A stretch of 64,000 nucleotides of DNA. Origin: Micromonospora kangleipakensis. Lineage in GTDB: Bacteria; Actinomycetota; Actinomycetes; Mycobacteriales; Micromonosporaceae. Under the pieces are notes generated by a model. It searched no databases. It saw nothing but the letters and a program-made list of their open reading frames with translations, and had not been told where the DNA came from. A program made the position numbers and the translations under genes. Positions 1 through 64,000 of this stretch are shown here, piece after piece. The DNA is taken from contig NZ_SHLD01000001.1 of assembly GCF_004217615.1 (NCBI RefSeq), positions 682,001 through 746,000 on the forward strand, read 5' to 3'. The stretch's first letter is position 1. Every line of letters starts with the position of its first letter.

Positions 1-391
1 GAACCAGCACGGTCGGCTCGCCGGCGGCGGCCACGAGGCCGATGGCGACATCCGCCGGCACCCGCTCGGCGTAGGCGAGCACCCCGGCCTGCGCCGCCCG
101 CAGCGGAGCGCCGGCCATCGCAGCGCCATTGTCGAGTACCACCAGGACCGTACGCGCCGCGCCGGCCTCCTCGACCGCCACGCTGGACGAGAGCAGCCAG
201 CCGTCCCGGGCGACGGTGACCGGCGGAATCCCGGCGGCCGAAACGCCCGGGAGGTCCGCGACGAGCCGCACCTGGTCCGGCTTCACCTCGTCCACCGTGA
301 CGGGCAGGTCCCGGGCGGCTGCCGCCGGGGCGGCCGACGCCAGCAGCACGGCCAGGGCGGCCAGCAGGGCGAGCCCGAGGCGGCGGGTCAC
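1..391 (-). CDS. VWA-domain protein of the Tad pilus locus, 3' part outside the window
   Basis: The first 130 codons are visible. They begin at a GTG that overlaps the cpaF stop by 4 bases (GTGA). Residues 1-25 are an Ala/Leu-rich signal peptide. A von Willebrand A-like domain follows, with strand VLVVLDNGAAM near residue 75. Position after cpaF is where TadB normally sits; actinobacterial TadB proteins can carry an N-terminal VWA domain before the type II secretion F domain, so the missing part may be TadB (inference). The usual MIDAS motif DxSxS is replaced by DNGAA, so metal binding may be lost. It would act in the membrane with the CpaF ATPase. Confidence 0.7.
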   Translation of the reverse strand, partial: MTRRLGLALLAALAVLLASAAPAAAARDLPVTVDEVKPDQVRLVADLPGVSAAGIPPVTVARDGWLLSSSVAVEEAGAARTVLVVLDNGAAMAGAPLRAAQAGVLAYAERVPADVAIGLVAAAGEPTVLV

Positions 392-1758
392 CACTGCCGG
401 CCCTCGAACAGGCCGACGGGCACCGGGACACCGGCGTCGGCGAGGGTGTCGAGCAGCCGGGGGCGAAGGCCGGTCCAGCGCAGAGCGCCGAGGTGCCGCC
501 CGTTCTCGTCGTGCCCGGCCCGGTGGTCGAAGACGAAGAGGTCCTGCATGGTCACCACCTCGCCCTCCATGCCGAGCACCTCGGTCACGTGGGTGACCCG
601 CCGGCTGCCGTCCCGCAACCGGCTCTGGTGCACCACGAGGTCGACGGCGGAGGCGATCTGTTCCCGGATCGCGCGGACCGGCAGGTCCAGGCCGGCCATC
701 AGCGACATGGTCTCCAGCCGCGCGACCGAGTCCCGCGGGCTGTTGGCGTGCACCGTGGTCAGGGAGCCGTTGTGCCCGGTGTTCATCGCCTGGAGCAGGT
801 CCAGGGCGGCACCGTCGCGGACCTCGCCGATGACGATCCGGTCCGGGCGCATCCGCAGCGCGTTCCGGACCAGGTCCCGGACGGTGATCTCGCCCCGCCC
901 CTCGATGTTCGGCGGCCGGGACTCCAGCCGCAGCACGTGGTTCTGGCGGAGCTGGAGTTCCGCCGCGTCCTCGATGGTGACGATCCGCTCGTCGGGCGGC
1001 AGGAAGCTGGACAGCACGTTGAGCGTGGTGGTCTTGCCGGAGCCGGTGCCGCCGCTGATCACGATGTCGAGGCGGCCGCGCACGCAGGCATACAGGAACT
1101 GCGCCACCTCCGGCGTGAAGGTGCCGAAGCCGATCAGGTCGTCGGTGGTGAAGGCGTCCCGGGCGAACTTGCGGATGGTCAGCATCGAACCGTCGAGCGC
1201 CACCGGCGGCAGGACGACGTTCACCCGGCTCCCGTCGGGGAGGCGGGCGTCCACCATCGGGCTGGACTCGTCGACCCGGCGGCCCACTCGGGAGACGATG
1301 CGGTCGATGACCCGCCGAAGATGCTGCTCGTCCACGAAGGACGCGTCGACCTGGTGGATACGCCCGAACCGCTCCACGAAGATCTGGTCCGGGCCGTTCA
1401 CCATGATCTCGGTGACGTCCGGGTCGCGCAGCAGCGGCTCGACCGGGCCGTGACCGAGGATCTCGTCGAGCAGCTCGGCCGAGATCCGGGCCGAATCCGT
1501 GACGGCCAGTGGCGAGTCGCTGCGGGCCAGCACCTCGTTGATCGTGTCCCGGACCTTCTTCTCCAGCACGGTGTCCGGGGTCCGGTTGTCGTACAGCTGG
1601 GGGCCGAGGATGTCGAGCAGTTCGCGGTGGATGCGCAGGCGGAGAGCGGAGGTGCTGGTGCCGCCGGTGGGCCCGGTGATCGGGCCGGAGGTACGGGTGG
1701 TCCGGCCGCTGTCGCTGCCGGGCGGGTAGCGCTGCGCGAGCCGGTCGGAGAGGCTCAT
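388..1758 (-). CDS. cpaF: CpaF/TadA-type pilus assembly ATPase
   Basis: 456-residue hexameric secretion ATPase of the CpaF/TadA family, which powers Flp pilus assembly at the inner face of the membrane. The N-terminal 45 residues are disordered and Ser/Thr/Gly-rich. Walker A GGTGSGKT is at residues 236-243, followed by the acidic IEDAAEL box, Walker B (IVIGEV) near 310 and the His box TTVHANS. The ATG overlaps the stop of the upstream CpaE gene by 4 bases (ATGA), so the two are translationally coupled. A longer frame running back to 2898 exists but crosses the CpaE gene in another frame and is not used. Length and motifs are normal for the family. Confidence 0.95.
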   Translation of the reverse strand: MSLSDRLAQRYPPGSDSGRTTRTSGPITGPTGGTSTSALRLRIHRELLDILGPQLYDNRTPDTVLEKKVRDTINEVLARSDSPLAVTDSARISAELLDEILGHGPVEPLLRDPDVTEIMVNGPDQIFVERFGRIHQVDASFVDEQHLRRVIDRIVSRVGRRVDESSPMVDARLPDGSRVNVVLPPVALDGSMLTIRKFARDAFTTDDLIGFGTFTPEVAQFLYACVRGRLDIVISGGTGSGKTTTLNVLSSFLPPDERIVTIEDAAELQLRQNHVLRLESRPPNIEGRGEITVRDLVRNALRMRPDRIVIGEVRDGAALDLLQAMNTGHNGSLTTVHANSPRDSVARLETMSLMAGLDLPVRAIREQIASAVDLVVHQSRLRDGSRRVTHVTEVLGMEGEVVTMQDLFVFDHRAGHDENGRHLGALRWTGLRPRLLDTLADAGVPVPVGLFEGRQW

Positions 1759-2927
1759 CGGCTGCCCACCCGACCGATCCGCTCCCGCAGCCCACGACCG
1801 GAGCGGGCGGGCGGGTCGGCGGCGATCCGCTCCAGCGCCAGCCCCCGGATGGCCCGGCTGACCGGATGTCCCGGCTTCTCCACCACGATCGGCACCCCCC
1901 GGTTGATCGACACGGGCACGTCCCGGCTGGACGGGATGTGCACCGAGGTCGGCGTCTGGAGTACGCGTTCGACGTCCGCGCCGGTCAGCCCGACCCGGGC
2001 GTCGCTGCGGTTGAGCACCACGAGTCGGGTCTGCGTGGGCAGTTCGAGGAGGTCGAGCATGTCCATGGCGACCCGAAGGTTCTTCAGCGCGGGAACGTCC
2101 GGGGTGGCCACCAGCACCTGGACGTCGGAGACGTCGAGCGCGGCGAGCACCCCGTCGGTGAACGCCGGGGGCGTGTCCACCACGACGTAGTCGGCCAGCG
2201 TGCGGACCGCGGCGAGGACCCGGGCGACCAGGTCCCGCCCGATCCGCTCCGCCTCGGCCGGCCCGACCGGGGCGAGCAGCACGTCGACGCCGGGCGCGTA
2301 CGAGGTCAGCAGGGCGCGGACCAGGGTGGGGTCGATCCGGTCCCGGGCGTTCGCCGCGTCGGCGATGCTCCGCTCGGGCGCCAGTTGCAGCATGATCCCG
2401 ACGTCGCCGAAGGCGAGGTCCAGGTCGACCAGGCAGACCCGCCGGCGGCCGCCCTCGGCCAGCGCCACCGCCAGGTTGGTGGCGAGGGTGGACTTCCCGC
2501 AGCCGCCCTTGGCGGAGAAGATGGTCACCACCCGCGCCTCGGCGGCGGCCTTCGCCGGCGTACCGGCGCCGAGCAGATGCCGGGAGACCTCCAGCGAGCG
2601 GGTGCAGGCCGCCTGTACGGCCGGGAGGTCCCGGGCGTCGACCACGTCGCGTACCCCGGCCCGGAGCGCCTGGCCCATCGTCTCCACGTCCAGCCGCTCG
2701 CGCAGCAGGAGAACGCCCAGGGCCGGCCGGGCGAGCCGCTGCCGGGCCGCGAAGTCGAGCGCCAGCCCGGGATCGGTGGTCGGGCCGAAGAGCACCAGCG
2801 GATCGGGGTGCTGGTCGGCGAGGAGGCGCTCGACGTCCTCGAGCCGGCTCGTGGTGAGGACGCCGGTCCCGAGCTGGGAGGCCAGGTGGGCGCTCCACTG
2901 CCGGTGGGGTTCGAAGAGGATCGTCAT
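1755..2927 (-). CDS. CpaE/TadZ-like AAA (MinD-type) ATPase
   Basis: 390 residues. Residues 1-120 form a response-regulator-like receiver fold without a clear phosphorylation site, as in CpaE/TadZ. Residues 132-370 are a ParA/MinD-like ATPase with deviant Walker A KGGCGKST (140-147) and the VDLDLAFGDVG strand typical of CpaE. TadZ/CpaE proteins localise the Tad machine at a cell pole (family knowledge). The gene sits 5 bases after cpaB and overlaps cpaF by 4 bases. MTILFEPHRQ is the start; no better upstream start exists in the short gap. Confidence 0.9.
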   Translation of the reverse strand: MTILFEPHRQWSAHLASQLGTGVLTTSRLEDVERLLADQHPDPLVLFGPTTDPGLALDFAARQRLARPALGVLLLRERLDVETMGQALRAGVRDVVDARDLPAVQAACTRSLEVSRHLLGAGTPAKAAAEARVVTIFSAKGGCGKSTLATNLAVALAEGGRRRVCLVDLDLAFGDVGIMLQLAPERSIADAANARDRIDPTLVRALLTSYAPGVDVLLAPVGPAEAERIGRDLVARVLAAVRTLADYVVVDTPPAFTDGVLAALDVSDVQVLVATPDVPALKNLRVAMDMLDLLELPTQTRLVVLNRSDARVGLTGADVERVLQTPTSVHIPSSRDVPVSINRGVPIVVEKPGHPVSRAIRGLALERIAADPPARSGRGLRERIGRVGSR

Positions 2928-2932
2928 GTCGG

Positions 2933-3715
2933 CTACTCGAACAGCGATCGGTTGTCCACGCCGCTGTCCGGCTTGACGTCCGAGGACTCGCCGAGCACGC
3001 CGACGTTCAGCTCACCGCCGAGGGCGACCGCGTGGGCCAGCCGCTCGGCGTCGACCTGGTTCAGCCCGAAGGTCACCGAGAGCTCGTCCTGGGAGCCGCC
3101 GCCGGTCCGGTCGGCCACGGTGGCTCCGTCCGCCGCGGGTGCCGGCCCCACCGAGATCACCTCGACATCCGTCATCAGCAGCCGGGTCACACTGTTGGTC
3201 TTGTGGCCCTTCTCCAGCCCCGAGCCGGAGACCACGTCCCGCTTCTGGTCGTCCATCGGCGTGTACGTGTAGAAGATGGCCACCCGGGCGCCGGCCCGCA
3301 GCGAGGCCGGGCCGAACACCGCCGACTTCACCCGGGCCGTGATCGCCATCTGGCCGTCCGGGATGGCCAGGCCGCTCCCGTTCGTGACCGCACTGCCGAA
3401 CATGGCCCGCAGCATGAGCTGGCCACGCTGCACCGGGGCGGTGGTGACCAGCGCGTCCAGGCTGCCGCTCACCTGTTCCAGCGCGTCCTCGGGCAGGGTC
3501 TCCACCGGCATCCGCACCTCGCGCAGGTACCCCTTGGTCCGCAGCGCCCTCCCGGACGTACCGGCCGGGATCTGCTTGTCGGCGACCAGCACCGTACGGG
3601 CCTGCTTGCCCGCCAGCGCCCGGTCGTCGGCCGAACGGAGATAGAGCAGGACGGCGCCGGTGCCCAGCGCCGCCAGGACGACGGAGATCAGCACCGGAAT
3701 GATGCGTCGGGCCAT
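2933..3715 (-). CDS. CpaB/RcpC-like Flp pilus assembly protein (SAF domain)
   Basis: 260 residues. One N-terminal transmembrane helix (residues 5-27) is followed by a SAF/antifreeze-like beta-clip domain (about 40-105, VLVADKQIPAGT) and a CpaB C-terminal domain (about 120-245). CpaB forms or lines the periplasmic/extracytoplasmic channel of the Tad secretion system. Here, in a Gram-positive, it is expected on the outer face of the membrane with no secretin partner. It lies between TadG (35 bases upstream) and CpaE (5 bases downstream) in one minus-strand operon. The ATG start is clear. Confidence 0.88.
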   Translation of the reverse strand: MARRIIPVLISVVLAALGTGAVLLYLRSADDRALAGKQARTVLVADKQIPAGTSGRALRTKGYLREVRMPVETLPEDALEQVSGSLDALVTTAPVQRGQLMLRAMFGSAVTNGSGLAIPDGQMAITARVKSAVFGPASLRAGARVAIFYTYTPMDDQKRDVVSGSGLEKGHKTNSVTRLLMTDVEVISVGPAPAADGATVADRTGGGSQDELSVTFGLNQVDAERLAHAVALGGELNVGVLGESSDVKPDSGVDNRSLFE

Positions 3716-3750
3716 GAGTGCGGGTTCCTACCTTCTCCAGTGTTCCGATG

Positions 3751-4872
3751 TCAGCCGATGGGGGCGACCACGTGCGCGCCCAGATCCGGGCCCCCGATCG
3801 CACCGCCGCCGGGTACGAGGGTCTGGGTGAAGTAGCCGAAGATGCAGGACCTTTCCTCGTCGGCACAGGAGTCCTGCCCGGTCAACCTCGACGGCACCTT
3901 CGACGTCGGCAGATGCCAGCCGGTGACCACGAACGCCGCGAAGCCCGAGACGTGGTACCGAGCGGTGCCGCCGCGACCGGTCACCTGGTCGAAGACCGGC
4001 ACCAGAACCGGCTGCTTCGAGGTCCGCAGGGAAGCCAGAGCCTTGTCGCAGTCGTCCGCCCTGCCGCGCGGCCTGCTGTCGCCCGTACTGACCGAGTATC
4101 CGTCGGCCTCGGCGATCGACGCCGTGGCGCGGCATTCCCGGTCAGCGTCTTCGAGCCACCGGTACCCGCCCAGGTTTTCGGCCGACGTGCCGGCAACCCC
4201 GCAGGCCTTCGGCGCGGTCTCGTCGTACACCGGGAGGACCGCTTCTTCCTCGTCGTACTGCCTGCCGTCGGTGGTGTCGGTGGTGTACCGGTTCCAGTCG
4301 CAGATCGAGACGGCCAGCGCCAGCGTGGTCGCCCGGGCGGGCGGCCCCCAGGCCACCCGGGAGCAGGCACCCACCTGCGCACCCTCGTAGCCGCCCACCA
4401 CCGCCTGCGCGAACACCGGCGGAAGCACCGTGGAGTCGTCGTCCCCCCGGGTGCTGGTGTGCACCTCGACGTAGCTGCCCCCCACCGGAGGCGGCCCGAC
4501 GCAGTCGGTGAGTCGGTTCTCCCACGGCGCGCACGCCGGCAGTTCGCCGCCGCGGCCGCAGACGGTGGCGGCTGCCGCGCCGTCGTTGGCGTTCCGGTCG
4601 GCGTACCGGTCGACCACGTCGTCGAAGTCGGTCACGTCGGGCGAGCAGTCGGCTGGATCCGTCGCGCAAATCTGGGCGACCTTGATGGCGCCGGCGTCCG
4701 CCCCGTTCTGGAGCTGGCCGCGTTCGACGTAGAGGTTGCCCAGGTCCACCACCAGAGCGGCCATACCCAGCAGGACCCCGGAGCCGAGGAGCAGCGCGAC
4801 CGTCGTCGCCACCGCGCCGCGGTCACCCCGCGCGCCGAGGATGCGGGCGCGGAGCCGACGGTTCACTGGCAC
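3751..4872 (-). CDS. TadG-like Flp pilus assembly protein
   Basis: 373 residues. The N-terminus (residues 18-42, RGAVATTVALLLGSGVL) is the TadE/TadG-type membrane helix behind a short basic segment. The VDLGNLYVERGQLQNGADAGA stretch that follows is the TadG signature. The rest is an extracytoplasmic domain with about ten cysteines, suggesting disulfides. It is a pseudopilin-like minor component of the Tad apparatus. The start ATG overlaps the 3' end of the TadE gene by 10 bases. Confidence 0.82.
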   Translation of the reverse strand: MPVNRRLRARILGARGDRGAVATTVALLLGSGVLLGMAALVVDLGNLYVERGQLQNGADAGAIKVAQICATDPADCSPDVTDFDDVVDRYADRNANDGAAAATVCGRGGELPACAPWENRLTDCVGPPPVGGSYVEVHTSTRGDDDSTVLPPVFAQAVVGGYEGAQVGACSRVAWGPPARATTLALAVSICDWNRYTTDTTDGRQYDEEEAVLPVYDETAPKACGVAGTSAENLGGYRWLEDADRECRATASIAEADGYSVSTGDSRPRGRADDCDKALASLRTSKQPVLVPVFDQVTGRGGTARYHVSGFAAFVVTGWHLPTSKVPSRLTGQDSCADEERSCIFGYFTQTLVPGGGAIGGPDLGAHVVAPIG

Positions 4873-5300
4873 GGTACGACTCCCGTTCCGGTGAGCGTGA
4901 CCTCGCCGTCGAAGCCGCCGCCGAGCAGGCCGATCGGCGTCACGAAGCTGAAGTCGTTGGTGACGGTCACCTCGGCGTCCTGCCCCGGGCCGGAGCAGCT
5001 GCCCGTCACCTTGACGACCACGTCGCCGCTGACGATCCGGGTGGCGCGGGCGGTCGGGTCGCCGCCGAACGAGGCGACCCGGGCTGCGTCCCGGGCCGCC
5101 TCGGTCAGCGCGATCTGGTTGTTGAGCATCCGTCCGAAGTCGATGATCCCGAAGATGAGGATCAACAGCAGCGGTAGGACGAGCGCCATCTCCACCGCCG
5201 CCGCTCCCCGATCAACCGTCGGCCTGCGTTGACCGCCTCGGGTGACCGGGCTCCGGTTGGCCCGCCGGGCCGAACGGAGGCACGGCAGCGTTCCCCCCAT
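4863..5300 (-). CDS. TadE-like pilus protein
   Basis: 145 residues. The basic N-terminus is followed by RGAAAVEMALVLPLLL, the TadE motif: a prepilin-like cleavage region with conserved Glu, then a hydrophobic helix (about 33-55). The C-terminal domain has a Cys pair. The ATG at 5300 overlaps the Flp pilin stop codon (TAATG). A longer frame to 5744 would run through the pilin gene and is rejected. Minor pseudopilin role is inferred from family. Confidence 0.82.
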   Translation of the reverse strand: MGGTLPCLRSARRANRSPVTRGGQRRPTVDRGAAAVEMALVLPLLLILIFGIIDFGRMLNNQIALTEAARDAARVASFGGDPTARATRIVSGDVVVKVTGSCSGPGQDAEVTVTNDFSFVTPIGLLGGGFDGEVTLTGTGVVPCQ

Positions 5301-5515
5301 TAGCGAGCGGGGTCGACGCACTTGTTCGCGGCGCTCCCCGTCGTCACGTTGTCGCAGGCCTGTTCGAACATCCAGTTGACCCGGTTGCCGAGTACCCAGA
5401 TGACGCCACCGACGACGGCGGCGATGAGGCCGACGATCAGCGCGTACTCGACCGCGCTGGCGCCGCGGTCCCGGCTCTTGGCCCAAGCCATCACACGAAG
5501 GATGAAATCGTTCAT
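5300..5515 (-). CDS. flp: Flp-type pilin (major pilus subunit)
   Basis: 71 residues, the usual Flp length. The class IVb/Flp signal is present: short basic leader to G18, then ASAVEYALIVGLIAAVV, with the invariant Glu at mature position +5 (E23) and Tyr at +6. Cleavage by the A24 peptidase encoded next door is expected between G18 and A19. After the single hydrophobic helix (25-43) a short tail carries two cysteines (C54, C66), which could form a disulfide. It is the first gene of the tad operon after a 200-base leader region with its own putative promoter. Confidence 0.9.
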   Translation of the reverse strand: MNDFILRVMAWAKSRDRGASAVEYALIVGLIAAVVGGVIWVLGNRVNWMFEQACDNVTTGSAANKCVDPAR

Positions 5516-5540
5516 TGAACAACGCTCCAGGGGAGGGTGT

Positions 5541-5557
5541 CGCGGTCGGTGACCGCG
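5541..5557 (-). other. Perfect 7-bp hairpin in the pilin leader
   Basis: CGCGGTC-GGT-GACCGCG lies 26 bases before the flp start, between the putative promoter and the gene. It could be an RNA leader hairpin that stabilises the abundant pilin mRNA or controls its translation; the function is inference. Nothing else stands out in the 5516-5712 gap apart from the AT-rich promoter segment. Confidence 0.4.
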
Positions 5558-5590
5558 GCAGATGGTTGACGCCGGGCAAGGAACGAGCCG

Positions 5591-5620
5591 AGTTTTCCCT
5601 GCTACAAGTAAATGTGTCAA
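5591..5620 (-). promoter_or_regulatory. Putative sigma-70-type promoter for flp/tad operon
   Basis: On the minus strand TTGACA (5615-5620) is followed after 18 bases by AAAACT (5591-5596). The segment is conspicuously AT-rich for this genome. It predicts a leader of about 70 bases before the pilin ATG. The -10 is imperfect. Confidence 0.45.
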
Positions 5621-5712
5621 TGACGCCGCAGGCCGATCCGTCACCGGATGATCGTCGAGAAAGTCCGGACAGGACGCCATCGGACGGCGGAGGGTGACGG
5701 TGGCCGGTCGGG

Positions 5713-6453
5713 CTAGCGCAGGGCCGCCAGGACGGTCGCAACAACCGCCGCGAGCAGCATCGCCGGGCCGTACGGCACGGCCGTCTTCCGGCCGGCCCGA
5801 CCCGCGATGACCAGGCCGATCACCAGCGGAAGGTTCAGCACCGGGGCGAGAAGCACCCCCGCCACGACGGGGAACCACCCGAGCCAGCCAAGGTAGAGAC
5901 CGAGCACGGCGCCCAGCTTGACGTCGCCGAACCCCAGCTGCGACCGGGGCAGGATCGCCAGCGTCGCATAGCCGACACCGCAGGCCAGCGCCGCGAGCCC
6001 GGCGCGGAGCGGGGCGGTCCCGTCCCGTTCGACGACCGCGGCGACCACCAGGAGCAGCACCCCGCCGACGAGACCCGCGCCGACCAGCGGGTCGGGCAGC
6101 CGGAGCACCTTGAGGTCGACCAGCGCCAGCGGGACGGCGATCGCGGCGAGCAGCAGGAACGCCGGCAGCGCCGGGGTCGCACCGATGGCGGCGGCGACGC
6201 CCCCGCAGACCACGGCGGCGAGCGGGACGGTGATGCACCGCCCGGGAGTGGGCCGCAGGCCGCAGGCCGGGCAGGCACCGGCCGACGGCCACCAGCCGGC
6301 CCGGGCGGCCCCGCAGTGCGCGCACCCCCGTCGCCACGGAGGCCGGGGGGTCCCGTCCGGCCACTCCACGGCGTACCGGTTGACCAGTCCGGGCAGCAGC
6401 GTTCCCCAGCAGGCACCGGCGAGGGTGGCGGCGGCCACGAGGGGGAGCAGCAC
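5713..6453 (-). CDS. A24-family prepilin peptidase (TadV/PilD-like)
   Basis: About 246 residues from a GTG at 6453; upstream frame to 6621 runs into the divergent gene and lacks hydrophobic character. Polytopic membrane protein with the PilD-type Cys pairs (CAHCG and CPACG) in the first cytoplasmic loop. The two catalytic Asp motifs of A24 aspartic peptidases are visible, in LVDLKVLRLPDPL and GFGDVKL. It should process the Flp pilin and the TadE/TadG pseudopilins. It is 197 bases upstream of the pilin and divergent from DUF5701. Confidence 0.87.
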   Translation of the reverse strand: MLLPLVAAATLAGACWGTLLPGLVNRYAVEWPDGTPRPPWRRGCAHCGAARAGWWPSAGACPACGLRPTPGRCITVPLAAVVCGGVAAAIGATPALPAFLLLAAIAVPLALVDLKVLRLPDPLVGAGLVGGVLLLVVAAVVERDGTAPLRAGLAALACGVGYATLAILPRSQLGFGDVKLGAVLGLYLGWLGWFPVVAGVLLAPVLNLPLVIGLVIAGRAGRKTAVPYGPAMLLAAVVATVLAALR

Positions 6454-6509
6454 CGGCGCATGGTAGCCAACCGGCCATCGAAAAACGCCGTACGGGAATA
6501 CCGGAGGGT

Positions 6510-6528
6510 TACCGTACGCTGTACGGTA
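6510..6528. promoter_or_regulatory. Perfect 8-3-8 palindrome, operator-like
   Basis: TACCGTAC-GCT-GTACGGTA, a perfect 19-base inverted repeat in the 103-base divergent gap between the prepilin peptidase and DUF5701 genes. Extra GTACGG/CAGTAC half-sites flank it (6488-6494 and 6531-6536). Its size fits a dimeric TetR- or MarR-type repressor; no such gene is adjacent. It could control either neighbour. Confidence 0.5.
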
Positions 6529-6556
6529 GACAGTACGAGTGAGTGGAGGCCCGCCC

Positions 6557-7219
6557 GTGACCGGATCCGCGTTCGACGTCGCCGCCGAGTTCGACCGCCA
6601 GGTCGGCACCCTGATGGACAAGGGCTACCCCGGGCTCGCCGGGATGTCCACCGAGCAGTTCACCGAGCTGGTCACCCCGCTGCGCGGCGCGATAGACCCC
6701 CGCGCAGCGGAGCTGGCGCCGCCCACCGAGGCACGGGTGCCGTTCCTGCTGGTCGTCACCCGGGAGCTGATTCAGGTCGAGGAGCGGCTCCGAATCACGG
6801 CGCTGGCCGGCAAGCGCAAGCCGGGCTTCGTCGACCGACACTTCGCCGAGGGCGATCTCGCCCGGTTCGACCCGATCAAGGAGCTGGAGGTGCCGACCGG
6901 GCCGGCGTACCTGCTCTTCGATGTCGACCGGGGCGAGGAGTTCCGCAACCTGGCACCCTCCGCAGCGGTGGAGAGGATGGCGGCACAGGACCGGTTGCCG
7001 CTCACCATCGACGAGGGGATCGCCTTCATCACCCAGTTCCCGTCCGCGCTGGCCAGCAACCGCTGCTTCTCACTGGTCGGGTCCCGGTGCGGCGACAAGC
7101 GGGTGCCGGCGCTCTGGATCAGCCAGGGCGCGCCGAAGCTGGGCTGGTGCTGGTACGGCAACCCGCACACCTGGCTCGGCTCCGCCACCGCCCACCCGGT
7201 CCGGGTCGGGCCGGAGTGA
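6557..7219 (+). CDS. DUF5701 family protein
   Basis: 220 residues from GTG 6557, chosen because GTGGAGG sits 7 bases upstream; a GTG at 6539 is in frame but lacks a ribosome site and lies next to the palindrome. Soluble, no signal peptide or membrane helix. Conserved C-terminal block with FSLVGSRCGDKRVPALWISQG and LGWCWYGNPHTWLGSA. DUF5701 members are common in actinomycetes and have no assigned function. It is a single-gene unit. Confidence 0.8.
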   Translation: MTGSAFDVAAEFDRQVGTLMDKGYPGLAGMSTEQFTELVTPLRGAIDPRAAELAPPTEARVPFLLVVTRELIQVEERLRITALAGKRKPGFVDRHFAEGDLARFDPIKELEVPTGPAYLLFDVDRGEEFRNLAPSAAVERMAAQDRLPLTIDEGIAFITQFPSALASNRCFSLVGSRCGDKRVPALWISQGAPKLGWCWYGNPHTWLGSATAHPVRVGPE

Positions 7220-7265
7220 GCCACGACGTCGGCGCGGCCACCCGGGCCGGCGCCGACGCACCGGC

Positions 7266-7418
7266 TCAGTGCGGGAGCGCGAACCGGGTCCACGTCGACC
7301 CGTCAGTCGTGACCACCACGTGGTTCGCCCCGCCCACCGACCTGTCGTCCCGGCCGTAGAGCCAGGCGTAGCCGTGACACCGCGGCTCGTCGTCCACAAC
7401 GAACCCGCACTCATCCAC
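7266..7418 (-). pseudogene. Short open frame with Asp-box-like end, probable gene remnant
   Basis: A 50-codon minus-strand frame from GTG 7418. It encodes WLYGRDDRSVGG and then VVVTTDGSTWTRFALP, which fits the Asp-box/BNR repeat S/T-x-D-G-x-T-W of sialidase-like and F510_1955-type exported proteins. There is no signal peptide and the frame is closed by TGA shortly upstream, so it looks like the C-terminal remnant of a longer gene. A real 50-aa protein cannot be excluded. Its 5' end overlaps the DnaA-box-like cluster. Confidence 0.4.
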
Positions 7419-7462
7419 CGGGTTATCCACAGGAGTGAGGCGTTCTCCACAGGTTGTTCACA
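7390..7462 (+). promoter_or_regulatory. Cluster of four DnaA-box-like sites
   Basis: Same-orientation nonamers: TCGTCCACA (7390-7398), TTATCCACA (7423-7431, exact E. coli consensus), TTCTCCACA (7443-7451) and TTGTTCACA (7454-7462). The others are each one base from TTGTCCACA or TTATCCACA. The cluster ends 31 bases before the -10 of the response-regulator gene. It may be a DnaA-regulated promoter or a DnaA-titrating site. No dnaA or dnaN is nearby, so it is not the usual oriC. Confidence 0.55.
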
Positions 7463-7493
7463 AGGCGAGCCACCGATCTCCACGGCCGGTCCC

Positions 7494-7499
7494 TACAGT
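7494..7499 (+). promoter_or_regulatory. -10 element TACAGT, near-leaderless promoter
   Basis: TACAGT lies 8 bases before the ATG at 7508, so transcription is expected to start at or next to the start codon. No Shine-Dalgarno sequence is present, which supports this start. Confidence 0.55.
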
Positions 7500-7507
7500 C
7501 GGACGCC

Positions 7508-8185
7508 ATGAGGGAACGCCGGGTACTGGTGGTCGAGGACGAACGGACCATCGCCGAGTCGGTCGCCGCCCGCCTGCGGGCGGAGGGCTTCACGGTGGAC
7601 ATCGCCGGGGACGGCCCGAGCGCCGTCGACCGGTTCCGGGACGGGCAGCCCGATCTCGTCGTCCTCGACGTGATGCTGCCCGGCTTCGACGGGCTGGAGG
7701 TGTGCCGGCGGATCCAGGCCGACCGCCCGGTGCCGGTGCTGATGCTCACCGCCCGGGACGACGAGACCGACCTGCTGGTCGGGTTGGCGGTCGGTGCGGA
7801 CGACTACCTGACCAAGCCGTTCTCCATGCGCGAGCTGGCGGCCCGGGTGCACGTGCTGCTGCGCCGGGTGGAGCGGGCGGCGACCACCCCGCCGACCACC
7901 CTGCGGCTGGGCGACATCGAGATCAGCCCGGCGGAGCGGCGGGTGGTCAAGGACGCCGCCGAGGTGCATCTGACCCCCACCGAGTTCGACCTGCTGGTGC
8001 ACCTGGCCGGCCGGCCGCGGACGGTGCTGCCCCGAGAACGGCTGCTCGCCGACGTGTGGGGCTGGGCCGACGGTGCCGGCACCCGTACGGTCGACAGCCA
8101 CGTCAAGGCGCTGCGCCGCAAGCTCGGCGCGGACCTCATCCGGACGGTGCACGGCGTCGGGTACGCGCTGGAGGTGCCCGCGTGA
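7508..8185 (+). CDS. OmpR/PhoB-family response regulator
   Basis: 225 residues. Receiver domain 1-120 with acidic pair E10/D11, phospho-acceptor D54 in VVLDVMLPG, T81 and K103 in YLTKPF. A winged-helix DNA-binding domain follows (about 130-225, ending VRTVHGVGYALE). The ATG follows a TACAGT -10 and overlaps nothing upstream; the next gene, its kinase, overlaps by 4 bases. Signal unknown. The downstream DUF4173 membrane protein is in the same unit, as is often seen with this pair. Confidence 0.95.
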   Translation: MRERRVLVVEDERTIAESVAARLRAEGFTVDIAGDGPSAVDRFRDGQPDLVVLDVMLPGFDGLEVCRRIQADRPVPVLMLTARDDETDLLVGLAVGADDYLTKPFSMRELAARVHVLLRRVERAATTPPTTLRLGDIEISPAERRVVKDAAEVHLTPTEFDLLVHLAGRPRTVLPRERLLADVWGWADGAGTRTVDSHVKALRRKLGADLIRTVHGVGYALEVPA

Positions 8186-9243
8186 CCGGCCGCCTGGTGG
8201 ACTGGCTGAACCGCGTGCTGCCCCGACCGCTCGACCCGGTCCGCTCGATCAAGATGAAGCTCGGCGTCCTGCTGGTCGCCTCCTGGGCGGTCGCCGTCGG
8301 CTACTTCTGGTACGGCGTCGGCTGGCTCCCACCGGGCACGGCGCTGACCGCCATCGGCATCGCCCTGCTGACCGCCCAGGTGCTCGCCCACGGCATGACC
8401 TCCCCGCTGCGCGAGATGACCGCCGCCGCCGGGGCGATGGCCCGGGGCGACTACACCCGCCGGGTGCGGGCCACCTCCCGCGACGAGGTGGGCGAGCTGG
8501 CCCACGCGTTCAACAAGATGGCCGCCGACCTGGCCGCCGCCGACCAGCGCCGGCGCGAGCTGATCGCGAACGTCTCGCACGAGTTGCGTACGCCGATCAG
8601 CGCCCTCCAAGGCGTGTTGGAGAACCTGGTCGACGGGGTCGCCACCCCGGAGCCGCCGGCGCTGCGCGCCGCGCTCACCCAGACCGAACGGCTCGGGCAC
8701 CTCGTCGCCGACCTGCTCGACCTGTCCCGGCTCGACGCCGGCGTGGTGCCACTGCGCCGGGTCCGGGTGGATGTCGCCGACTTCCTCGACGAGGCGGTGG
8801 AGCACGCCGCCGCGACGGCCGCCGGCACCGGGCAGGACGTCCATTTCCGACTCCGGCCGCCGGCCGCCCCGCTGACCGTGCACGCCGACCCGTGGCGGCT
8901 GCACCAGGTCTTCGCCAATCTGCTCGACAACGCCGCCCGGCACAGCCCGCCCGGCGGGACCGTGCTCGTCGCCGCCGAGGAGCGGACGGGGCAGCTGCAC
9001 GTCGAGGTCAGCGACGAGGGCGAGGGCATCCCGGCGGCGGAACGCTCCCGGGTGTTCGAACGGTTCACCCGGGGCGAGCGGGCCGCCGGCGGCGGCACCG
9101 GGCTGGGCCTGGCCATCGCCCGCTGGGTGGTCGAACTGCACGGCGGCTCCATCCGGGTGGCCGACCCGCCCGGCACTCGCCCCGGCTGCCGGATCGAAGT
9201 CACCCTGCCACGTACCGAACCCGTCCGAGAAGAGGCCGCATGA
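8182..9243 (+). CDS. Sensor histidine kinase
   Basis: 353 residues, GTG start overlapping the regulator stop (GTGA). Two membrane helices (about 27-45 and 52-70) separated by a very short loop imply little extracellular sensing. HAMP domain about 70-122, HisKA with phospho-acceptor H133 in NVSHELRTP, then HATPase_c with N box (NLLDNAARHS), DEGEGIP G1 box and GTGLGLAI. It is the cognate partner of the upstream regulator. The stop overlaps the DUF4173 start (ATGA). Confidence 0.95.
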   Translation: MTGRLVDWLNRVLPRPLDPVRSIKMKLGVLLVASWAVAVGYFWYGVGWLPPGTALTAIGIALLTAQVLAHGMTSPLREMTAAAGAMARGDYTRRVRATSRDEVGELAHAFNKMAADLAAADQRRRELIANVSHELRTPISALQGVLENLVDGVATPEPPALRAALTQTERLGHLVADLLDLSRLDAGVVPLRRVRVDVADFLDEAVEHAAATAAGTGQDVHFRLRPPAAPLTVHADPWRLHQVFANLLDNAARHSPPGGTVLVAAEERTGQLHVEVSDEGEGIPAAERSRVFERFTRGERAAGGGTGLGLAIARWVVELHGGSIRVADPPGTRPGCRIEVTLPRTEPVREEAA

Positions 9244-10928
9244 CCACCGCACCCCCGCCGCGACCGCCCGTGGACCCCCGACTGGCGCTGCCCCGCCCGG
9301 CGGGCCTGCGCTCGCAGCTCACCACGCCGCCCGCGACGGTCGGCCCGGTGCCGCAGCCGTCCGCGTGGGAGCGGCGCTGGCCGGGAGCCACCGGAGCGGC
9401 CCGGCCGGTGGTGCTCGGGGCGGTGGCGGTGGCCGCCGGGGTGAGCGCGTCCGTGGTACCGCTGGACCGGCCCGGCCTGGGTTGGCTGGTGGCCACCGTC
9501 GCCGGGGCCGCCGCCCTCGGCACGGCAGCCGTGACCCGGCCCCGGCCGGCAGTCGCCGGGCCACAGTCGCCGCCAGCGGCCGGTGCGGCCGGATCGCCGC
9601 GGGTCCGCGGATCCGAGGAGAGCAGCACCACCGCGGGGGCCGGCGCGGCCGCCCGTCCCGACGCCACGGGGGCGCCGGGACGGGCGGCCCGGCTGGTCTG
9701 GGCGGTCGCCACCGTCGCCCTGGTCGGGGTCGGCACGGTACGCGCCGCCGGCTGGCTCTTCGCGATCTGCCTGCTGGCCGCGCTCGGCACCGCCTCGCTC
9801 ACCGTGGCGGGCGGGCGTACGCCGCTGGGCCTGCTGACCGCCGGGGTACTGCCGCCGATCGCCAGCCTGCGGGCACTGCCCTGGGCGGCCCGGGGGTTGC
9901 CCCGGGCCCGGCCGGGCGGCCCGGGCGTCGGGCGGAGCCTGGCCAGCATCGGGATCACCGTCGCGCTGCTCCTGCTGTTCGGGCTGCTCTTCTCCTCGGC
10001 CGACGCGGTCTTCGCCGACCTGGTGGCCCAGGCGCTGCCGGACGTCTCGACCCCGGGGGTGTTCGGCTGGGTGTTCCGCCTCCTGCTGGTGGGCGCGGTG
10101 CTGCTCGGTGGGGCGTACCTGCTGGCCGCGCCGCCCGATCTGGAGCTGCGGGTCGGGCCGGCCCGGGCGGTCCGCCTGCTGGAGTGGGTGCTGCCGCTGG
10201 CCCTGCTCGACGCGCTCTTCGCGGCGTTCGTCCTGGTGCAGCTCGCCGTGCTGTTCGGCGGTTCCGCCCACGTGCTGCGCACGGCCGGGCTGACCTACGC
10301 CGAGTACGCCCGGGGCGGCTTCTGGCAACTGCTCGCGGTCTCCGCGCTGACCCTCCTGGTGATCGCCGGCGCGATGCGCTGGGCGCCCCGGCGTACCCGG
10401 GCGGACCGGGTGCTGATCCGGCTGCTGGTCGGCGGGCTGACCGCACTGAGCCTGGTGGTCGTGGCGTCGGCGCTGTACCGGATGCGGGTCTACACCGACG
10501 CGTACGGGGCGACCCGGCTGCGCCTGGTGGTGGCGACCGCGGAGCTCTGGCTCGGGCTGCTCTTCGTGCTGGTCGGAGTGGCCACGGTCCGGCTCCGGAG
10601 CGGGTGGCTGCCCCGGCTGGCGCTGGGCGCGGCCGTGGTCGCCCTGCTCGGGCTCGCGGTGGTCAACCCGGACCGGCTGATCGCGGACTGGAACGTCGAC
10701 CGGTGGCAGCGCATCGACCGGCTGGACGTTGCCTACCTGTCCGGGCTCTCGGCGGATGCCGTACCGGCGCTGGACCGGCTGCCCGAGCCGATGCGCTCCT
10801 GCGCGCTGCGGGAGATCGCCGCGCAGCTCCCCGAGGACGGATGGCGGGCCGCGAACGTGGGCCGGACGCAGGCCCGCGCGGTGCTCGGCCCGGATCTGGC
10901 CGAGACCGGCGCGACGGCATGCCCTTGA
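9240..10928 (+). CDS. DUF4173-family multi-spanning membrane protein
   Basis: 562 residues with roughly ten or eleven transmembrane helices from residue 60 on and a disordered Pro/Ala-rich N-terminus and loop (about 100-150). The YRMRVYTDAYGATRLRL and NPDRLIADWNVDRW segments are typical of DUF4173/DUF4153-like membrane proteins. Function unknown. It is translationally coupled to the kinase (ATGA), so it may be the target or an accessory of the two-component system. Confidence 0.82.
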   Translation: MTTAPPPRPPVDPRLALPRPAGLRSQLTTPPATVGPVPQPSAWERRWPGATGAARPVVLGAVAVAAGVSASVVPLDRPGLGWLVATVAGAAALGTAAVTRPRPAVAGPQSPPAAGAAGSPRVRGSEESSTTAGAGAAARPDATGAPGRAARLVWAVATVALVGVGTVRAAGWLFAICLLAALGTASLTVAGGRTPLGLLTAGVLPPIASLRALPWAARGLPRARPGGPGVGRSLASIGITVALLLLFGLLFSSADAVFADLVAQALPDVSTPGVFGWVFRLLLVGAVLLGGAYLLAAPPDLELRVGPARAVRLLEWVLPLALLDALFAAFVLVQLAVLFGGSAHVLRTAGLTYAEYARGGFWQLLAVSALTLLVIAGAMRWAPRRTRADRVLIRLLVGGLTALSLVVVASALYRMRVYTDAYGATRLRLVVATAELWLGLLFVLVGVATVRLRSGWLPRLALGAAVVALLGLAVVNPDRLIADWNVDRWQRIDRLDVAYLSGLSADAVPALDRLPEPMRSCALREIAAQLPEDGWRAANVGRTQARAVLGPDLAETGATACP

Positions 10929-10952
10929 CATTCCCACTGAGCAGGCAAGACT
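10925..10952 (+). promoter_or_regulatory. Putative promoter TTGACA-16-AAGACT
   Basis: TTGACA (10925-10930) overlaps the DUF4173 stop. AAGACT (10947-10952) lies 16 bases further and 7 bases before the next ATG. It suggests that the symporter pair can be transcribed separately from the two-component operon. Confidence 0.4.
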
Positions 10953-10959
10953 GCCGAGG

Positions 10960-11406
10960 ATGACCGGCCCGGCGAAGCAAGACGGCCCGGGGCGACCCGC
11001 CGAGGCCGTCCCGGTGCCGGCCCCGCGCGCCGCCGAGCCGCCCCGGCGGGCCCGGATCGTGCTGGCCGAGGTGTCCCGCCGGGACGACCGGTCCGGGCGG
11101 ACCCGCGCCGAGCTGGCGGAGCAGACCCGGGTCGGTGAGGCGCTGGTCCGGGGCCTGGTCCAGGCCCAGCTCGCGCTGGCCCTGCGGCTGAGCCTGGTGG
11201 TGCTGATCGCCCTCGGCGGGCTGCCCTGGCTCTTCGCCATCGCGCCCTCGGTCGGCCGGATCACGCTGCTCGGGGTCAACCTGCCGTGGCTGCTGCTCGG
11301 GGTGGCCTCGTTCCCGTTCCTGATCGGCGTCGGCTGGGCCTACGTGCGGCTGGCCGAGCGGAACGAGCAGGACTTCACCGATCTGGTCCAGCGGCCGGAG
11401 CGCTGA
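10960..11406 (+). CDS. Small two-helix membrane protein paired with a symporter (DUF485-like)
   Basis: 148 residues. A disordered Pro/Arg-rich N-terminus is followed by two transmembrane helices (about 85-105 and 113-135) and an acidic C-terminus (ERNEQDFTDLVQ). The layout, and the position one base before a solute:sodium symporter, match the DUF485 proteins that accompany ActP-type acetate symporters. Sequence match to DUF485 itself is weak. ATG 10960 is chosen for its promoter spacing; upstream in-frame codons lie inside the DUF4173 gene. Confidence 0.65.
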   Translation: MTGPAKQDGPGRPAEAVPVPAPRAAEPPRRARIVLAEVSRRDDRSGRTRAELAEQTRVGEALVRGLVQAQLALALRLSLVVLIALGGLPWLFAIAPSVGRITLLGVNLPWLLLGVASFPFLIGVGWAYVRLAERNEQDFTDLVQRPER

Positions 11407-11407
11407 G

Positions 11408-13048
11408 GTGGGTAACGGCTTCGTCGTCCCGGCGATCGTGGCGGTCACCCTGGTCACCGTCGGGATCGGCTTCTACGGGCTGCGGCTGGCCCGGACCACC
11501 TCCGACTTCCTGGTCGCCTCCCGGGCGATCAGCCCGACCTGGAACGCCGCCGCGATCGGCGGGGAATACCTCTCCGCGGCGAGCTTCCTGGGCGTGGCGG
11601 GGCTGATCCTCAAATACGGCGTCGACGTGCTCTGGTACCCGGTGGGTTTCGCCGCCGGCTACCTGGCGTTGCTGCTCTTCGTGGCCGCACCGCTGCGCCG
11701 TTCGGGGGCGTTCACCCTGCCGGACTTCTGCGAGCTGCGGCTCGGGTCGCGGCGGCTGCGGAAACTGGCCACCGTCTTCGTGATCTTCATCGGCTGGCTC
11801 TACCTGGTGCCGCAGTTGCAGGGCGCCGGGCTGACCCTGGCCACGGTGGCCGGCTCGCCGTACCCGGTGGGGGCGCTGCTGGTCGCGGTGGTGGTCACCG
11901 CGAACGTGGCGCTCGGCGGGATGCGGGCAATCACCTTCGTCCAGGCTTTCCAGTACTGGCTGAAGCTGACCGCGCTGGCCGTACCGGCGATCTTCCTGGC
12001 GTTGCAGTGGCAGGCCGACGCCCGCCCGGCGGTGGCCCCGCCCGACGGGCCGGCGTTCCGGACCGCGACCACCGTCGTGGTCGAGCACCGCGCGACCCTC
12101 ACCCTCCCCGACGGCGACGTCCGGGAGGTACGCCCCGGCGACCGCCTCGACTTCGCGGCCGGCGACCCGGTGCCGGAGGTCTCCGGCACGGCCACCCGGG
12201 CGACCGACTGGCTGCTGCCGGACACCGCCGGGGACGACGACCGGGGGCTGTTCGCGACGTACTCGCTGATCCTGGCCACCTTCCTCGGCACCATGGGGCT
12301 GCCGCACGTCCTGGTGCGCTTCTACACCAACCCGGACGGCGCGGCTGCCCGCCGCACCACGCTGGTGGTGCTCGCCCTGGTCGGCGTCTTCTACCTGCTG
12401 CCCACGATCTACGGCGTGCTGGGTCGGATCTACACGCCGCAGCTGCTGCTCACCGGCCAGACCGACGCGGTGGTGGTGCTGCTGCCCGGGGCGGCGCTCG
12501 GCGACGGCCTGACCGGGCGGCTGCTCGCCGCGCTGGTCGCCGCCGGGGCGTTCGCGGCCTTCCTCTCCACCTCATCCGGGCTGCTCACCAGCGTCGCCGG
12601 GGTGATCTCCACGGACGTGCTCGGGCGCGGCTCGGTACGCGGCTTCCGGCTGGCCACGGTGATCGCCGGCGGGGTGCCGGCGGTACTCGCGCTGAACGTC
12701 TCCGGGCTGGACGTCTCCCAGGTGGTCGGGCTGGCCTTCGCGGTCGCCGCGTCGAGCTTCTGCCCGCTGCTGGTGCTGGGCATCTGGTGGCGGGGGCTGA
12801 CCGACCTGGGCGCGGCGGCCGGGGTGCTGGTCGGCGGCGGCGCGGCGATCGGCGCCGTGCTGCTCACGGTGCTCGGCCCGCCGCTGAGCGGCTGGCCGGC
12901 CACACTGACCACCCAGCCGGCGGCGTGGACCGTGCCGCTGGCGTTCACCGTGATGGTGGCGGTGTCCCTCGCCACCCGCCGCCGGCTCCCCCCCGATGTC
13001 GGCGCGACCATGCTGCGCCTGCACGCCCCCGAAGCGCTGCGCCTCTGA
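11408..13048 (+). CDS. Solute:sodium symporter (SSS family, acetate-permease-like)
   Basis: 546 residues, about 13 transmembrane helices. Family signatures include ASRAISPTWNAAAIGGEYLSAASFLG and ATFLGTMGLPHVLVRFYTNP, both close to ActP/MctC cation:acetate or pyruvate symporters. An extra hydrophilic insert of about 70 residues (about 200-275, with a small beta-rich module) interrupts the region between helices 6 and 7; the second copy at 19981 has a different insert. GTG start one base after the preceding stop. Substrate is inferred as a short-chain carboxylate. Confidence 0.85.
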   Translation: MGNGFVVPAIVAVTLVTVGIGFYGLRLARTTSDFLVASRAISPTWNAAAIGGEYLSAASFLGVAGLILKYGVDVLWYPVGFAAGYLALLLFVAAPLRRSGAFTLPDFCELRLGSRRLRKLATVFVIFIGWLYLVPQLQGAGLTLATVAGSPYPVGALLVAVVVTANVALGGMRAITFVQAFQYWLKLTALAVPAIFLALQWQADARPAVAPPDGPAFRTATTVVVEHRATLTLPDGDVREVRPGDRLDFAAGDPVPEVSGTATRATDWLLPDTAGDDDRGLFATYSLILATFLGTMGLPHVLVRFYTNPDGAAARRTTLVVLALVGVFYLLPTIYGVLGRIYTPQLLLTGQTDAVVVLLPGAALGDGLTGRLLAALVAAGAFAAFLSTSSGLLTSVAGVISTDVLGRGSVRGFRLATVIAGGVPAVLALNVSGLDVSQVVGLAFAVAASSFCPLLVLGIWWRGLTDLGAAAGVLVGGGAAIGAVLLTVLGPPLSGWPATLTTQPAAWTVPLAFTVMVAVSLATRRRLPPDVGATMLRLHAPEALRL

Positions 13049-13082
13049 GCTGGGGCGCCTCCGGTGGGGCAGGGCCGACACC

Positions 13083-13320
13083 TCACCCGATGGTGTCGAC
13101 CCGCCGACCCTCCCGGATCAGGTCGCGGCCGGCCAGCTCGTTCTCCTCGCGCCAGGCCTGGATCCGCTGCGGGCGTACCCGGAAGTAGCGGTATCGGCCG
13201 GTGAGCCGGCGCGGATCGAAGCCGGTCTTCGCGGCGAACGCGTCGCCCACCCCGTCGGGGAGTTCTCCAGCCGATGCAGGGTGTCCTTCCAGCGCTGCTG
13301 ATGTGGGCGGGGCGGCGGGG
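13083..13320 (-). pseudogene. C-terminal remnant of a pyridoxamine-phosphate-oxidase-fold protein
   Basis: The minus-strand frame ending at TGA 13083-13085 encodes DAFAAKTGFDPRRL and FRVRPQRIQAWREENEL, then GRDLIREGRRV. From memory this is the C-terminal end of PPOX-fold flavin/F420 proteins of actinomycetes. The frame is open back to about 13345 but has no start codon or N-terminal FMN/F420 barrel, so the gene appears truncated. An overlapping 68-codon frame (13118-13324) with ATG is out of frame with this tail, which could also reflect a frameshift. Confidence 0.5.
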
Positions 13321-13363
13321 TCATCGGGGATCCTCCTCGGGCGTCAGGGCCGTCGTGATCCTC

Positions 13364-13411
13364 CCGGATCTCGTCGGGCGCCGGGGGGCGGTGACGCCCG
13401 ACGAGATCCGG
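13364..13411 (-). terminator. Perfect 17-bp hairpin after the VOC gene
   Basis: Left arm 13364-13380 and right arm 13395-13411 are perfectly complementary over 17 bases with a 14-base loop. It lies 6 bases beyond the VOC stop codon. There is no T tract, as is common in high-GC actinomycetes. Confidence 0.75.
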
Positions 13412-13417
13412 TCTCCG

Positions 13418-13762
13418 TCAGGGCGCCTGGATCAGGCCGACCACGTTGCCGTCCGCGTCGCGTACGGAGGCGATCAGCTTGCCGCCGCCGACGTCCTTGA
13501 TCGTCTGCACCTTCTCCGCCCCGGCATCGAGGAGCTCCTTCAGGCTCCCCTCGATGTCGTCCACGTGCCAGTACGCCACCGGCCCGGTCATGCCCTGGCC
13601 GTAGCCGTTCGGGTCCAGGCCGACGTCCTGCCCGGCCAGGGCGAACCCGACGTAGTACGGCTCGTCCACGACCGGCTCGACGCCCAGCAGCCGGCCGTAC
13701 AGCGCCTTCGCCCGCTCCAGGTCGCGGACCGGGTAGATGATGGTCTTCATGCCTGACGTCAC
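13418..13762 (-). CDS. VOC (glyoxalase/bleomycin-resistance) superfamily protein
   Basis: 114 residues from GTG 13762, which has GGAGGAG 6-8 bases upstream; ATG 13750 is an internal alternative. A single pair of beta-alpha-beta-beta-beta modules: IIYPVRDLERAKALYGRLLG at the start and DGNVVGLIQ at the end, with a central YWHVDDIEGSLKELLDAG. Small VOC proteins bind a metal and act as lyases, dioxygenases or resistance proteins; substrate unknown here. Confidence 0.85.
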   Translation of the reverse strand: MTSGMKTIIYPVRDLERAKALYGRLLGVEPVVDEPYYVGFALAGQDVGLDPNGYGQGMTGPVAYWHVDDIEGSLKELLDAGAEKVQTIKDVGGGKLIASVRDADGNVVGLIQAP

Positions 13763-13845
13763 GCGTCGCTCCTCCACTCGAGGTGTCACCTCGGACCGCT
13801 CCGGTCCTTCACAGTGCTGAAGGACGGCGGGGAGGAAAGGTAACG

Positions 13846-13971
13846 GTGGACGAGCAGAACTGGCTCGCGGAGCGGTTTGAGGAACACACCCGGGCCGCAG
13901 CCGATCTCCTGCCCGGGAAGGAGATCGAGGTCGTCCCCTGGCGGGAGAGATCGCTGGCGTCGGCCGACTAA
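13846..13971 (+). pseudogene. 41-codon frame resembling the start of an ECF sigma factor
   Basis: GTG at 13846 follows a strong GGAGGAAAGG. The product begins VDEQNWLAERFEEHTR, which resembles the first residues of SigJ/ECF41 sigma factors (typically ..WLAERFEEHR..LRAVAYRMLG). Directly after this the sequence changes to an unrelated short tail (LLPGKEIEVVPWRERS) and stops. No sigma-2 or sigma-4 region follows. It looks like an internally deleted relic that kept its ribosome site; translation of a 41-aa peptide is possible. The match is from memory. Confidence 0.4.
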
Positions 13972-13974
13972 CGT
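13969..13974 (+). promoter_or_regulatory. -10 element TAACGT, leaderless promoter
   Basis: TAACGT sits 6 bases before the ATG of the ABC ATPase gene and contains the stop codon of the preceding short frame. No Shine-Dalgarno precedes the ATG. Confidence 0.55.
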
Positions 13975-13980
13975 CGGGAC

Positions 13981-14745
13981 ATGACCCAAGAGCACCCCGC
14001 GCTCGCGTTGCGCGGCCTGGCCAAGCAGTTCGACACCAAGGTGGCGGTCGCCGGGGTCGACCTGGACGTTCCGGCCGGCTCCTTCTACGGGCTGCTCGGC
14101 CCGAACGGCGCGGGCAAGACCACGACCCTCTCCATGGCCGTCGGACTGCTGCGGCCCGACGCCGGCCAGGCCCGGGTGCTCGGGTACGACGTCTGGGCCG
14201 ACCCGGTCCGCGCCAAGAGCCTGCTCGGCGTGATGCCGGACGGCGTACGGCTCTTCGACCGGCTCAGCGGGGCGGAGCTGCTGGCGTACCACGGTCTGCT
14301 GCGCGGCATGGACCCGGCGGTGGTCGAGCAGCGGGCGGCGGAGCTGCTGGACGTGCTGGCGCTCACCGACGCCGGCCGGACCCTGGTGGTGGACTACTCG
14401 GCCGGCATGAAGAAGAAGATCGGCCTGGCCTGCGCGCTGCTGCACGGCCCCCGGCTGCTGGTGCTGGACGAGCCGTTCGAGGCGGTCGACCCGGTGTCGG
14501 CCGCGCTGATCCGCGACATCCTGCACCGGTACGTCACCGGCGGCGGCACGGTGGTCTTCTCCAGCCACGTGATGGAGGTCGTCGAGCGGCTCTGCTCGCA
14601 CGTGGCGATCCTCGCCGACGGGACCATCAAGCGGGTCGGCACGCTCGACCAGGTGCGCGGGGACCGGTCCCTGGAGGAGGCCTTCGTCGAGGTGGTCGGC
14701 GGGCGGACCGCGACGGGCGAGGAGCTGTCGTGGCTGTCCCGGTGA
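13981..14745 (+). CDS. ABC transporter ATP-binding protein
   Basis: 254 residues. Walker A GPNGAGKTT at 40-48, Q-loop region replaced by GVMPDGVRLFD, signature YSAGMKKK (139-146, a variant of LSGGQ seen in ABC-2 exporters), Walker B LLVLDEP (159-165), H-loop SSHVMEV. The DrrA/CcmA-like layout plus the fused-type permease next door indicates an exporter; the substrate is unknown. Its 3' end overlaps the permease by 16 bases. Confidence 0.92.
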   Translation: MTQEHPALALRGLAKQFDTKVAVAGVDLDVPAGSFYGLLGPNGAGKTTTLSMAVGLLRPDAGQARVLGYDVWADPVRAKSLLGVMPDGVRLFDRLSGAELLAYHGLLRGMDPAVVEQRAAELLDVLALTDAGRTLVVDYSAGMKKKIGLACALLHGPRLLVLDEPFEAVDPVSAALIRDILHRYVTGGGTVVFSSHVMEVVERLCSHVAILADGTIKRVGTLDQVRGDRSLEEAFVEVVGGRTATGEELSWLSR

Positions 14746-16424
14746 CCGCGCCGGCCGGGCCGGCCCGGCGGGTCTCCGCCGGGCACTTCGTCCGGCTGAA
14801 GCTGCGGGTGCTCGGCAACAACTTCCGCGGCCAGGGTTGGCGGATCGCGCTCTTCGTGGTCGGCGTGCTGGGCGGGCTCTGGTTCGCCGCCGGCGGCTTC
14901 TTCGCGCTGGCGGCGCCCGGCCTGGCCGGCGAGCCCCGGTACGCGCTGCTGACCGCCGCCTTCGGCGGGGGCCTGCTGGTGCTCGGCTGGCTGCTGCTGC
15001 CGCTGGTCTTCTTCGGCGTGGACGAGACGCTCGACCCGGCCCGGTTCGCGCTGCTGCCGCTGAGCCGCCGCACCCTGGTCACCGGCTTGTTCGCGGCCGC
15101 CCTGGTCAGCGTGCCGGTGCTCGCGATGCTGGTGGCGGTGTCCGGGCTGGTGGTCACCGCCGGCGCGTTGGGCGGCTGGTCGGCCGGCCTGGTCGCGGTC
15201 GTCGGGGCGGCCGCCGGGCTGCTGCTCTGCGTGGCGGCGGCCCGCGCGGTGACCAGCGCCTTCGCCACCATGCTCCGCTCCCGCCGGGTCCGCGACCTGG
15301 CGGCCGTGCTGCTGGCGGTGGTCGCGGCCCTGCTCGGGCCGTTGCAGATCCTGGTGCTGGCGGCGGTCCGCCAGGCCGACTGGGACCGGCTGACCGGGGT
15401 GGCCCGGGTGATCGGCTGGACCCCGTTCGGGGCGCCGTGGACCGCCGGCATCGACGTGGCCGAGGGGCGGGTGTGGGCCGGCCCGGTCAAGCTGCTGATC
15501 ACCGCGCTGACCATCGGCGCGCTGCTGCTGTGGTGGTCCCGGTCGCTGGAGTCGGCGATGGTCGGTACGGTCAGCGCCGGCCCGGCCCGGGACCGGCGGG
15601 GCCCGGCCGGCGGGGCGGTCGCCCAGCTCTTCCCCCGCGCCGTCGGCTGGGCCCGGCGGGACCGGTTCGGCGCGCTGGTCGCCCGGGAGTGCCGCTACTG
15701 GTGGCGGGACGCCCGGCGGCGCGCCAACCTGATCACCATCGCGGTGGTCGGCGTCTTCGTGCCGGTGATGGTCAACCTGGGCGGCTCCCGGCTCGCCACC
15801 GAAGGCGGGCAGGCGTTCGGCGAGGCCACCGCCGACTCCTCGCCGTTCCTGGTCAGCCTCTCGATGCTCTTCGTCGGGGTGCTCGCCTCGCTGACCCTGG
15901 CCAACCAGTTCGGCTTCGACGGCAGCGCGTACGCGGCGAACGTGGTGGCCGGCGTACCCGGGCGGCTGGAGCTGCGGGCCCGGATGACCGCGTTCTCGCT
16001 CTACGTGGTGCCCATCCTGGGCGTGGTCGCGGTCGTCCTCGCCACGCTGCTCGGACACCCGGCCTGGCTGGGCGTGATGGCCGGCGCGTTGCTCGCCGCG
16101 TACGGCAGCGGACTGGCGATCAACGCGTTCATCTCGGTGCTCGGCGCGTACGCGCTGCCGGAGACGAGCAACCCGTTCGCGATGAACACCGGCACCGGGT
16201 TGGCGAAGAGCTTCCTCGCACTGCTGTCCATGGTCGCCTCGGCGGTGGCGGCAGTGCCGATGGTGGTGGCCGCGGCGCTGCTCGGCGACCTGTGGCTCTG
16301 GCTGGCCCTGCCGGTCGGCCTGGCGTATGGGCTGGGCGCGGCGCTGCTCGGCTCGTACCTGGCCGGTGACGTGCTGGACCGCCGCCAGCCGGAGCTGCTG
16401 GCCGCCGTCACCCCGCGCCGCTGA
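14730..16424 (+). CDS. ABC-2-type transporter permease
   Basis: 564 residues, about 12-14 transmembrane helices in two clusters separated by a cytoplasmic segment near residues 275-330 (RDRRGPAGGAV...RDRFGALVARECRYWWRD). GTG 14730 has GAGGAG five bases upstream; another GTG at 14742 overlaps the ATPase stop (GTGA) and is equally possible. With the ATPase it forms a two-gene exporter, translationally coupled to the downstream SRPBCC gene. Confidence 0.85.
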   Translation: MAVPVTAPAGPARRVSAGHFVRLKLRVLGNNFRGQGWRIALFVVGVLGGLWFAAGGFFALAAPGLAGEPRYALLTAAFGGGLLVLGWLLLPLVFFGVDETLDPARFALLPLSRRTLVTGLFAAALVSVPVLAMLVAVSGLVVTAGALGGWSAGLVAVVGAAAGLLLCVAAARAVTSAFATMLRSRRVRDLAAVLLAVVAALLGPLQILVLAAVRQADWDRLTGVARVIGWTPFGAPWTAGIDVAEGRVWAGPVKLLITALTIGALLLWWSRSLESAMVGTVSAGPARDRRGPAGGAVAQLFPRAVGWARRDRFGALVARECRYWWRDARRRANLITIAVVGVFVPVMVNLGGSRLATEGGQAFGEATADSSPFLVSLSMLFVGVLASLTLANQFGFDGSAYAANVVAGVPGRLELRARMTAFSLYVVPILGVVAVVLATLLGHPAWLGVMAGALLAAYGSGLAINAFISVLGAYALPETSNPFAMNTGTGLAKSFLALLSMVASAVAAVPMVVAAALLGDLWLWLALPVGLAYGLGAALLGSYLAGDVLDRRQPELLAAVTPRR

Positions 16425-16918
16425 TGCCGGTCGTGGAGGCGGTGGTCACCGTGCCGGTGCCGCCCGAGCTGGCCTTCGCGGTGTCGCAGACCGTCGCGCC
16501 GGTCCGCTACCGGTGGGATCCCTTCGTCCGGGAACAGCACTTCACCGACGGCGCGGCCCGCCCCGGCAAGGGCGTGCGTACCTTCACCCGGTCGCGCCAC
16601 GGCCTCGTCATGGTCAGCGAGTACGTCTCCTGGGCGCCGCCGAGCCATGTCGGGATGAAGATGGTGCGCGGGCCCTGGTTCTTCGAGATGTTCGCCGGTG
16701 GCTGGCGTTTCGCCCCGGCCCCGCAGCCGGGGCACACGATCGCCACCTGGCGGTACAACTTCCGCCGTCGGCCGGGGTTCCTGCGACCGGTCGCCGAGCG
16801 GATCGGCGTCCGGCTGCTCGGCCGGGACATCCGCCGCCGGATCGCCGGGTACGCGGCCGGCTGCGCCGACCCGGAGGTGCTGGCGGCCGCCCGCCGGTCG
16901 CTCAACGCCGGCGCATGA
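16424..16918 (+). CDS. SRPBCC-fold (polyketide cyclase/START-like) protein
   Basis: 164 residues, ATG overlapping the permease stop by one base (TGATG). The pattern VEAVVTVPVPPELAFAVSQTVAPVRYRWDPF at the start followed by paired antiparallel strands and a long C-terminal helix fits the SRPBCC ligand-binding fold. Ligand unknown. Being coupled to the exporter suggests a hydrophobic small molecule as shared substrate (inference). Confidence 0.75.
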   Translation: MPVVEAVVTVPVPPELAFAVSQTVAPVRYRWDPFVREQHFTDGAARPGKGVRTFTRSRHGLVMVSEYVSWAPPSHVGMKMVRGPWFFEMFAGGWRFAPAPQPGHTIATWRYNFRRRPGFLRPVAERIGVRLLGRDIRRRIAGYAAGCADPEVLAAARRSLNAGA

Positions 16919-16961
16919 ACGCGTACCGGCCGCGGGTGTTGGCCACGTCGGTCACGGCAGA

Positions 16962-17153
16962 TTACGGCCGGACCGCGCTCCACCGGGCGAGGAAGGAGCG
17001 CCAGGCGTCCGGGGCGAAGCTGAGCGTAGGGCCGGAGCGGTCCTTGCTGTCCCGGACCAGCACCACCCCGGGCAGGTTGTCCGCCACCTCGACGCAGTTG
17101 CCGTCATTGTCTGATCGGCTCGACTTGCGCCAACGGGGTGCGACACGAGTCAT
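16962..17153 (-). CDS. DUF397 protein, partner of the adjacent regulator
   Basis: 63 residues with the DUF397 hallmark: WRKSSRSDNDGNCVEVAD near the start, then VVLVRDSKD and the C-terminal FAPDAWRSFLARW. DUF397 proteins are nearly always paired with DUF5753 helix-turn-helix proteins in actinomycetes (Scr1/Scr2, WhiJ and AbaA clusters), sometimes acting like a toxin-antitoxin pair. The ATG overlaps the regulator stop by 4 bases. Confidence 0.92.
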   Translation of the reverse strand: MTRVAPRWRKSSRSDNDGNCVEVADNLPGVVLVRDSKDRSGPTLSFAPDAWRSFLARWSAVRP

Positions 17154-17935
17154 GGCGTCACCTTTAGCTTGTTGACCAGTTCAAGCGTGGCGCGCGCAGA
17201 AAGCGCCTCGCCAAGGAGATGTTCCCACTTTCGCTGCACCAGGCCAATCCACTCCGGATAGTCCGCGATCTGGCCCCGCGCAGCATTGTCGAGGCAGAGC
17301 AGATGGTCGTTTCCGGGGAGCTCAGCGATTACAAACCCGCCTCCCAGTGACACATGCGCGCCCACATCGAGCGGCAGCACGTGAAGCCGCACGTTAGATA
17401 GCTCGGCTACCTCCAACAATCGGCCAAGCTGGCGATCCATGACCGCCGGTCCCCCGATCGACCGGCGCAGTGCGCTCTCGTCGATGACGAAGACGCACTC
17501 CGGTGGGTCTTCCCGGTGCAGTAGTCGCTGCCGGCTCATCCGGAGGCTGAGCAACTCCTCGGCCCGCTCGGTAGGATGAAAACGGCCGGCCGAAAAGATG
17601 GCCCGGGCGTAATCCTCGGTTTGCAGTAGGCCAGGAATCAGACACGGCTCGAAGTGGCGCAACCGGACCGCCCGCTGCTCATAGCTCGGCCATAACTCAA
17701 ACCAGGATGGCGAGCTGCTGCCCTCACTCTCCTTGAGGAGGCCGGCGAGGAGGCCGCCGGTGCCGAGGGCGTGGTCGGCGGCGACGGCGAACTCCATGGT
17801 CGGGCGGCGGCGGCCGGTCTCGATGGCCGCCACGGTGGATGGGCTCCACTTGATCAGGGCCGCCAGCCCCTCCTGCGAGACGTCCGCGCCGGCCCGGGCG
17901 GCCTTGAGCGCCCGGATCCACATCTCGACGTTCAT
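17150..17935 (-). CDS. Scr1/WhiJ-like helix-turn-helix regulator (DUF5753)
   Basis: 261 residues from ATG 17935, which has GAGAGG upstream; the frame continues to 18205 but without conserved sequence. An XRE-type helix-turn-helix occupies residues 5-65 (AGADVSQEGLAALIKWSPSTVAAIETGRR), followed by the DUF5753 domain (about 90-258, with FEPCLIPGLLQTEDYARAIF). Family members control development or antibiotic production in Streptomyces, usually with the DUF397 partner. The divergent side holds small genes and an AT-rich dyad that could be its target. Confidence 0.92.
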   Translation of the reverse strand: MNVEMWIRALKAARAGADVSQEGLAALIKWSPSTVAAIETGRRRPTMEFAVAADHALGTGGLLAGLLKESEGSSSPSWFELWPSYEQRAVRLRHFEPCLIPGLLQTEDYARAIFSAGRFHPTERAEELLSLRMSRQRLLHREDPPECVFVIDESALRRSIGGPAVMDRQLGRLLEVAELSNVRLHVLPLDVGAHVSLGGGFVIAELPGNDHLLCLDNAARGQIADYPEWIGLVQRKWEHLLGEALSARATLELVNKLKVTP

Positions 17936-18131
17936 CCCGTACCTCTCCGGTAAGTACGCGACCGCGCTGCGTAGTAAGCCCTGGAATCCTCCCCTGTCCG
18001 AGTCCTTGAGTCCAGGGTGGAGGCATGCGGCCCGGCCGGTGGAGGCGACGACCCGGCGGCCGGTCCCGCGTCGGGCCGCCCCGGTCATTCCCCCGATCCG
18101 GGGCGGCCCCTTCCGACCGGAGGAGGCCCCG

Positions 18132-18356
18132 ATGTTCACCCTGTTCCGCCGCCGCAGGAACGCCGCCGCGCGGTCGTACCGCGGGATGTCGTACCGCGGA
18201 ATCACGCCGCCGCCCCCGGCGGGCGCGCCGGGGGCGACCCGGCCGAACGCCGCGCCGGCCTGGGCCTACGCCCCGACGGTGGCCGTGCCGCGTCCTGGCC
18301 GCGCCGGCTGGCTGACCCCGGCGCAGGCCTGGCGGGCGAACGGCGGCCGGTGGTGA
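18132..18356 (+). CDS. Small basic proline-rich protein, function unknown
   Basis: 74 residues: MFTLFRRRRNAAARSYRG followed by a Pro/Ala-rich middle and a C-terminal LTPAQAWRANGGRW. A strong ribosome site (GGAGGAGG, 5 bases before ATG) supports translation. No signal peptide or membrane helix. It is divergent from the DUF5753 regulator, a place where short unassigned genes are common in Micromonosporaceae (from memory), so co-regulation by that regulator is likely. Confidence 0.6.
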   Translation: MFTLFRRRRNAAARSYRGMSYRGITPPPPAGAPGATRPNAAPAWAYAPTVAVPRPGRAGWLTPAQAWRANGGRW

Positions 18357-18388
18357 CTCCCGCCCCCGCGTGTCGCGTCGCAGCGCCA

Positions 18389-18458
18389 GGCATGCCGGCG
18401 AGCGATATGACTGACAGGCATAATTATGAGGCTCAGGTATATCGCTCTCCGGTACACC
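18389..18458. repeat. 70-bp imperfect inverted repeat with AT-rich centre
   Basis: The centre is the perfect palindrome CATAATTATG (18419-18428). Outside it, GAGCGATAT (18400-18408) and ATATCGCTC (18439-18447) are perfectly inverted, and further flanks match partly: 25 of 35 positions pair over each arm. The centre is strikingly AT-rich for this genome. It may be an operator, a divergent promoter or a structured element near the DUF5753 regulator. Confidence 0.6.
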
Positions 18459-18549
18459 GGCGTCCACCCGGCGGCAGGCGAGCACCGGCGCAAGGAGCCG
18501 CCCACGGTCCGCGCGACGCCCGACACCACGGCCGGCGCGACGCCAGCGG

Positions 18550-18603
18550 CCACGACGACCGGCAGGGCCACGGCGACCGGCAGGGCCACGACGACCGGCA
18601 GGA
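18550..18603 (+). repeat. Three tandem copies of an 18-bp unit
   Basis: Unit CCACGACGACCGGCAGGG at 18550-18567, repeated at 18568-18585 (one change) and 18586-18603 (one change at the last base). No coding role assigned. Confidence 0.7.
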
Positions 18604-18687
18604 CGAGGGTGGCGGCTGCGGCCGGGCCGCCCCGACCGCGGCCGGGAACCGGGCCGCCGCCGGGACCAGTGCCGCAGGGGCCGCGCG

Positions 18688-19473
18688 GTGAGCCGGTACG
18701 TGCCGCACGCGCCGATGCGTCCGCTCTGGCGCTGCCGGGCCTGCGGTGCGCCCTGGCCCTGCCAGCCGGCCCGGCTCGCGCTCCTCGTGGAGTACCGGGA
18801 CGACCGGACCGCCCTGCTGGTCTACCTGGGCCTGTTGATGGCGGAGGCCGGCGACCAGCTCGCCCAGCTCAACGGGCAGGCCCGCCCCGCCGACCTGCAC
18901 GACCGCTTCCTCGGTTGGGCGCGGGCCCGGGGCGGCACAATGTTTCACGTGAATCATGAGCCGGGTGCCGAGATCCACCACACCGACCCGTTCGCCGTGC
19001 CGGCCGGGCAGCGTTCACCGGTACGCCGGCTGCGCGGGCGGCTCGCCGCCCCGGTCACCCTCTGGACCGCGCCGGGGCCGGCCGGGCTGACCGTCTCGTC
19101 CACCCTGGTCGCCGAGGGCGAACCGGACCGGCTGCTCGGGCTGATCGACCCGGAGTCGGACCTGTGGGCCGCGATCGATGAGGCCGGCCGGTTCGCGGTC
19201 TGCCCACTCGGCCCGACGCACCGGCAGCTCGCCGACCGGTTCGCCGGCCTCTTCCCGTCCCCCGGCGGCCTCTTCGCCACCGGCACGTGGACCGACACCC
19301 CCTACGGCCCGGTGCCGGCCGACGCCGGCGGGTGGGCCGGCTGCCGGCTCGACACCGCCCGGGAGTACGGCTGGGGACTGCTGGTCGAGGCCACGATCGA
19401 GGCGATCGACCTGGCCGAGGAGACCGCCCCGCTGCTGCATTACCGGGGGCGGTACCGCGAGCTGACCGACTGA
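18688..19473 (+). CDS. Flavin reductase-like protein with Cys-rich N-terminal module
   Basis: 261 codons from GTG 18688. Residues 1-80 form a small conserved module with RPLWRCRACGAPWPCQPARLALL, three cysteines, as in short proteins next to DUF397/DUF5753 loci. From residue 85 (ATG 18940) a flavin-reductase/split-barrel domain runs to the end (PVTLWTAPGPAGLTVSSTLVAEG...DLWAAIDEAGRFAV, RFAGLF). Two genes may be read through in one frame: ATG 18940 would give a 177-aa reductase alone, and neither start has a strong ribosome site. The 18940 ATG sits in a parS-like site. Confidence 0.7.
   Translation: MSRYVPHAPMRPLWRCRACGAPWPCQPARLALLVEYRDDRTALLVYLGLLMAEAGDQLAQLNGQARPADLHDRFLGWARARGGTMFHVNHEPGAEIHHTDPFAVPAGQRSPVRRLRGRLAAPVTLWTAPGPAGLTVSSTLVAEGEPDRLLGLIDPESDLWAAIDEAGRFAVCPLGPTHRQLADRFAGLFPSPGGLFATGTWTDTPYGPVPADAGGWAGCRLDTAREYGWGLLVEATIEAIDLAEETAPLLHYRGRYRELTD
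18941..18956. promoter_or_regulatory. parS-like ParB-binding site
   Basis: TGTTTCACGTGAATCA matches the bacterial parS consensus TGTTTCACGTGAAACA at 15 of 16 positions. It overlaps the ATG at 18940 and encodes FHVNH. ParB-family proteins nucleate on such sites to segregate the chromosome; in actinomycetes they cluster near oriC (established for Streptomyces). Confidence 0.65.
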
Positions 19474-19631
19474 ACGGCGACCGGTCAACGCAGTGATCTG
19501 AGTCACTCGGCGCAGCCGGACCACCGTTCGGCGCAGCCGACGACCGACGCCGATCTCGGCCTTCCCCGCCGGGGAGCGCGCTCCTTACGGTGCGCGAAAC
19601 TCCCCACGCCTGTGAAGGTGGTGATCCACAG

Positions 19632-20003
19632 ATGTCCACGGACACACCCGCGTCCGCGCCGGCCGACTCCGCCGCGGAGCGGTACCTCGCCGTACAGCGG
19701 TCGGACGAGTTCGCCGGGTTGCGGCGCGCACTGCGCGGCTTCGTCTTCCCAATGACCGTCGCGTTCTTCCTGTGGTACGCGCTCTACGTCATTCTCTCCG
19801 CCTACGCGCGGGGCTTCATGGGCACGAAGCTCTTCGGCAGCCACATCAACGTCGCCCTCGTCTTCGGCCTGCTCCAGTTCGTCTCGACGTTCGTCATCGC
19901 CTGGCTCTACTCGCGGTTCGCCGACCGGCGGATCGACCCGGTCGCCGACCGGATCCGCGCCGAGATCGGGGAGGTGACCCATGAGCACGGTTCTCGCGGC
20001 TGA
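19632..20003 (+). CDS. DUF485 membrane protein
   Basis: 123 residues. Two transmembrane helices (about 38-62 and 75-97) flanked by the DUF485 pattern: SDEFAGLRRALRGFVFPMTVAFFLWY and then HINVALVFGLLQFVSTFVIAWLY. DUF485 genes sit upstream of acetate permease actP (yjcH in E. coli). It overlaps the following symporter by 23 bases. ATG 19632 follows a GGTGGTGATC weak ribosome site; the frame extends upstream to 19590 without support. Confidence 0.88.
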   Translation: MSTDTPASAPADSAAERYLAVQRSDEFAGLRRALRGFVFPMTVAFFLWYALYVILSAYARGFMGTKLFGSHINVALVFGLLQFVSTFVIAWLYSRFADRRIDPVADRIRAEIGEVTHEHGSRG

Positions 20004-21654
20004 GGCGGGCAGCACCACCGCCCGGAACCTCACCATCACGCTCTTCCTGATCTTCGTGGCGATCACGCTGGCCATCACCATCTGGGCCAGCCGGCAGACC
20101 AAGACCGCCACCGACTTCTACGCGGGCGGTCGCTCCTTCTCCGGCTTCCAGAACGGCATGGCGATCGGCGGCGACTACATGTCGGCCGCGTCCTTCCTGG
20201 GCATCGCCGGGATCATCGCCCTCTACGGCTACGACGGCTTCCTCTACTCCATCGGCTTCCTGGTCGCCTGGCTGGTGGCGCTGCTGCTCGTGGCCGAACT
20301 GCTGCGCAACTCCGGCCGGTACACGATGGCCGACGTGCTGGCGTTCCGGATGCGCCAGCGCCCGGTCCGGACGGCCGCCGCGGTCTCCACCATCACCGTG
20401 TCGATCTTCTACCTGCTGGCCCAGATGGTCGGCGCGGGCGCGCTGGTCGCGCTCCTGCTCGGCATCAAGCCGGGCACCACCTTCCTCGGGATGGACGCCG
20501 ACACGGCGAAGGTCGCGACCATCATCATGGTCGGCGCCCTGATGATCATCTACGTCACTGTGGGCGGCATGAAGGGCACCACGTACGTCCAGATCGTCAA
20601 GGCATTCCTGCTGATGACCGGCGCGATCGTGATGACCCTGCTGGTGCTGGCGCACTACAAGTTCAACCTCTCCACGCTGCTCGGCGACGCGGCGGCGGCC
20701 TCCGGCAAGGGAGAGAACTTCCTCAAGCCCGGCCTCCGGTACGGCGTGGAGACGCCGGGCGACGCGTTGAAGACCTTCTACAGCAAGATGGACCTGCTCT
20801 CGCTCGGCATCGCGCTGGTGCTCGGCACGGCCGGCCTGCCACACATCCTGATCCGCTTCTACACCGTGCCGACCGCCAAGGCGGCCCGGAAGAGCGTGCT
20901 CTGGGCGATCGGCATCATCGGCACCTTCTACCTGCTCACGCTTGCCCTCGGCTTCGGCGCGGCGGCACTGGTCGGCGGCACGGCGATCACCGCGCAGGAC
21001 AAGGCGGGCAACACGGCGGCACCGCAGCTCGCCGAGGCGCTCGGCCGGGACTTCTTCGGCGGCAGCCTGGGCGGCGCGACGCTGCTGGCGATCATCGCGG
21101 CGGTCGCCTTCGCCACCATCCTGGCGGTGGTCGCCGGGTTGACCCTGGCCTCGTCGTCCAGCCTGGCGCACGACTTCTACGCCAACGTGATGAAGGACGG
21201 CCAGGCGTCGGAGCGGCAGGAGGTGAACGTCGCCCGGATCTCGGCCCTGGTCATCGGCGCGATCTCGATCGTCCTGTCGATCTTCGCGCAGAGCCTGAAC
21301 GTGGCGTTCCTGGTGGCGCTGGCCTTCGCGGTGGCCGCCTCGGGCAACCTGCCGGCGATCCTCTACAGCCTGTTCTGGAAGCGGTTCAACACCTCGGGCG
21401 CGGTCTGGGCGATCTACGGTGGCCTGCTCGCCGCCGTGGTACTGGTCTTCTTCTCCCCGGTGGTCTCCGGGGCGCCGACGGCCATGTTCCCCGACCACGA
21501 CTGGCACTGGTTCCCGCTCTCCAACCCGGGCCTCATCTCGATCCCGTTCGGCTTCCTCTGCGGCTGGATCGGCACCGTGCTCTCCAAGGAGCACGACGAG
21601 GAGAAGTACGCGGAGCTGGAGGTGCGCTCCCTCACCGGCGCGGGCGCCCACTGA
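19981..21654 (+). CDS. Cation/acetate symporter, ActP/MctC-like
   Basis: 557 residues, about 13 transmembrane helices. Family signatures: TDFYAGGRSFSGFQNGMAIGGDYMSAASFLG, GTAGLPHILIRFYTVPTAKAARKS, ASSSSLAHDFYANV. Close to acetate/pyruvate (ActP, MctC) members of the SSS family. A hydrophilic insert near residues 230-265 (TLLGDAAAASGKGENFLKP) is typical of actinobacterial copies. It is co-transcribed with DUF485 and ended by a 15-bp hairpin. It is the second SSS symporter of this window. Confidence 0.9.
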   Translation: MSTVLAAEAGSTTARNLTITLFLIFVAITLAITIWASRQTKTATDFYAGGRSFSGFQNGMAIGGDYMSAASFLGIAGIIALYGYDGFLYSIGFLVAWLVALLLVAELLRNSGRYTMADVLAFRMRQRPVRTAAAVSTITVSIFYLLAQMVGAGALVALLLGIKPGTTFLGMDADTAKVATIIMVGALMIIYVTVGGMKGTTYVQIVKAFLLMTGAIVMTLLVLAHYKFNLSTLLGDAAAASGKGENFLKPGLRYGVETPGDALKTFYSKMDLLSLGIALVLGTAGLPHILIRFYTVPTAKAARKSVLWAIGIIGTFYLLTLALGFGAAALVGGTAITAQDKAGNTAAPQLAEALGRDFFGGSLGGATLLAIIAAVAFATILAVVAGLTLASSSSLAHDFYANVMKDGQASERQEVNVARISALVIGAISIVLSIFAQSLNVAFLVALAFAVAASGNLPAILYSLFWKRFNTSGAVWAIYGGLLAAVVLVFFSPVVSGAPTAMFPDHDWHWFPLSNPGLISIPFGFLCGWIGTVLSKEHDEEKYAELEVRSLTGAGAH

Positions 21655-21666
21655 CGCTCGACGTGA

Positions 21667-21699
21667 CGAGGGGCCCCGCCGAGCCGGCGGGGCCCCTCG
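21667..21699 (+). terminator. 15-bp hairpin terminator after the symporter
   Basis: CGAGGGGCCCCGCCG (21667-21681) and its exact complement (21685-21699) are separated by AGC. It begins 13 bases after the stop codon. Confidence 0.8.
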
Positions 21700-21734
21700 C
21701 CGTATGCCGCACCACGCGGAGAAGGCACGCTGAG

Positions 21735-21740
21735 TAGGCT
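21735..21740 (+). promoter_or_regulatory. -10 element TAGGCT, leaderless promoter
   Basis: TAGGCT lies 7 bases before the epimerase ATG; no Shine-Dalgarno is present. Confidence 0.6.
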
Positions 21741-21747
21741 GGCCGGC

Positions 21748-22728
21748 ATGAAGGTAGAGCCCCGCTTCGGACCCGGACATCGCATCCTCGTCACCGGCGG
21801 CGCCGGCTTCGTGCCGTCCCACCTGGTCGACGCCCTCATCGCCCGCGACTGCACCGTCGTGGTGCTGGACAACTTCGTCACGGGTTCCAAGGACAACGTC
21901 GCCCACCTGTTCGAGAAGCCGACCTTCACCCTGGTCGAGGCGGACATCTCCGAAGGGCTGCCGACCGACCACCCGGCGTTGGCCGAGCGCTTCGACGCGA
22001 TCCTGCACATGGCCTCCCCGGCCAGCCCCACCGACTTCGAGAAGCTGCCGGTGGAGATCCTGCGGGTCGGCTCGGTGGCCACCCTGCACCTGCTGGAGCG
22101 GGCCACCGCCGACGGCGCCCGATTCCTGATGGCCTCCACCTCCGAGGCGTACGGGGACCCGAAGGAGCACCCGCAGCGCGAGACCTACTGGGGCAACGTC
22201 AACCCGATCGGCGTGCGCAGCGTCTACGACGAGGCGAAGCGCTTCTCGGAGGCGGCCACCATGGCGTACCACCGCAGCCGGGGCACGGACACCGCGATCG
22301 TCCGGATCTTCAACACGTACGGTCCGCGGATGCGCCCGGACGACGGCCGGGCGATCCCGACCTTCATCTCCCAGGCGCTGCGCGGCGAGCCGATCACCGT
22401 GCACGGCACCGGCAACCAGACCCGCTCGATCTGCTACGTCGACGACCTGGTGCGCGGCATCCTGCTGCTGCTCGACTCGACCGAGACGGGCCCGATCAAC
22501 TGCGGCACCGAGCACGAGATGTCGATGCGGCAACTCGCCGAACTGATCGTGTCACTCTCCGGAAGCAGCTCCGAGGTGAGCTACATCACCCGCAGCGCGG
22601 ACGACCCGGAGATGCGCCGGCCGGACCTCACCCTCGCCCGGGAACTGCTCGGATACGAGCCCACCGTGGCGCCCGAAGACGGCCTGGGACGCACGATCGA
22701 GTACTTCCGCGAGCGGCTAGGGTACTGA
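21748..22728 (+). CDS. NAD-dependent sugar-nucleotide epimerase/dehydratase
   Basis: 326 residues, extended short-chain dehydrogenase fold. The NAD motif TGGAGFVPSH is near residue 16. The catalytic Ser (STSEAYGD) and YDEAK form the S/Y/K triad. Sequences such as FNTYGPRMRPDDGRAIPTFISQALRGEPITVHG and RSICYVDDLVRG are close to UDP-glucuronate decarboxylase (UXS) and dTDP-glucose dehydratase-like enzymes; UXS is the best guess. It likely makes a nucleotide sugar for the envelope polymers that the three downstream LCP proteins may attach. Confidence 0.88.
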   Translation: MKVEPRFGPGHRILVTGGAGFVPSHLVDALIARDCTVVVLDNFVTGSKDNVAHLFEKPTFTLVEADISEGLPTDHPALAERFDAILHMASPASPTDFEKLPVEILRVGSVATLHLLERATADGARFLMASTSEAYGDPKEHPQRETYWGNVNPIGVRSVYDEAKRFSEAATMAYHRSRGTDTAIVRIFNTYGPRMRPDDGRAIPTFISQALRGEPITVHGTGNQTRSICYVDDLVRGILLLLDSTETGPINCGTEHEMSMRQLAELIVSLSGSSSEVSYITRSADDPEMRRPDLTLARELLGYEPTVAPEDGLGRTIEYFRERLGY

Positions 22729-22789
22729 ACCCGGCTGGAAGGACGTTGACACCGGCCCGCACCTGAGGGCGGTACTGGCTCAACCGACC

Positions 22790-22795
22790 TACCCT
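22790..22795 (+). promoter_or_regulatory. -10 element TACCCT, leaderless promoter
   Basis: TACCCT lies 7 bases before the ATG of the first LCP gene. Confidence 0.5.
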
Positions 22796-22802
22796 CGGTT
22801 AC

Positions 22803-24050
22803 ATGTCAGCGACCACCACAGTTGGCGTCCCGCTCCCGTACCTGCTTCGGAGCGCGGGCCGCGCCCAGGTCCCCGGCTCCGGCCGGGGCCCCACCGGGCG
22901 CGCCCGCGCCACCGAGGCCCAGTGGTACCCGTCGTACGACGAGGAGCCGCGCCCCGGCGGCCCCGGCGGGCCGGGCGGACCCGCCGGCCCGGGTGGCCCG
23001 GGCGGCGGCACCGGCGGCACCGGCGGGCCCGGCCAGCGCGGCCCGCGCCCGCGTTGGGGCCGGATCGGTCTGGTGGCCGGCGTCGCGGTGCTGGTGCTCG
23101 CGCTGCTCGGCGGCGCGGGCGCCTGGTTCTATGCCCGCAACCTCAACAACGACCTGGCCCGCACCGATCCCTTCTCGGAGATCACCGGGGGCCGGCCCAC
23201 CAAGACCGTCGACGGCGCGCTGAACATCCTGCTGGTCGGCAGCGACTCCCGGGACCCGGACGCCCCGCTGGAGAGCGCCGGCAAGTGGCGGGCGGACACG
23301 CTGATCGTGATGCACATCCCGGCCGACCACAAGCAGGCCTACCTGGTCTCCATCCCGCGCGACCTCTACGTGCGGATCCCGGAGAACGCGGGCGCGGACT
23401 GCGACTCCGGCCAGCGCGCGAAGGTCAACGCGGCGTTCGCGTTCGGTGGCCTGCCGCTCGCGGTGAAGACCGTCGAGTGCTTCAGCGACGTGCGGATCGA
23501 CCACGTCATGGCGATCGACTTCGCCGGGTTCAAGGAGGTCACCGACGCGCTCGGCGGGGTGGACCTGAAGGTGGAGCGGACCATCACCTCGATCCACAAG
23601 CCGTACCGGACGTTCACCAAGGGCGTGAACCACATGGACGGCGCGGAGGCGCTGGACTGGATCCGGCAGCGCAAGCAGTTCCCCGAGGGGGACTTCGCCC
23701 GGATGCGCCACCAGCAGGAATTCCTCAAGGCGCTGATGGACAAGGCGGCGAGCACCGGCACATTGACCAACCCGAAGAAGCTGAACGCTTTCCTCAAGTC
23801 GGTGACCGACGCGGTCACCGTCGACCAGGGATTCTCGCTGGTCGACATGGCGATGCAGTTCCGCAGCCTGCGCGGCGAGAACCTGACCTTCATCACCAGC
23901 CCCAACGTGGGCAGCCAGACGATCAACGGCGAGTCGGTGGTGGTCTCCGACCGGGAGAAGGCCCTCGCGATGTACAAGGCGATGTCGGCGGACACCATGG
24001 CCGACTGGGTGAAGGCCAACCAGGAGAGCGGCGCCGGGAACGGCGGCTGA
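22803..24050 (+). CDS. LytR-CpsA-Psr (LCP) family glycopolymer transferase 1
   Basis: 415 residues. A long cytoplasmic tail includes a Gly/Pro collagen-like stretch (about 50-80) before a single membrane helix (about 88-110). The extracellular LCP domain follows (about 138-330), with NILLVGSDSRD, the Asp/Arg-rich RADTLIVMHIP and SIPRDLYVRIP, and the DWIRQRKQFPEGDFARMRHQQ motif. LCP proteins transfer lipid-linked glycopolymers (teichoic acid, arabinogalactan, capsule) onto peptidoglycan. First of three adjacent LCP genes. Confidence 0.93.
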   Translation: MSATTTVGVPLPYLLRSAGRAQVPGSGRGPTGRARATEAQWYPSYDEEPRPGGPGGPGGPAGPGGPGGGTGGTGGPGQRGPRPRWGRIGLVAGVAVLVLALLGGAGAWFYARNLNNDLARTDPFSEITGGRPTKTVDGALNILLVGSDSRDPDAPLESAGKWRADTLIVMHIPADHKQAYLVSIPRDLYVRIPENAGADCDSGQRAKVNAAFAFGGLPLAVKTVECFSDVRIDHVMAIDFAGFKEVTDALGGVDLKVERTITSIHKPYRTFTKGVNHMDGAEALDWIRQRKQFPEGDFARMRHQQEFLKALMDKAASTGTLTNPKKLNAFLKSVTDAVTVDQGFSLVDMAMQFRSLRGENLTFITSPNVGSQTINGESVVVSDREKALAMYKAMSADTMADWVKANQESGAGNGG

Positions 24051-24073
24051 CGCCCACCCCTCCGGAACACCCC

Positions 24074-24126
24074 ACCGGTCGGCGGTCAAGGCTCCTCCAC
24101 GGCGAGCCAACCGCCGACCGGTCCTT
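24074..24126 (+). terminator. Intrinsic terminator with T-rich tail
   Basis: Perfect 13-bp arms ACCGGTCGGCGGT (24074-24086) and complement (24110-24122) enclose a loop with an inner GGCTC/GAGCC stem. CCTTTTC follows. It ends the first LCP gene. Confidence 0.8.
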
Positions 24127-24257
24127 TTCAATTGGCCGTTCGGTCGAACCGCAATGACGAGTGCCGGGATTGGCGGGAATAGTTCCCCGACGAGGTCGCA
24201 ACAACGGGTACGGGTACGTACAGTGGTCGAGCCCCCGATCACCGAGCTGGAGCACGC

Positions 24258-25451
24258 ATGCCGGTTCAGACCAGCCGTCGCCCTCAGTCACCGGATCCCG
24301 GAGCACCAGGCCGGGTGCCGCCCCTCATCCCCACGCAGCCCGGCCCCGGCGGCCGCGGCAACGGAGGGTCCAAGAAGCGCAGCCGTCGCAAGGACCCGCT
24401 CTGGGCTCGACTCACGGTGATCTTCGGCGCGGTGCTGATGATGACCAGCGGCCTCGCCATCGTCGGCAGCAAGGCCGTGATCGGCCAGGCCACCGGCAAC
24501 ATCGCGCAGCGCAATCTGCTCGGCGAGGCGGGCAAGACCGACGCCGAGGGCGGCAACAGCCTGGACGGCCCGATCGACATGCTGCTGCTCGGCGTCGACG
24601 CCCGGGCCCGCTGGGCCGCCGACGACGTCCGCTCGGACACGATCATCATCCTGCACATCCCGGCCAGCCACGACCAGGCGTACCTGATCTCGATCCCCCG
24701 GGACACCGAGGCGCAGATCCCCGGGCACGGCACCGACAAGATCAACGCGGCCTTCCAGTTCGGCGCCCGCAACGGCGGCGGCTGGGAGGGCGGCGCCCAA
24801 CTGATGGCCAAGACCATCAAGAAGATGACCGGGATCAGCTTCGACGGCGCCGCGATCATCAACTTCGGCGGCTTCAAGGGCGTCATCGACGCTCTCGGCA
24901 CCGTTCGGATCTGCGTCAGCCACGAGGTGCCGTCGCACCACATGATGATGGTCGACGGTAAGCCGATGTGGAACGCCGACGCCAAGAAGACCGGCAAGCC
25001 GATGACGCCGGTGGTGCACAAGAAGGGCTGCAAGGAGATGGAGGGCTGGGAAGCGCTCGACTTCGCCCGTCAGCGCTACGGCCTGCCGAACAGCGACTAC
25101 GACCGCCAGCAGAACCAGCAGCAGCTGATCAAGGCGATGGCCAAGAAGGCCACCCAGAACGGCACGCTGACCAACCCGATCAAGCTGAACCAGCTGATCA
25201 AGGCGGCCGGCAAGGCCTTCATCCTGGACACCGGCGGCGTCCCGATCGACGACTTCATCTTCACGATGAAGGGCGTCACCGGCAACGACCTCACCACGCT
25301 GCGCACCAACGGGGGCACCTACAGCCCCAACGCGGACCACACCCGGGAGTCCCTGAACCAGCTGAGCATGGACATGTTCCAGGCGGTCAAGGACGACAAG
25401 CTGGCCGAGTTCGTGGTGGCCAACCCGAACGTTCTCTCCACCCGTAAGTAA
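24258..25451 (+). CDS. LCP family glycopolymer transferase 2
   Basis: 397 residues. Basic cytoplasmic tail (GGSKKRSRRKDPLW), one membrane helix (about 52-72), then the LCP domain: MLLLGVDARARW, DVRSDTIIILHIPASHDQAYLISIPRDTE and ALDFARQRYGLPNSDYDRQQNQQQ. A linker between the two halves carries His/Met-rich VPSHHMMMVDGKP. ATG 24258 has TGGAG 6 bases upstream; a TACAGT hexamer at 24219-24224 may be its -10. Confidence 0.93.
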   Translation: MPVQTSRRPQSPDPGAPGRVPPLIPTQPGPGGRGNGGSKKRSRRKDPLWARLTVIFGAVLMMTSGLAIVGSKAVIGQATGNIAQRNLLGEAGKTDAEGGNSLDGPIDMLLLGVDARARWAADDVRSDTIIILHIPASHDQAYLISIPRDTEAQIPGHGTDKINAAFQFGARNGGGWEGGAQLMAKTIKKMTGISFDGAAIINFGGFKGVIDALGTVRICVSHEVPSHHMMMVDGKPMWNADAKKTGKPMTPVVHKKGCKEMEGWEALDFARQRYGLPNSDYDRQQNQQQLIKAMAKKATQNGTLTNPIKLNQLIKAAGKAFILDTGGVPIDDFIFTMKGVTGNDLTTLRTNGGTYSPNADHTRESLNQLSMDMFQAVKDDKLAEFVVANPNVLSTRK

Positions 25452-25478
25452 CCGGCCCGCATTGACCCAGGCACTCCG

Positions 25479-25504
25479 GCGGTGGCTGCGAAAGCGGCCA
25501 CCGC
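25479..25504 (+). terminator. Hairpin with GAAA tetraloop after LCP 2
   Basis: GCGGTGGCTGC-GAAA-GCGGCCACCGC: an 11-pair stem (one U-G pair) capped by a GNRA tetraloop, 28 bases after the stop codon. Confidence 0.75.
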
Positions 25505-25674
25505 AGGGTGTTTCACCCGTAGCCTGACGTGAGCAGGTCTCACGTATCGGCTGCGGGAGGGATGTCACGTCCAGGCCAGCACGGAGCAGACGCGGGCGGG
25601 CCGGACGCGGCGCCCGCCTCCCCCGGTTCCTGCTCGGCACGGGCCTCGCCCTGGTCCTGCTCGCCACCCTCGCC

Positions 25675-26592
25675 GTGACCGGGCTGCACTGGCTGACCAA
25701 CCGGTACGACCGCGCCGTGGTCAAGGAGCAGCTGCTCGACCCGGCCGCCCGACAGCGGCGGACCGACCTCTCCGGCTCGCTCAACTACCTCCTCGTCGGC
25801 TCCGACCACCGCACCGGCGCCAGCGCCGAGGACCAGCGCTCGGACAGCATCCTCATCGTGCACGTGCCGGCCGGCATGCGGCAGGCGTATCTGATCTCCA
25901 TCCCCCGGGACCTGCTGGTCGCCATCCCGCCCGCACCGGGCTACGGCGGCGGCCAGGACAAGATCAATGCCGCGTACGAGCACGGCGGCGGCGGCCAGGC
26001 CGGCGCCCGGCTGCTCTCCACCACCCTGACCCGGCTCACCGGCATCCGCTTCGACGGGGCCGCGCTGGTCGACTTCTCCGGCTTCAAGGAGGTCATCGAC
26101 CTGCTCGGCGGCATCCGGATGTGCGTGGACACCGAGGTCCGCTCGATCCACACGAGGACCCTCTTCACCCCCGGCTGCCAGCAGATGGACGGCGCGCGGA
26201 CGCTGGACTACGTCCGGCAGCGCTACGACCTGCCCGGCGGCGACTTCGACCGGCAGCGGCACCAGCAGCAGATGCTCCGCGCCGTGCTGGACAAGGCCGG
26301 CGAGACGCACCTGCGCGGCGACCCGGTGAAGCTCGACCAGGTGCTCCGGGCGGTCGGCGGCTCGCTGACCGTGGACACCAACGGCGTACCGCTGGAGGAC
26401 CTGCTGCTCGCGTTCCGGTCGCTGCCCGCGGACGGGCTGCGCGGGGTGCAGGTCCCGTCCTACCCGCAGACCATCGGCGAGGTCTCCTACGTGGTGCTCG
26501 ACAACGGCGGCAACGGGCTCTTCGACGCGGTCCGGGGCACCCGGCTGCCCGAGTGGGCCGGAGCCAATCCCCGCTGGGTCAACCGGCTGTGA
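25675..26592 (+). CDS. LCP family glycopolymer transferase 3, start unclear
   Basis: The LCP domain is intact: NYLLVGSDHRTG, QRSDSILIVHVPAGMRQAYLISIPRDLLV and RTLDYVRQRYDLPGGDFDRQRHQQQ. GTG 25675 lies inside the membrane helix and has no ribosome site. The frame stays open upstream to 25528 and encodes a basic tail (RSRRGRAGRG) and helix (FLLGTGLALVLLATLAV), but contains no ATG, GTG, TTG or CTG at a usable place. ATG 25562 after GGGAGG is in another frame. A one-base indel (real or sequencing) near 25562-25600 would restore a normal protein of about 340 residues. The 3' end overlaps the GTG codon at 26589. Confidence 0.82.
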   Translation: MTGLHWLTNRYDRAVVKEQLLDPAARQRRTDLSGSLNYLLVGSDHRTGASAEDQRSDSILIVHVPAGMRQAYLISIPRDLLVAIPPAPGYGGGQDKINAAYEHGGGGQAGARLLSTTLTRLTGIRFDGAALVDFSGFKEVIDLLGGIRMCVDTEVRSIHTRTLFTPGCQQMDGARTLDYVRQRYDLPGGDFDRQRHQQQMLRAVLDKAGETHLRGDPVKLDQVLRAVGGSLTVDTNGVPLEDLLLAFRSLPADGLRGVQVPSYPQTIGEVSYVVLDNGGNGLFDAVRGTRLPEWAGANPRWVNRL

Positions 26593-26607
26593 CCGGACCG
26601 GCCCGAC

Positions 26608-26613
26608 TAGGCT
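26608..26613 (+). promoter_or_regulatory. -10 element TAGGCT, leaderless promoter
   Basis: TAGGCT is 8 bases before GTG 26622 and decides for that start over the in-frame GTG 26589. Confidence 0.55.
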
Positions 26614-26621
26614 TGGTAGCC

Positions 26622-26957
26622 GTGTTCGGACCCCAGGTTCCCAGCGTGCCCGCGTCGGCCGTGCCCGACGACACCTATCTGCTCGACGTCCGGGAGGACG
26701 ACGAGTGGACCGCCGGCCACGCGCCGGCCGCCCACCACCTCCCGATGATGGAGCTGCCCGCCCGGCTCGCCGAGGTGCCGAACGACCGGGAGGTCGCGGT
26801 CATCTGCCGCTCCGGCGGGCGGTCCGCGCAGGTCGTCACCTATCTGATGCGCAACGGCTGGGACCAGGTGCGCAACGTCGAGGGCGGGATGGGTGACTGG
26901 GCCGCCGCCGGCCGGCCGGTGGTCACCGACAACGGGCAGCCGGGCCGGGTCGTCTAG
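26622..26957 (+). CDS. Single-domain rhodanese-like protein
   Basis: 111 residues. One rhodanese domain with LLDVREDDEWTAGHAPAAHHLPM and the catalytic-loop sequence CRSGGRSA, whose Cys is the persulfide carrier. Members move sulfane sulfur or act as sulfurtransferases in the cytoplasm. GTG 26622 is chosen because of the leaderless -10; GTG 26589 would add 11 residues and overlap the LCP stop (GTGA). Confidence 0.9.
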   Translation: MFGPQVPSVPASAVPDDTYLLDVREDDEWTAGHAPAAHHLPMMELPARLAEVPNDREVAVICRSGGRSAQVVTYLMRNGWDQVRNVEGGMGDWAAAGRPVVTDNGQPGRVV

Positions 26958-26960
26958 GGA
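26955..26960 (+). promoter_or_regulatory. Possible -10 TAGGGA before the GDPD gene
   Basis: It includes the rhodanese stop codon and lies 7 bases before ATG 26968. The last base departs from TANNNT, so support is modest. Confidence 0.35.
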
Positions 26961-26967
26961 CCGAGGC

Positions 26968-27759
26968 ATGGGCGACCCTCTGGTCTTCGCGCACCGCGGC
27001 TCCTCGTACGACCTGCCCGAGCACACCCTCGCCGCCTACCTGCGCGCCCTCGACGAGGGCGCCGACGGCCTGGAGTGCGACGTCCGGCTGACCCGGGACG
27101 GGCATCTGGTCTGCGTGCACGACCGCCGGCTGGACCGGACCAGCAACGGCCACGGTCTGGTCAGCGCCCGGACGCTCGCCGAGCTGGAGACGCTCGACTT
27201 CGGCTCCTGGCACCCCGGCGGGGTGCCGGCCGACGGCGACGAGCGGCTCGACGTGTCGCACACCCGGCTGCTCACCCTGGAACGGCTGCTCGACGCCGTG
27301 CTGGCCGCCGGCCGGCCGGTCCGGCTGCTGGTGGAGACGAAGCACCCCTCGCGGTACGGCGGGGACGTGGAGCGCCGCCTGGTCACCCTGCTGCGCCGGT
27401 ACGGCCTCGCCGACCCGACGCCGGACAACCCGGTGAGCGTCACCGTGATGTCCTTCTCCCCGCTGGCCGTACGCCGGATCCGCGACCTCGCCCCCGCCCT
27501 GCCCACGGTGCTGCTGCTGGAGGTGCTGCCGCGCTGGCTGCGGCTGGGCCGGCTGCCGTTCGGCACCCGGATCGCCGGACCGGGGATCGGGCTGGTCCGG
27601 GCCCGGCCGCAGCTCGTCCCCGCGCTGCGGGCGGCCGGCAACCAGGTGTACGTCTGGACGGTCAACGAGCCCGACGACCTGGAGCTGGTCCTGGACGCCG
27701 GGGTGGACGGGGTGATCACCGACCGCCCGGCTCACGCGCTGGCCCGGCTCGGCCGCTGA
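26968..27759 (+). CDS. Glycerophosphodiester phosphodiesterase
   Basis: 263 residues, TIM-barrel GDPD domain over nearly the full length. The start FAHRGSSYDLPEHTL carries the catalytic HR and Glu; DGLECDVRLTRDGHLVCVHD holds the metal ligands and the second His. The WTVNEPDDL motif at the C-terminal side is typical. No signal peptide, so it probably hydrolyses glycerophosphodiesters from lipid turnover in the cytoplasm. Confidence 0.93.
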   Translation: MGDPLVFAHRGSSYDLPEHTLAAYLRALDEGADGLECDVRLTRDGHLVCVHDRRLDRTSNGHGLVSARTLAELETLDFGSWHPGGVPADGDERLDVSHTRLLTLERLLDAVLAAGRPVRLLVETKHPSRYGGDVERRLVTLLRRYGLADPTPDNPVSVTVMSFSPLAVRRIRDLAPALPTVLLLEVLPRWLRLGRLPFGTRIAGPGIGLVRARPQLVPALRAAGNQVYVWTVNEPDDLELVLDAGVDGVITDRPAHALARLGR

Positions 27760-27830
27760 GCTTCGCCGGTCGGCCCGGCGGTCGGTGCGGGTCGGCCGCG
27801 CGGGGGTGTCCCCGGGCCGGTCGGCCGGGG

Positions 27831-27836
27831 CACACT
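27831..27836 (+). promoter_or_regulatory. Possible -10 CACACT before the kinase gene
   Basis: It lies 6 bases before ATG 27843. First base deviates from TANNNT. Confidence 0.3.
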
Positions 27837-27842
27837 CGGGAC

Positions 27843-29297
27843 ATGCCGGAGCGAACCGACTACACCGCCCTCATCGCCGGCCACACCAACGTGATCCAAA
27901 TGATCAACGCCGGGGGTTCCGGGCTGCCCGTCCTCACCCGGCTGCTCCGGGTGGTCCAGCCGGCCATCGGCGCGGCCAGCCTGGCGTTCGTTGAGTTCGC
28001 CCCCACCGGCGGCCGGGTGATCGCGGCGACCGGCGCCGCCGAGTGGGCCATCGGCCGGCCGCTGCCGGCCGCCGATCCGGCCACCGTCTGCCTCCTCTCC
28101 GGCCCTCCGGTACGCCAGGTGCGGGTGGACCGGATCCCGGGCGTGCTCGCCGACGACCTGGCCGACCGGGGTCTGCTGCGCATGATCGTGGCCCGCGCCG
28201 AGATCGGCGGCCTGACCGTGGGCAGCCTGCACGCCCTCTACCCGGACGGCGACCCGGAGGACACCTCCCAGCACGCCGTGCTCGGCTACGTCGCCTCCTG
28301 CATCGCGCACATGTACGGCGATCAGACCGGCCTGCCCGTGCACGGCGACGGCCCGGTGGTGGCGGCCCTCGCCGACGGGCTGGCGGTGGTGGACCGGGAC
28401 CACCACGTCCGGCTCTGGAACCCGGCCGCCGCCCAGGTCACCAGCCGCTCGACCGGGGAGGCGCTGAACCGCCCGCTGCCCTTCCCGCTGCCCCCGCCGG
28501 GGCAGGTGCTCGACCACCGGATGCCCGACGGCCGCTGGCTGCGGGTCACCTCCGGGGAGCTGCCCGGCCCCGGCACGCTGCGGGTGGTCACCTTTCGCGA
28601 CATCACCGACCAGCAGCGGCGCGACCACGACCGGGATCTCTTCGTCGCGGTGACCAGCCACGAGCTGCGTACCCCGGTCACGGTGATCAAGGGGTACGCG
28701 GACACCCTCACCGACCACTGGGAGTCGCTCCACGACGACGACCGGCGGCAGGCCGCCCGGATCATCGGGCAGCGGGCCAACGAGCTGGCCCGACTCGTCG
28801 ACCGGCTGCTCTCCGCGGCCACCGACAGCCGGCCCGGCGGTGAACCGGCCGCCCCCTTCGACCTCGCCGACGCCCTCCGCGCCGCGGTGCCCGACCTGCC
28901 GGCCGACGTCCGGCACCGGATCGTCCTCGACCTGCCGGACGACCTGCCCAAGGCGCTCGGTGACCGGCGCAGCCTGGCCACCGTGCTGACCGAGCTGAGC
29001 ACCAACGCCGGGAAGTACTCGCTGCCCGACACCCCGATCGAGGTGGGCGCGTCGGCCAGCGACGGGACGGTCTCGTTCCGGGTCGCCGACCGGGGCATCG
29101 GCATCCGCCCGGAGCATGTGGAGCGGGCGTTCGACCGGTTCTGGCAGGGCGAGTCGGGCGACCGGCGGCGCTATCCGGGGGCCGGGCTCGGTCTCTATCT
29201 CGTCCGGCAGATCGTTGAACAGCAGAATGGATGGGTATCCCTCCGACCGAGGGTCGGTGGCGGTACCGTCGCAGAGGTGCGGCTGCCGCGGGGATGA
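27843..29297 (+). CDS. Orphan cytoplasmic histidine kinase with GAF-like and PAS domains
   Basis: 484 residues, no membrane helix. N-terminal GAF-like sensor (about 15-160), a degenerate PAS module (about 170-250, VDRDHHVRLWNPAAAQV), then HisKA with phospho-acceptor His in VTSHELRTPVTVIKGY and HATPase_c (ELSTNAGKYS, VADRGIGIRPEH, GAGLGLYLVRQIV). No response regulator is adjacent. The next gene is a separate anti-sigma-type ATPase, so the two may act in one signalling unit. ATG 27843 is chosen over upstream in-frame codons lying in the GDPD gene. Confidence 0.9.
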   Translation: MPERTDYTALIAGHTNVIQMINAGGSGLPVLTRLLRVVQPAIGAASLAFVEFAPTGGRVIAATGAAEWAIGRPLPAADPATVCLLSGPPVRQVRVDRIPGVLADDLADRGLLRMIVARAEIGGLTVGSLHALYPDGDPEDTSQHAVLGYVASCIAHMYGDQTGLPVHGDGPVVAALADGLAVVDRDHHVRLWNPAAAQVTSRSTGEALNRPLPFPLPPPGQVLDHRMPDGRWLRVTSGELPGPGTLRVVTFRDITDQQRRDHDRDLFVAVTSHELRTPVTVIKGYADTLTDHWESLHDDDRRQAARIIGQRANELARLVDRLLSAATDSRPGGEPAAPFDLADALRAAVPDLPADVRHRIVLDLPDDLPKALGDRRSLATVLTELSTNAGKYSLPDTPIEVGASASDGTVSFRVADRGIGIRPEHVERAFDRFWQGESGDRRRYPGAGLGLYLVRQIVEQQNGWVSLRPRVGGGTVAEVRLPRG

Positions 29298-29330
29298 TCC
29301 CGGCGCCGACGGGGGTGGAGAGGGACGACA

Positions 29331-29780
29331 TTGTCGACGGGTTCGGCCGAACGATCATGGTGCGTGGTGGTGCCCCACCACGCGACCGGCGCGCGCCTGG
29401 CCCGGCACCGGCTCGCCGACGAGCTGGCCGACGTCGTAGCGCCGATCCTCCTCGCCGACCTGGTCGCGGTCCTCGCCGAGCTGGTCGGCAACGCCGTGCG
29501 GCACGCCGACCCGCTGCCCGGCGGGGTGGTCCGGGTGGCCTGGCGGCTCCGGTCGACCGCCGAGGGGCAGCGCGTCCAGCTCCGGGTGACCGACGGCGGC
29601 TCCGGCTCCGGCCCGCTGATGCGGGCGGCCAACCCGGACGCCGTCGACGGGCGGGGGCTGCACATCGTCTCCGGCCTGGCCAGCCGCTGGGGGGTCGAGC
29701 GGGACGGCCTCGGCCAGAGCGTCTGGGCCGAGTTCGACCCGGTCGCGACGCCCCGGCCGGACCTGGTCGCGGCCGGCTGA
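29331..29780 (+). CDS. Anti-sigma/RsbW-type ATP-binding protein
   Basis: 149 residues, HATPase_c_2 domain like RsbW/SpoIIAB: N box ELVGNAVRHAD, metal/ATP-binding VTDGGSG, and DGRGLHIVSGLASRW. Such proteins bind and phosphorylate anti-anti-sigma factors or sequester sigma factors. The TTG start is supported by GAGAGGGA five bases upstream. It lies 33 bases after the kinase. No sigma or anti-anti-sigma gene is nearby. Confidence 0.83.
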   Translation: MSTGSAERSWCVVVPHHATGARLARHRLADELADVVAPILLADLVAVLAELVGNAVRHADPLPGGVVRVAWRLRSTAEGQRVQLRVTDGGSGSGPLMRAANPDAVDGRGLHIVSGLASRWGVERDGLGQSVWAEFDPVATPRPDLVAAG

Positions 29781-29827
29781 GCGGGCCCCGGGGGCGGGTC
29801 GTCCCCACCGCGCGCCGGCCCGGCATC

Positions 29828-29833
29828 TAGGCT
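29828..29833 (+). promoter_or_regulatory. -10 element TAGGCT, leaderless promoter
   Basis: TAGGCT lies 8 bases before GTG 29842, which has no Shine-Dalgarno. Confidence 0.6.
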
Positions 29834-29841
29834 GTCTCGCC

Positions 29842-30726
29842 GTGAGCAAGCGTCGAAAGAGCCAGCGAGCCGCCGAAGCCACCCCCAAGCGGGAGAAGGT
29901 GCGCGACATCTTCGTGCCCCGCCCGTTCGAGGGGCTGGTGGACGAGCCGGAGTGGATCGCCCTGCGCGAGCTGGTCCCGGCCGCCTCGGCGCCGCTGCGG
30001 CTGACCCCCGAGCTGGTCGAGGAGTACGGCGACCGCCCGGTCACCCTGGCCACCGTGCTGCCGATGGCCGCCCCGGCGATGACCAAGCCGGACGGGCGGA
30101 TCCTGATCGGCCTCCAGCGGCACCAGCAGTCCGGCGACGTCTCCCGGGACCTGGCCGAGGCGCTGCTCTGCGCGCTGCGGACCGAGCCGGGCGGCCAGGT
30201 CACCGTGCCGCCGCTGCCCGGTCCGGGCCCCCGCCTCCAGGACATCCTGGTGGACGGCCCGCTGGAGATCACCATGCACGACGGCTTCGAGTTCTGGCTC
30301 GACCCGGGAGCGGCCGACGACCCGGCCGTGCAGGCGTCCCTGGAACGCGCCAACGCGGCGGTCTACCCGACCGTCCGGCTGGCCGCCGCCCGGGCCGCGT
30401 ACTGGTGCCAGGTGCCGGACAAGGCCCACGTGCGCTGGGTGCTGCCGGACGACGAGGACGCCGCGCTGGACGCGCTGTCCCGGCTGAGCGTGGCCGGCAT
30501 GCTGACCCTCGGGGAGAGCACCCGCTTCGCCGGCATGTTCCGGGCGCACGGCCGTCTGGTGCCGGTGTGGGACCTGCCCGAGGAGACCCCGGCGGCCGTG
30601 TGGGAGGCGCCGGTGGCCGCGTTCGCCGACCGGTACGCCGAGGCGCTCAAGGAGACCGAGCCGCTGGACGCGGCGGGCCGGCGGGCCCGGCACGGCCTGG
30701 TCGGCCGGCAGCTCACCCTCCGCTGA
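29842..30726 (+). CDS. DUF5926 family protein
   Basis: 294 residues. The lysine/arginine-rich start (KRRKSQRAAEATPKREKVRDIFVPRPFEGL) and the DEPEWIALRELVPAASAPL segment identify DUF5926, an actinobacterial family without known function, sometimes annotated near SecA zinc-motif proteins. No membrane helix. Single-gene unit ending at a hairpin shared with arcA. Confidence 0.85.
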   Translation: MSKRRKSQRAAEATPKREKVRDIFVPRPFEGLVDEPEWIALRELVPAASAPLRLTPELVEEYGDRPVTLATVLPMAAPAMTKPDGRILIGLQRHQQSGDVSRDLAEALLCALRTEPGGQVTVPPLPGPGPRLQDILVDGPLEITMHDGFEFWLDPGAADDPAVQASLERANAAVYPTVRLAAARAAYWCQVPDKAHVRWVLPDDEDAALDALSRLSVAGMLTLGESTRFAGMFRAHGRLVPVWDLPEETPAAVWEAPVAAFADRYAEALKETEPLDAAGRRARHGLVGRQLTLR

Positions 30727-30739
30727 CCCGACCGTCCTG

Positions 30740-30776
30740 ACGGGCCCGCCGGACGCCTCGCGCCGGGCGGGCCCGT
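30740..30776. terminator. Shared terminator between convergent DUF5926 and arcA
   Basis: ACGGGCCCGCC (30740-30750) pairs perfectly with GGCGGGCCCGT (30766-30776). It sits in the 71-base gap between convergent genes. Confidence 0.75.
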
Positions 30777-30797
30777 ACCGGTCCCGGCCCTTCGGGG

Positions 30798-32009
30798 TCA
30801 GCGGCGCAGCGGCTCGCGGACCAGCGGGCAGGACATGCAGCGCGGACCGCCCCGGCCGGAGCCCAGCTCGGAGCCGGCGATCGCGATCACCTCGATGCCG
30901 GCCCGCTCCAGCTGGGCGTTGGTCTCCACGTTGCGCTCGTAGCCCACGCAGAGCCGGGGGGCGAGGGCGAGGGTGTTGTTCCCGTCGTCCCACTGCTCCC
31001 GCTCGGCGGTCACCGGGTCCAGTCCGGTGTCGATGACCCGGAGCTGGTCCAGGTCCATCGCGTCGGCGGCGGCGCGCAGGAAGGGCGCCGGCCCGTCGAC
31101 CCGCGGCTCGTCGCCGTCCGCGCCGGCGATGACCGTGTACGCCGACAGGGTGCTGGCGATGTTCGGGTACATCAGCACGGCGTCCACGTCGACCATCGTG
31201 CAGACGGTGTCCAGATGCATGGTGGCCCGCTCCTGCGCGATCGGCACCACCAGGATGGTGTGCGCCAGGCCGGCGGCGAAGACCTGCCGGGCGAGCCGTT
31301 CCGCGCCGGCCGGGGTGGTCCGCTCGCCCACTCCGACGGCGAGCACGCCCGGCGCCAGCAGCAGCACGTCGCCGCCCTCCAGGTGCTCCATCTCCGGGTG
31401 GTAGACGAACTCGGTGCCGGCGAAGCGCGGGTGGTACCGGTAGATGGCGTCGGTCAGCGTGGTCTCCCGCCGCCGGGCCGGCATGGCCAGGCTGGTCACC
31501 CCGACCCGGTCGCCGATCCAGACCGAGGAGTCCCGGGTGAACAGCAGGTTGGGCAGCGGGTCGATGACGAAGTCGTGCCGGTCCATCAGCGTCCAGACCA
31601 GGCCGCCGGGGCGGTCCCGGCCCAGCCGCAGCTCCTCGTGGGCGAGCCCGGCGGTGAACACGTCGGCGAGGGCGGCCGGGTCGAGGTAGGCGAGATGGTC
31701 GGCGATCCGGCGGCGGAGGGTGTCGCCGAGTCGGGGCGAGCGCAGCACCAGGTCGGTGAGTTCGGCCCGGGCGTCGGCCACGGCGAGCGTCTCGGCCAGC
31801 AGGGTGGCCAGGTAGAGCACCTCCACCCCGCGACCGCGCAGCGCGGCGGCGAAGGCGTCGTGCTCCTCCTGTGCCCGGCCCACCCATGGGATAGCGTCGA
31901 AGAGCAACGAGTCGTTGTTGCGTGGGGTGAGCCGGGCGAGTTCCGGTCCGGGTCGGTGCAGCAGCACCGTGCCGAGCCGGGCGACCTCGCTGTCCACGTA
32001 GTGGGTCAC
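30798..32009 (-). CDS. arcA: Arginine deiminase
   Basis: 403 residues, the normal ADI length. It hydrolyses arginine to citrulline and ammonia. Motifs: [39 protein letters not shown] and the catalytic Cys loop GGPRCMSCP near the C-terminus. GTG 32009 is used, because TACGCT (-10) is 6 bases upstream and the conserved start [12 protein letters not shown] follows; the longer frame to 32081 crosses the promoter. No arcB/arcC or arcD is in the window, so it is not a complete ADI operon. Confidence 0.93.
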
Positions 32010-32015
32010 CTTCGC

Positions 32016-32021
32016 AGCGTA
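32016..32021 (-). promoter_or_regulatory. -10 element TACGCT for arcA, leaderless
   Basis: Minus-strand TACGCT, 6 bases before GTG 32009. Confidence 0.55.
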
Positions 32022-32056
32022 GGGCAGGGGTTCGGCACCATCCGGAAAAGAAGTGT

Positions 32057-32087
32057 GAATGAGTATGGCATTCATCCACACTCATTC
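32057..32087. promoter_or_regulatory. Operator-like dyad between arcA and the NERD-like gene
   Basis: GAATGAGTATGG and CCACACTCATTC are inverted (11 of 12 pairs) around a 7-base spacer CATTCAT. A second, nested dyad TGAATG-N7-CATTCA is present. The AT-rich block lies 36 bases upstream of the arcA -10. TGAAT/ATTCA half-sites recall ArgR boxes, but spacing differs, so the regulator is unknown. Confidence 0.5.
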
Positions 32088-32172
32088 CGGCGGTCCAACT
32101 TGCCGAACACCGGGGTCCGCAACGTAGGGTAGTGAAGACATAACTTCGAGGGACCTTTTGCCGGAGGTCGCG

Positions 32173-32910
32173 ATGACTGTCTTTCCCGCTCGTCGAGCCG
32201 TACCCACCCGGGCACTGCCGCCCGCCGCGGTGCCACAGCCCAGGATCGAGTCCACCTCGGTCCTCGAACCGGCCCGACCGACTCCTCTGGAGTGGGCCCG
32301 CCGTCGCCGGGCCGAGCGGGGTGCCCGCCGCCTGGAGGCGGCCGGAGCCCGCGCCCTGGGCCAGCTCGACCACCTCGGTCCCGCCTGGCACGTCATCGAG
32401 TGGCCGCGTACGGACGCCGTGGACGTCCTGCTCGACCACGACCGGGACGACCGCGCCGGCTTCCTGGCCATCGGCCCGAGCGGCCTCTTCGCGGTCACCA
32501 TCGCCGACCACGGCCGCGCCCGGGTGCTCGTCGCCGGCGACGTCGTGCAGATCAACGGCAAGCGTCCGCCCTATGTGGCCGAGGCGCGCCGGGACGCGAA
32601 GCGGGCGAGCAAGGCGCTCTCCGAGGCGGTCGGCCTGCCGATCCCGGTGAGCCCGGTGCTGACCTTCGTCGGCTCCGGCGTGATCAGCGTGTACGGCCTG
32701 CCGAAGGACTGCCTGATGGCGACCCACCGGGAGCTGGACCGCCTCCTCGTCGGCGGGGGCAACCGGATCAGCCCCGCCACCGCCGAGAAGCTGTCCCGGG
32801 TCGCCCAGCACCCGAACACCTGGCTCAACGGCACGTACCGTCCAGCAGCCGACTACCGGTGGTACGACGAGGGCCGAACGGCCGCTGACAAGGGGGCCGC
32901 CCGGCGGTAA
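32173..32910 (+). CDS. NERD-like (nuclease-related) protein
   Basis: 245 residues. After a Pro-rich N-terminus of about 35 residues comes a helix with ARRRRAERGARRLEAAGARALG and a domain resembling NERD (LGPAWHVIEWPRTDAVDVLLDHD, FLAIGPSGLFAVTIADHG, VGLPIPVSPVLTFVG). The canonical D-x-K catalytic residues are not obvious, so nuclease activity is uncertain. ATG 32173 has GGAGG 5 bases upstream. Confidence 0.65.
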   Translation: MTVFPARRAVPTRALPPAAVPQPRIESTSVLEPARPTPLEWARRRRAERGARRLEAAGARALGQLDHLGPAWHVIEWPRTDAVDVLLDHDRDDRAGFLAIGPSGLFAVTIADHGRARVLVAGDVVQINGKRPPYVAEARRDAKRASKALSEAVGLPIPVSPVLTFVGSGVISVYGLPKDCLMATHRELDRLLVGGGNRISPATAEKLSRVAQHPNTWLNGTYRPAADYRWYDEGRTAADKGAARR

Positions 32911-33105
32911 CGTCACCGGCGACGCCACGCGCTCCGAGGATCCGTCTCGGCAGCTCGGTCGGTCCGCGCCGTCGCCGACGGCCCGGTCACCGGGCACCCG
33001 TCCCACCGACACCTGTCCCACGGCGCCACCGGTGCCCCGGGCAACCGAGGAGCACCGATTTCCGGTGCACCCGAACGCGGTCGGGCGGTCGTCGCGGCGA
33101 CCGGA

Positions 33106-33111
33106 TAGCGT
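33106..33111 (+). promoter_or_regulatory. -10 element TAGCGT upstream of the PAS protein gene
   Basis: TAGCGT 31 bases before GTG 33143, giving a leader of about 25 bases with an AGGAGG ribosome site. This gene is thus not leaderless. Confidence 0.4.
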
Positions 33112-33142
33112 GGACAGACCGGCGGTGCAAATAGGAGGCGCG

Positions 33143-33601
33143 GTGGCCCACGTCGAGCTCTCGCTCTCGGAAGTGTTCGCGCCCACCGCAGGGACACCGA
33201 CAGAGCAGGAGTCCGACAACTTCGGGCAGTGGTCGAGCACGGTCTCCCACGCCGCCGAGCCCTGCCTGCTGATCGACGCCGACACCACGGTGGTGGCCGT
33301 CTCCGCGTCCGGGTGCGAGCTGCTCTGCCTCGGTACGCCGGAGGACGTGATCGGGCGGCCGCTGCTGGAGGGTGGTCTGCGCCTGGTCGACTTCACCGCC
33401 AACCGCAGCGAGCTGACCGAGCAGGAGACGGACAAGATCCCGCCGCTGCTCGCCCTGCACTCCGGCCGGCTGGCCCGCGGACTGCTCCGGGTCCAGGGGT
33501 CCGGGCCCGACGCGCCGGGCACCACCGTCGACGCGATCTCGACGCCGGTGCTCACCGACGGCTCGGTCGCCGGCTCACTCACCTTCTTCTCCGAGGTCTG
33601 A
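33143..33601 (+). CDS. Small PAS-domain protein
   Basis: 152 residues from GTG 33143 (AGGAGG, 5 bases upstream). One PAS fold: SHAAEPCLLIDADTTVVAVSASGCELLCLGTPEDVIGRPLLEG, then the C-terminal VDAISTPVLTDGSVAGSLTFFSEV sheet. No output domain, so it acts as a sensor or adaptor. Function otherwise unknown. Upstream in-frame codons back to 33032 have no conserved content. Confidence 0.75.
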   Translation: MAHVELSLSEVFAPTAGTPTEQESDNFGQWSSTVSHAAEPCLLIDADTTVVAVSASGCELLCLGTPEDVIGRPLLEGGLRLVDFTANRSELTEQETDKIPPLLALHSGRLARGLLRVQGSGPDAPGTTVDAISTPVLTDGSVAGSLTFFSEV

Positions 33602-33664
33602 CCTGCGACAACGGGTGGCGCTCGCCGCGCCCGACGGTGCTGGGGCCGACCCGCGCCGAGGACG

Positions 33665-33670
33665 TATGGT
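33665..33670 (+). promoter_or_regulatory. -10 element TATGGT, leaderless promoter
   Basis: TATGGT is 6 bases before ATG 33677; no ribosome site. Confidence 0.55.
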
Positions 33671-33676
33671 GCCCAC

Positions 33677-34066
33677 ATGCTCGATGTCGCTCTGTTGCCC
33701 GGCGAGTACGCCGTGTGCCGGCTGCCGGCGGGCTCCAGCTTCTCCCCGACCCTGTGGGTCGGACTGGGCGACCACGACCTGGTGACGGTGAGCTGGAGCG
33801 TCGACGGGATCTCCCTGATCTGCCCCGCCCGCCGGGTGCCGGAGCAGGCGGTGGTGGAGACGGACTGGCGGTGCCTGCGGATCGTCGGTCCGCTCGACCT
33901 GGCCGTCACCGGCACCCTCGCCGCGCTGGTCGACCCGCTGGCCCGGGCCCGGGTGAACGTGGTGGCGTTCTCCACGTACGACACCGACCACGTGCTGGTC
34001 CCCGCGGTGCGGCTGGTCGAGGCGACGGCCGCGCTGGAGCGGGCCGGACACCGCGTCCGCAAGTGA
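33677..34066 (+). CDS. ACT-domain protein (CASTOR/ACT_7-like)
   Basis: 129 residues forming two tandem ACT-like halves. The first starts LPGEYAVCRLPAGSSF; the second has WRCLRIVGPLDLAVTGTLAALVDPLARARVNVVAFSTYDTDHVLVP, the typical ACT_7 sequence. Such proteins bind amino acids allosterically. No enzyme domain is attached. The phenylalanine-binding enzyme prephenate dehydratase lies two genes on, so a link to amino-acid sensing is possible (inference). Confidence 0.8.
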   Translation: MLDVALLPGEYAVCRLPAGSSFSPTLWVGLGDHDLVTVSWSVDGISLICPARRVPEQAVVETDWRCLRIVGPLDLAVTGTLAALVDPLARARVNVVAFSTYDTDHVLVPAVRLVEATAALERAGHRVRK

Positions 34067-34149
34067 CCTTCACCCCGCCGCCCGATCCTCCTACGATGGG
34101 CTCGGCCACCCCGGCCGCAACGACGTCCGTCGATTCCGAGGATCGGACC

Positions 34150-34680
34150 GTGCCACCAAGCGCATCCCGCCCCACCACCCGCCGGCGGCTGACCGTCCCG
34201 GTCACGCTGCTCGCGCTGCTGCCCCTCGCCGCCTGCGGCACCCCACCCGAGCTGCGCGGACCGGCCCAGCAGACGGCCACCGCCCCGACCGCGACCGGTA
34301 CCCCCAGCTCGCCCACGCCGACCGCCACCCCGACGGCGCCGACCACGCCGACGGCCACCCCCACCGCCGCGGACCTGGTCGCGGTGCCCTGCCCGGCCGG
34401 CCCGTCCGGAGACCGGGTGGTCTCGCTGCTGCGTGGTGCGGCCGGGGTCCTGCCCCGGGACGTCCGGGTCCGGGTCCGGACCGGGCCGCTCTGCGCCGGG
34501 GACTGGCAGTACACCGTGCTCGACGTGACCGGGCACGAGGAGCTCCAGGTGGTCACCCGGGGCCGGCCGGGGGCACTGAAGCTGGTCACCGCCGGGACGG
34601 ACGTCTGCGGGGCCGAGGTACGTGCCGCCGGGCCGCCCGGCATCCGGACGTTGGCCTGCGACGGCACTCCGGGTGCGTAG
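34150..34680 (+). CDS. Secreted lipoprotein with Thr/Pro linker, function unknown
   Basis: 176 residues from GTG 34150. An Arg-rich n-region (TTRRRLT) and hydrophobic core lead to lipobox LPLAACG, with the Cys at about residue 35. A Thr/Pro/Ala repeat (TPTATPTAPTTPTATPTA) spans the wall, then a small globular domain with three Cys follows (VPCPAG, GPLCAGDW, DVCGAE). An in-frame ATG at 34096 overlaps a TACGAT -10-like hexamer (34091-34096), which favours the later start. Confidence 0.75.
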   Translation: MPPSASRPTTRRRLTVPVTLLALLPLAACGTPPELRGPAQQTATAPTATGTPSSPTPTATPTAPTTPTATPTAADLVAVPCPAGPSGDRVVSLLRGAAGVLPRDVRVRVRTGPLCAGDWQYTVLDVTGHEELQVVTRGRPGALKLVTAGTDVCGAEVRAAGPPGIRTLACDGTPGA

Positions 34681-34683
34681 GCT
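34678..34683 (+). promoter_or_regulatory. -10 element TAGGCT for pheA, leaderless
   Basis: TAGGCT includes the lipoprotein stop codon and lies 7 bases before ATG 34691. Confidence 0.6.
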
Positions 34684-34690
34684 GGTCGCC

Positions 34691-35647
34691 ATGCCCGGAA
34701 CACCGCCGACCCGCTACGTCTATCTGGGGCCCGAGGGCACCTTCGCCGAGCAGGCGCTGCGTACCGTGCCCGCCGCCGAGCGGGGCAGCCGTACGCCGGC
34801 CCGCAGCGTCGGCGAGGCGCTGGACAGCGTACGGGCCGGGGACGCCGACGCCGCCCTGGTGCCGCTGGAGAACTCGATCGGCGGCGCGGTCGGGGTGACC
34901 CTCGACGAGATGGCCGAGGGCGAGCCACTGGTGATCACCCGGGAGGTGATCCTGCCGGTGGAGTTCGTGCTGGCCGCCCGTCCGGGGACCAGCCTCGCCG
35001 ACGTGCGCAGCGTGGCGGCGCACCCGCAGGCGTCCACCCAGTGCCGGGGCTGGCTCCGCGACCACCTGCCCGACGCGACGGTGGTCGACGTGCTCTCCAA
35101 CGGCGCCGCCGCGGCCGGCGCGGCCGGCGGCGAGTACGACGCGGCGGTCTGCGCCCCGATCGGGGCGTCCCGGCACCGGCTGACGGTGCTCGCCGACAAG
35201 ATCGCCGACCACCCGGACGCGGTGACCCGGTTCGCCCTGGTCTCCCGCCCCGGCCCACCCCCGCCGCCCACCGGGGACGACGTCACCTCGCTGGCCGTCT
35301 ACATCGCCCACGACCGGGTGGGTGCCCTGCTCTCCGTGCTGATGGAGCTGGCCGTCCGGGGGATCAACCTGACCCGGATCGAGTCCCGCCCGACCGGCGA
35401 GGCGCTCGGCCGGTACGTCTTCTTCCTCGACTGCACCGGCCACGTCGCCGACGTCCGGCTCGGCGAGGCGTTGCAGGGGCTGCGGCGGGTCTGCGCCGAT
35501 GTGCGCTTTCTCGGGTCGTACCCCCGGCACCGCTGGAGCCCGGCGGCGGCCGAACGGCCGGTCCCCGCACCGGCCGGCCTCTCCGACGCCGACTACGCCG
35601 ACGCGGCGGCCTGGCTGTCGCGGCTGCGCGCCGGCGAGCTGAGCTGA
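34691..35647 (+). CDS. pheA: Prephenate dehydratase
   Basis: 318 residues, monofunctional. Catalytic PDT domain about 8-195: YLGPEGTFAEQAL, VPLENSIGGAV, and the TRF motif (AVTRFALVS) with the essential Thr. ACT regulatory domain about 205-285, with GALLSVLMELAVRGINLTRIESRP holding the Phe-binding GALV-like and ESRP motifs. It makes phenylpyruvate for phenylalanine synthesis, feedback inhibited by Phe. It ends at a hairpin shared with AIM24. Confidence 0.95.
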   Translation: MPGTPPTRYVYLGPEGTFAEQALRTVPAAERGSRTPARSVGEALDSVRAGDADAALVPLENSIGGAVGVTLDEMAEGEPLVITREVILPVEFVLAARPGTSLADVRSVAAHPQASTQCRGWLRDHLPDATVVDVLSNGAAAAGAAGGEYDAAVCAPIGASRHRLTVLADKIADHPDAVTRFALVSRPGPPPPPTGDDVTSLAVYIAHDRVGALLSVLMELAVRGINLTRIESRPTGEALGRYVFFLDCTGHVADVRLGEALQGLRRVCADVRFLGSYPRHRWSPAAAERPVPAPAGLSDADYADAAAWLSRLRAGELS

Positions 35648-35685
35648 CGGTGCCGGGACGCCCGGACGGGGCGTCCCGCGCACCG
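35648..35685. terminator. Shared terminator between pheA and AIM24 genes
   Basis: CGGTGC plus CGGGACGCCC (35648-35663) pairs with GGGCGTCCCG and GCACCG (35669-35685), with one bulged base. Convergent genes on both sides. Confidence 0.75.
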
Positions 35686-35690
35686 GGCGG

Positions 35691-36413
35691 TCACTGCAGC
35701 AGGCCGCCGAGCAGGCCGCCCTGCTGCTGCTGGACGCCGCTGCCCTGCACCGGCGGCTCCTCGGAGGGCTGCACCACCACGAAGCCCTGACCGGCGAAGC
35801 TCATCGTGAACGCCTCGCCGGTGCTGCGGCCGAGCAGCGTGCCCAGGCCGAGCTGCTCCGCCCGGTGGTAGCCGGTCTGGAGGCTGGCCGACCAGCAGAC
35901 CGCCGCCTGCGGGTCGACGTAGGTGGGCTGGTCGACGTTCAGCACCACCGGGGTGCCCTTGGTGGTGATCGCGATCCTGCCGTGACCGGTGAAGACGCAG
36001 TTGAACAGGCCGGACGAGGACGCCATGCCGGCACCGCCGACCATCTTGATGTCGTACTGGAGGCTGGAGTCGAAGGCGAGCACGCTGGAGCCGTTGATCG
36101 ACAGCGCGTCGCCGGGCTCCAGGTCGATGATGTGCACGTCCTTGGCGAGCTCGGCGAGGAAGACGTCGCCGTGGCCGGAGAGCTTCATCAGCGGGACGCC
36201 CTCGCCGGTCAGGCGCTGCTTGATGAACTTGCCGATGCCGCCGGAGCCGAGCGCCTGAAACTGCACCTGCCCCTGGTACGCGACCATGGACCCGACCCGG
36301 GCCATCGCCTCGCCGTTCAGCTCGATCTTCAGCATCTTGGAGTTCTGCAGCCGCATGCCCGGCTGCTGGGACTCCTTCTCAAGGTTCTCCGCGGAGAAGA
36401 GCGCGCTGCGCAT
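35691..36413 (-). CDS. AIM24 family protein
   Basis: 240 residues, full-length AIM24/TIGR00266-like beta-rich domain: LQNSKMLKIELNGEAMARVGSMVAYQG, VPLMKLSGHGDVFLAELAKDVHIIDLEPGD, NCVFTGHGRIAITTKGTPV. The C-terminus is a Gln/Gly tail. AIM24 was named in yeast mitochondria; bacterial members are of unknown function. ATG 36413 follows AGGAGGAAAA. Confidence 0.9.
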   Translation of the reverse strand: MRSALFSAENLEKESQQPGMRLQNSKMLKIELNGEAMARVGSMVAYQGQVQFQALGSGGIGKFIKQRLTGEGVPLMKLSGHGDVFLAELAKDVHIIDLEPGDALSINGSSVLAFDSSLQYDIKMVGGAGMASSSGLFNCVFTGHGRIAITTKGTPVVLNVDQPTYVDPQAAVCWSASLQTGYHRAEQLGLGTLLGRSTGEAFTMSFAGQGFVVVQPSEEPPVQGSGVQQQQGGLLGGLLQ

Positions 36414-36448
36414 GGGTTTTCCTCCTGCATCGGGTGTGCCTCTCCCGC

Positions 36449-36454
36449 AGGCTA
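36449..36454 (-). promoter_or_regulatory. -10 element TAGCCT for the AIM24 gene
   Basis: Minus-strand TAGCCT about 35 bases before the ATG, giving a leader with an AGGAGG ribosome site. Confidence 0.4.
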
Positions 36455-36508
36455 GGTGACCCGCGCAACGGCCGGCATCGGCCGAGGGGGGCGGAGCGGC
36501 GGGCCCGG

Positions 36509-36859
36509 TCAGCCCCAGCCGAGCGCGTGCAGCCGGGCGTCGTCGATGCCGAAGTGGTGGGCGATCTCGTGCACCACGGTCACCGCCACCTCGTCGACGA
36601 CGTCCTCCTCCGTGTCGCAGATCCGCAGGATCGGGCGCCGGTAGATGAGGATGCGGTCCGGGAGGACGCCGGAGTAGTCCCAGCCCCGCTCGGTCAGCGC
36701 GTGCCCCTCGTAGAGGCCGAGCAGGTGCTCGCCCGGCGGTGGATCGTCCTCGACCAGGATCACCACGTTGCTCATCAGCCCGAGCAGCTCCTCGGGCACC
36801 TCGTCGAGGGCCTCGCCGACCAACTCCTCGAACCGTTCACGGCTCATCTCCACCGGCAC
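36509..36859 (-). CDS. Metallopeptidase-family (zincin) protein
   Basis: 116 residues, the short zincin-like family (DUF1025-type). The metal-binding HExxH is HEIAHHFGIDD near residues 95-105, with the downstream Asp as third ligand candidate. MSRERFEELVGEALDEVPEEL and IYRRPILR are family landmarks. GTG 36859 is used with GAGGATGGGG upstream; ATG 36847 is an alternative. Activity is unproven for the family. Confidence 0.88.
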   Translation of the reverse strand: MPVEMSRERFEELVGEALDEVPEELLGLMSNVVILVEDDPPPGEHLLGLYEGHALTERGWDYSGVLPDRILIYRRPILRICDTEEDVVDEVAVTVVHEIAHHFGIDDARLHALGWG

Positions 36860-36916
36860 GCCCCCATCCTCCCCGACCCGGGCGCGTTCCCATCCATCAA
36901 GATCACTAGAAGATCA

Positions 36917-36958
36917 CGGAGAGAGTGCCCACCGGCGTACGGATGAGCACTCTCTCCG
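36917..36958 (-). terminator. 12-bp hairpin after the OsmC gene
   Basis: CGGAGAGAGTGC (36917-36928) and GCACTCTCTCCG (36947-36958) are perfect complements with an 18-base loop, 23 bases beyond the OsmC stop. Confidence 0.7.
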
Positions 36959-36981
36959 GGAGAGCGCGGCGCGGGAGTGGA

Positions 36982-37413
36982 TCAGGAGGCGAGGCGGGCG
37001 GTGAGGCTGATCTGCGCGCCCGGGGAGAGCAGCCGCGAGATCGGGCAGTTCTCCTTGGCGGCCTCGGCCAGCTTGGTGAACTGGGCCTCGTCCATGCCCG
37101 GGGCCTGGCCGACCGTCTCCAGGTCGATCCGGGTCACGGTCATGCCCGCGTCGGTCTTGTCGAAGTGGACCTTGGCGGTGGTCTCCACCGAGGTGTCGGT
37201 CGCGCCCGCGTCGGCGAGCTGCTTGGAGAGGGCCATCGAGAAGCAGCTCGCGTGCGCGGCGCCGATCAGCTCCTCGGGGTTGGTCCCCTCACCCTCCTCG
37301 AAGCGCGACTTGAACGAGTAGTTCCCGGTCAGCCCGCCCTTTCCGGTGCGGACGGTCCCGGCACCCTCGGTGAGGTTGCCCTGCCAACGTGCGGAAGCGG
37401 TACGGATAGGCAT
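36982..37413 (-). CDS. OsmC-family peroxiredoxin-like protein
   Basis: 143 residues, OsmC subgroup. Resolving and peroxidatic cysteines are in AAHASCFSMAL and KENCPISRLL. MPIRTASARWQGNLTEGAG and SFKSRFEEGEGTNPEELIGAAHA are classical OsmC sequences. It reduces organic hydroperoxides with a lipoylated partner (family knowledge). Leaderless start suggested by TAGCGT. Confidence 0.95.
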   Translation of the reverse strand: MPIRTASARWQGNLTEGAGTVRTGKGGLTGNYSFKSRFEEGEGTNPEELIGAAHASCFSMALSKQLADAGATDTSVETTAKVHFDKTDAGMTVTRIDLETVGQAPGMDEAQFTKLAEAAKENCPISRLLSPGAQISLTARLAS

Positions 37414-37419
37414 GCCCCG

Positions 37420-37425
37420 ACGCTA
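37420..37425 (-). promoter_or_regulatory. -10 element TAGCGT for osmC, leaderless
   Basis: Minus-strand TAGCGT, 6 bases before the ATG at 37413. Confidence 0.55.
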
Positions 37426-37557
37426 ACCGAAACCGGGCGGCCCCGCACCGACCAGCGCGGACGAGCGGCGACAACCGGCCGCCCGACTCGCGGTACCCGT
37501 CGCCGAGTGCCGGCTGTGTCATGATTCGGCACAGGCCCACGCGCGGAAGGGTGGCCG

Positions 37558-38292
37558 ATGTCCCAGGATCTCCCCATCCCCAGGCAGGACAACCGGTCCG
37601 ACGGGACGACCGTCGTGGAGTGGGGCGAGGGGGAACCCGAACCGCCGGGCCGGGCCGGACGCTCGCTGGCCGGGCTGGGACGGGACCACCGGCTGCCGCT
37701 GGTGCTCGCCGGGCTCGGCGCGGTGGCCGCGGTCGCCTCGCTGATCGGCGAGTGGCTGGTGATGACGGTCCCGAACGGCGGCCCGGAGGGGAACACCTCG
37801 ATCCGGGTCCCGGGCGGGGTGGCCCACGTGGACGGCTTCGGGGTCGGCTACCTGGTGGGCCTGCTCGGCCTCGCCGGCGCGGTGGCGCTGGCCCTGGGCG
37901 GCACCCCCGCGGTCCGGCACAACGCCCGGGTGGCCGGTCTCGGCCTCGCGGTGGCGGTGCTCGCCGTACTGACCGCGACCACGTTCTCCCTCGACGACCT
38001 GGGCCAGCGGACGCTCTTCTACTCCTCGGAGGCGGGGATCCGGGTCGACTACGGCCGGGGGCTGGTGACCGCGTTCCTGGCCACCGTCCTGCTCGCGGCC
38101 GCGCTGCACCTCTCCGGCCGGACCGCGCCCGCGCGGGCCGCCGCCGAGCCCGGGGCGGAGCCGGAAGCCGGGCCGCCCGGCCGGGGTCGCCGCCGGGAGC
38201 GGGGGCGGGCGGACGACGACCTCCCGCCCGCGCCGGCCGACCTGACGGTCCGGCCCACCGTGCCGTTCGCCCGCCCCGAGCCGCCGGCCTGA
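37558..38292 (+). CDS. Integral membrane protein, function unknown
   Basis: 244 residues. Hydrophilic N-terminus (1-45), four transmembrane helices (about 47-70, 97-120, 128-148, 168-188) with a loop TVPNGGPEGNTSIRVPGGVAHVDGFGVGY between the first two, and a disordered Arg/Pro/Glu C-terminal tail of about 50 residues. ATG 37558 is preceded by GAAGGGTGGCC. I do not recognise the family. Confidence 0.72.
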   Translation: MSQDLPIPRQDNRSDGTTVVEWGEGEPEPPGRAGRSLAGLGRDHRLPLVLAGLGAVAAVASLIGEWLVMTVPNGGPEGNTSIRVPGGVAHVDGFGVGYLVGLLGLAGAVALALGGTPAVRHNARVAGLGLAVAVLAVLTATTFSLDDLGQRTLFYSSEAGIRVDYGRGLVTAFLATVLLAAALHLSGRTAPARAAAEPGAEPEAGPPGRGRRRERGRADDDLPPAPADLTVRPTVPFARPEPPA

Positions 38293-38462
38293 TCGAGGGC
38301 CGACGGACCGTCACCGGGCGGTCGCCGCGGGTTGGTGCCCGATTCGCCGGGAAGCCATGGATGCGACCTGTTCCGCGAGGTACGGTTGCTGCCCGCCGGT
38401 CGTGGGCCGAGGCATCGACGACCAGGACGGCTGGCACGACGGCGGCGGGCGAAGGAGGAACC

Positions 38463-39284
38463 ATGACCCGCCCGGGACTGCCCAAGCTGATCGCCACCGA
38501 CCTCGACGGGACGCTCGTCCGCAGCGACGACACCGTCTCCGCGTACACCCACGAGGTGCTCGACCGGGTGCGGGCCGCCGGGATCCCGGTGGTCGGCGCG
38601 ACCGGTCGCGGACCCCGCCTGACCGAGCTGACCCGCAACGACATCCGCGCCGCCGACTTCCTGGTGATGGCCGGCGGGGGACGGGTGGTCGACCAGAGCG
38701 ACCCGACCGGCCCGGTGGTACTGCGTGACGAACGTCTCCCCGGCCCGGTGCTCGCCCGGCTCCTCGCCGACCTGGAGGCGGCGGTCGGCCCGCTCACCGT
38801 CATGGTCGAGGCCTCCGACGAGCACGACGCCCCGCTCTGGGGCGACTACCACCCGAGCTGGCCCTACCCGGACCGGTTCGAGGCGCGCAGCCGCGCGGAG
38901 TGCGTCTCCTCGGACGTGATCAAGGCGTTCGCCCGGACCGCCGACCACCACGTCGACGAGCTGCTGGCCACGGCCCGCCGGATCGTCCCGCCGGAGACGG
39001 CCACGCTCACCCAGGCCGGGCTCGGCTTCATCGAGATCTGCCCGCCCGGGGTGGACAAGTCGACCGGGCTCAGCGTGGTCGCGCAGACCCTCGGGGTCGA
39101 CCCGGCCGAGGTGCTGGTCTTCGGCGACATGCCCAACGACCTGCCGATGTTCGCCTGGGCGGGCTGGGCGCGGGTGGCGGTCGCCAACGCCCACCCGGAG
39201 GTCCGCGCCGCGGCCGACGAGGTGACCCTGCGCAACGACGACGACGGCGTGGCGGTCTACCTGGACCGACTACTCTCCCGCTGA
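38463..39284 (+). CDS. HAD-superfamily Cof-type phosphatase 1
   Basis: 273 residues, HAD-IIB (Cof) fold. Motif I is ATDLDGTLVRSDD, motif II VVGATGR, motif III the Lys before VVAQTLG, motif IV LVFGDMPNDLPMF. The cap domain spans about 85-190. Substrates are sugar phosphates or cofactor phosphates in the family. ATG 38463 has GGAGGAACC 4-5 bases upstream. It overlaps its paralogue by one base. Confidence 0.9.
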   Translation: MTRPGLPKLIATDLDGTLVRSDDTVSAYTHEVLDRVRAAGIPVVGATGRGPRLTELTRNDIRAADFLVMAGGGRVVDQSDPTGPVVLRDERLPGPVLARLLADLEAAVGPLTVMVEASDEHDAPLWGDYHPSWPYPDRFEARSRAECVSSDVIKAFARTADHHVDELLATARRIVPPETATLTQAGLGFIEICPPGVDKSTGLSVVAQTLGVDPAEVLVFGDMPNDLPMFAWAGWARVAVANAHPEVRAAADEVTLRNDDDGVAVYLDRLLSR

Positions 39285-40096
39285 TGGGAGAGGCACCTCG
39301 ACTGGTCGCGACGGACATCGACGGCACCCTGCTCCGGGACGACCGGACGCTCAGCCCGCACACCGCGGCGGTGCTGGCCCGGATCTCCGCCCAGGGCACG
39401 CCGGTCGTGCTGGTCACCGGCCGGCCCATCCGCTGGCTCCAGCTCGTGTACGACCAGCTCGCCGAGCCGCTCCCGGCGATCTGCGCCAACGGCGCGGTCG
39501 TCTACGACCCGGCCGCCGACGAGGTGCTGCGGGCCGACCCGCTGGCCCCGGAGCTGCTGGCGGAGGTGGCCCGGCGGCTGCGGGCCGAGGTGCCCGAGGT
39601 GAGCTTCGCGGTGGAGATCGTGGACAGCCGGCAGATGCGGCACGAGGCGCACTACCCGCTGCGCTGGGACGCCGACCACGACGCCATCCGGGCGGTCGAG
39701 TCCCCCGAGGAGCTGCTCTCCGCCCCGGCGGTCAAGCTGCTGGCCCGCGCCGGCGAGCAGGACCCGGACGCGTTCGTCCAACTGGTGGCGGGGGCGCTGG
39801 CGGGGCTGGCCGAGGCGACCCACTCGTCGTACACCGGGCTGGTGGAGATCTCCGCCGCCGGGGTGACCAAGGCGGCCGGGCTGGCCTGGTACTGCGCCCG
39901 GCTCGGCATCGACGAGCGGGACGTGCTGGCCTTCGGCGACATGCCGAACGACGTACCGATGCTGACCTGGGCCGGCCGGGCGGTGGCGGTCGCCAACGCG
40001 CACCCCGCCGTCCTGGAGATCGCCGACGAGGTGACGGCGGCGAACTCCGCGGACGGCGTGGCCGCGTACCTGGAGAAGGTCTTCGGGGTGGGCTGA
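39284..40096 (+). CDS. HAD-superfamily Cof-type phosphatase 2
   Basis: 270 residues, paralogue of the preceding gene (tandem duplication). Motif I ATDIDGTLLRDD, motif II VLVTGRP, motif III GVTKAAGL, motif IV LAFGDMPNDVPML. ATG overlaps the preceding stop (TGATG), so the two are translationally coupled and probably act on related phosphates. Confidence 0.9.
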   Translation: MGEAPRLVATDIDGTLLRDDRTLSPHTAAVLARISAQGTPVVLVTGRPIRWLQLVYDQLAEPLPAICANGAVVYDPAADEVLRADPLAPELLAEVARRLRAEVPEVSFAVEIVDSRQMRHEAHYPLRWDADHDAIRAVESPEELLSAPAVKLLARAGEQDPDAFVQLVAGALAGLAEATHSSYTGLVEISAAGVTKAAGLAWYCARLGIDERDVLAFGDMPNDVPMLTWAGRAVAVANAHPAVLEIADEVTAANSADGVAAYLEKVFGVG

Positions 40097-40101
40097 GCGG
40101 T

Positions 40102-40128
40102 CCGGGCGCCCGCGCGGGCGACGCCCGG
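40102..40128. terminator. Shared hairpin between HAD genes and bpa
   Basis: CCGGGCG (40102-40108) pairs with CGCCCGG (40122-40128); the loop contains a further self-complementary CCCGCGCGGG. Convergent genes flank it. Confidence 0.55.
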
Positions 40129-40134
40129 GCCCGG

Positions 40135-40722
40135 TCAGAGGTACTGGCCGGTGCCGTGCCCCTCGCCGCCCTGCGGCTGGCCCATGCCGGGCATCCCCGG
40201 CATGACCCCGGTGGGGCCGCTGGGCAGGGCCTGCCGGCCGGACCGCATCTGCTCCAGCTGCACCCGGGCGGCCATCTGCTGGGCGACCAGAGCCGCCTGG
40301 ATGCCGTGGAAGAGCCCCTCCAGCCAGCCGACCAGCTGGGCGTGGGCGATCCGCAGCTCGCTCTCGCTGGGCGCCTTCTCCTCGGTGAAGGGCAGCGAGA
40401 TCCGCTCCAGCTCCTCACGCAGCTCGGGGGCGAGCCCCTCCTTGAGCTCGACGATCGAGCGCTCGTGGATCTCGCGCATCCGGTGCCGGCTGGCGTCGTC
40501 GAGGGGGGCGGACTTGACCTCCTCCAGCAGTTGCTTGATCATGCTGCCGATCCGCATCACCTTGGCCGGCTGCTCGACCAGGCGGGTCGGGTCCTCGCCC
40601 GGCCCCTCCTCGGTCTGCACGGTGCCGACCGGCCGGCCGTCCGGGCCGACCACCACCACGGTGCCGGGGATGCCGTCGTGGCCCGGCTCGTCGTTCTGTC
40701 CAGCTGAGCGCGCTTCGGTCAT
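40135..40722 (-). CDS. bpa: Bacterial proteasome activator Bpa
   Basis: 195 residues, DUF2587 family. A helical core (about 45-155, with RLVEQPAKVMRIGSMIKQLLEEV and LRIAHAQLVGWLEGLFHGIQAAL) forms the four-helix bundle that assembles into a ring. The C-terminus ends GQYL, which provides the conserved Bpa proteasome-docking motif with penultimate Tyr. Bpa is an ATP-independent activator of the actinobacterial 20S proteasome. The start is ATG 40722, with TAAAGA 8 bases upstream; an ATG at 40731 is within the promoter. Confidence 0.95.
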   Translation of the reverse strand: MTEARSAGQNDEPGHDGIPGTVVVVGPDGRPVGTVQTEEGPGEDPTRLVEQPAKVMRIGSMIKQLLEEVKSAPLDDASRHRMREIHERSIVELKEGLAPELREELERISLPFTEEKAPSESELRIAHAQLVGWLEGLFHGIQAALVAQQMAARVQLEQMRSGRQALPSGPTGVMPGMPGMGQPQGGEGHGTGQYL

Positions 40723-40730
40723 GGGTCCCA

Positions 40731-40736
40731 TCTTTA
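40731..40736 (-). promoter_or_regulatory. -10 element TAAAGA for bpa, leaderless
   Basis: Minus-strand TAAAGA, 8 bases before the ATG at 40722. Divergent from the hydrolase promoter 68 bases away. Confidence 0.45.
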
Positions 40737-40803
40737 CCCAGCGCCCGCCACCCACACGCGGCGGGACCGGGTCCCGGCGCGGAACCACCCGGCCGGGGCG
40801 CGC

Positions 40804-40809
40804 TACCGT
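40804..40809 (+). promoter_or_regulatory. -10 element TACCGT, leaderless promoter
   Basis: TACCGT is 7 bases before ATG 40817. Confidence 0.55.
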
Positions 40810-40816
40810 CGCGCTC

Positions 40817-41644
40817 ATGTCCGCAGACCCGCGCGCCGTGCTGACGCGGCCCGCCCCGCCGCCGGACGTCACGGTCGCCTACGGCGACCACCCGGAACAG
40901 GTCGCCGACCTGCGCCGGCCCGCCGGCGACGGCCCGGCCCGGCCGCTGGTCGTCGTGGTGCACGGCGGGTTCTGGCGGGCGGAGTACGACCGGAGCCACA
41001 CCGGGCCGATGGCCGCGGCGCTCGCCGCGCTCGGCCACCCGGTCGCCCAGGTCGAGTACCGGCGCACCGGACAGCCCGACGGGGGCTGGCCGCACACGCT
41101 GACCGACGTGCTGGCCGGGGTGGCCGCGCTGCCCGGGCTGGCCGCCGCCGCGATGCCGGGGCGGGTGGCCGGCGTGCCGCCGATCCTGGTGGGTCACTCG
41201 GCCGGCGGTCACCTGGCGCTCTACGTCGCGGCGCACGCGCCGGAGACGGTCGGCGGCGTGCTGGCGCTGGCCCCGGTGGCCGACCTCGCCGAGGCGTACC
41301 GGCTGGACCTGGACGCGGGGGCGGTGGCCGCGCTGCTCGGCGGCGGCCCGGCGGACGTGCCCGACCGGTACGCGACGGCCGATCCATCGGCGTTGGTGCC
41401 GATTCGAGTACGGAGCGTAGTCGTGCATGGTGGGCAGGATCGCCAGGTGCCGGTGCGGATGAGCCGCTCCTGGGTCGCCGCGGCCCGGGCCGCCGGCTCC
41501 CCCGCCACCCTTGTCGAGCTGCCCGAATGCGAGCATTTCGGTCTGATCGCGCCGGGCTCCGCGGCCTGGCCCCGGGTGGTCGACGCGTTGCGGTCCTTGC
41601 ACGATGATCTTCAGGGCATTGACGCAGAGTCGCCGACCAGGTAG
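40817..41644 (+). CDS. Alpha/beta hydrolase (kynurenine-formamidase/esterase-like)
   Basis: 275 residues. Oxyanion-hole HGGFWRAEYDRSHT, nucleophile elbow GHSAGGHL, an Asp near VVHGGQDRQVP and the catalytic His in ECEHFGLIAPGS. The HGGFW motif groups it with arylformamidase/BD-FAE-like esterases. No signal peptide, so a cytoplasmic esterase or formamidase. The tryptophan-degradation partners are not nearby, so the substrate is open. Confidence 0.85.
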   Translation: MSADPRAVLTRPAPPPDVTVAYGDHPEQVADLRRPAGDGPARPLVVVVHGGFWRAEYDRSHTGPMAAALAALGHPVAQVEYRRTGQPDGGWPHTLTDVLAGVAALPGLAAAAMPGRVAGVPPILVGHSAGGHLALYVAAHAPETVGGVLALAPVADLAEAYRLDLDAGAVAALLGGGPADVPDRYATADPSALVPIRVRSVVVHGGQDRQVPVRMSRSWVAAARAAGSPATLVELPECEHFGLIAPGSAAWPRVVDALRSLHDDLQGIDAESPTR

Positions 41645-41652
41645 AACGCCGA

Positions 41653-41669
41653 AGGGGCGCTGAGCCCCT
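41653..41669 (+). terminator. Short hairpin before the binding-protein gene
   Basis: AGGGGC-GCTGA-GCCCCT, 6-bp stem, 9 bases after the hydrolase stop. It may end the hydrolase transcript or act as a leader structure. Confidence 0.45.
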
Positions 41670-41693
41670 GCAACGCTTCTCGAAAGGAAATCG

Positions 41694-42899
41694 GTGTCGC
41701 AGATGAACCGCAGGCGGGCACTTCAACTGCTGGCCGCGCTCGGTACCAGCGGATTGGCGGCCGGCTGCGGCTCCGACTCCGAGGAGACGGCCGCCGACTC
41801 CGGCAGCCCGATCAAGATCGGGCTCATCGTGCCCGGCACCGGCGCGAACAAGCCGATCGGCGACGAGATCACCAACGGCTTCCAGCTCTTCCTCCGCCTC
41901 AACGACCAGCGGCTCGGCGGCCACCCCGCGACCCTGGTCACCGCCGAGGAGGGCGCGAACGCCAAGAGTGGCCAAGCCGCCGTCGACCGCCTGCTCAAGG
42001 AGGGCGTCCTCGCGCTCACCGGCGTGGTGAGCTCCGCCGTCATGTTGGGCATCCGGGACAGCGTCGAGCAGGCCCGGGTTCCGCTGATCGGCTCGAACGC
42101 CTCCCCGACCAGCCTGCAGAGCGTCGTCTACATCTGGCGTACCTCGTACGTGCTCGACGAACCCGGCCGGGCGCTCGGTCAGTACCTTCACGAGTTACTG
42201 CCCGCCAACAGCCGGATCGCCATCGTCGCCCCGAACAGCCCGAGCAGTCGGGACGTCATCGACGGCTTCCGGAAGGGCTACGAGGTGAACGGCCGCAGCA
42301 TCGCCGACAAACCCATCCTCACCGCCGAAGCCGCCAAGCTGGGCAAGGACACCTACGTCGGTGCCATCGGCCAAGCGCTGAGCCAACGGCCCGACGCGAT
42401 CTTCTGCCACTACGCCGGCCCGGCCGCGGTCCAGTTCATCAAGCAGGTCTACAACGCGGGCTACCACGGCCCGATCTACGCCCCCGGGTTCCTCACCGAG
42501 GGCACGGTCCTCGGTGAGCTGGAGACCGAGGACGAGTCGATCGAGAAGTACGGCATCGAGACCGCCCTCAACTACTCGGCCGACCTCAACAACACGGCCA
42601 ACCGGGTGTTCGCCTCGGCGTACCGCGAGACGTACAACGCCTCCCCGACCACCTACGCGATGGCCTCCTACGACGCCGCCCAGGTGCTCGACAAGGCGAT
42701 CCGGCTGGTCCCCGGGAACCCCACCCCGCAGCAGGTCAACCTGGCGCTCGGCAAGATCGGCCAGATCGACAGCCCGCGCGGGCCCTGGCAGTTCAACCAG
42801 CCGCGTACCCCGCAGCAGAAGTGGTACCTGCGCCGGGTCCAGCACGACGGCCAGCTGCTCTCCAACGTCGTGATCAACGAGCTGGCCACGCTCGGCTGA
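41694..42899 (+). CDS. Branched-chain-amino-acid-type ABC substrate-binding lipoprotein
   Basis: 401 residues. The N-terminus MNRRRALQLLAALG is Tat-like, and lipobox LAAGC places the lipid Cys at about residue 25. A Peripla_BP_6 (LivJ-type) two-lobe domain follows: IKIGLIVPGTGANKPIGDEITNGFQLFL, GVVSSAVMLGIRDSVEQARVPLIGSNAS. Ligand class is amino acids or related compounds. GTG 41694 is used with AAAGGAAA upstream; ATG 41703 is possible. No liv permease or ATPase genes adjoin it, so it is an orphan binding protein. Confidence 0.9.
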   Translation: MSQMNRRRALQLLAALGTSGLAAGCGSDSEETAADSGSPIKIGLIVPGTGANKPIGDEITNGFQLFLRLNDQRLGGHPATLVTAEEGANAKSGQAAVDRLLKEGVLALTGVVSSAVMLGIRDSVEQARVPLIGSNASPTSLQSVVYIWRTSYVLDEPGRALGQYLHELLPANSRIAIVAPNSPSSRDVIDGFRKGYEVNGRSIADKPILTAEAAKLGKDTYVGAIGQALSQRPDAIFCHYAGPAAVQFIKQVYNAGYHGPIYAPGFLTEGTVLGELETEDESIEKYGIETALNYSADLNNTANRVFASAYRETYNASPTTYAMASYDAAQVLDKAIRLVPGNPTPQQVNLALGKIGQIDSPRGPWQFNQPRTPQQKWYLRRVQHDGQLLSNVVINELATLG

Positions 42900-42917
42900 G
42901 CCGCTGCCCCGTACGCC

Positions 42918-42950
42918 GACGGGCCGGCCCCCGGTGGGGGCCGGCCCGTC
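42918..42950. terminator. 15-bp hairpin between convergent binding-protein and ddaH genes
   Basis: GACGGGCCGGCCCCC (42918-42932) and its exact complement (42936-42950) with loop GGT. Confidence 0.85.
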
Positions 42951-42975
42951 GTGTGCTCGGCGCGGTGCGGGACGG

Positions 42976-43800
42976 TCAGTGGCGCAGCTCGGCGATGCAG
43001 CACTTCACGCTGCCGCCGCCCTTCTTCACCTCGGCCAGCTCGACCGGGACCGGGGTGTAGCCGGCCGCCTTGAGCTTGCCCGCCAGCCGGGTCGCCTCGC
43101 TGTTCAGCACCACGTTCGCGCCGTCGCTGACCAGGTTGAGACCGAAGGCCAGGGCGTCCTCGTCGTCCGCGATCACCGCGTCCGGGAAGAGCTGGGCCAG
43201 CACCTTCTGGCTGGCCGCCGAGAAGGCGCCCGGGTAGTAGACGATGTTCTCGTCGTCGATCGACGCGAGCGCCACGTCGAGGTGGTAGAAGCGCGGATCG
43301 ACCAGGCGCAGGGACACCACCGGGCGGCCGAGCGCTTCCTGGGCCTCGGCGTGCGCCGGCAGCTCGGTGCGGAAGCCGTGGCCGGCGAGGATCAGGCCGC
43401 CGTGCGCGTCCGGCAGGTACGCGAAGTCGCCCTCGCCCTCGTTGGTCTCGCTCGGCGCGATGAACCGCCAGCCCTGCGACTCGTAGAACGCCCGGTGCGC
43501 GGCGGCCTCGGCGGCCCGCTGCTCGTGCTTGAACTGGGCGCCGTAGACGGTGCCGTCGACCACGAAGGCGCCGTTGGCCGCGAAGACCATGTCGGGCAGC
43601 CCGCGCTCGGGGGTGAGCAGGTGCACCTCATGGCCGAGGCCGACGAGCGTCTCCCGCAGGCGGTCCCACTGCTTGACCGCCAGCTCCGCGTCGACCGGCG
43701 CGGTCACGTCCATCCACGGATTGATGGCGTACTCGACCGCGAAGTGCTCGGGCGAGCACATGAGATATGTCCGCTTTCGCGGGACTCGCTGCTGGTTCAC
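42976..43800 (-). CDS. ddaH: Dimethylarginine dimethylaminohydrolase-type amidinohydrolase
   Basis: 274 residues from GTG 43800 (TACTCT 8 bases upstream). Amidinotransferase/DDAH fold: MCSPEHFAVEYAINPWMD, LPDMVFAANGAFVVDG, EGEGDFAYL, catalytic His in RFYHLDVALASID, and catalytic Cys in GGSVKCCIAEL near the end. DDAH converts methylated arginine to citrulline and dimethylamine; actinomycete members may also act on arginine. It is divergent from an Lrp/AsnC regulator. The frame to 43848 runs over the promoter. Confidence 0.88.
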   Translation of the reverse strand: MNQQRVPRKRTYLMCSPEHFAVEYAINPWMDVTAPVDAELAVKQWDRLRETLVGLGHEVHLLTPERGLPDMVFAANGAFVVDGTVYGAQFKHEQRAAEAAAHRAFYESQGWRFIAPSETNEGEGDFAYLPDAHGGLILAGHGFRTELPAHAEAQEALGRPVVSLRLVDPRFYHLDVALASIDDENIVYYPGAFSAASQKVLAQLFPDAVIADDEDALAFGLNLVSDGANVVLNSEATRLAGKLKAAGYTPVPVELAEVKKGGGSVKCCIAELRH

Positions 43801-43808
43801 GGTCACCA

Positions 43809-43814
43809 AGAGTA
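43809..43814 (-). promoter_or_regulatory. -10 element TACTCT for ddaH, leaderless
   Basis: Minus-strand TACTCT, 8 bases before GTG 43800. CCAAG (43807-43803 side) and CTTTGG (about 43826-43832) flank it as a loose dyad that could bind the divergent Lrp protein. Confidence 0.5.
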
Positions 43815-43868
43815 GGTAGCCTGGAACTTTGGTAACAGCCACAACCATTGCTTCCCAGAGGCGGAACG

Positions 43869-44327
43869 TTGCAGATAGACGCAGTTGACCAGCGAATCAT
43901 TGCGTTGCTCGTGGCGGATGCTCGCGCGTCGTACGCGGACATCGGCATCCGGGTGTCACTCTCCGCCCCCGCCGTCAAGCGACGGGTCGACCGGCTCCGC
44001 TCGGCCGGGGTGATCCGCGGGTTCACCGCGGTCGTCGACCCGGCCGCCGTCGGCTGGACCACCGAGGCCTTCGTCGAGCTGTTCTGCGCCGGCCGGACCA
44101 CCCCGGCGCAGATCGGGGCGGCCGCCCGCCGGCACCCCGAGGTGGTCGGCGCGTACACCGTCTCCGGGGAGGCGGACGCCCTGGTGCACCTGCGGGCCGC
44201 CGACATCGCCCACCTCGAGGAGGCGTTGGAACGGCTGCGGGCCGAGTCCTTCGTCACCTCCTCCCGGAGCACCATCGTCCTCTCCCGGCTGGTCGAGTCG
44301 CCCGGCGTCGGCCCCTCCGGCGGCTGA
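43869..44327 (+). CDS. Lrp/AsnC-family transcriptional regulator
   Basis: 152 residues from TTG 43869 (GAGGCGGA upstream); the TTG at 43848 would add seven residues. Helix-turn-helix about 3-55 (DQRIIALLVADARASYADIGIRVSLSAPAVKRRVDRLRSAGVI), then a RAM/ACT-like domain (about 65-145). Divergent from ddaH across a 68-base gap, so it probably regulates arginine-derivative catabolism and itself (inference from layout). Confidence 0.9.
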   Translation: MQIDAVDQRIIALLVADARASYADIGIRVSLSAPAVKRRVDRLRSAGVIRGFTAVVDPAAVGWTTEAFVELFCAGRTTPAQIGAAARRHPEVVGAYTVSGEADALVHLRAADIAHLEEALERLRAESFVTSSRSTIVLSRLVESPGVGPSGG

Positions 44328-44445
44328 CCGTCCACCCCCTCCCCCTGCCGTGCCCCTCCTCGTCGCGGCGCGGCGGGCGGAAGGGCCGGCCGGGAGCCGG
44401 GGAGCGGCCGGGAACCGGGCGGCGGAGGGCGGCGTCCAAGGGCGC

Positions 44446-46389
44446 ATGAGACCGGTGACCGCCTACGCCACGACCGGAACCCTGCTGGCCCTGAGCCTGC
44501 TCGCCGGGAGCGCCGTCGCGCCCCGGGCGGCGGCGCCCGAGCCGGCCCCACCCGCGGCCGCGCCCCGGCTCGTCGGGTACGACTCCTGCGCGGCGGCCCT
44601 GGCCGGGCTGCGCGCCGCCGCCAGCGCGGCCGTCGGGCCGTACGGCTTCGGGCCGGGTTGGCGTACCGGGATGGCCGGTGACGCGGTGATGCCCGCCGAC
44701 GCCGCCGCGCGCGCTGAAGCGGCGCTGCCGCCCGGGGCCGCCAAGGCGGCCGGGTCGGCGGCGCCGGAGCACTCCGCGACCAACAGCCACGAACCGGGGG
44801 CGGACGAGCCGGACCTGGTGAAGACCGACGGCCGGCGGATCGTCGTGGTCACCCGGGGCGTGCTGCGGGTGGTCGACGCGGCCACCCGGGAGGTCACCGG
44901 GCAGCTCGACCTCTCCACCGGGGAGGGCCGCCGGTGGTGGCCGGAGGGCAGCCTGCTGCTGCACGGGGACCGGGCGTTGGTGCTGGTCCGGGCCGCACCG
45001 GAGGTGATGCCGGCGATCGACCGCCCGATCAGCCCCGACCGTCCGGCCGACACCGACCGGCCCACCAGCTCCGACCGGCCGGCCGACCCCGACGGGCCGC
45101 GCCTGATCCTGGTCGACCTGGCCGGGCCGCTCAGGGTCGTCGGGACGTACCGGATCGAGGGCAGCCTGCTGGACGCGCGGCAGACCGGCCCGACCGCCCG
45201 GGTCGTGATCCGTTCGCAGCCCCGGCTCTCCTTCCCGTACGACGAGCGGCGCACCGACGCCGAGCGGACCGCCGCCAACCGGGCGGTGATCGCCCGGGCC
45301 GGCCTGGACGCCTGGCTGCCCCGCTACGCATGGACGGCGGCCGAGGAACGCCACACCGGCCGGGTCGGCTGCGACCGGCTGAGCCGGCCGGCCGCCGCCA
45401 CCGGCACCGCCCTGCTGACCGTGCTCAGCTTCGACCTCACCACCGGTCGGCTGGGCGACGGCGACCCGGTCACCGTCGCCTCGGACGCCGACACCGTCTA
45501 CGGCACCGCCGGCAGCCTCTACCTCGCCGGCGCGAGCGGCGCCGGCTGGCGGAGCGGCCGGGCGGATCCGCGGCGGCCCGGGCCGGAGCGCACCGACATC
45601 TACCAGTTCGACACCGGCGGCCCCGGCCGGCCCCGGTACGTCGCCGCCGGCAGCGTCCCCGGATCGCTGCTCAACCAGTACGCCCTCTCCGAGTGGCAGG
45701 GCCACCTGCGGGTGGCGACCACCCGCGCGGGGTCCGGGGGCGGGACCAGCGCGTCGGCGGTGCACGTGCTCGCCCGGCAGGGCGACCGGTTGACGGAGAC
45801 CGGCCGGGTCGACGGCCTCGGTCGCGGCGAGCGGATCTACTCCGTGCGGTTCCTCGGCGGCACCGGCTACGTGGTGACCTTCCGGCAGACCGACCCGCTC
45901 TACGCGCTCGACCTGACCGACCCGGCCGCACCCCGGCTCACCGGCGAGCTGAAGATCAACGGCTGGTCGGCGTACCTGCACCCGGTGCCGGGCGACCGCC
46001 TGCTCGGCGTCGGCCAGGAGGCGGACGACCGGGGGCGGGCGCAGGGCCTCCAGGTCTCGCTCTTCGACGTCCACGACCCGGCCCGGCCCGCCCGGCTGGC
46101 CCGCCACCACCTGCCCGGCGGCAGTTCGGTGGCGGAGTTCGACCCGCACGCGTTCCTGTTCGACCCGACCACCGGCCTGGTGGCGCTGCCGCTGGGCGGG
46201 GGCGGCATCCGCCTGCTCACCGTGACCGAACGGGGGATCACCGACGTCGGCACGCTCACCCTGCCGCAGGGCGGCCCCGCCAGCCGGTCCCTGCTGATCG
46301 ACGGCCGACTGTGGGCCGTCTCCGACGCCGGGCTGGCGGTCGTCGACCCGACCACGGCGGGCGGCCTCGCCTGGCTGCCCTGGACCTGA
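44446..46389 (+). CDS. Secreted beta-propeller domain protein
   Basis: 647 residues. Signal peptide about 1-30. The conserved lead-in SATNSHEPGADEPDLVKTDGRRIVVV is the signature of the beta-propeller family PF09826, followed by blades to the end (RLILVDLAGPLRVVGTYRIEGSLLDAR, AYLHPVPGDRLLGVGQEADDRGRAQGLQVSLFDV). It lacks a clear catalytic motif. Exported, wall-associated role is probable; function unknown. A low-complexity Pro/Asp insert (about 190-215) separates two blades. Confidence 0.9.
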   Translation: MRPVTAYATTGTLLALSLLAGSAVAPRAAAPEPAPPAAAPRLVGYDSCAAALAGLRAAASAAVGPYGFGPGWRTGMAGDAVMPADAAARAEAALPPGAAKAAGSAAPEHSATNSHEPGADEPDLVKTDGRRIVVVTRGVLRVVDAATREVTGQLDLSTGEGRRWWPEGSLLLHGDRALVLVRAAPEVMPAIDRPISPDRPADTDRPTSSDRPADPDGPRLILVDLAGPLRVVGTYRIEGSLLDARQTGPTARVVIRSQPRLSFPYDERRTDAERTAANRAVIARAGLDAWLPRYAWTAAEERHTGRVGCDRLSRPAAATGTALLTVLSFDLTTGRLGDGDPVTVASDADTVYGTAGSLYLAGASGAGWRSGRADPRRPGPERTDIYQFDTGGPGRPRYVAAGSVPGSLLNQYALSEWQGHLRVATTRAGSGGGTSASAVHVLARQGDRLTETGRVDGLGRGERIYSVRFLGGTGYVVTFRQTDPLYALDLTDPAAPRLTGELKINGWSAYLHPVPGDRLLGVGQEADDRGRAQGLQVSLFDVHDPARPARLARHHLPGGSSVAEFDPHAFLFDPTTGLVALPLGGGGIRLLTVTERGITDVGTLTLPQGGPASRSLLIDGRLWAVSDAGLAVVDPTTAGGLAWLPWT

Positions 46390-46402
46390 CACCTCCCTCC
46401 CC

Positions 46403-46448
46403 GGCGGGCGGGGGCCGGGAGCCCACCGGCTTCCGGCCCCCGCCCGCC
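46403..46448 (+). terminator. 16-bp hairpin after the beta-propeller gene
   Basis: GGCGGGCGGGGGCCGG (46403-46418) is perfectly complementary to 46433-46448; loop 14 bases; 14 bases after the stop codon. Confidence 0.85.
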
Positions 46449-46541
46449 GACCAGGCCGGGACACTCACGTCCGCCGACTCCGCTCCCCGCTGACTGGCGC
46501 TGATCGCCGGCCGCCGGTCCTCGCCGGTCGGCGGTCGGTGG

Positions 46542-46572
46542 TTGACCTCAACGCCGGTTGAGGTTGTTGAAT
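46542..46572 (+). promoter_or_regulatory. SoxR-type (MerR family) promoter/operator
   Basis: -35 TTGACC (46542-46547), -10 TTGAAT (46567-46572), with an overlong 19-base spacer as in MerR-family promoters. The operator ACCTCAAC-GCCG-GTTGAGGT (46545-46564) lies between and over them, a perfect 8-4-8 palindrome whose core CCTCAA-N6-TTGAGG matches SoxR boxes. Drives the quinone oxidoreductase gene 28 bases downstream. Confidence 0.75.
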
Positions 46573-46599
46573 GTGGGCGAGGCTGCGGAGGGGGGAGAC

Positions 46600-47556
46600 G
46601 TGCGCGCGGTGTGGCTGCGGGAGTTCGGAGGTCCGGAGGTGCTGGTGCCGGGGCCCGCGCCCGATCCGACGCCCGGCCCGGGCCAGGTGCTGATCGAGGT
46701 GGCCCACGCCAACCTCACCTTCGTGGAGACCATGTTCCGGGCGACCGGCTTCGGACCGTTCCGCGCCGCGCCGCCGCTGATCCCCGGCAACGGGGTCGGC
46801 GGCATGATCGCCGCCGTCGGTCCCGGCGTGGACCCGGGACTGGTCGGCCGGCGGGTGGTCAGCGGCACCGGCGGCTCGGGAGGCTACGCCGAGCGGGTGG
46901 TGGTGGACCGGGACCTCCCCGTCGAGGTGCCCGCCGGGCTGCCCCTAGACGAGGCGGTCGCGGTGTTCGCCGACGGCCGTACCGCCACCCTGCTGATGGA
47001 CGCGGCGCGACCGCGGCCCGGCGACCGGGTGCTGGTCGAGGCGGCGGCGGGCGGGGTCGGCACCCTGCTGGCGCAGCTCGCGGCGGCCGCCGGCGCGCGG
47101 GTCGTCGCCGCCGCCGGGGGCGCCCGGAAGGTGGCCCTGCTGCGCGAGCGCGGCCTCGAGGTGGTGGTGGACTACCGGCAGCCGGACTGGACCGACCAGG
47201 TCCGGGCCGCCACCGGCGGCGTGGACGTGGTCTTCGACGGGGTCGGCGGCGTGCTGGCACGGGCCGCGTTCGACCTGCTGGACGCGGGCGGGCGGATGCT
47301 GACCTTCGGGCTGGCCAGCGGCGCCTGGGCGGAACTCCCCGCCGACCTCGTGGCGGCCCGGGGAGTGACCCTGCTCCGCCCGACCGCCGACCCGGCGGCG
47401 CTGCGCGCGTTCACCGAGCGGGCGCTGGCCGAGACGGCGGCCGGGCGGCTGCGACCGCTGATCGGGCAGCGCTTCCCGCTGGAACGGGCGGCCGAGGCGC
47501 ATGCCGCGATGGAGTCCCGGGCCACCGTCGGCAAGACCCTCCTCGACCTGCACTGA
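46600..47556 (+). CDS. Zinc-type alcohol dehydrogenase/quinone oxidoreductase family protein
   Basis: 318 residues from GTG 46600 (GGGGGGAGA upstream). Medium-chain dehydrogenase fold: N-terminal GroES-like domain (PGPGQVLIEVAHANLTFVE), NADPH-binding Rossmann domain with AAAGGVGTLLAQLAAAAGARVVAAA, and DVVFDGVGG. No zinc-binding Cys/His, as in NADPH:quinone reductases (QOR). The SoxR-type promoter suggests a role in defence against redox-cycling compounds. Confidence 0.9.
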   Translation: MRAVWLREFGGPEVLVPGPAPDPTPGPGQVLIEVAHANLTFVETMFRATGFGPFRAAPPLIPGNGVGGMIAAVGPGVDPGLVGRRVVSGTGGSGGYAERVVVDRDLPVEVPAGLPLDEAVAVFADGRTATLLMDAARPRPGDRVLVEAAAGGVGTLLAQLAAAAGARVVAAAGGARKVALLRERGLEVVVDYRQPDWTDQVRAATGGVDVVFDGVGGVLARAAFDLLDAGGRMLTFGLASGAWAELPADLVAARGVTLLRPTADPAALRAFTERALAETAAGRLRPLIGQRFPLERAAEAHAAMESRATVGKTLLDLH

Positions 47557-47599
47557 CTGTGAGGGTGGCGGGGTCGGTTCAGCAGTGGTGAGCTGACAG

Positions 47600-47806
47600 C
47601 TGGTGGTGGCGGGCGTGACTCTTGCTCTGACTGGCTTCGTGCCTTTGGCGGGACTTGTCCGCCTGCTGCTGCCGGCGCCGGCCCGGCGGGAGACGTTGGC
47701 CTGATCAGGAGCTTGACCGCCAGTTAGCGGCTGGCGTGTCTCATCACAGTCCTGCCATCTCCGCACCGGACCGGACCCTTGCGTCCCCACGGTGAGGAGA
47801 GAACGC
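47600..47806 (+). ncRNA. Candidate bridge RNA region of the IS110 element
   Basis: IS110-group elements transcribe a structured bridge RNA from the noncoding end upstream of the transposase (established for IS621). This region has stem-loops GCGGG-ACTTG-TCCGC, a CG-rich CCGGCGCCGG core, palindrome CTGATCAG (47701-47708) and CGCCAG-N7-CTGGCG (47718-47736), then the ribosome site GAGGAG. Boundaries and loops for target and donor recognition are inferred only. Confidence 0.35.
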
Positions 47807-48865
47807 ATGTCCATGCTGGCAGATCTGGTCGAGGTCGTCATCGGCGTCGACACCCACAAAGACACCCACACCGCCGCGCTACTGGATACCCGCACCGGCG
47901 GGGTGCTGGCCAGGGCCACGGTCGCCACCGATCCGGATGGCTACGCGCAACTGGTGGCCCTGGCCGAGCAGCATTCGGGGCTGCGGGCCTGGGCGCTGGA
48001 AGGCTCCGGTGGCTACGGCGCCGGCCTGGCCCGGCACCTGGCCGACGCCGGTGAACTGGTCGTCGAACTGGACCGTCCGCTGCGCCCGGCCCGCCGCGCC
48101 GGGGCGAAGTCCGACCCGATCGACGCCGAACGCGCCGCTCGCGACGCCCTGGCCCGCACGCGGCTGGCTCAGCCCAAGACCGGGGCGCAACGAGCAGCGC
48201 TGCAGGTGCGGCTGACCGCCCGCCGGGCGGCCGTGGAAGCCAGCGCCGACGCCCAGCGGCAGCTGCACGCGTTGGTGATCACCGCTCCTGAGGTGGTGCG
48301 GGCCCGCTTCCGCGGCCAGAGCACCCGGATCATGCTCACCACCGCCACCCGACTGCGCCCTACCACCAGCGCAAATGTTGACGTGTTCACCTGCCTGACC
48401 GTGCTGCGGGACCTCGCCCGCCGCGTCCGCTTCCTCGAAGCCGAAGCCGCCGACCACGAAAAGGCGATCCGCGCGATCGTCCGCACCTGGCGACCGGACC
48501 TTCTCACCCTCACCGGCGTCGGACCGATCGTCGCCGCCACCGTGCTCACCGCCTGGTCCCACCCCGGGCGCTGCCGCGACGACGCCGCGTTCGCCATGCT
48601 CGCCGGCGCCGCGCCGATTCCCGCCTCGTCGGGAAAGACCGTCCGCTACCGGCTCAACCGCTCAGGCGACCGCCAACTCAACCGCGCCCTGCACACCATC
48701 GTCCTGACCCGGCTACAACGCGACGAACGCACCCGCGCCTACGCCGACCGCCGCCGCGCCCAAGGCAAAACCGACCGCGAGATTAAACGCTGCCTCAAAC
48801 GCTACGTCGCCCGCGAAATCTACCGACGCCTGGAAACCCCGCCCCAACCACTTGACGCGGCATAG
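47807..48865 (+). CDS. IS110-family DEDD transposase/recombinase
   Basis: 352 residues, intact. N-terminal DEDD RuvC-like domain: VIGVDTHKDTHTAALL with the first Asp, ALEGSGGYGAGLARHL with Glu, KSDPIDAERAARDAL with the last Asps. The C-terminal transposase_20 domain has LLTLTGVGPIVAATVL and AGAAPIPASSGKT, with the catalytic Ser in SGKT. ATG 47807 follows GAGGAGAGAACGC. Looks active. Confidence 0.95.
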   Translation: MSMLADLVEVVIGVDTHKDTHTAALLDTRTGGVLARATVATDPDGYAQLVALAEQHSGLRAWALEGSGGYGAGLARHLADAGELVVELDRPLRPARRAGAKSDPIDAERAARDALARTRLAQPKTGAQRAALQVRLTARRAAVEASADAQRQLHALVITAPEVVRARFRGQSTRIMLTTATRLRPTTSANVDVFTCLTVLRDLARRVRFLEAEAADHEKAIRAIVRTWRPDLLTLTGVGPIVAATVLTAWSHPGRCRDDAAFAMLAGAAPIPASSGKTVRYRLNRSGDRQLNRALHTIVLTRLQRDERTRAYADRRRAQGKTDREIKRCLKRYVAREIYRRLETPPQPLDAA

Positions 48866-48877
48866 GAGCGTCCAACG

Positions 48878-48929
48878 CCACCCGCGGCCCGCCGAGGCTC
48901 CGCCCGGAGTCCCGCCGCCCGACGGGTGG
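48878..48929 (-). terminator. Compound hairpin after the TY-Chap-like gene
   Basis: Outer stem CCACCCG (48878-48884) with CGGGTGG (48923-48929); inner stem CTCCG/CGGAG (48898-48909). It starts 3 bases after the stop codon of the minus-strand gene. Confidence 0.65.
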
Positions 48930-48931
48930 TG

Positions 48932-50035
48932 TCAGAGGTACATGCCGGTGCGATGCTCACCCTCCGAGCGGGACGGCTTGTCCCCCTCGCCGAAGAAGCG
49001 CTTGCCGCCGAACTCGCCGTGCAGCCGGTCGTCCAGCTCGTCGGCGAGCCCGGTCATCACCTGGACGGCGAGCATCAGGTGGGTGGCCTGGAAGTTCCGG
49101 CCGAAGACCGGGATCGAGGCCCAGACCGTGTCGTCGGCGCAGTAGAGCCGGCCGATCGGCATCCGATTGGTCAGCTCGGAGAGCTTCACGTAGAGGCGTT
49201 CGGTCGGCTCGACCTCGGTGAGCACCGGGGAGAAGACGTCGACCAGGGGCGGGTTGTCGCGTACCCGGACGAAGACCATGGCGGAGCCGGCCCGGATGTT
49301 GATGTCGCCGTCCGAGTCGACCTGCACCTGGTCGGACGCCGACTTGAGCATGGTGGAGACGACCGTGCGGACCCGCTCCTCCAGCGCCAGCACGTCGTTC
49401 TCGCCGGCCTGGGCGGTGGCCGCGGCGGCCAGCGCCTCGTCGAGGTCGGACTCGACGTCGCGGCCCGGGCCGAACTCGCTCCGCGCGGTGCCCATGGGCT
49501 CCACCGGCAGCGGCTCCCCCTCGGCGTCGTGCACCAGGTAGACGAGGAAGGCGGGGTGCGGCGCGCCGTAGACGTCGCGGAGGGTGCGGGAGAGCACCGC
49601 CGCGAGCCGGGTCGACTCGGAGACGGCGCAGTCCAGGCCGAACTGCTCGCCGGAGCCCTCGACCACGCCGGGCGGGGACCAGCCGAGCGCGATCATGTCG
49701 GCCACGGCGGCCCGGTCCAGCCGGTAGCCCGGCGGCAGGGTGGCGTTGCCGACCGCCCGCGCGGCGAGCCTGCCCTCCGCGCCGGCGTCCACGCTGATCG
49801 AGTAGACGGCGTCCCCGGTGCCGGAGGCGGTGGGGTCGAGGGTCAGCTCCACGTGGGCGCCGGTGGGCAGGCCGCGCAGCCGGTCGGCCAGCGCCCGGGC
49901 GAACTCCCGCCAGGCCTCCGTCACCTTCGCCCGCAGGTCGGCAGTGGTCGGCTCGTCCAGCAGGATCGACTCGTACTGCTCCGGCGCACCGCCGGTCGGG
50001 TCATCCGTCGGCATCGAGGGGTGGTCTGCCGTCAT
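48932..50035 (-). CDS. YbjN/TY-Chap-like putative chaperone protein
   Basis: 367 residues with two YbjN-like/type III-chaperone-like alpha-beta sections: an N-terminal part (about 30-160) and a C-terminal part from 200 on (RVRTVVSTMLKSASDQVQVDSDGDINIRAGSAMVFVRVRDNPPLVDVFSPVL). Members of this family are predicted peptide-binding chaperones. ATG 50035 has GGAGG five bases upstream. It ends with GMYL. No clear partner protein is adjacent. Confidence 0.7.
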   Translation of the reverse strand: MTADHPSMPTDDPTGGAPEQYESILLDEPTTADLRAKVTEAWREFARALADRLRGLPTGAHVELTLDPTASGTGDAVYSISVDAGAEGRLAARAVGNATLPPGYRLDRAAVADMIALGWSPPGVVEGSGEQFGLDCAVSESTRLAAVLSRTLRDVYGAPHPAFLVYLVHDAEGEPLPVEPMGTARSEFGPGRDVESDLDEALAAAATAQAGENDVLALEERVRTVVSTMLKSASDQVQVDSDGDINIRAGSAMVFVRVRDNPPLVDVFSPVLTEVEPTERLYVKLSELTNRMPIGRLYCADDTVWASIPVFGRNFQATHLMLAVQVMTGLADELDDRLHGEFGGKRFFGEGDKPSRSEGEHRTGMYL

Positions 50036-50124
50036 GATCGCCTCCGTCCGTCAGGGTCACCCTACCCACGGACGGTGGGGGCCGAATCAGGCCGACCGGG
50101 ATCGGACTCCGGGCCGCCGGCCGG

Positions 50125-50382
50125 TCATCTGGCCGGGCCGGTGCCGTCCAGCTCGACCGGCCAGGTGGCGGCCAGCTCGCTGAGCCGGGACGCGGTCCCG
50201 GCGGGATCGGCGCCGCGGCCCACGGCGAGCCCCAGCAGGTACGCGGTCACCGGTGCGCCCGGACGCAGCACCTGGTGGGCCACGTCCTTGGCCAGGTCGA
50301 GCACGACCGGCACCGGCACCTGAGCCGGATCGAGACCCAGCTCGGCGCAGGCCGCCGTGACCCAGTCGTCCATCACCGTCAT
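50125..50382 (-). CDS. DUF6457 domain protein
   Basis: 85 residues from ATG 50382, which overlaps the mobA stop (ATGA). Helical protein with MDDWVTAACAELGLDP and VLDLAKDVAHQVLRPGAPVTAYLLGLAVGRG, the DUF6457 pattern. In actinomycetes it is often encoded next to, or fused with, molybdenum cofactor guanylyltransferase, which fits here. Function unknown. Confidence 0.85.
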   Translation of the reverse strand: MTVMDDWVTAACAELGLDPAQVPVPVVLDLAKDVAHQVLRPGAPVTAYLLGLAVGRGADPAGTASRLSELAATWPVELDGTGPAR

Positions 50383-50978
50383 CGTGTCCACTCCTCGGCC
50401 CGGCGTACGTCCTCGTCAGTGTCGCAGTCGAACCAGGGCGGCGGGCCGGAGCCGGACCAGGCCACCTCCCGCACCGTCAGCCCGGCCAGCAGCGCCCGCA
50501 CCGGAGCCCCGTCGAGCGTGCCGCCCCGCTGCGCGGCGAGCTCGTCCAGGGCGGCCCGCAGCGCGGCGACCCGCCACACGCCGCAGAGCTGCTGCCGGCG
50601 ACCGTCGCCGTCGAGGTAGCAGGCCCCGTCGACCGGCGAGCCGGCGAGCTGCCGCAGCAGGTCGTCGACCGCGCCGGCGGTGAGCAGCGGCAGGTCGGCG
50701 GCGAGCAGGGCGACGGTGGTCGTACCCGCGTCGAGCAGGGCGATCCCGGCCCGGGTGGCGGCGACCGGGCCGCCGCCGGGCGGCTCCTCCCGGGTCACCC
50801 GCACGCCGGGCGGGACGGCACCGGCCACACCGACCACGATCCGCGGCTCGGCGCGGGCGACCGCCGCCAGCACCCGGTGCAGCATCGGTTGGCCGCCGAC
50901 CGGGCGCGCGGGCTTGTCCACCCCGCCCATCCGGCGGGCCGCGCCACCCGCGAGCAGCACCGCCGCGTACGCCGTCAT
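50379..50978 (-). CDS. mobA: Molybdenum cofactor guanylyltransferase
   Basis: 199 residues, nucleotidyltransferase fold. The N-terminal LLAGGAARRMGGVDKP is the GTP-binding signature (LAGGxSxRMGxxK). The ADLPLL motif holds the Mg-binding Asp. The enzyme adds GMP to molybdopterin to form MGD, needed by formate dehydrogenase and nitrate reductase. It is close to fdhD, moaA and moaD. Divergent from fdhD across 199 bases that show no other signal than the fdhD -10. Confidence 0.92.
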   Translation of the reverse strand: MTAYAAVLLAGGAARRMGGVDKPARPVGGQPMLHRVLAAVARAEPRIVVGVAGAVPPGVRVTREEPPGGGPVAATRAGIALLDAGTTTVALLAADLPLLTAGAVDDLLRQLAGSPVDGACYLDGDGRRQQLCGVWRVAALRAALDELAAQRGGTLDGAPVRALLAGLTVREVAWSGSGPPPWFDCDTDEDVRRAEEWTR

Positions 50979-51165
50979 CCCGCCACGGTAACCCGGGCCG
51001 CCGAGCCGCTGCCCGCGGCCGACGGGCGGGGTCCGCGCGGACGGCGGCTTGATCCACCCGTGGGCGGCATCCGGCCGGGTCCGAGCAGACGGTCACCGCC
51101 GTCCGCCGCGAGCGGAGTGCATCGCGCGCCCCACGGTCGCCGTGCGGTACGACGGCCGGGCGGGG

Positions 51166-51171
51166 CAGGAT
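51166..51171 (+). promoter_or_regulatory. Possible -10 CAGGAT for fdhD
   Basis: CAGGAT 6 bases before ATG 51178. First base deviates from TANNNT. Confidence 0.35.
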
Positions 51172-51177
51172 GGCGGG

Positions 51178-52038
51178 ATGGGACGGGCGACTGATCGGCG
51201 CGGGGTGCTCCGGATCGACCTCGACGCGGCGGCGGACGGACGCGCCCGGGTACGCCGCCCGGACACCCTGGTCGTGGAGGAGCCGCTGGAGATCCGGGTC
51301 GGCCTGGCCGGCCCCGGCCGGCGGCGGCCGCTCGCGGTGACCATGCGCACCCCCGGCGACGACCTGGACCTGGCGATCGGCTTCCTGCTCACCGAAGGGC
51401 TGGTCCGGTCCACCGACGACGTGCACACCGCCCAGCTCTGCGCCGGGGCGGAGACGCCGAACACCTACAACGTGGTCGACGTGGTGCTGGCCCCGGGCGT
51501 GCCGGAGCCCACCACCGACCCGTCCCGCAACTTCTACACGACCAGCTCGTGCGGGGTCTGCGGCAAGGCGAGCATCGACGCGATACGGACCCGCTCGCTC
51601 TTCGCGGTGCGGGACGACCCGACGACCGTGCCGGCGGAGGTGCTGGCCGCCCTGCCGGACCGGCTCCGGGCGGCCCAGCGGACCTTCGACCGGACCGGTG
51701 GCCTGCACGCCGCCGGCCTCTTCACCCCGGACGGCGAGCTGCTGGTGCTGCGCGAGGACGTGGGTCGGCACAACGCAGTCGACAAGGTGGTCGGCTGGGC
51801 GGTGCGGGAGCGGCGGCTGCCGCTCGCCGGGCACCTGCTGCTGGTCTCCGGCCGGGCCAGCTTCGAGCTGACCCAGAAGGCGTGGATGGCCGGCGTGCCG
51901 CTGCTCGCGGCGGTCTCCGCGCCCAGCACCCTCGCCGCAGAGCTGGCCGAGGAGGCCGGCATGACCCTGGTCGGCTTCCTGCGCGGCCGGACCATGAACG
52001 TCTACGCCGGCGCCCACCGGCTCGCCGACGTCGACTGA
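51178..52038 (+). CDS. fdhD: FdhD sulfurtransferase for formate dehydrogenase
   Basis: 286 residues. FdhD passes sulfur from a cysteine desulfurase to the bis-MGD cofactor. The catalytic CxxC is in [14 protein letters not shown]. Further landmarks: [60 protein letters not shown]. The start ATG 51178 is preferred; upstream codons to 51049 have no homology pattern. The formate dehydrogenase itself lies outside the window. Confidence 0.93.
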
Positions 52039-52071
52039 GCCCGGCCCGACCGCCGAGCCCGGCCCGACCGC
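52037..52071 (+). repeat. 17-bp direct repeat at the fdhD stop codon
   Basis: GAGCCCGGCCCGACCGC occurs at 52037-52053 and 52055-52071 (period 18). The first copy overlaps the stop codon. Probably replication slippage. Confidence 0.6.
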
Positions 52072-52108
52072 ATCGGAGGGTAGGGCCGGTGGCCGGTGCG
52101 GAGGGGTG

Positions 52109-52132
52109 CCGGGGCGGCATCAGCCGCCCCGG
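52109..52132. terminator. 10-bp hairpin with the DUF4192 stop codon in its loop
   Basis: CCGGGGCGGC-ATCA-GCCGCCCCGG; on the minus strand the TGA stop (52120-52122) lies in the four-base loop. It sits between convergent fdhD and DUF4192 genes. Confidence 0.65.
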
Positions 52133-53172
52133 GAGGTGCCACGGCGGCGGGCCCGACGGCGGACCACTCCGGGGAAGCCGACGGCCGGCCAGCCGTCCAG
52201 CTCGGACGGGGGCACACCGCGCCGGAGCAGGTCGTCGAGGAGCAGCGCGAGGGAGTAGTCGGGGTGGGTGGCGAGCACCCGTTCCAGCGCCACCGCCGCC
52301 AGTGCGCCGTACCCGGCCCGCCAGGCGGCGAAGGCGAGCAGGCTGCCCGGAGCGGCGATCAGCTCCGGCTCGGCGCGGCGCAGCACGTCGGTCCAGAGGC
52401 CGATGTCCCCGTCCCGCCCGTCGGTCCGCTCCCAGGCGTGGTCGCGGACCGGGAGTTGGGTCAGGAGCACGGCCAGCCAGGCCACCTCGTCGTCGCCCAG
52501 CCGCTCGCCCCGCCGGTGCCGGCGGAACGCGGTGCGGACCGCGGCCACCCCGGCCGACCGGACCGACCGGCCGCCGACCAGGGCGGTCTCCGCCGCCTCC
52601 TCGCTGAGGGCCGCCAACCGCCGCCGGGCCCGGGCGGTGGCGCGGCGCATCGCCACCCGGACGGGACCGTCGAGCGGGGCCACCTGCGCGGTCAGCGCGG
52701 CCCGGTCGGGGAGGGCGACCTGACCGGCGAAGACGGCCGCCGCGCTGACCTCGCTGGCCGCCGGGTCGTACGGGGTGCCGTCGGGCGGGCAGCAGTCGGG
52801 TTCGGCGCACAGGTACGACCACCAGCGCCCGTCGGTCACCCGCAGCGCGTCGAGGACGACCACCCCGGCCGCGTCCAGCGCCTCGCCGACCGCGTCCACC
52901 GCCCCGGTCACCCGGGACGCCGGCCCGTAGCCGATCACGGTGGCCGACTCGGTGCCCTGCCGGAGGATGACCCCGGCCAGGTGTCGGGCCGGCGGACGGG
53001 GATCGGCGCCGGGCTCGGGCAGGTCGCCTCGGGCGGCGAAGACGACCCGTCGGCCGCGCAGCGCCACCACGACCACGCTGTCGGCGGGGTGGAAGCCGAG
53101 CAGGTACGGCACGGCGGCGATGAGGTCGGCGGGTGAGCGGACGGCGAGTCGGGGGCGGTCGGTCGGTGTCAT
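52120..53172 (-). CDS. DUF4192 family protein
   Basis: 350 residues. Starts MTPTDRPRLAVRSPADLIAAVPYLLGFHPADSVVVVALRGRRVVFAARGD, the DUF4192 signature. The middle has WWSYLCAEPDCCPPDGTPYD, with three cysteines. The C-terminal half is helical, ending with basic RRRARRRG. No membrane helix. Common in actinomycetes, function unknown. The start is MTPTDRP at 53172; the frame extends to 53244 across the upstream dyad. Confidence 0.88.
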   Translation of the reverse strand: MTPTDRPRLAVRSPADLIAAVPYLLGFHPADSVVVVALRGRRVVFAARGDLPEPGADPRPPARHLAGVILRQGTESATVIGYGPASRVTGAVDAVGEALDAAGVVVLDALRVTDGRWWSYLCAEPDCCPPDGTPYDPAASEVSAAAVFAGQVALPDRAALTAQVAPLDGPVRVAMRRATARARRRLAALSEEAAETALVGGRSVRSAGVAAVRTAFRRHRRGERLGDDEVAWLAVLLTQLPVRDHAWERTDGRDGDIGLWTDVLRRAEPELIAAPGSLLAFAAWRAGYGALAAVALERVLATHPDYSLALLLDDLLRRGVPPSELDGWPAVGFPGVVRRRARRRGTSRGG

Positions 53173-53212
53173 GCCGGGAGCGTGCGGCGGACCGGTGCCC
53201 GGCCGACAGGCC

Positions 53213-53240
53213 CTGTGGACGACACGCGGCTTGTCCACAG
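53213..53240. promoter_or_regulatory. Dyad of two converging DnaA-box-like sites
   Basis: CTGTGGAC (53213-53220) and GTCCACAG (53233-53240) are perfect inverted 8-mers with a 12-base spacer. The right half contains TTGTCCACA (53231-53239), the Streptomyces DnaA consensus. The left half reads TCGTCCACA on the minus strand. It lies 41 bases upstream of the DUF4192 start and may be an operator or a DnaA site. Confidence 0.45.
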
Positions 53241-53401
53241 ACACGGAGAGTATCGGCGCAGGTGAGGACGGTTCTGCACCGAGCCGGCGAGCGCGGTGAC
53301 GGCACCCGTCGGGATGCGCATCGGTCGACGTCGAACGGCGTGGCAGCCGGTCCGGCAGCGGACGCGGCCCGGCACGGCCCTCGCCGGACGCCGGGAAGGG
53401 C

Positions 53402-53407
53402 TACCTT
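53402..53407 (+). promoter_or_regulatory. -10 element TACCTT, leaderless promoter
   Basis: TACCTT 6 bases before ATG 53414; no ribosome site. Confidence 0.55.
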
Positions 53408-53413
53408 GCGCTC

Positions 53414-54328
53414 ATGGACCTGGCGTACCTGCGGGCGCACCCGGAGCACCTGCCGACGTTCCTGACCCATCAGCGGATCCGGGAGACGCCGGTCTCCGGC
53501 GGTGACATCTGCGCCGCCTCCCGGCTCACCCTGGACGACGGGCACTCGGTCTTCACCAAGACCTGGTCGGAGACGGCGGGACGGCCGGTGCCGGACGGCT
53601 TTTTCGCCACCGAGGCCGCCGGGCTGCGCTGGCTGCGCGAGGCCGGCGCGGTGGCCGTACCGGAGGTGGTGGTGGCGCTGCCGGAGCTGCTGGCGCTCGA
53701 CTGGGTGGAGCCCGGCGAACCGACGTCGGAGGCGGCCGAGCGGTTCGGTCGCGAGCTGGCCGCGCTGCACCGGGCGGGGGCGCCCGCGTTCGGGGCGGAG
53801 TGGCCCGGCTTCATCGGCGCGCTGCCCCAGGACAACACCCCCGGCCCGGGCCCGTGGTCGGACTGGTTCGCCCGTCGTCGGCTCCTGCCGTACTTCCGGA
53901 TGTCGGTCGACAACGGCGCCCTGACCGGGGTCCCGGCCGCACTGGCCGAGAAGGTGATCGAGCGGATCGGGGAGCTCGGCGGCGACGAGCCACCGGCCCG
54001 GATCCACGGCGACCTCTGGCCGGGCAACCTGCTCTGGGGCGCCGACGACCGGGTCTGGCTGGTCGACCCGGCGGCGCACGGCGGACACCGGGAGACCGAC
54101 CTCGCCCAGCTCGCGCTCTTCGGCGGCGCACCCCACCTGGACCGGATCCTGGCCGCCTACGACGAGACGTGGCCGCTCGCCGACGGGTGGCGGGAGCGGG
54201 TGCCGCTGCACCAGCTCCACCTGCTGCTGGTGCACACCGCCCTGTTCGGCGCGGCGTACCGGGATGCGGTCGGTACCGCCGCCCGAGCCGCGCTGCGCGG
54301 GGCCGGACGCGCTACCGTCGACAGGTGA
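53414..54328 (+). CDS. Fructosamine-3-kinase-family protein
   Basis: 304 residues, aminoglycoside-phosphotransferase/fructosamine kinase fold. [24 protein letters not shown] is the ATP-binding N-lobe; the catalytic loop reads [13 protein letters not shown] and the Mg-binding motif [20 protein letters not shown]. It phosphorylates glycated amines (deglycation) in characterised members. Its stop overlaps the moaA start (GTGA). Confidence 0.92.
54313..54318 (+). promoter_or_regulatory. -10 element TACCGT for moaA
   Basis: TACCGT inside the end of the kinase gene, 6 bases before GTG 54325. It could give moaA a separate leaderless transcript in addition to readthrough. Confidence 0.45.
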
Positions 54329-55338
54329 CCGCCGCCCCGACGACCGCCGGCGTCCTCGTCGACCGGTACGGCCGCGTCGCCCGGGACCTGCGGGTCTCGC
54401 TGACCGACAAGTGCAACCTGCGCTGCACGTACTGCATGCCGGCCGAGGGGCTGCCCTGGCTGGCCGGGCCGCAGCTGCTCAGCGACGAGGAGATCGTCCG
54501 GCTGGTCCGGGTCGCGGTGCAGCAGCTCGGCGTCACCGAGGTGCGCTTCACCGGCGGCGAGCCGCTGATCCGGCCCGGGCTGGTCGGCATCGTCTCCGCC
54601 GTGGCCGCGCTGGAACCCCGGCCCCGGATCTCGCTGACCACCAACGGCATCGGGCTGGCGCGGCTGGCGCCGAGCCTGCGCGACGCCGGTCTGGACCGGG
54701 TGAACGTCTCCCTGGACACCCTGGACCGGGCCCGCTTCACGGAGCTGACCCGGCGGGACCGGCTGGCCGACGTGCTCGCCGGGATGGCCGGCGCGGCGGA
54801 GGCCGGGCTGACCCCGGTGAAGGTCAACTCGGTGCTGATGCGCGGGGTCAACGACGACGAGGCGCCGGAGCTGCTGCGTTTCGCCCTCGACCACGGCTAC
54901 GAGCTGCGCTTCATCGAGCAGATGCCGCTCGACGCCCAGCACGGCTGGGACCGGACGACGATGGTCACCGCCGACGAGATCCTGGCCGCGCTGCACCGGG
55001 AGTTCACCCTGACCGCCGACCCGGCGGAGCGCGGGGCCGCGCCCGCCGAGACCTGGCTGGTCGACGGCGGTCCGGCCCGGGTCGGGGTGATCGCCAGCGT
55101 GACCCGGCCGTTCTGCGGCGACTGCGACCGGACCCGGCTCACCGCCGACGGCCAGGTCCGCGCCTGCCTCTTCGCCACCGAGGAGTCGGACCTGCGCGGC
55201 GCGCTGCGCGACGGCGCGGACGACGCCGAGCTGGCGGCCCGCTGGCGTACGGCGATGTGGGGCAAGCGCGCCGGCCACGGCATCGACGACCCGTCGTTCC
55301 TGCAACCCGTCCGGCCGATGTCCGCGATCGGGGGCTGA
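54325..55338 (+). CDS. moaA: GTP 3',8-cyclase MoaA
   Basis: 337 residues. Radical SAM cluster [12 protein letters not shown] with C30, C34, C37, then [11 protein letters not shown]. The second cluster and GTP-binding C-terminus has [20 protein letters not shown]. It makes the first intermediate of molybdenum cofactor synthesis from GTP. The protein ends RPMSAIGG; the C-terminal Gly-Gly is the required MoaA tail. GTG start overlaps the kinase stop. Confidence 0.96.
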
Positions 55339-55341
55339 CCG

Positions 55342-55587
55342 GTGGAGCTGACCGTCCGCTACTTCGCTGGCGCGCGGGCCGCGGCCGGCCGGACCGAGGA
55401 GACCGCATCCGCCGGGCGCTCGCTCGACGAACTGCTGGGTGAACTCGCCGAACGGCACGGCGAGCGGCTCGCCGCCGTGCTGCGGGTGGCGAGTTTCCTG
55501 GTCGACGGCGTGGCCTGCCATGATCGTCGAGTACCGCTGCCGGCCGGGGTGACGGTTGACGTGCTGCCGCCGTTCGCCGGCGGCTGA
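55342..55587 (+). CDS. moaD: MoaD-like molybdopterin synthase small subunit
   Basis: 81 residues, beta-grasp (ubiquitin-like) fold: VELTVRYFAGARAAAGRTEE at the start and the obligatory C-terminal PPFAGG, whose Gly-Gly is thiocarboxylated. GTG start 3 bases after moaA. MoaE, MoaC and MoeA-type genes are not in the window. Confidence 0.93.
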   Translation: MELTVRYFAGARAAAGRTEETASAGRSLDELLGELAERHGERLAAVLRVASFLVDGVACHDRRVPLPAGVTVDVLPPFAGG

Positions 55588-55597
55588 GGAGGCTCAC

Positions 55598-56842
55598 GTG
55601 CTGGCGATGGCGACCTTCGTGGGCTTCGCGGTGCTCGTCACCGCCCTGATCCACCTGTACCTGTGGAAACGGCTGGTGCGGGACACCACCGGCCCGGGCC
55701 GCTGGCGCAGGGTCGGCGGCATCGCCGCGCTGGTGCTGGCGCTGCTGGTGCCAGCGACCATGGCGGGGACCCGCGCCGGGCTGTTCTGGCTGGCCTGGCC
55801 CGGCTATCTCTGGCTGGCGCTGATGTTCTACCTGCTGGTCCTGCTGGTGGCGCTGGAGGCGCCGATGGCGGTGGCGAAGCTGGTGCTGCGCCGCCGGGCG
55901 ATGGTCGCCGAGCCGACCACCGCCGCGCCGGAGCCGGTGCTGGTCGGGGCCGGCGGCGCCGCCGAGCCGCCGGCCGCCGCGGCGGTCGACCAGCCGGACC
56001 ACGACCCGGCGCGCCGGTTGCTGCTCGCCCGCGGCGCCGCGATCTTCGCCGGGCTCACCGCGGCCGGGATCACCGGGTACGGCGTCCGCACCGCGACGGG
56101 CCCGCCGCGCCTCGACCGGGTACGGATCCCGCTGGCGAAGCTCCCGCGCAGCATGGACGGCCTGCGCATCGCCACCGTCTCCGACATCCACCTGGGCCCG
56201 CTGCGCGGCCGGGCGCACACCGAGCGGATCGTCGAGATGATCAATCGGCTGGACGCCGACCTGGTGGCGGTCGTCGGCGACCTGGTCGACGGCTCGGTGG
56301 CCGAGCTGGGCGAGGCGGCGGCGCCGCTGCGCGACCTGCGCTCCCGCTACGGCAGCTTCTTCGTCACCGGCAACCACGAGTACTACTCCGGCGTGGAGGA
56401 GTGGGTCCAGGAGGTGGACCGGCTCGGCCTGCGGGTGCTCCAGAACACCCGCCAGGAGATCCGGGCCCGGGGCGGCGTGCTGGACCTGGCGGGGGTCAAC
56501 GACGTCACCGCCGCCGGCACCGGCCTGGCCGCGCCCGCCGACTACGCCGCCGCGCTGGGCGACCGCGACCCGAGCCGCCCGGTGGTGCTGCTGGCGCACC
56601 AGCCGGTGGCCGTGGTCGAGGCGGCGAAGTTCGGCGTCGACCTGCAACTCTCCGGGCACACCCACGGCGGCCAGATGGTGCCCTTCAACTACCTGGTCAA
56701 GCTCCAGCAGCCGGTGGTCTCCGGCCTCGGCGAGGTGGACGGCACCAAGGTCTACGTGACCAACGGCGCCGGCTTCTGGGGCCCGCCGGTCCGGGTCGGC
56801 GCCGGGCCGCAGGTCACCCTGGTCGAGCTGCGCGCCCCATAG
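55598..56842 (+). CDS. Membrane-anchored metallophosphoesterase
   Basis: 414 residues from GTG 55598 (GAGGAGG upstream). Four N-terminal transmembrane helices (about 5-25, 42-62, 68-100, 145-165) are followed by an extracytoplasmic calcineurin-like phosphoesterase domain (about 185-410): TVSDIHLGP, VVGDLVDGS, TGNHEYYSG, AHQPV, GHTHGGQ. This is the YkuE/LpxH-like layout seen with phospholipid or nucleotide phosphodiesterases. Substrate unknown. Confidence 0.93.
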   Translation: MLAMATFVGFAVLVTALIHLYLWKRLVRDTTGPGRWRRVGGIAALVLALLVPATMAGTRAGLFWLAWPGYLWLALMFYLLVLLVALEAPMAVAKLVLRRRAMVAEPTTAAPEPVLVGAGGAAEPPAAAAVDQPDHDPARRLLLARGAAIFAGLTAAGITGYGVRTATGPPRLDRVRIPLAKLPRSMDGLRIATVSDIHLGPLRGRAHTERIVEMINRLDADLVAVVGDLVDGSVAELGEAAAPLRDLRSRYGSFFVTGNHEYYSGVEEWVQEVDRLGLRVLQNTRQEIRARGGVLDLAGVNDVTAAGTGLAAPADYAAALGDRDPSRPVVLLAHQPVAVVEAAKFGVDLQLSGHTHGGQMVPFNYLVKLQQPVVSGLGEVDGTKVYVTNGAGFWGPPVRVGAGPQVTLVELRAP

Positions 56843-56882
56843 CGCGCCCGCGCCGCGCAGTCCAGCACCGCATTGCTCAGGT

Positions 56883-56896
56883 CACGCGTACGCGTG
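56883..56896. promoter_or_regulatory. Perfect 14-bp palindrome before the nuclease-helicase gene
   Basis: CACGCGTACGCGTG, 30 bases upstream of the -10-like CAGGAT at 56926-56931, which is 5 bases before GTG 56937. Could be an operator for the helicase gene; no SOS-type (GAAC-N4-GTTC) box is present. Confidence 0.4.
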
Positions 56897-56936
56897 GCGG
56901 CGGGCGGGCGGTGCGCCGGCCGTGACAGGATGCGGC

Positions 56937-59900
56937 GTGCCTCCGTTCAGCGCCGCACCCCCCGGTGGCCTCCCGCCATTCGTCGCGGATCTGCACATCC
57001 ACTCGAAGTACTCGCGGGCGTGCAGCCGTGACCTGACCCTGCCGAACCTCGGCTGGTGGGCCCGGCGCAAGGGCATCGGCGTACTCGGCACCGGCGACTT
57101 CACCCACCCCGCCTGGTACGACCACCTGCGCGAGACCCTGCATCCGGCCGAGCCGGGCCTGTACCGGCTGAGCCCGGAGGCGGAGCGGGACATCGCCCGC
57201 CGGCTGCCGCCCCGGCTGGCCAGCACGGCGGAGGCGGACCCGGTCCGGTTCATGCTCAGCGTGGAGATCTCCACGATCTACAAGCGGGACGACCGGACCC
57301 GCAAGGTGCACCACCTGATCTACCTGCCCGACCTGGACGCGGTGGCCCGGTTCAACGCCGCGCTGGGGCGGATCGGCAACCTGGGCTCGGACGGCCGGCC
57401 GATCCTCGGCCTGGACTCCCGGGACGTGCTGGAGATCACCCTGGCGGCCAGCCCGGACGGCTACCTGGTCCCCGCGCACATCTGGACGCCGTGGTTCTCC
57501 GCGCTCGGCTCGAAGTCCGGCTTCGACGCGATCGCCGACTGCTACGCGGACCTGGCCGAGCACATCTTCGCGGTGGAGACCGGCCTCTCCTCCGATCCGG
57601 AGATGAACTGGCGGGTCGGCAGCCTCGACCGCTACCAGCTCGTCTCGAACTCCGACGCGCACTCGCCGCCGGCGCTGGCCCGGGAGGCCACGGTCCTGAG
57701 CTCGGCCCGGGACTACTTCGCCATCCGGGAGGCGCTGCGGACCGGCGACGGGCTGGCCGGGACGATCGAGTTCTTCCCGGAAGAGGGGAAGTACCACGCG
57801 GACGGCCACCGGCTCTGCGGCGTGAACTGGTCGCCGGAGCGGACCCGGGAGGCGGGCGGGCGCTGCCCGGAGTGCGGCAAGCCGTTGACGGTGGGCGTCC
57901 TGAGCCGGGTCGAGGAGCTGGCCGACCGGCCGGCGGGGCACCGGCCCGCGCACGCCCGCCCGGTCACCCACCTGGTGCCGCTGGCCGAGATCCTCGGCGA
58001 GATCAACAAGGTGGGGGCCCGCGCCAAGAAGGTCGAGGGGAAGCTCAACGAGCTGGTCGCCGCGCTCGGCCCGGAGCTGGAGATCCTCACCGCCACCCCG
58101 CTGGACGAGGTGGGCCGGGTCGGCGGCGAGCTGCTCGCCGAGGGGATCGGCCGGCTGCGCCGCGGCGACGTGCGCCGGGTGCCGGGTTACGACGGCGAGT
58201 ACGGCGTGATCACCCTCTTCGACCCGGCCGAGCTGGGCGGAGCCTCGACGGGGACGCAGGCGGAGACGCTCTTCGACGTACCCGTGCCGGCGCAGCGACG
58301 GCCCGCGGAGCCGGCGCCGAAGCCGAAGGCCCGGCGCCCGGCGGCGAAGGCCGAGCCGAAGCGGAAGGCCGCACCGCCACCGCCGCCGCCGATCGCGCCG
58401 GCGCCCTCCCCGCACGAGCCGTTCGAGCCGATGCTCGCCGGCATGGAGGAGGTCGGCACCGGCCTGCTGGACCGGCTGGACGCGATGCAGCGGGTGGCCG
58501 CCTCCGCGCCGGGCGGTCCGCTGCTGATCGTGGCCGGCCCGGGCACCGGCAAGACCCGGACGCTGACCCACCGGATCGCCTACCTCTGCGCGGAGCTGAA
58601 CGTCTTCCCCGAGCAGTGCCTGGCGATCACCTTCACCCGGCGGGCCGCCGAGGAGCTGCGGCACCGGCTGGACGGCCTGCTCGGCCCGGTGGCCGAGGAC
58701 GTCACCGTCGGCACCTTCCACTCCCTCGGGCTGGCCATCCTGCGGGAGAACGCCGAGGCGGCCGGCCTGCCGAAGGACTTCCGGATCGCCGACGACGCGG
58801 AACGCTCCGCGGCCCGCGCGGAGGCCGGCGACGACACGGCCCGCTACACCGCGCTGCTGCGCAAGCAGGACCTGGTGGACCTGGACGAGCTGCTCACCCT
58901 GCCGGTCGCGCTGCTGAAGGCCGACCGGAAGCTGGTCCGCGAGTACCGCGACCGCTGGCGCTGGATCTTCGTCGACGAGTACCAGGACGTCGACGCCGTC
59001 CAGTACGAGCTGCTGCGGCTGCTCAGCCCCGCCGACGGCAACCTCTGCGCGATCGGCGACCCGGACCAGGCGATCTACTCGTTCCGCGGCGCGGACGTCG
59101 GCTACTTCCTGCGCTTCTCGCAGGACTTCACCGACGCCCGGCTGGTCCGGCTGAACCGCAACTACCGCTCGTCGGCGCCGATCCTGGCCGCCGCCGTGCA
59201 GGCCATCGCGCCGTCGTCGCTGGTCCGCGGCCGCCGGCTGGACCCGGCCCGGCTCGACCCGGAGGCCCCGCTGGTCGGTCGCTACCCCGCGGCCTCCGTC
59301 TCCGACGAGGCCGATTTCGTGGTACGCACCGTCGACGAGCTGGTGGGCGGCCTCTCCCACCGGTCGCTGGACTCGGGCCGGATCGACGGGCGGTCGACCA
59401 CGCTCTCGTTCTCCGACATCGCGGTGCTCTACCGCACGGACCAGCAGGCCGCGCCGATCGTGGACGCGCTGGCCCGGGCGAACATCCCGGTGCAGAAGCG
59501 CTCGCACGACCGGCTGCGGGACCGCCCCGGCGTGCTGGCGATCGCCCGGGAGCTGCGGCACGCCGACGGCCTCGACGGCTCGTTGCCCGCCCGGGTCCGG
59601 CTGGCCGGGCAGGTCCTCGCCGAGCGCTTCGCCATCCCCACCCTGGACGGCGCCGGCGCGGTACGCCCCGAGGACGTCCGGACGGCGGTCGACCTGCTCA
59701 CTCCGCTGGCCCGTCGCTGCGGCGACGACCTGGAGCTGTTCCTCGCCCAGCTCGCCACCGGCGCGGAGGTGGACGCCCTCGACCCGCGCGCCGAGGCGGT
59801 CACCCTGCTCACCCTGCACGCGGCGAAGGGCCTGGAGTTCCCGGTGGTCTTCCTGGTCGGCGCCGAGGACGGGCTGCTGCCGCTGCGCTGGCCCGGCGCG

Positions 59901-60128
59901 GAGCCGGACGACGACGCGGTGGCCGAGGAGCGCCGGCTCTTCTTCGTCGGCCTGACCCGCGCCCAGGACCGGCTGTACGTCAGCCACGCCGCCCGCCGGG
60001 CCCGGCACGGCGCGGAACGCGAGTGCCGGCCGTCGCCGTTCCTCGACGTGATCGACCCGGGCCTGTTCGAACGCTTCGGCGACGCCGAGCCCCGCCGCCC
60101 GAGGGACCGCCAGCTCCGCCTGATCTGA
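56937..60128 (+). CDS. EndoQ-like PHP nuclease fused to UvrD-type helicase
   Basis: 1063 residues. Residues 16-400 are a PHP-fold nuclease of the TIGR00375/Endonuclease Q type: HIH at 20-22, D54 and H57 in GTGDFTHP, E110, H181 in PAHIWTPWF, D240/H242 in SNSDAHSPP, and a Cys cluster (C294, C310, C313 in CPECGK) that binds zinc in EndoQ. A Pro/Lys/Ala linker follows (about 450-490). Residues about 505-1060 form a SF1A UvrD/PcrA helicase: Walker A GPGTGKT near 534, DEYQDVD near 680, NRNYRSS near 740, LHAAKGLEF near 958. EndoQ nicks 5' of uracil, hypoxanthine and AP sites. GTG 56937 is chosen; GTG 56922 is possible. Confidence 0.88.
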   Translation: MPPFSAAPPGGLPPFVADLHIHSKYSRACSRDLTLPNLGWWARRKGIGVLGTGDFTHPAWYDHLRETLHPAEPGLYRLSPEAERDIARRLPPRLASTAEADPVRFMLSVEISTIYKRDDRTRKVHHLIYLPDLDAVARFNAALGRIGNLGSDGRPILGLDSRDVLEITLAASPDGYLVPAHIWTPWFSALGSKSGFDAIADCYADLAEHIFAVETGLSSDPEMNWRVGSLDRYQLVSNSDAHSPPALAREATVLSSARDYFAIREALRTGDGLAGTIEFFPEEGKYHADGHRLCGVNWSPERTREAGGRCPECGKPLTVGVLSRVEELADRPAGHRPAHARPVTHLVPLAEILGEINKVGARAKKVEGKLNELVAALGPELEILTATPLDEVGRVGGELLAEGIGRLRRGDVRRVPGYDGEYGVITLFDPAELGGASTGTQAETLFDVPVPAQRRPAEPAPKPKARRPAAKAEPKRKAAPPPPPPIAPAPSPHEPFEPMLAGMEEVGTGLLDRLDAMQRVAASAPGGPLLIVAGPGTGKTRTLTHRIAYLCAELNVFPEQCLAITFTRRAAEELRHRLDGLLGPVAEDVTVGTFHSLGLAILRENAEAAGLPKDFRIADDAERSAARAEAGDDTARYTALLRKQDLVDLDELLTLPVALLKADRKLVREYRDRWRWIFVDEYQDVDAVQYELLRLLSPADGNLCAIGDPDQAIYSFRGADVGYFLRFSQDFTDARLVRLNRNYRSSAPILAAAVQAIAPSSLVRGRRLDPARLDPEAPLVGRYPAASVSDEADFVVRTVDELVGGLSHRSLDSGRIDGRSTTLSFSDIAVLYRTDQQAAPIVDALARANIPVQKRSHDRLRDRPGVLAIARELRHADGLDGSLPARVRLAGQVLAERFAIPTLDGAGAVRPEDVRTAVDLLTPLARRCGDDLELFLAQLATGAEVDALDPRAEAVTLLTLHAAKGLEFPVVFLVGAEDGLLPLRWPGAEPDDDAVAEERRLFFVGLTRAQDRLYVSHAARRARHGAERECRPSPFLDVIDPGLFERFGDAEPRRPRDRQLRLI

Positions 60129-60188
60129 GGCGGGTGGCGGTCGCCGGTACGCGTCGACCATCGTGGCCGCGCCGACCCCCGACGGGAA

Positions 60189-61229
60189 TTACCGGCGGGC
60201 CGGCTCCGGGGCTGTCCCGTCCACCGGCCGGCGCGGACGTTCGGTGGTCACCACCAGCGCCACCCCGGCGACGATCACCGCCCCGCCGAGCAGCACCCGG
60301 GCGGTGACCGGCTCGGCGGCGAGCAGCGCGCCGAGCGCCACCGCGACCGCCGGGTTGACGTAGGCGTACGTGGCGACCAGGGAGATCGGCGCGTGGTGCA
60401 GCAGCCAGACGTACGCGGTGAAGGCGACCAGCGAACCGGCGACCATCAGGTACGCCAGCGCGGCCCAGGACCGGCCGGTCACCTCGGCCGGGGAGAAGCC
60501 GTGCCACTCGCCCCGTGCAGCGCCGGTCACGGCGAGCGCCACCGCGCCGGCGACCATCTCGTAGACCGTGGCCACGAAGGGGTCGGCCGGCATCCGCAGG
60601 CGTCCGGAGAGGAAGGATCCGACGGACCAGCAGGTGGCCGCCACGACCACGGTCAGCGCCCCGGCCAGCGGCACCGCCCCCGAACCGCCGGTGGGGAGCA
60701 CGAGCAGGACCAGGCCGGCGAAGCCCAGGGTGACCCCGGCGAAGGTCCACCGCCCGGGCCGGTCGCCGCCGAGCGTACGGAGCAGCACCACCAGCAGCGG
60801 GACGGTCGCCACCAGCAGCGCGGCGATGCCGGAGGGCACGGCGACGCCGGCCGGACCGGACTCGGCGAGCACCACCAGGCCGTTGCCGCCGGCCAGCAGG
60901 AGCACCCCGACCAGCGCGGCCGAGCCGAGTTGCCGGCGGTCCACGCGGAGCGCGCCGGGGCCGCGCCGGATCCGCAGCACCGCCGCCAGCACCAGCGCGG
61001 CGGCGGCGAACCGGCCGGCCGCGGAGGTGAGCGGCGGCAGCGACTCGACCGCGATCCGGATGCCCAGGTAGGTGGAGCCCCACAGCACGTACACCAGGAC
61101 CAGCGCGGTCCAGATCAGCGCGGGTCGGGTCGGCAGGGCGGGGTGGTGGACGTCGACCGGCCCGGCCGGCGCGGGCGCGGGGGCGGAACCGGGTCCGGAC
61201 GATGTCGCACTTGGGGGGTGTGAGCTCAT
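60189..61229 (-). CDS. EamA/DMT-family transporter
   Basis: 346 residues, ten transmembrane helices in two EamA repeats: TALVLVYVLWGSTYLGIRIAVESLPPLT and the second WAALAYLMVAGSLVAFTAYVWLLHHAPISLVATYAYVNPAVAVALGALLAAEP. Close to YedA/RhaT-like exporters of amino acids or metabolites. A disordered Pro/Ala N-terminus of about 35 residues precedes helix 1. Start ATG 61229, TAGCGT nine bases upstream. Confidence 0.92.
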   Translation of the reverse strand: MSSHPPSATSSGPGSAPAPAPAGPVDVHHPALPTRPALIWTALVLVYVLWGSTYLGIRIAVESLPPLTSAAGRFAAAALVLAAVLRIRRGPGALRVDRRQLGSAALVGVLLLAGGNGLVVLAESGPAGVAVPSGIAALLVATVPLLVVLLRTLGGDRPGRWTFAGVTLGFAGLVLLVLPTGGSGAVPLAGALTVVVAATCWSVGSFLSGRLRMPADPFVATVYEMVAGAVALAVTGAARGEWHGFSPAEVTGRSWAALAYLMVAGSLVAFTAYVWLLHHAPISLVATYAYVNPAVAVALGALLAAEPVTARVLLGGAVIVAGVALVVTTERPRRPVDGTAPEPARR

Positions 61230-61238
61230 CGGTGGACC

Positions 61239-61244
61239 ACGCTA
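61239..61244 (-). promoter_or_regulatory. -10 element TAGCGT for the EamA gene
   Basis: Minus-strand TAGCGT, 9 bases before the ATG at 61229. Confidence 0.5.
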
Positions 61245-61314
61245 CGGTGACCACGGCGTCGGCGTCCCCCGTTGGTGGCCGGCCTCTCAACACTGGCGCA
61301 CCAGGAGGGCGTTC

Positions 61315-62076
61315 ATGACGAACTTCGGACCACCGGTCGGCGGCTCCCCGGAGCCGTGGGGTGGACGGCGGCCCGACGACGCGTACGCTCCGCCGGCCGA
61401 CCCGCGGTACGACGCGCAGCCCGGCGGGTGGGGCGAGCCACCCACCCAGCGGTACGAGCCGACGGCGGGGACGGGTTGGGAGGGGCAGCCGCCGCGGCAG
61501 CCCACCTACGCCTCCGCGCACCAGCCCTACCAGCCGGCCGCCCAGGGGTACCCGCCTGCCGGGCAGCCCGGTTACCCGCCGGCCGGGCCGTACGTCGGCG
61601 ACGGTCAGCCGTACGCCGATCCGCCGCCCCCGCCGAAGCGCGGCAAGGGCCCGCTGATCGCGGTACTCGCCGTGCTGGCGGTGCTCGTCCTCGGCGGCGC
61701 GGCGACCCTCTACCTGCTCGGCCGGGACGACGCGGCCCCGCAGGCGGGGACGACCCAGCCCCCGGCCACGGAACCGTCGGCGGCGGTGACCGAGCCGGCC
61801 ACCACCGCGCCGGCGCCGGCGTCCTCGGCGGATCCCCGGTTCGTCAAGGCGGGGCAGTGCGTGCGCAACGAGAGTCCGGCTGGCGGCAAGCCGAAGCTGC
61901 TGATCAGCAAGTGCGGCGCGAGGACGTACCAGGTGCTGCGCCGCTACGACGGCGCGACCAGCGGGGAGAAGGACGCCCAGGCCAAGTGCGCCAAGGTCGA
62001 CGGCTACACCAACTGGTACTTCTTCGACAGCGAGCTGGACACCCTCGACTTCGTCCTCTGCCTCAAGCAGCGCTGA
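61315..62076 (+). CDS. LppU/SCO3897-like membrane protein
   Basis: 253 residues. Long Pro/Tyr/Gly-rich cytoplasmic N-terminus (1-105) with repeated QGYPPAG/QPGYPPAG, one membrane helix (about 112-135), a Thr/Pro linker, then an extracellular LppU domain: RFVKAGQCVRNES and LLISKCGARTYQVLRRYDG, ending in FVLCLKQR, with four cysteines. ATG 61315 has AGGAGGG upstream. Function unknown; such proteins are often secreted or membrane-tethered in actinomycetes. Confidence 0.85.
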   Translation: MTNFGPPVGGSPEPWGGRRPDDAYAPPADPRYDAQPGGWGEPPTQRYEPTAGTGWEGQPPRQPTYASAHQPYQPAAQGYPPAGQPGYPPAGPYVGDGQPYADPPPPPKRGKGPLIAVLAVLAVLVLGGAATLYLLGRDDAAPQAGTTQPPATEPSAAVTEPATTAPAPASSADPRFVKAGQCVRNESPAGGKPKLLISKCGARTYQVLRRYDGATSGEKDAQAKCAKVDGYTNWYFFDSELDTLDFVLCLKQR

Positions 62077-62091
62077 TCCCACCCGTAGGCA

Positions 62092-62133
62092 AAACTAGGG
62101 CTGTCTAGCGTGGATGCTAGACAGCCCTAGTTT
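62092..62133. terminator. Perfect 18-bp hairpin after the LppU gene, containing a GTCTAGC dyad
   Basis: AAACTAGGGCTGTCTAGC (62092-62109) and its exact complement (62116-62133) with a 6-base loop GTGGAT, 16 bases after the stop. The inner part GTCTAGC-N6-GCTAGAC repeats in the next dyad, so it may be both terminator and operator. Confidence 0.75.
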
Positions 62134-62175
62134 CGTCTCGACGGCTCCGACACGCCAGTAGGCTCATCTATCCAT

Positions 62176-62195
62176 GTCTAGCCCCGCGGCTAGAC
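62176..62195. promoter_or_regulatory. Operator-like palindrome GTCTAGCC-N4-GGCTAGAC
   Basis: Perfect 8-4-8 inverted repeat in the -35 region of the AAA ATPase promoter (its -10 is 62203-62208). Shares GTCTAGC/GCTAGAC with the stem at 62103-62122. An ATG at 62174 is in frame but overlaps this site, so it is not used as the start. Confidence 0.65.
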
Positions 62196-62202
62196 GGCCC
62201 GA

Positions 62203-62208
62203 TACTCT
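62203..62208 (+). promoter_or_regulatory. -10 element TACTCT for the AAA ATPase gene, leaderless
   Basis: TACTCT 7 bases before GTG 62216. It decides for this start. Confidence 0.55.
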
Positions 62209-62215
62209 GCGATGC

Positions 62216-63451
62216 GTGGATCCGGTCCGCAACCCGTACGCCCCGGGCGCCGGGCAGCGCCCGCCCGAGCTCGCCGGGCGGGGGCGGGAGCTGGACGTCT
62301 TCGACGTGGTGCTGGAACGCATCGCCCGGGGCCGCCCCGAGCGCAGCCTGATGCTCACCGGCCTGCGCGGCGTCGGCAAGACGGTCCTGCTCAACACCCT
62401 CCGCTCGCAGGCGATCAACCACCTCTGGGGCACCGGCAAGATCGAGGCCCGCCCGGACCAGTCGCTGCGCCGGCCGGTCGCCGCCGCCCTGCACATGGCG
62501 GTCCGCGAACTCGCGCCCCGGCACCGCGCGCCGGACCGGATCGACGGCTTCCTCGGCGTGCTCAAGGCGTTCGCCCAGCGCTCCGCGCCGAACGGACGCG
62601 GCGCGGCCGGGCCCCGGCTGCGCGACCGCTGGCAACCCGGCATCGACGTGCCGGCCAGCAGCGGCCGGGCCGACTCCGGGGACATCGAGATCGACCTGGT
62701 CGAGCTGCTCACCGACGCCGCGGCGGTCGCCACCGACGTGGGCACCGGCGTCGCGGTCTTCATCGACGAGATGCAGGACCTCGGCGCGGAGGACGTCTCC
62801 GCGCTCTGCGCCGCCTGCCACGAGCTGTCCCAGCTCGGCGCGCCGCTGATCGTGGTCGGCGCCGGGCTGCCGCACCTGCCGGCCGTGCTCAGCGCCGCCA
62901 AGTCGTACTCCGAACGGCTCTTCCGCTACCAGCGGATCGACCGGCTGGACCGGATCGCCGCCGACCAGGCGCTCTGCGCCCCGGCCGAGCGCGAGGAGGT
63001 CGAGTACGAGCAGAAGGCGCTCGACCTGCTCTACGAGAAGTCCGGCGGCTACCCCTACTTCGTCCAGGCGTACGGGAAGGCGACCTGGGACCACGCTCCC
63101 CGCTCGCCGATCACCGCCGCCGACGTCCGGGTCGCCGCCCCGGAGGCCGAGGCGGAGCTGGCCGTCGGCTTCTTCGGCTCCCGGTTCGAGCGGGCCACCC
63201 CGGCCGAGCGCGAGTACATGCGGGCGATGGCGACGCTCTCCCTGGTCGAGGGGGAGGAGAGCGGGCGCGACGACATGGACGCCGCGGTGCCCACCGCGGA
63301 TATCGCCCGCTCGCTCGGGCGCAAGCCGGCGAGCCTGTCGCCGGCCCGGGACGCGCTGATCAAGAAGGGGCTGATCTACTCCGGGGAGCGGGGCACGGTC
63401 GCCTTCACCGTCCCGCACTTCGGCCGCTACCTACGCACCCAGCCGGCCTGA
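62216..63451 (+). CDS. AAA-family ATPase (ORC/Cdc6-like, AAA_16)
   Basis: 411 residues. Starts VDPVRNPYAPGAGQRPPELAGRGREL, the usual beginning of this actinobacterial family. Walker A TGLRGVGKTVLL near residue 45, Walker B VFIDEMQDL near 185, followed by a winged-helix-like C-terminal region (about 320-410, SLGRKPASLSPARDALIKKGLIY). No partner gene adjacent. The upstream palindrome suggests repression. Role unknown; may be a regulator or defence-type ATPase. Confidence 0.85.
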   Translation: MDPVRNPYAPGAGQRPPELAGRGRELDVFDVVLERIARGRPERSLMLTGLRGVGKTVLLNTLRSQAINHLWGTGKIEARPDQSLRRPVAAALHMAVRELAPRHRAPDRIDGFLGVLKAFAQRSAPNGRGAAGPRLRDRWQPGIDVPASSGRADSGDIEIDLVELLTDAAAVATDVGTGVAVFIDEMQDLGAEDVSALCAACHELSQLGAPLIVVGAGLPHLPAVLSAAKSYSERLFRYQRIDRLDRIAADQALCAPAEREEVEYEQKALDLLYEKSGGYPYFVQAYGKATWDHAPRSPITAADVRVAAPEAEAELAVGFFGSRFERATPAEREYMRAMATLSLVEGEESGRDDMDAAVPTADIARSLGRKPASLSPARDALIKKGLIYSGERGTVAFTVPHFGRYLRTQPA

Positions 63452-63469
63452 CCGGGGCCACCGCCGGGG

Positions 63470-64000
63470 TCAGACCTTGGCCCAGGGCGGCGGGAAGATC
63501 ACCTCGCCGCGCGGCGGCGGGGCCTCGCCGCTGGTCGACGGGGGCAGCGCCAGCGCCTGCCACGGCTCCCCGAGCCCCGACCAGGGACTGGTCAGCCCCA
63601 TCCGGTCGGCCCGTTCGAAGCCGAAGCGGCGGTAGAAGGCCGGGTCACCGAGCACCACCACCAGCCGCTCGCCCAGCTCGGTCGCGGCGTCCAGCGCCGC
63701 CTGCACCACCGCCGTGCCGTGGCCGATCCGCTGCCGGTGCGGCGCGACCGCCACCGGGCCGAGCGCCAGCGCCGGCGCCGGCGCCGCGTCGCCGTCCGAC
63801 CGGACCCGGACCCGGGTCAGCAGCGCGTAACCGACCACCTCGCCGCCGTACTCGGCGACCATGGCCAGTTCGGGTATCCAGGCGTCGCTGTGCCGCAGTT
63901 CGTCGACCAGCTCCACCTCGGGCGGGGTGGCCACGTCGGGCCGGGCGAAGGCGGCGGCCAGCACCCGGGCGACCGGCGCCTCGTCCGCCGGGTCCTCTGG
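63470..64000 (-). CDS. GNAT N-acetyltransferase, 5' end outside the window
   Basis: C-terminal 176 residues. GNAT motif A is visible: ALGPVAVAPHRQRIGHGTAVVQAAL binds acetyl-CoA; LVVVLGDPAFYRRFGFERADRMGL is typical of the YhbS-like group. The frame is open to the right edge, so the start is not seen. The protein substrate is unknown. Convergent with the AAA ATPase gene; CTGACC/GGTCAG (63448-63473) may form a weak shared hairpin. Confidence 0.88.
   Translation of the reverse strand, partial: PEDPADEAPVARVLAAAFARPDVATPPEVELVDELRHSDAWIPELAMVAEYGGEVVGYALLTRVRVRSDGDAAPAPALALGPVAVAPHRQRIGHGTAVVQAALDAATELGERLVVVLGDPAFYRRFGFERADRMGLTSPWSGLGEPWQALALPPSTSGEAPPPRGEVIFPPPWAKV

Follow-up and report, generated by a model that had tools for sequence, protein, structure and literature searches.

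What does a bacterium do with an enzyme in which a nuclease of the endonuclease Q (EndoQ) type and a helicase of the UvrD type are joined in one polypeptide? The question is raised by a gene of Micromonospora kangleipakensis, whose genome is a single contig of 7,267,142 bases; the stretch analysed here, called the window below, comprises the 64,000 nucleotides at positions 682001-746000 of that contig. The parts of the EndoQ literature cited here treat EndoQ mainly as an archaeal enzyme with homologues in some bacteria, and the steps that follow its nick are proposed there, not shown. The fusion gene occupies positions 56937..60128 of the window (forward strand, as do all features given below) and encodes 1063 amino acids, from a GTG start to a TGA stop, which is included in the coordinates. 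An AGGA sequence that may act as a ribosome-binding site lies six bases 5' of this GTG (56927..56930), and a second in-frame GTG is located upstream of the assigned start, at 56922. With a GC3 of 0.97 this frame carries a strong coding signal, and the reverse-strand frame at 56877-60161 was rejected as a gene, being the shadow of a high-GC coding frame. A preliminary description of this locus had read a single 1063-residue frame that combines an EndoQ-type PHP nuclease with an SF1A helicase, and the frame itself, the profile matches and the structure matches all confirm it. In both a protein search and a species-genome scan, the nearest relatives of the protein belong to Micromonospora.

The N-terminal half (56979..58244, residues 15-436) is an EndoQ-like PHP nuclease together with the Zn-binding and C-terminal parts. 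In a PDB search with residues 1-435 (threshold E 0.001), the Pyrococcus furiosus (Pfu) EndoQ entries were the sole matches, with a best E of 3e-44, and the EndoQ fold is matched over its full length, in the PHP, Zn-binding and C-terminal parts. The structural match to the P. furiosus enzyme, on which the preliminary description had let its assignment depend, was therefore found, at about 30% identity. The P. furiosus and T. kodakarensis enzymes (PDB 5zb8, 7k30-7k33) have no helicase, whereas the window protein is a fusion. The EndoQ-type profile TIGR00375, a hypothetical equivalog, is matched with an E of 7e-45 and 153.9 bits, which is under its curated cut-off of 326.6. Stand-alone bacterial EndoQs, such as those of B. 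subtilis and B. pumilus (TIGR00375), share the EndoQ domain with the window protein but have no helicase, and their format of about 400 residues is not that of the 1063-residue fusion. It should be mentioned that PF27218 appears in precomputed protein-database listings and is absent from a Pfam scan of the window protein.

Alignment places the catalytic ligands E110, H125, and H181 at 57264..57479; they correspond to E76, H84, and H139 of Pfu EndoQ, in which the substitutions E76A, H84A, and H139A are reported to abolish cutting (PMC8307549). A second stretch, at 57582..57668, contains G216 and S218 of the selectivity pocket (Pfu G169 and S171) and the sequence SNSDAHSP with D240 (Pfu D193) and H242. 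According to the same report, Pfu H139, G169, and S171 exclude T and A from the pocket (PMC8307549), and their counterparts H181, G216, and S218 are all present here. In an alignment of 49 fusions, E110, H125, H181, D240, G216, and S218 are each invariant (49/49), in agreement with the earlier claim that all the expected EndoQ metal ligands are in place; D240 is the counterpart of the essential Pfu Asp. H20 and H126 are each retained in 47 of the 49, the former being replaced by Gln in L055 and L060 and the latter by Asn in L087 and L088. The claim of a zinc Cys cluster held for C294, C310, and C313, which are invariant, and did not hold for the first position, at which the Pfu Cys is His291 in the window protein (GHRLC...CPEC, 57807..57875, from the alignment); this position is His in 48 of the 49 fusions and Cys in L084. 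The archaeal enzymes named above have a four-Cys zinc cluster and a PIP box, whereas the window protein has one His and three Cys, along with a bacterial clamp-type motif that is described below. Such a Cys3His site could bind zinc. EndoQ enzymes nick DNA 5' of uracil, hypoxanthine, xanthine, and AP sites, a specificity that the window protein may share.

The two halves are connected by a predicted disordered linker rich in Pro, Ala, and Lys (58248..58457, residues 438-507, pLDDT < 50), which carries an LFD motif at residues 445-447. The SF1A helicase of the UvrD/PcrA type follows at 58458..60086 (residues 508-1050), passing both PF00580 (218.5, gathering cut-off 23) and PF13361 (108.8, cut-off 25.6). 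It has the same fold and motifs as UvrD, PcrA, and Rep, to which the window protein adds the N-terminal nuclease. The Walker A motif AGPGTGKT is located at 58533..58556, with K539 and T540 invariant in 49/49 fusions, and the Walker B motif (motif II, DEYQD) at 58974..58988; the tabulated helicase motif residues are invariant in all 49 fusions. Nevertheless, the NCBIfam equivalog cut-offs are missed for PcrA (370.4 of 911.2 bits), UvrD (296.7 of 1144.45), and Rep (290.7 of 951.45). Between anchors read off the PcrA alignment, the 1B subdomain (58791..58886) has 31 residues versus 76 in PcrA, and the 2B subdomain (59487..59774) has 95 versus 168, so that both are about half the size of those in UvrD, PcrA, and Rep. 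The same lengths range from 10 to 77 (1B) and from 70 to 128 (2B) among the 49 fusions; the reduction is usual, not uniform, and a few fusions have a full-size 1B. The PcrA match stops at its residue 649 of 724, and the C-terminal part of PcrA is hence absent from the alignment. E. coli Rep, a UvrD-type helicase, is active with its 2B removed, so that a reduced 2B need not conflict with helicase activity in the window protein. The structure prediction for the whole protein has a pTM of 0.54, which suggests that the EndoQ and helicase halves have no fixed mutual arrangement.

The protein ends in a tail (residues 1051-1060 are disordered in the predicted structure) that is followed directly by the stop codon, and its last five residues, QLRLI (60111..60125), resemble a sliding-clamp-binding motif. 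The preliminary description overlooked this putative motif, which shifts the most likely place of action of the enzyme. In 43 of the 49 fusions the terminal 20 residues contain the pattern Q[LM]x[LM][FLI], which in 41 of them lies no more than two residues from the end, whereas 0.2 of 49 would be expected by chance (shuffled last 60 residues); elsewhere in these 49 proteins it is found once in the remaining 49,754 residues. The other six have the near forms QQRLF, QPRLL, QLRLV, QDSLF, QMSFDF, and QFSLF, and over the whole set Q1059 never varies, while 48/49 have Leu at position four of the motif. The strict form QL[SDE]LF is present in 18 of the 49, the window protein not among them, since its tail ends in Ile and is further from the consensus than the QLSLF and QLDLF of other phyla. 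Among the best 120 of at least 7,997 proteins found with the EndoQ half (near-copies, the window's included), 112 end in QLRLI and eight in QLRLM. No such motif was found in the last 80 residues of three other UvrD-type helicases of the same genome.

Archaeal EndoQ is reported to bind PCNA via a C-terminal PIP box, and clamp-binding consensus sequences at the C-termini of bacterial EndoQs were noted by the same authors (PMC4858679). A parallel is EndoMS/NucS, a repair endonuclease common to archaea and actinomycetes, for which an archaeal PIP box and a bacterial five-residue C-terminal clamp motif are described, the actinobacterial motif being given as [E/K][L/Y][T/R]LF (PMC8228993); the NucS of the genome studied here ends in ELTLF. 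However, EndoMS/NucS has an unrelated nuclease fold, makes double-strand cuts at mismatches and contains no helicase. The stand-alone Streptomyces EndoQ P0170 ends in QPRLF, and the stand-alone P0171, P0183, and P0229 have no terminal Gln-motif (P0229 ends in PTLF). As we read these endings, the clamp motif tends to keep its C-terminal place with or without an added helicase, and in the fusion protein this end tag probably provides a tie to the replication clamp.

As its distribution shows, the fusion is not a peculiarity of one actinomycete. With the EndoQ half as query, a protein search gave at least 7,997 candidates, all with an E of 0.001 or better, and the best 120 of them all carry UvrD domains. 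A species-genome scan was seeded with the window protein and its best 80 loci were kept (further matches exist), so that close and fused relatives are over-represented and the result is no census; both halves lie in one frame at 76 of these 80 loci, a count that includes some loci cut by contig ends, as well as L063 and L023, in which the frame is interrupted within the helicase. Of the other four, L062 and L072 have EndoQ alone (L072 was counted as stand-alone for its closed 438-aa EndoQ frame, with no helicase match in its contig), and in L082 and L085 the frame is interrupted where the two halves join. The same fusion was indeed met beyond the window, with 43 of the 76 fused loci in Actinomycetota; the rest belong to Pseudomonadota (8), Melainabacteria (6), Planctomycetota (4), Elusimicrobiota (3), Myxococcota (3), Binatota (2), Chloroflexota (2), and Verrucomicrobiota (1), with four loci without phylum. 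The fusion is therefore present in nine phylum-level groups among these loci, where single placements may be wrong as many non-actinomycete records are metagenome bins. A rationale offered earlier, that high-GC genomes have many C residues to deaminate, is weak and was rejected as a general rule, because 13 of the 76 fused loci have a GC content below 45%. Within the order, 75 of 298 genomes match, 48 of them in the window's genus (48/49), and the gene is patchy outside it. An open frame of at least 934 aa, by which these matches were judged, exists in 72 of the 75; of the three shortest frames, G487 and G514 encode EndoQ alone, and in G519 the EndoQ has diverged and a helicase is missing. When the phylum was searched with TIGR00375, which is less sensitive as a query, 9/396 matched.

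In a quick tree of EndoQ domains (L105 and L106 were not included), the stand-alone actinomycete EndoQs, namely four P proteins and L104, are nested among fused actinomycete sequences, which suggests that their helicase was lost later. One of the four P rows, P0229, is from Streptosporangium, though tagged 'Streptomyces' in the tree. With L072 left out of the count, the fused/stand-alone label requires four changes on this tree, two of which are forced by well-supported branches. The helicase halves, with L082 and L085 included despite their broken frames, group together (support 76) apart from four other helicases, a thin outgroup sample taken from this genome in which one member (L098) is a partial frame. 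A single old fusion is the simplest reading of these trees, not a proved one. Because stand-alone EndoQs without a helicase sit in the actinomycete clade, the helicase is dispensable to some hosts.

It is in this light that one should weigh the view that the halves are joined for co-expression only, the UvrD half having a general role, such as fork- or transcription-linked unwinding, unrelated to the lesion. The existence of stand-alone EndoQ, for example in Streptomyces and in G487, would fit such a role, as would the flexible linker and a predicted structure suggesting no fixed arrangement of the halves (pTM 0.54). On the contrary, one frame has been maintained across nine phylum-level groups, both catalytic centres are invariant in 49/49 fusions, and the helicase halves make up a lineage of their own, separate from the four sampled helicases (with a support of 76 only); we consider joining for co-expression only to be quite unlikely.

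Could the gene instead serve in defence, degrading incoming phage or mobile-element DNA that contains uracil or modified bases, with the helicase adding processivity? The helicase half resembles Gabija GajB models (PADLOC), and like GajB it is a UvrD-type helicase that works with a nuclease. GajA, the nuclease partner of GajB, is a separate ATPase/TOPRIM protein, and Gabija is defined by a GajA-type nuclease beside the helicase. Here, the nuclease is of the PHP/EndoQ kind, and none of ten nearby frames has a GajA-type Pfam match. An antiviral role of bacterial EndoQ has been suggested (PMC8307549). Nevertheless, the PADLOC matches reflect generic UvrD similarity, and the four neighbouring proteins tested gave none at all. 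By Pfam, the nearby frames encode FdhD, DUF4192, a fructosamine kinase, an EamA transporter, and an AAA protein, with a metallophosphoesterase just upstream; these are ordinary metabolic or transport genes, and a defence island was rejected. Furthermore, the gene is near-universal in the genus (48/49) and syntenic in the Micromonosporaceae: among the 80 loci, a metallophosphoesterase homologue is found in the flanks of 27/27 Micromonosporaceae loci and 0/53 others, and fructosamine kinase (25), DUF4192 (22), AAA (19), and EamA (14) occur only in that family; no homologue of five window neighbours was found outside it among the flanks of the 80 loci. The EndoQ half has no match in 72,556 plasmid records or in 50,697 phage records, and a phage- or plasmid-borne gene was rejected on this ground. 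With the whole protein, 63 phage records match, none over 80% of its length, and the 15 listed of these 63 match the helicase half. A defence role is thus highly improbable.

The best reading of the window protein is that of a nick-then-unwind enzyme, and it builds on two folds with intact active sites, a conserved architecture, and a terminal motif that is itself conserved. The EndoQ half would flip out a uracil, a hypoxanthine, or an AP site and cut the phosphodiester bond 5' of the lesion, leaving a 3'-OH and a 5'-phosphate, the latter on the damaged end; these nick products are reported for EndoQ (PMC4357722). The flexibly tethered UvrD half would load at the nick and move 3'-5' on the undamaged strand, peeling off the damage-bearing 5' end as a flap; a DNA polymerase on the clamp would then extend the freed 3'-OH, and a flap nuclease would remove the lesion. 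Just as PCNA holds archaeal EndoQ and the beta clamp holds actinobacterial NucS, the QLxL[F/L/I] tag may keep the window protein on the beta sliding clamp, either at the fork or where DNA has just been synthesised. The lesion specificity, the order of the steps, the direction of unwinding at the nick, and the clamp binding are what we infer. That the protein is in this sense a clamp-held, glycosylase-independent housekeeping excision enzyme for deaminated and abasic sites, judged from sequence and models, is to our mind an even call. Some observations weigh against it: four UDG-superfamily genes and EndoV exist beside the fusion gene, stand-alone EndoQs of the actinomycete clade do without a helicase, the tail ends in Ile, the strict motif is limited to 18/49 fusions, TIGR00375 stays under its cut-off, one zinc ligand is unlike that of Pfu, and the gene is patchy outside the genus. 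Since the genome encodes four UDG-superfamily proteins, one EndoV gene, and several UvrD-type helicases, the fusion would add a route to others that exist. (For other helicases of this genome, the designations UvrD1-like and UvrD2-like are a guess from size.)

Two other orders of events deserve attention. UvrD removes the excised piece in nucleotide excision repair, and a comparable dual incision can be imagined, in which the EndoQ half cuts 5' and EndoV 3' of the lesion before the UvrD half removes the short piece. Of the two models that the discoverers of archaeal EndoQ proposed, the first relies on strand displacement by a polymerase with Fen1 and the second on EndoQ acting with EndoV, helicase activity accounting for the removal (PMC4357722); dual incision matches the second model, which names a helicase step (PMC4357722, PMC7343888), and the genome has its one EndoV gene. 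Later work suggested different pathways for EndoV and EndoQ, and the review concerned says that they seem to act apart and calls the pathway after the nick open (PMC7343888). Moreover, EndoV cuts two bonds 3' of the lesion, which would leave a piece too short to require a helicase, and dual incision is accordingly very doubtful. In a different review, repair of the EndoQ nick is assigned to a DNA helicase, FEN1, a polymerase, and a ligase (PMC8438529). The other order is that of a translocating surveillance nuclease, in which the helicase acts first, opening DNA or moving along it, and feeds strands to the EndoQ pocket, a nick ending the action; motor and cutter would be coupled as in helicase-nuclease machines like AdnAB or RecBCD. 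UvrD-type motors drive AddAB, AdnAB, and RecBCD, which are also among the structural matches here, the long linker predicted to be disordered would permit such feeding, and activity of archaeal EndoQ has been reported on single-stranded as well as duplex DNA (PMC8307549). But EndoQ makes one lesion-specific nick and not processive cuts, its cutting of AP sites in single-stranded DNA is reported as weak (PMC6202378), and the clamp-like tail points to recruitment to duplex DNA; we hold surveillance of this kind to be unlikely.

The fusion is real, intact, and widespread, and as far as was searched it is undescribed: no description was found in the open-licence literature, in which PHP domain, UvrD, and 'fused' are mentioned together only in unrelated places. 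While each catalytic domain is of a known kind, the novelty lies in their joined, clamp-tagged architecture and in how widely it occurs. To our knowledge, the fusion is the first genetic link of EndoQ to a particular helicase family. Its occurrence in nine groups points to a UvrD-type helicase as the partner of EndoQ and to the sliding clamp as its likely workplace; a single purified protein would suffice to test the two. That it represents a widespread, undescribed repair pathway, in which a clamp-tethered single polypeptide locates deaminated or abasic sites with no glycosylase, nicks next to them and unwinds the damaged strand, has in our estimate somewhat less than an even chance. If this is true, the protein would correspond, in a single polypeptide, to the nick-plus-UvrD step in mismatch repair, and many phyla would have kept it since an old fusion; the helicase that published EndoQ models invoke unnamed would thereby be supplied, and the reading would predict that archaeal EndoQ partners a separate helicase on PCNA.

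The suspicion that a helicase label hides the nuclease in routine annotation proved correct, as most of the full-length proteins named by NCBI are called 'UvrD-helicase domain-containing protein', a label that conceals the nuclease domain. Many N-terminal fragments carry the NCBI name 'endonuclease Q family protein', and the helicase name has even passed to the stand-alone EndoQs P0171 and P0187, which have no helicase.

Directly C-terminal of the EndoQ domain, the fusion carries an LFD motif (window positions 58269-58277, residues 445-447), and LFD or LFE is found at the same place, immediately past this domain, in many other actinomycete fusions. The stand-alone EndoQs of two genomes of the same order that have EndoQ without the helicase (G487 and G514) have an LFD/LFE motif as their very C-terminus. 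The motif in the fusions is perhaps a remnant of an older clamp tail. Two further EndoQ-only proteins, the 433-aa P0171 of Streptomyces poonensis and the 454-aa P0187, appear in one source under the name "DNA helicase UvrD", yet the domain listings of both contain no helicase domain.

In several Gastranaerophilales-type fusions, the junction between nuclease and helicase coincides exactly with a run of A residues, roughly 1233 bases into the reading frame. The run is nine long in loci L059, L063, L079, L081, L089, and L082, and ten long in L085. In L082 and L085, the reading frame is interrupted at this run; the break may be an assembly error, or it may reflect slippage that yields free EndoQ.

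A comparison of the fusion sequences showed that the first PHP histidine is replaced by glutamine in two alphaproteobacterial fusions (L055 and L060), which have VQIHS in place of LHIHS, and that the position of H126 is occupied by asparagine in one myxococcal and one chloroflexal fusion (L087 and L088). A diverged EndoQ-like protein without a helicase (L106; G519:C3:127500-133500) has SSSDAHGP in place of SNSDAHSP, and its zinc cluster, reading GHREHG, is short of one cysteine. Its specificity is perhaps altered.

In the Micromonospora kangleipakensis genome, the EndoQ fusion co-exists with four genes of the UDG superfamily and a single gene for EndoV (positions 2590810, 1744802, 5972146, 7201890, and 1853701 of the contig that holds the window), and it is possible that uracil and hypoxanthine are repaired there by several routes.
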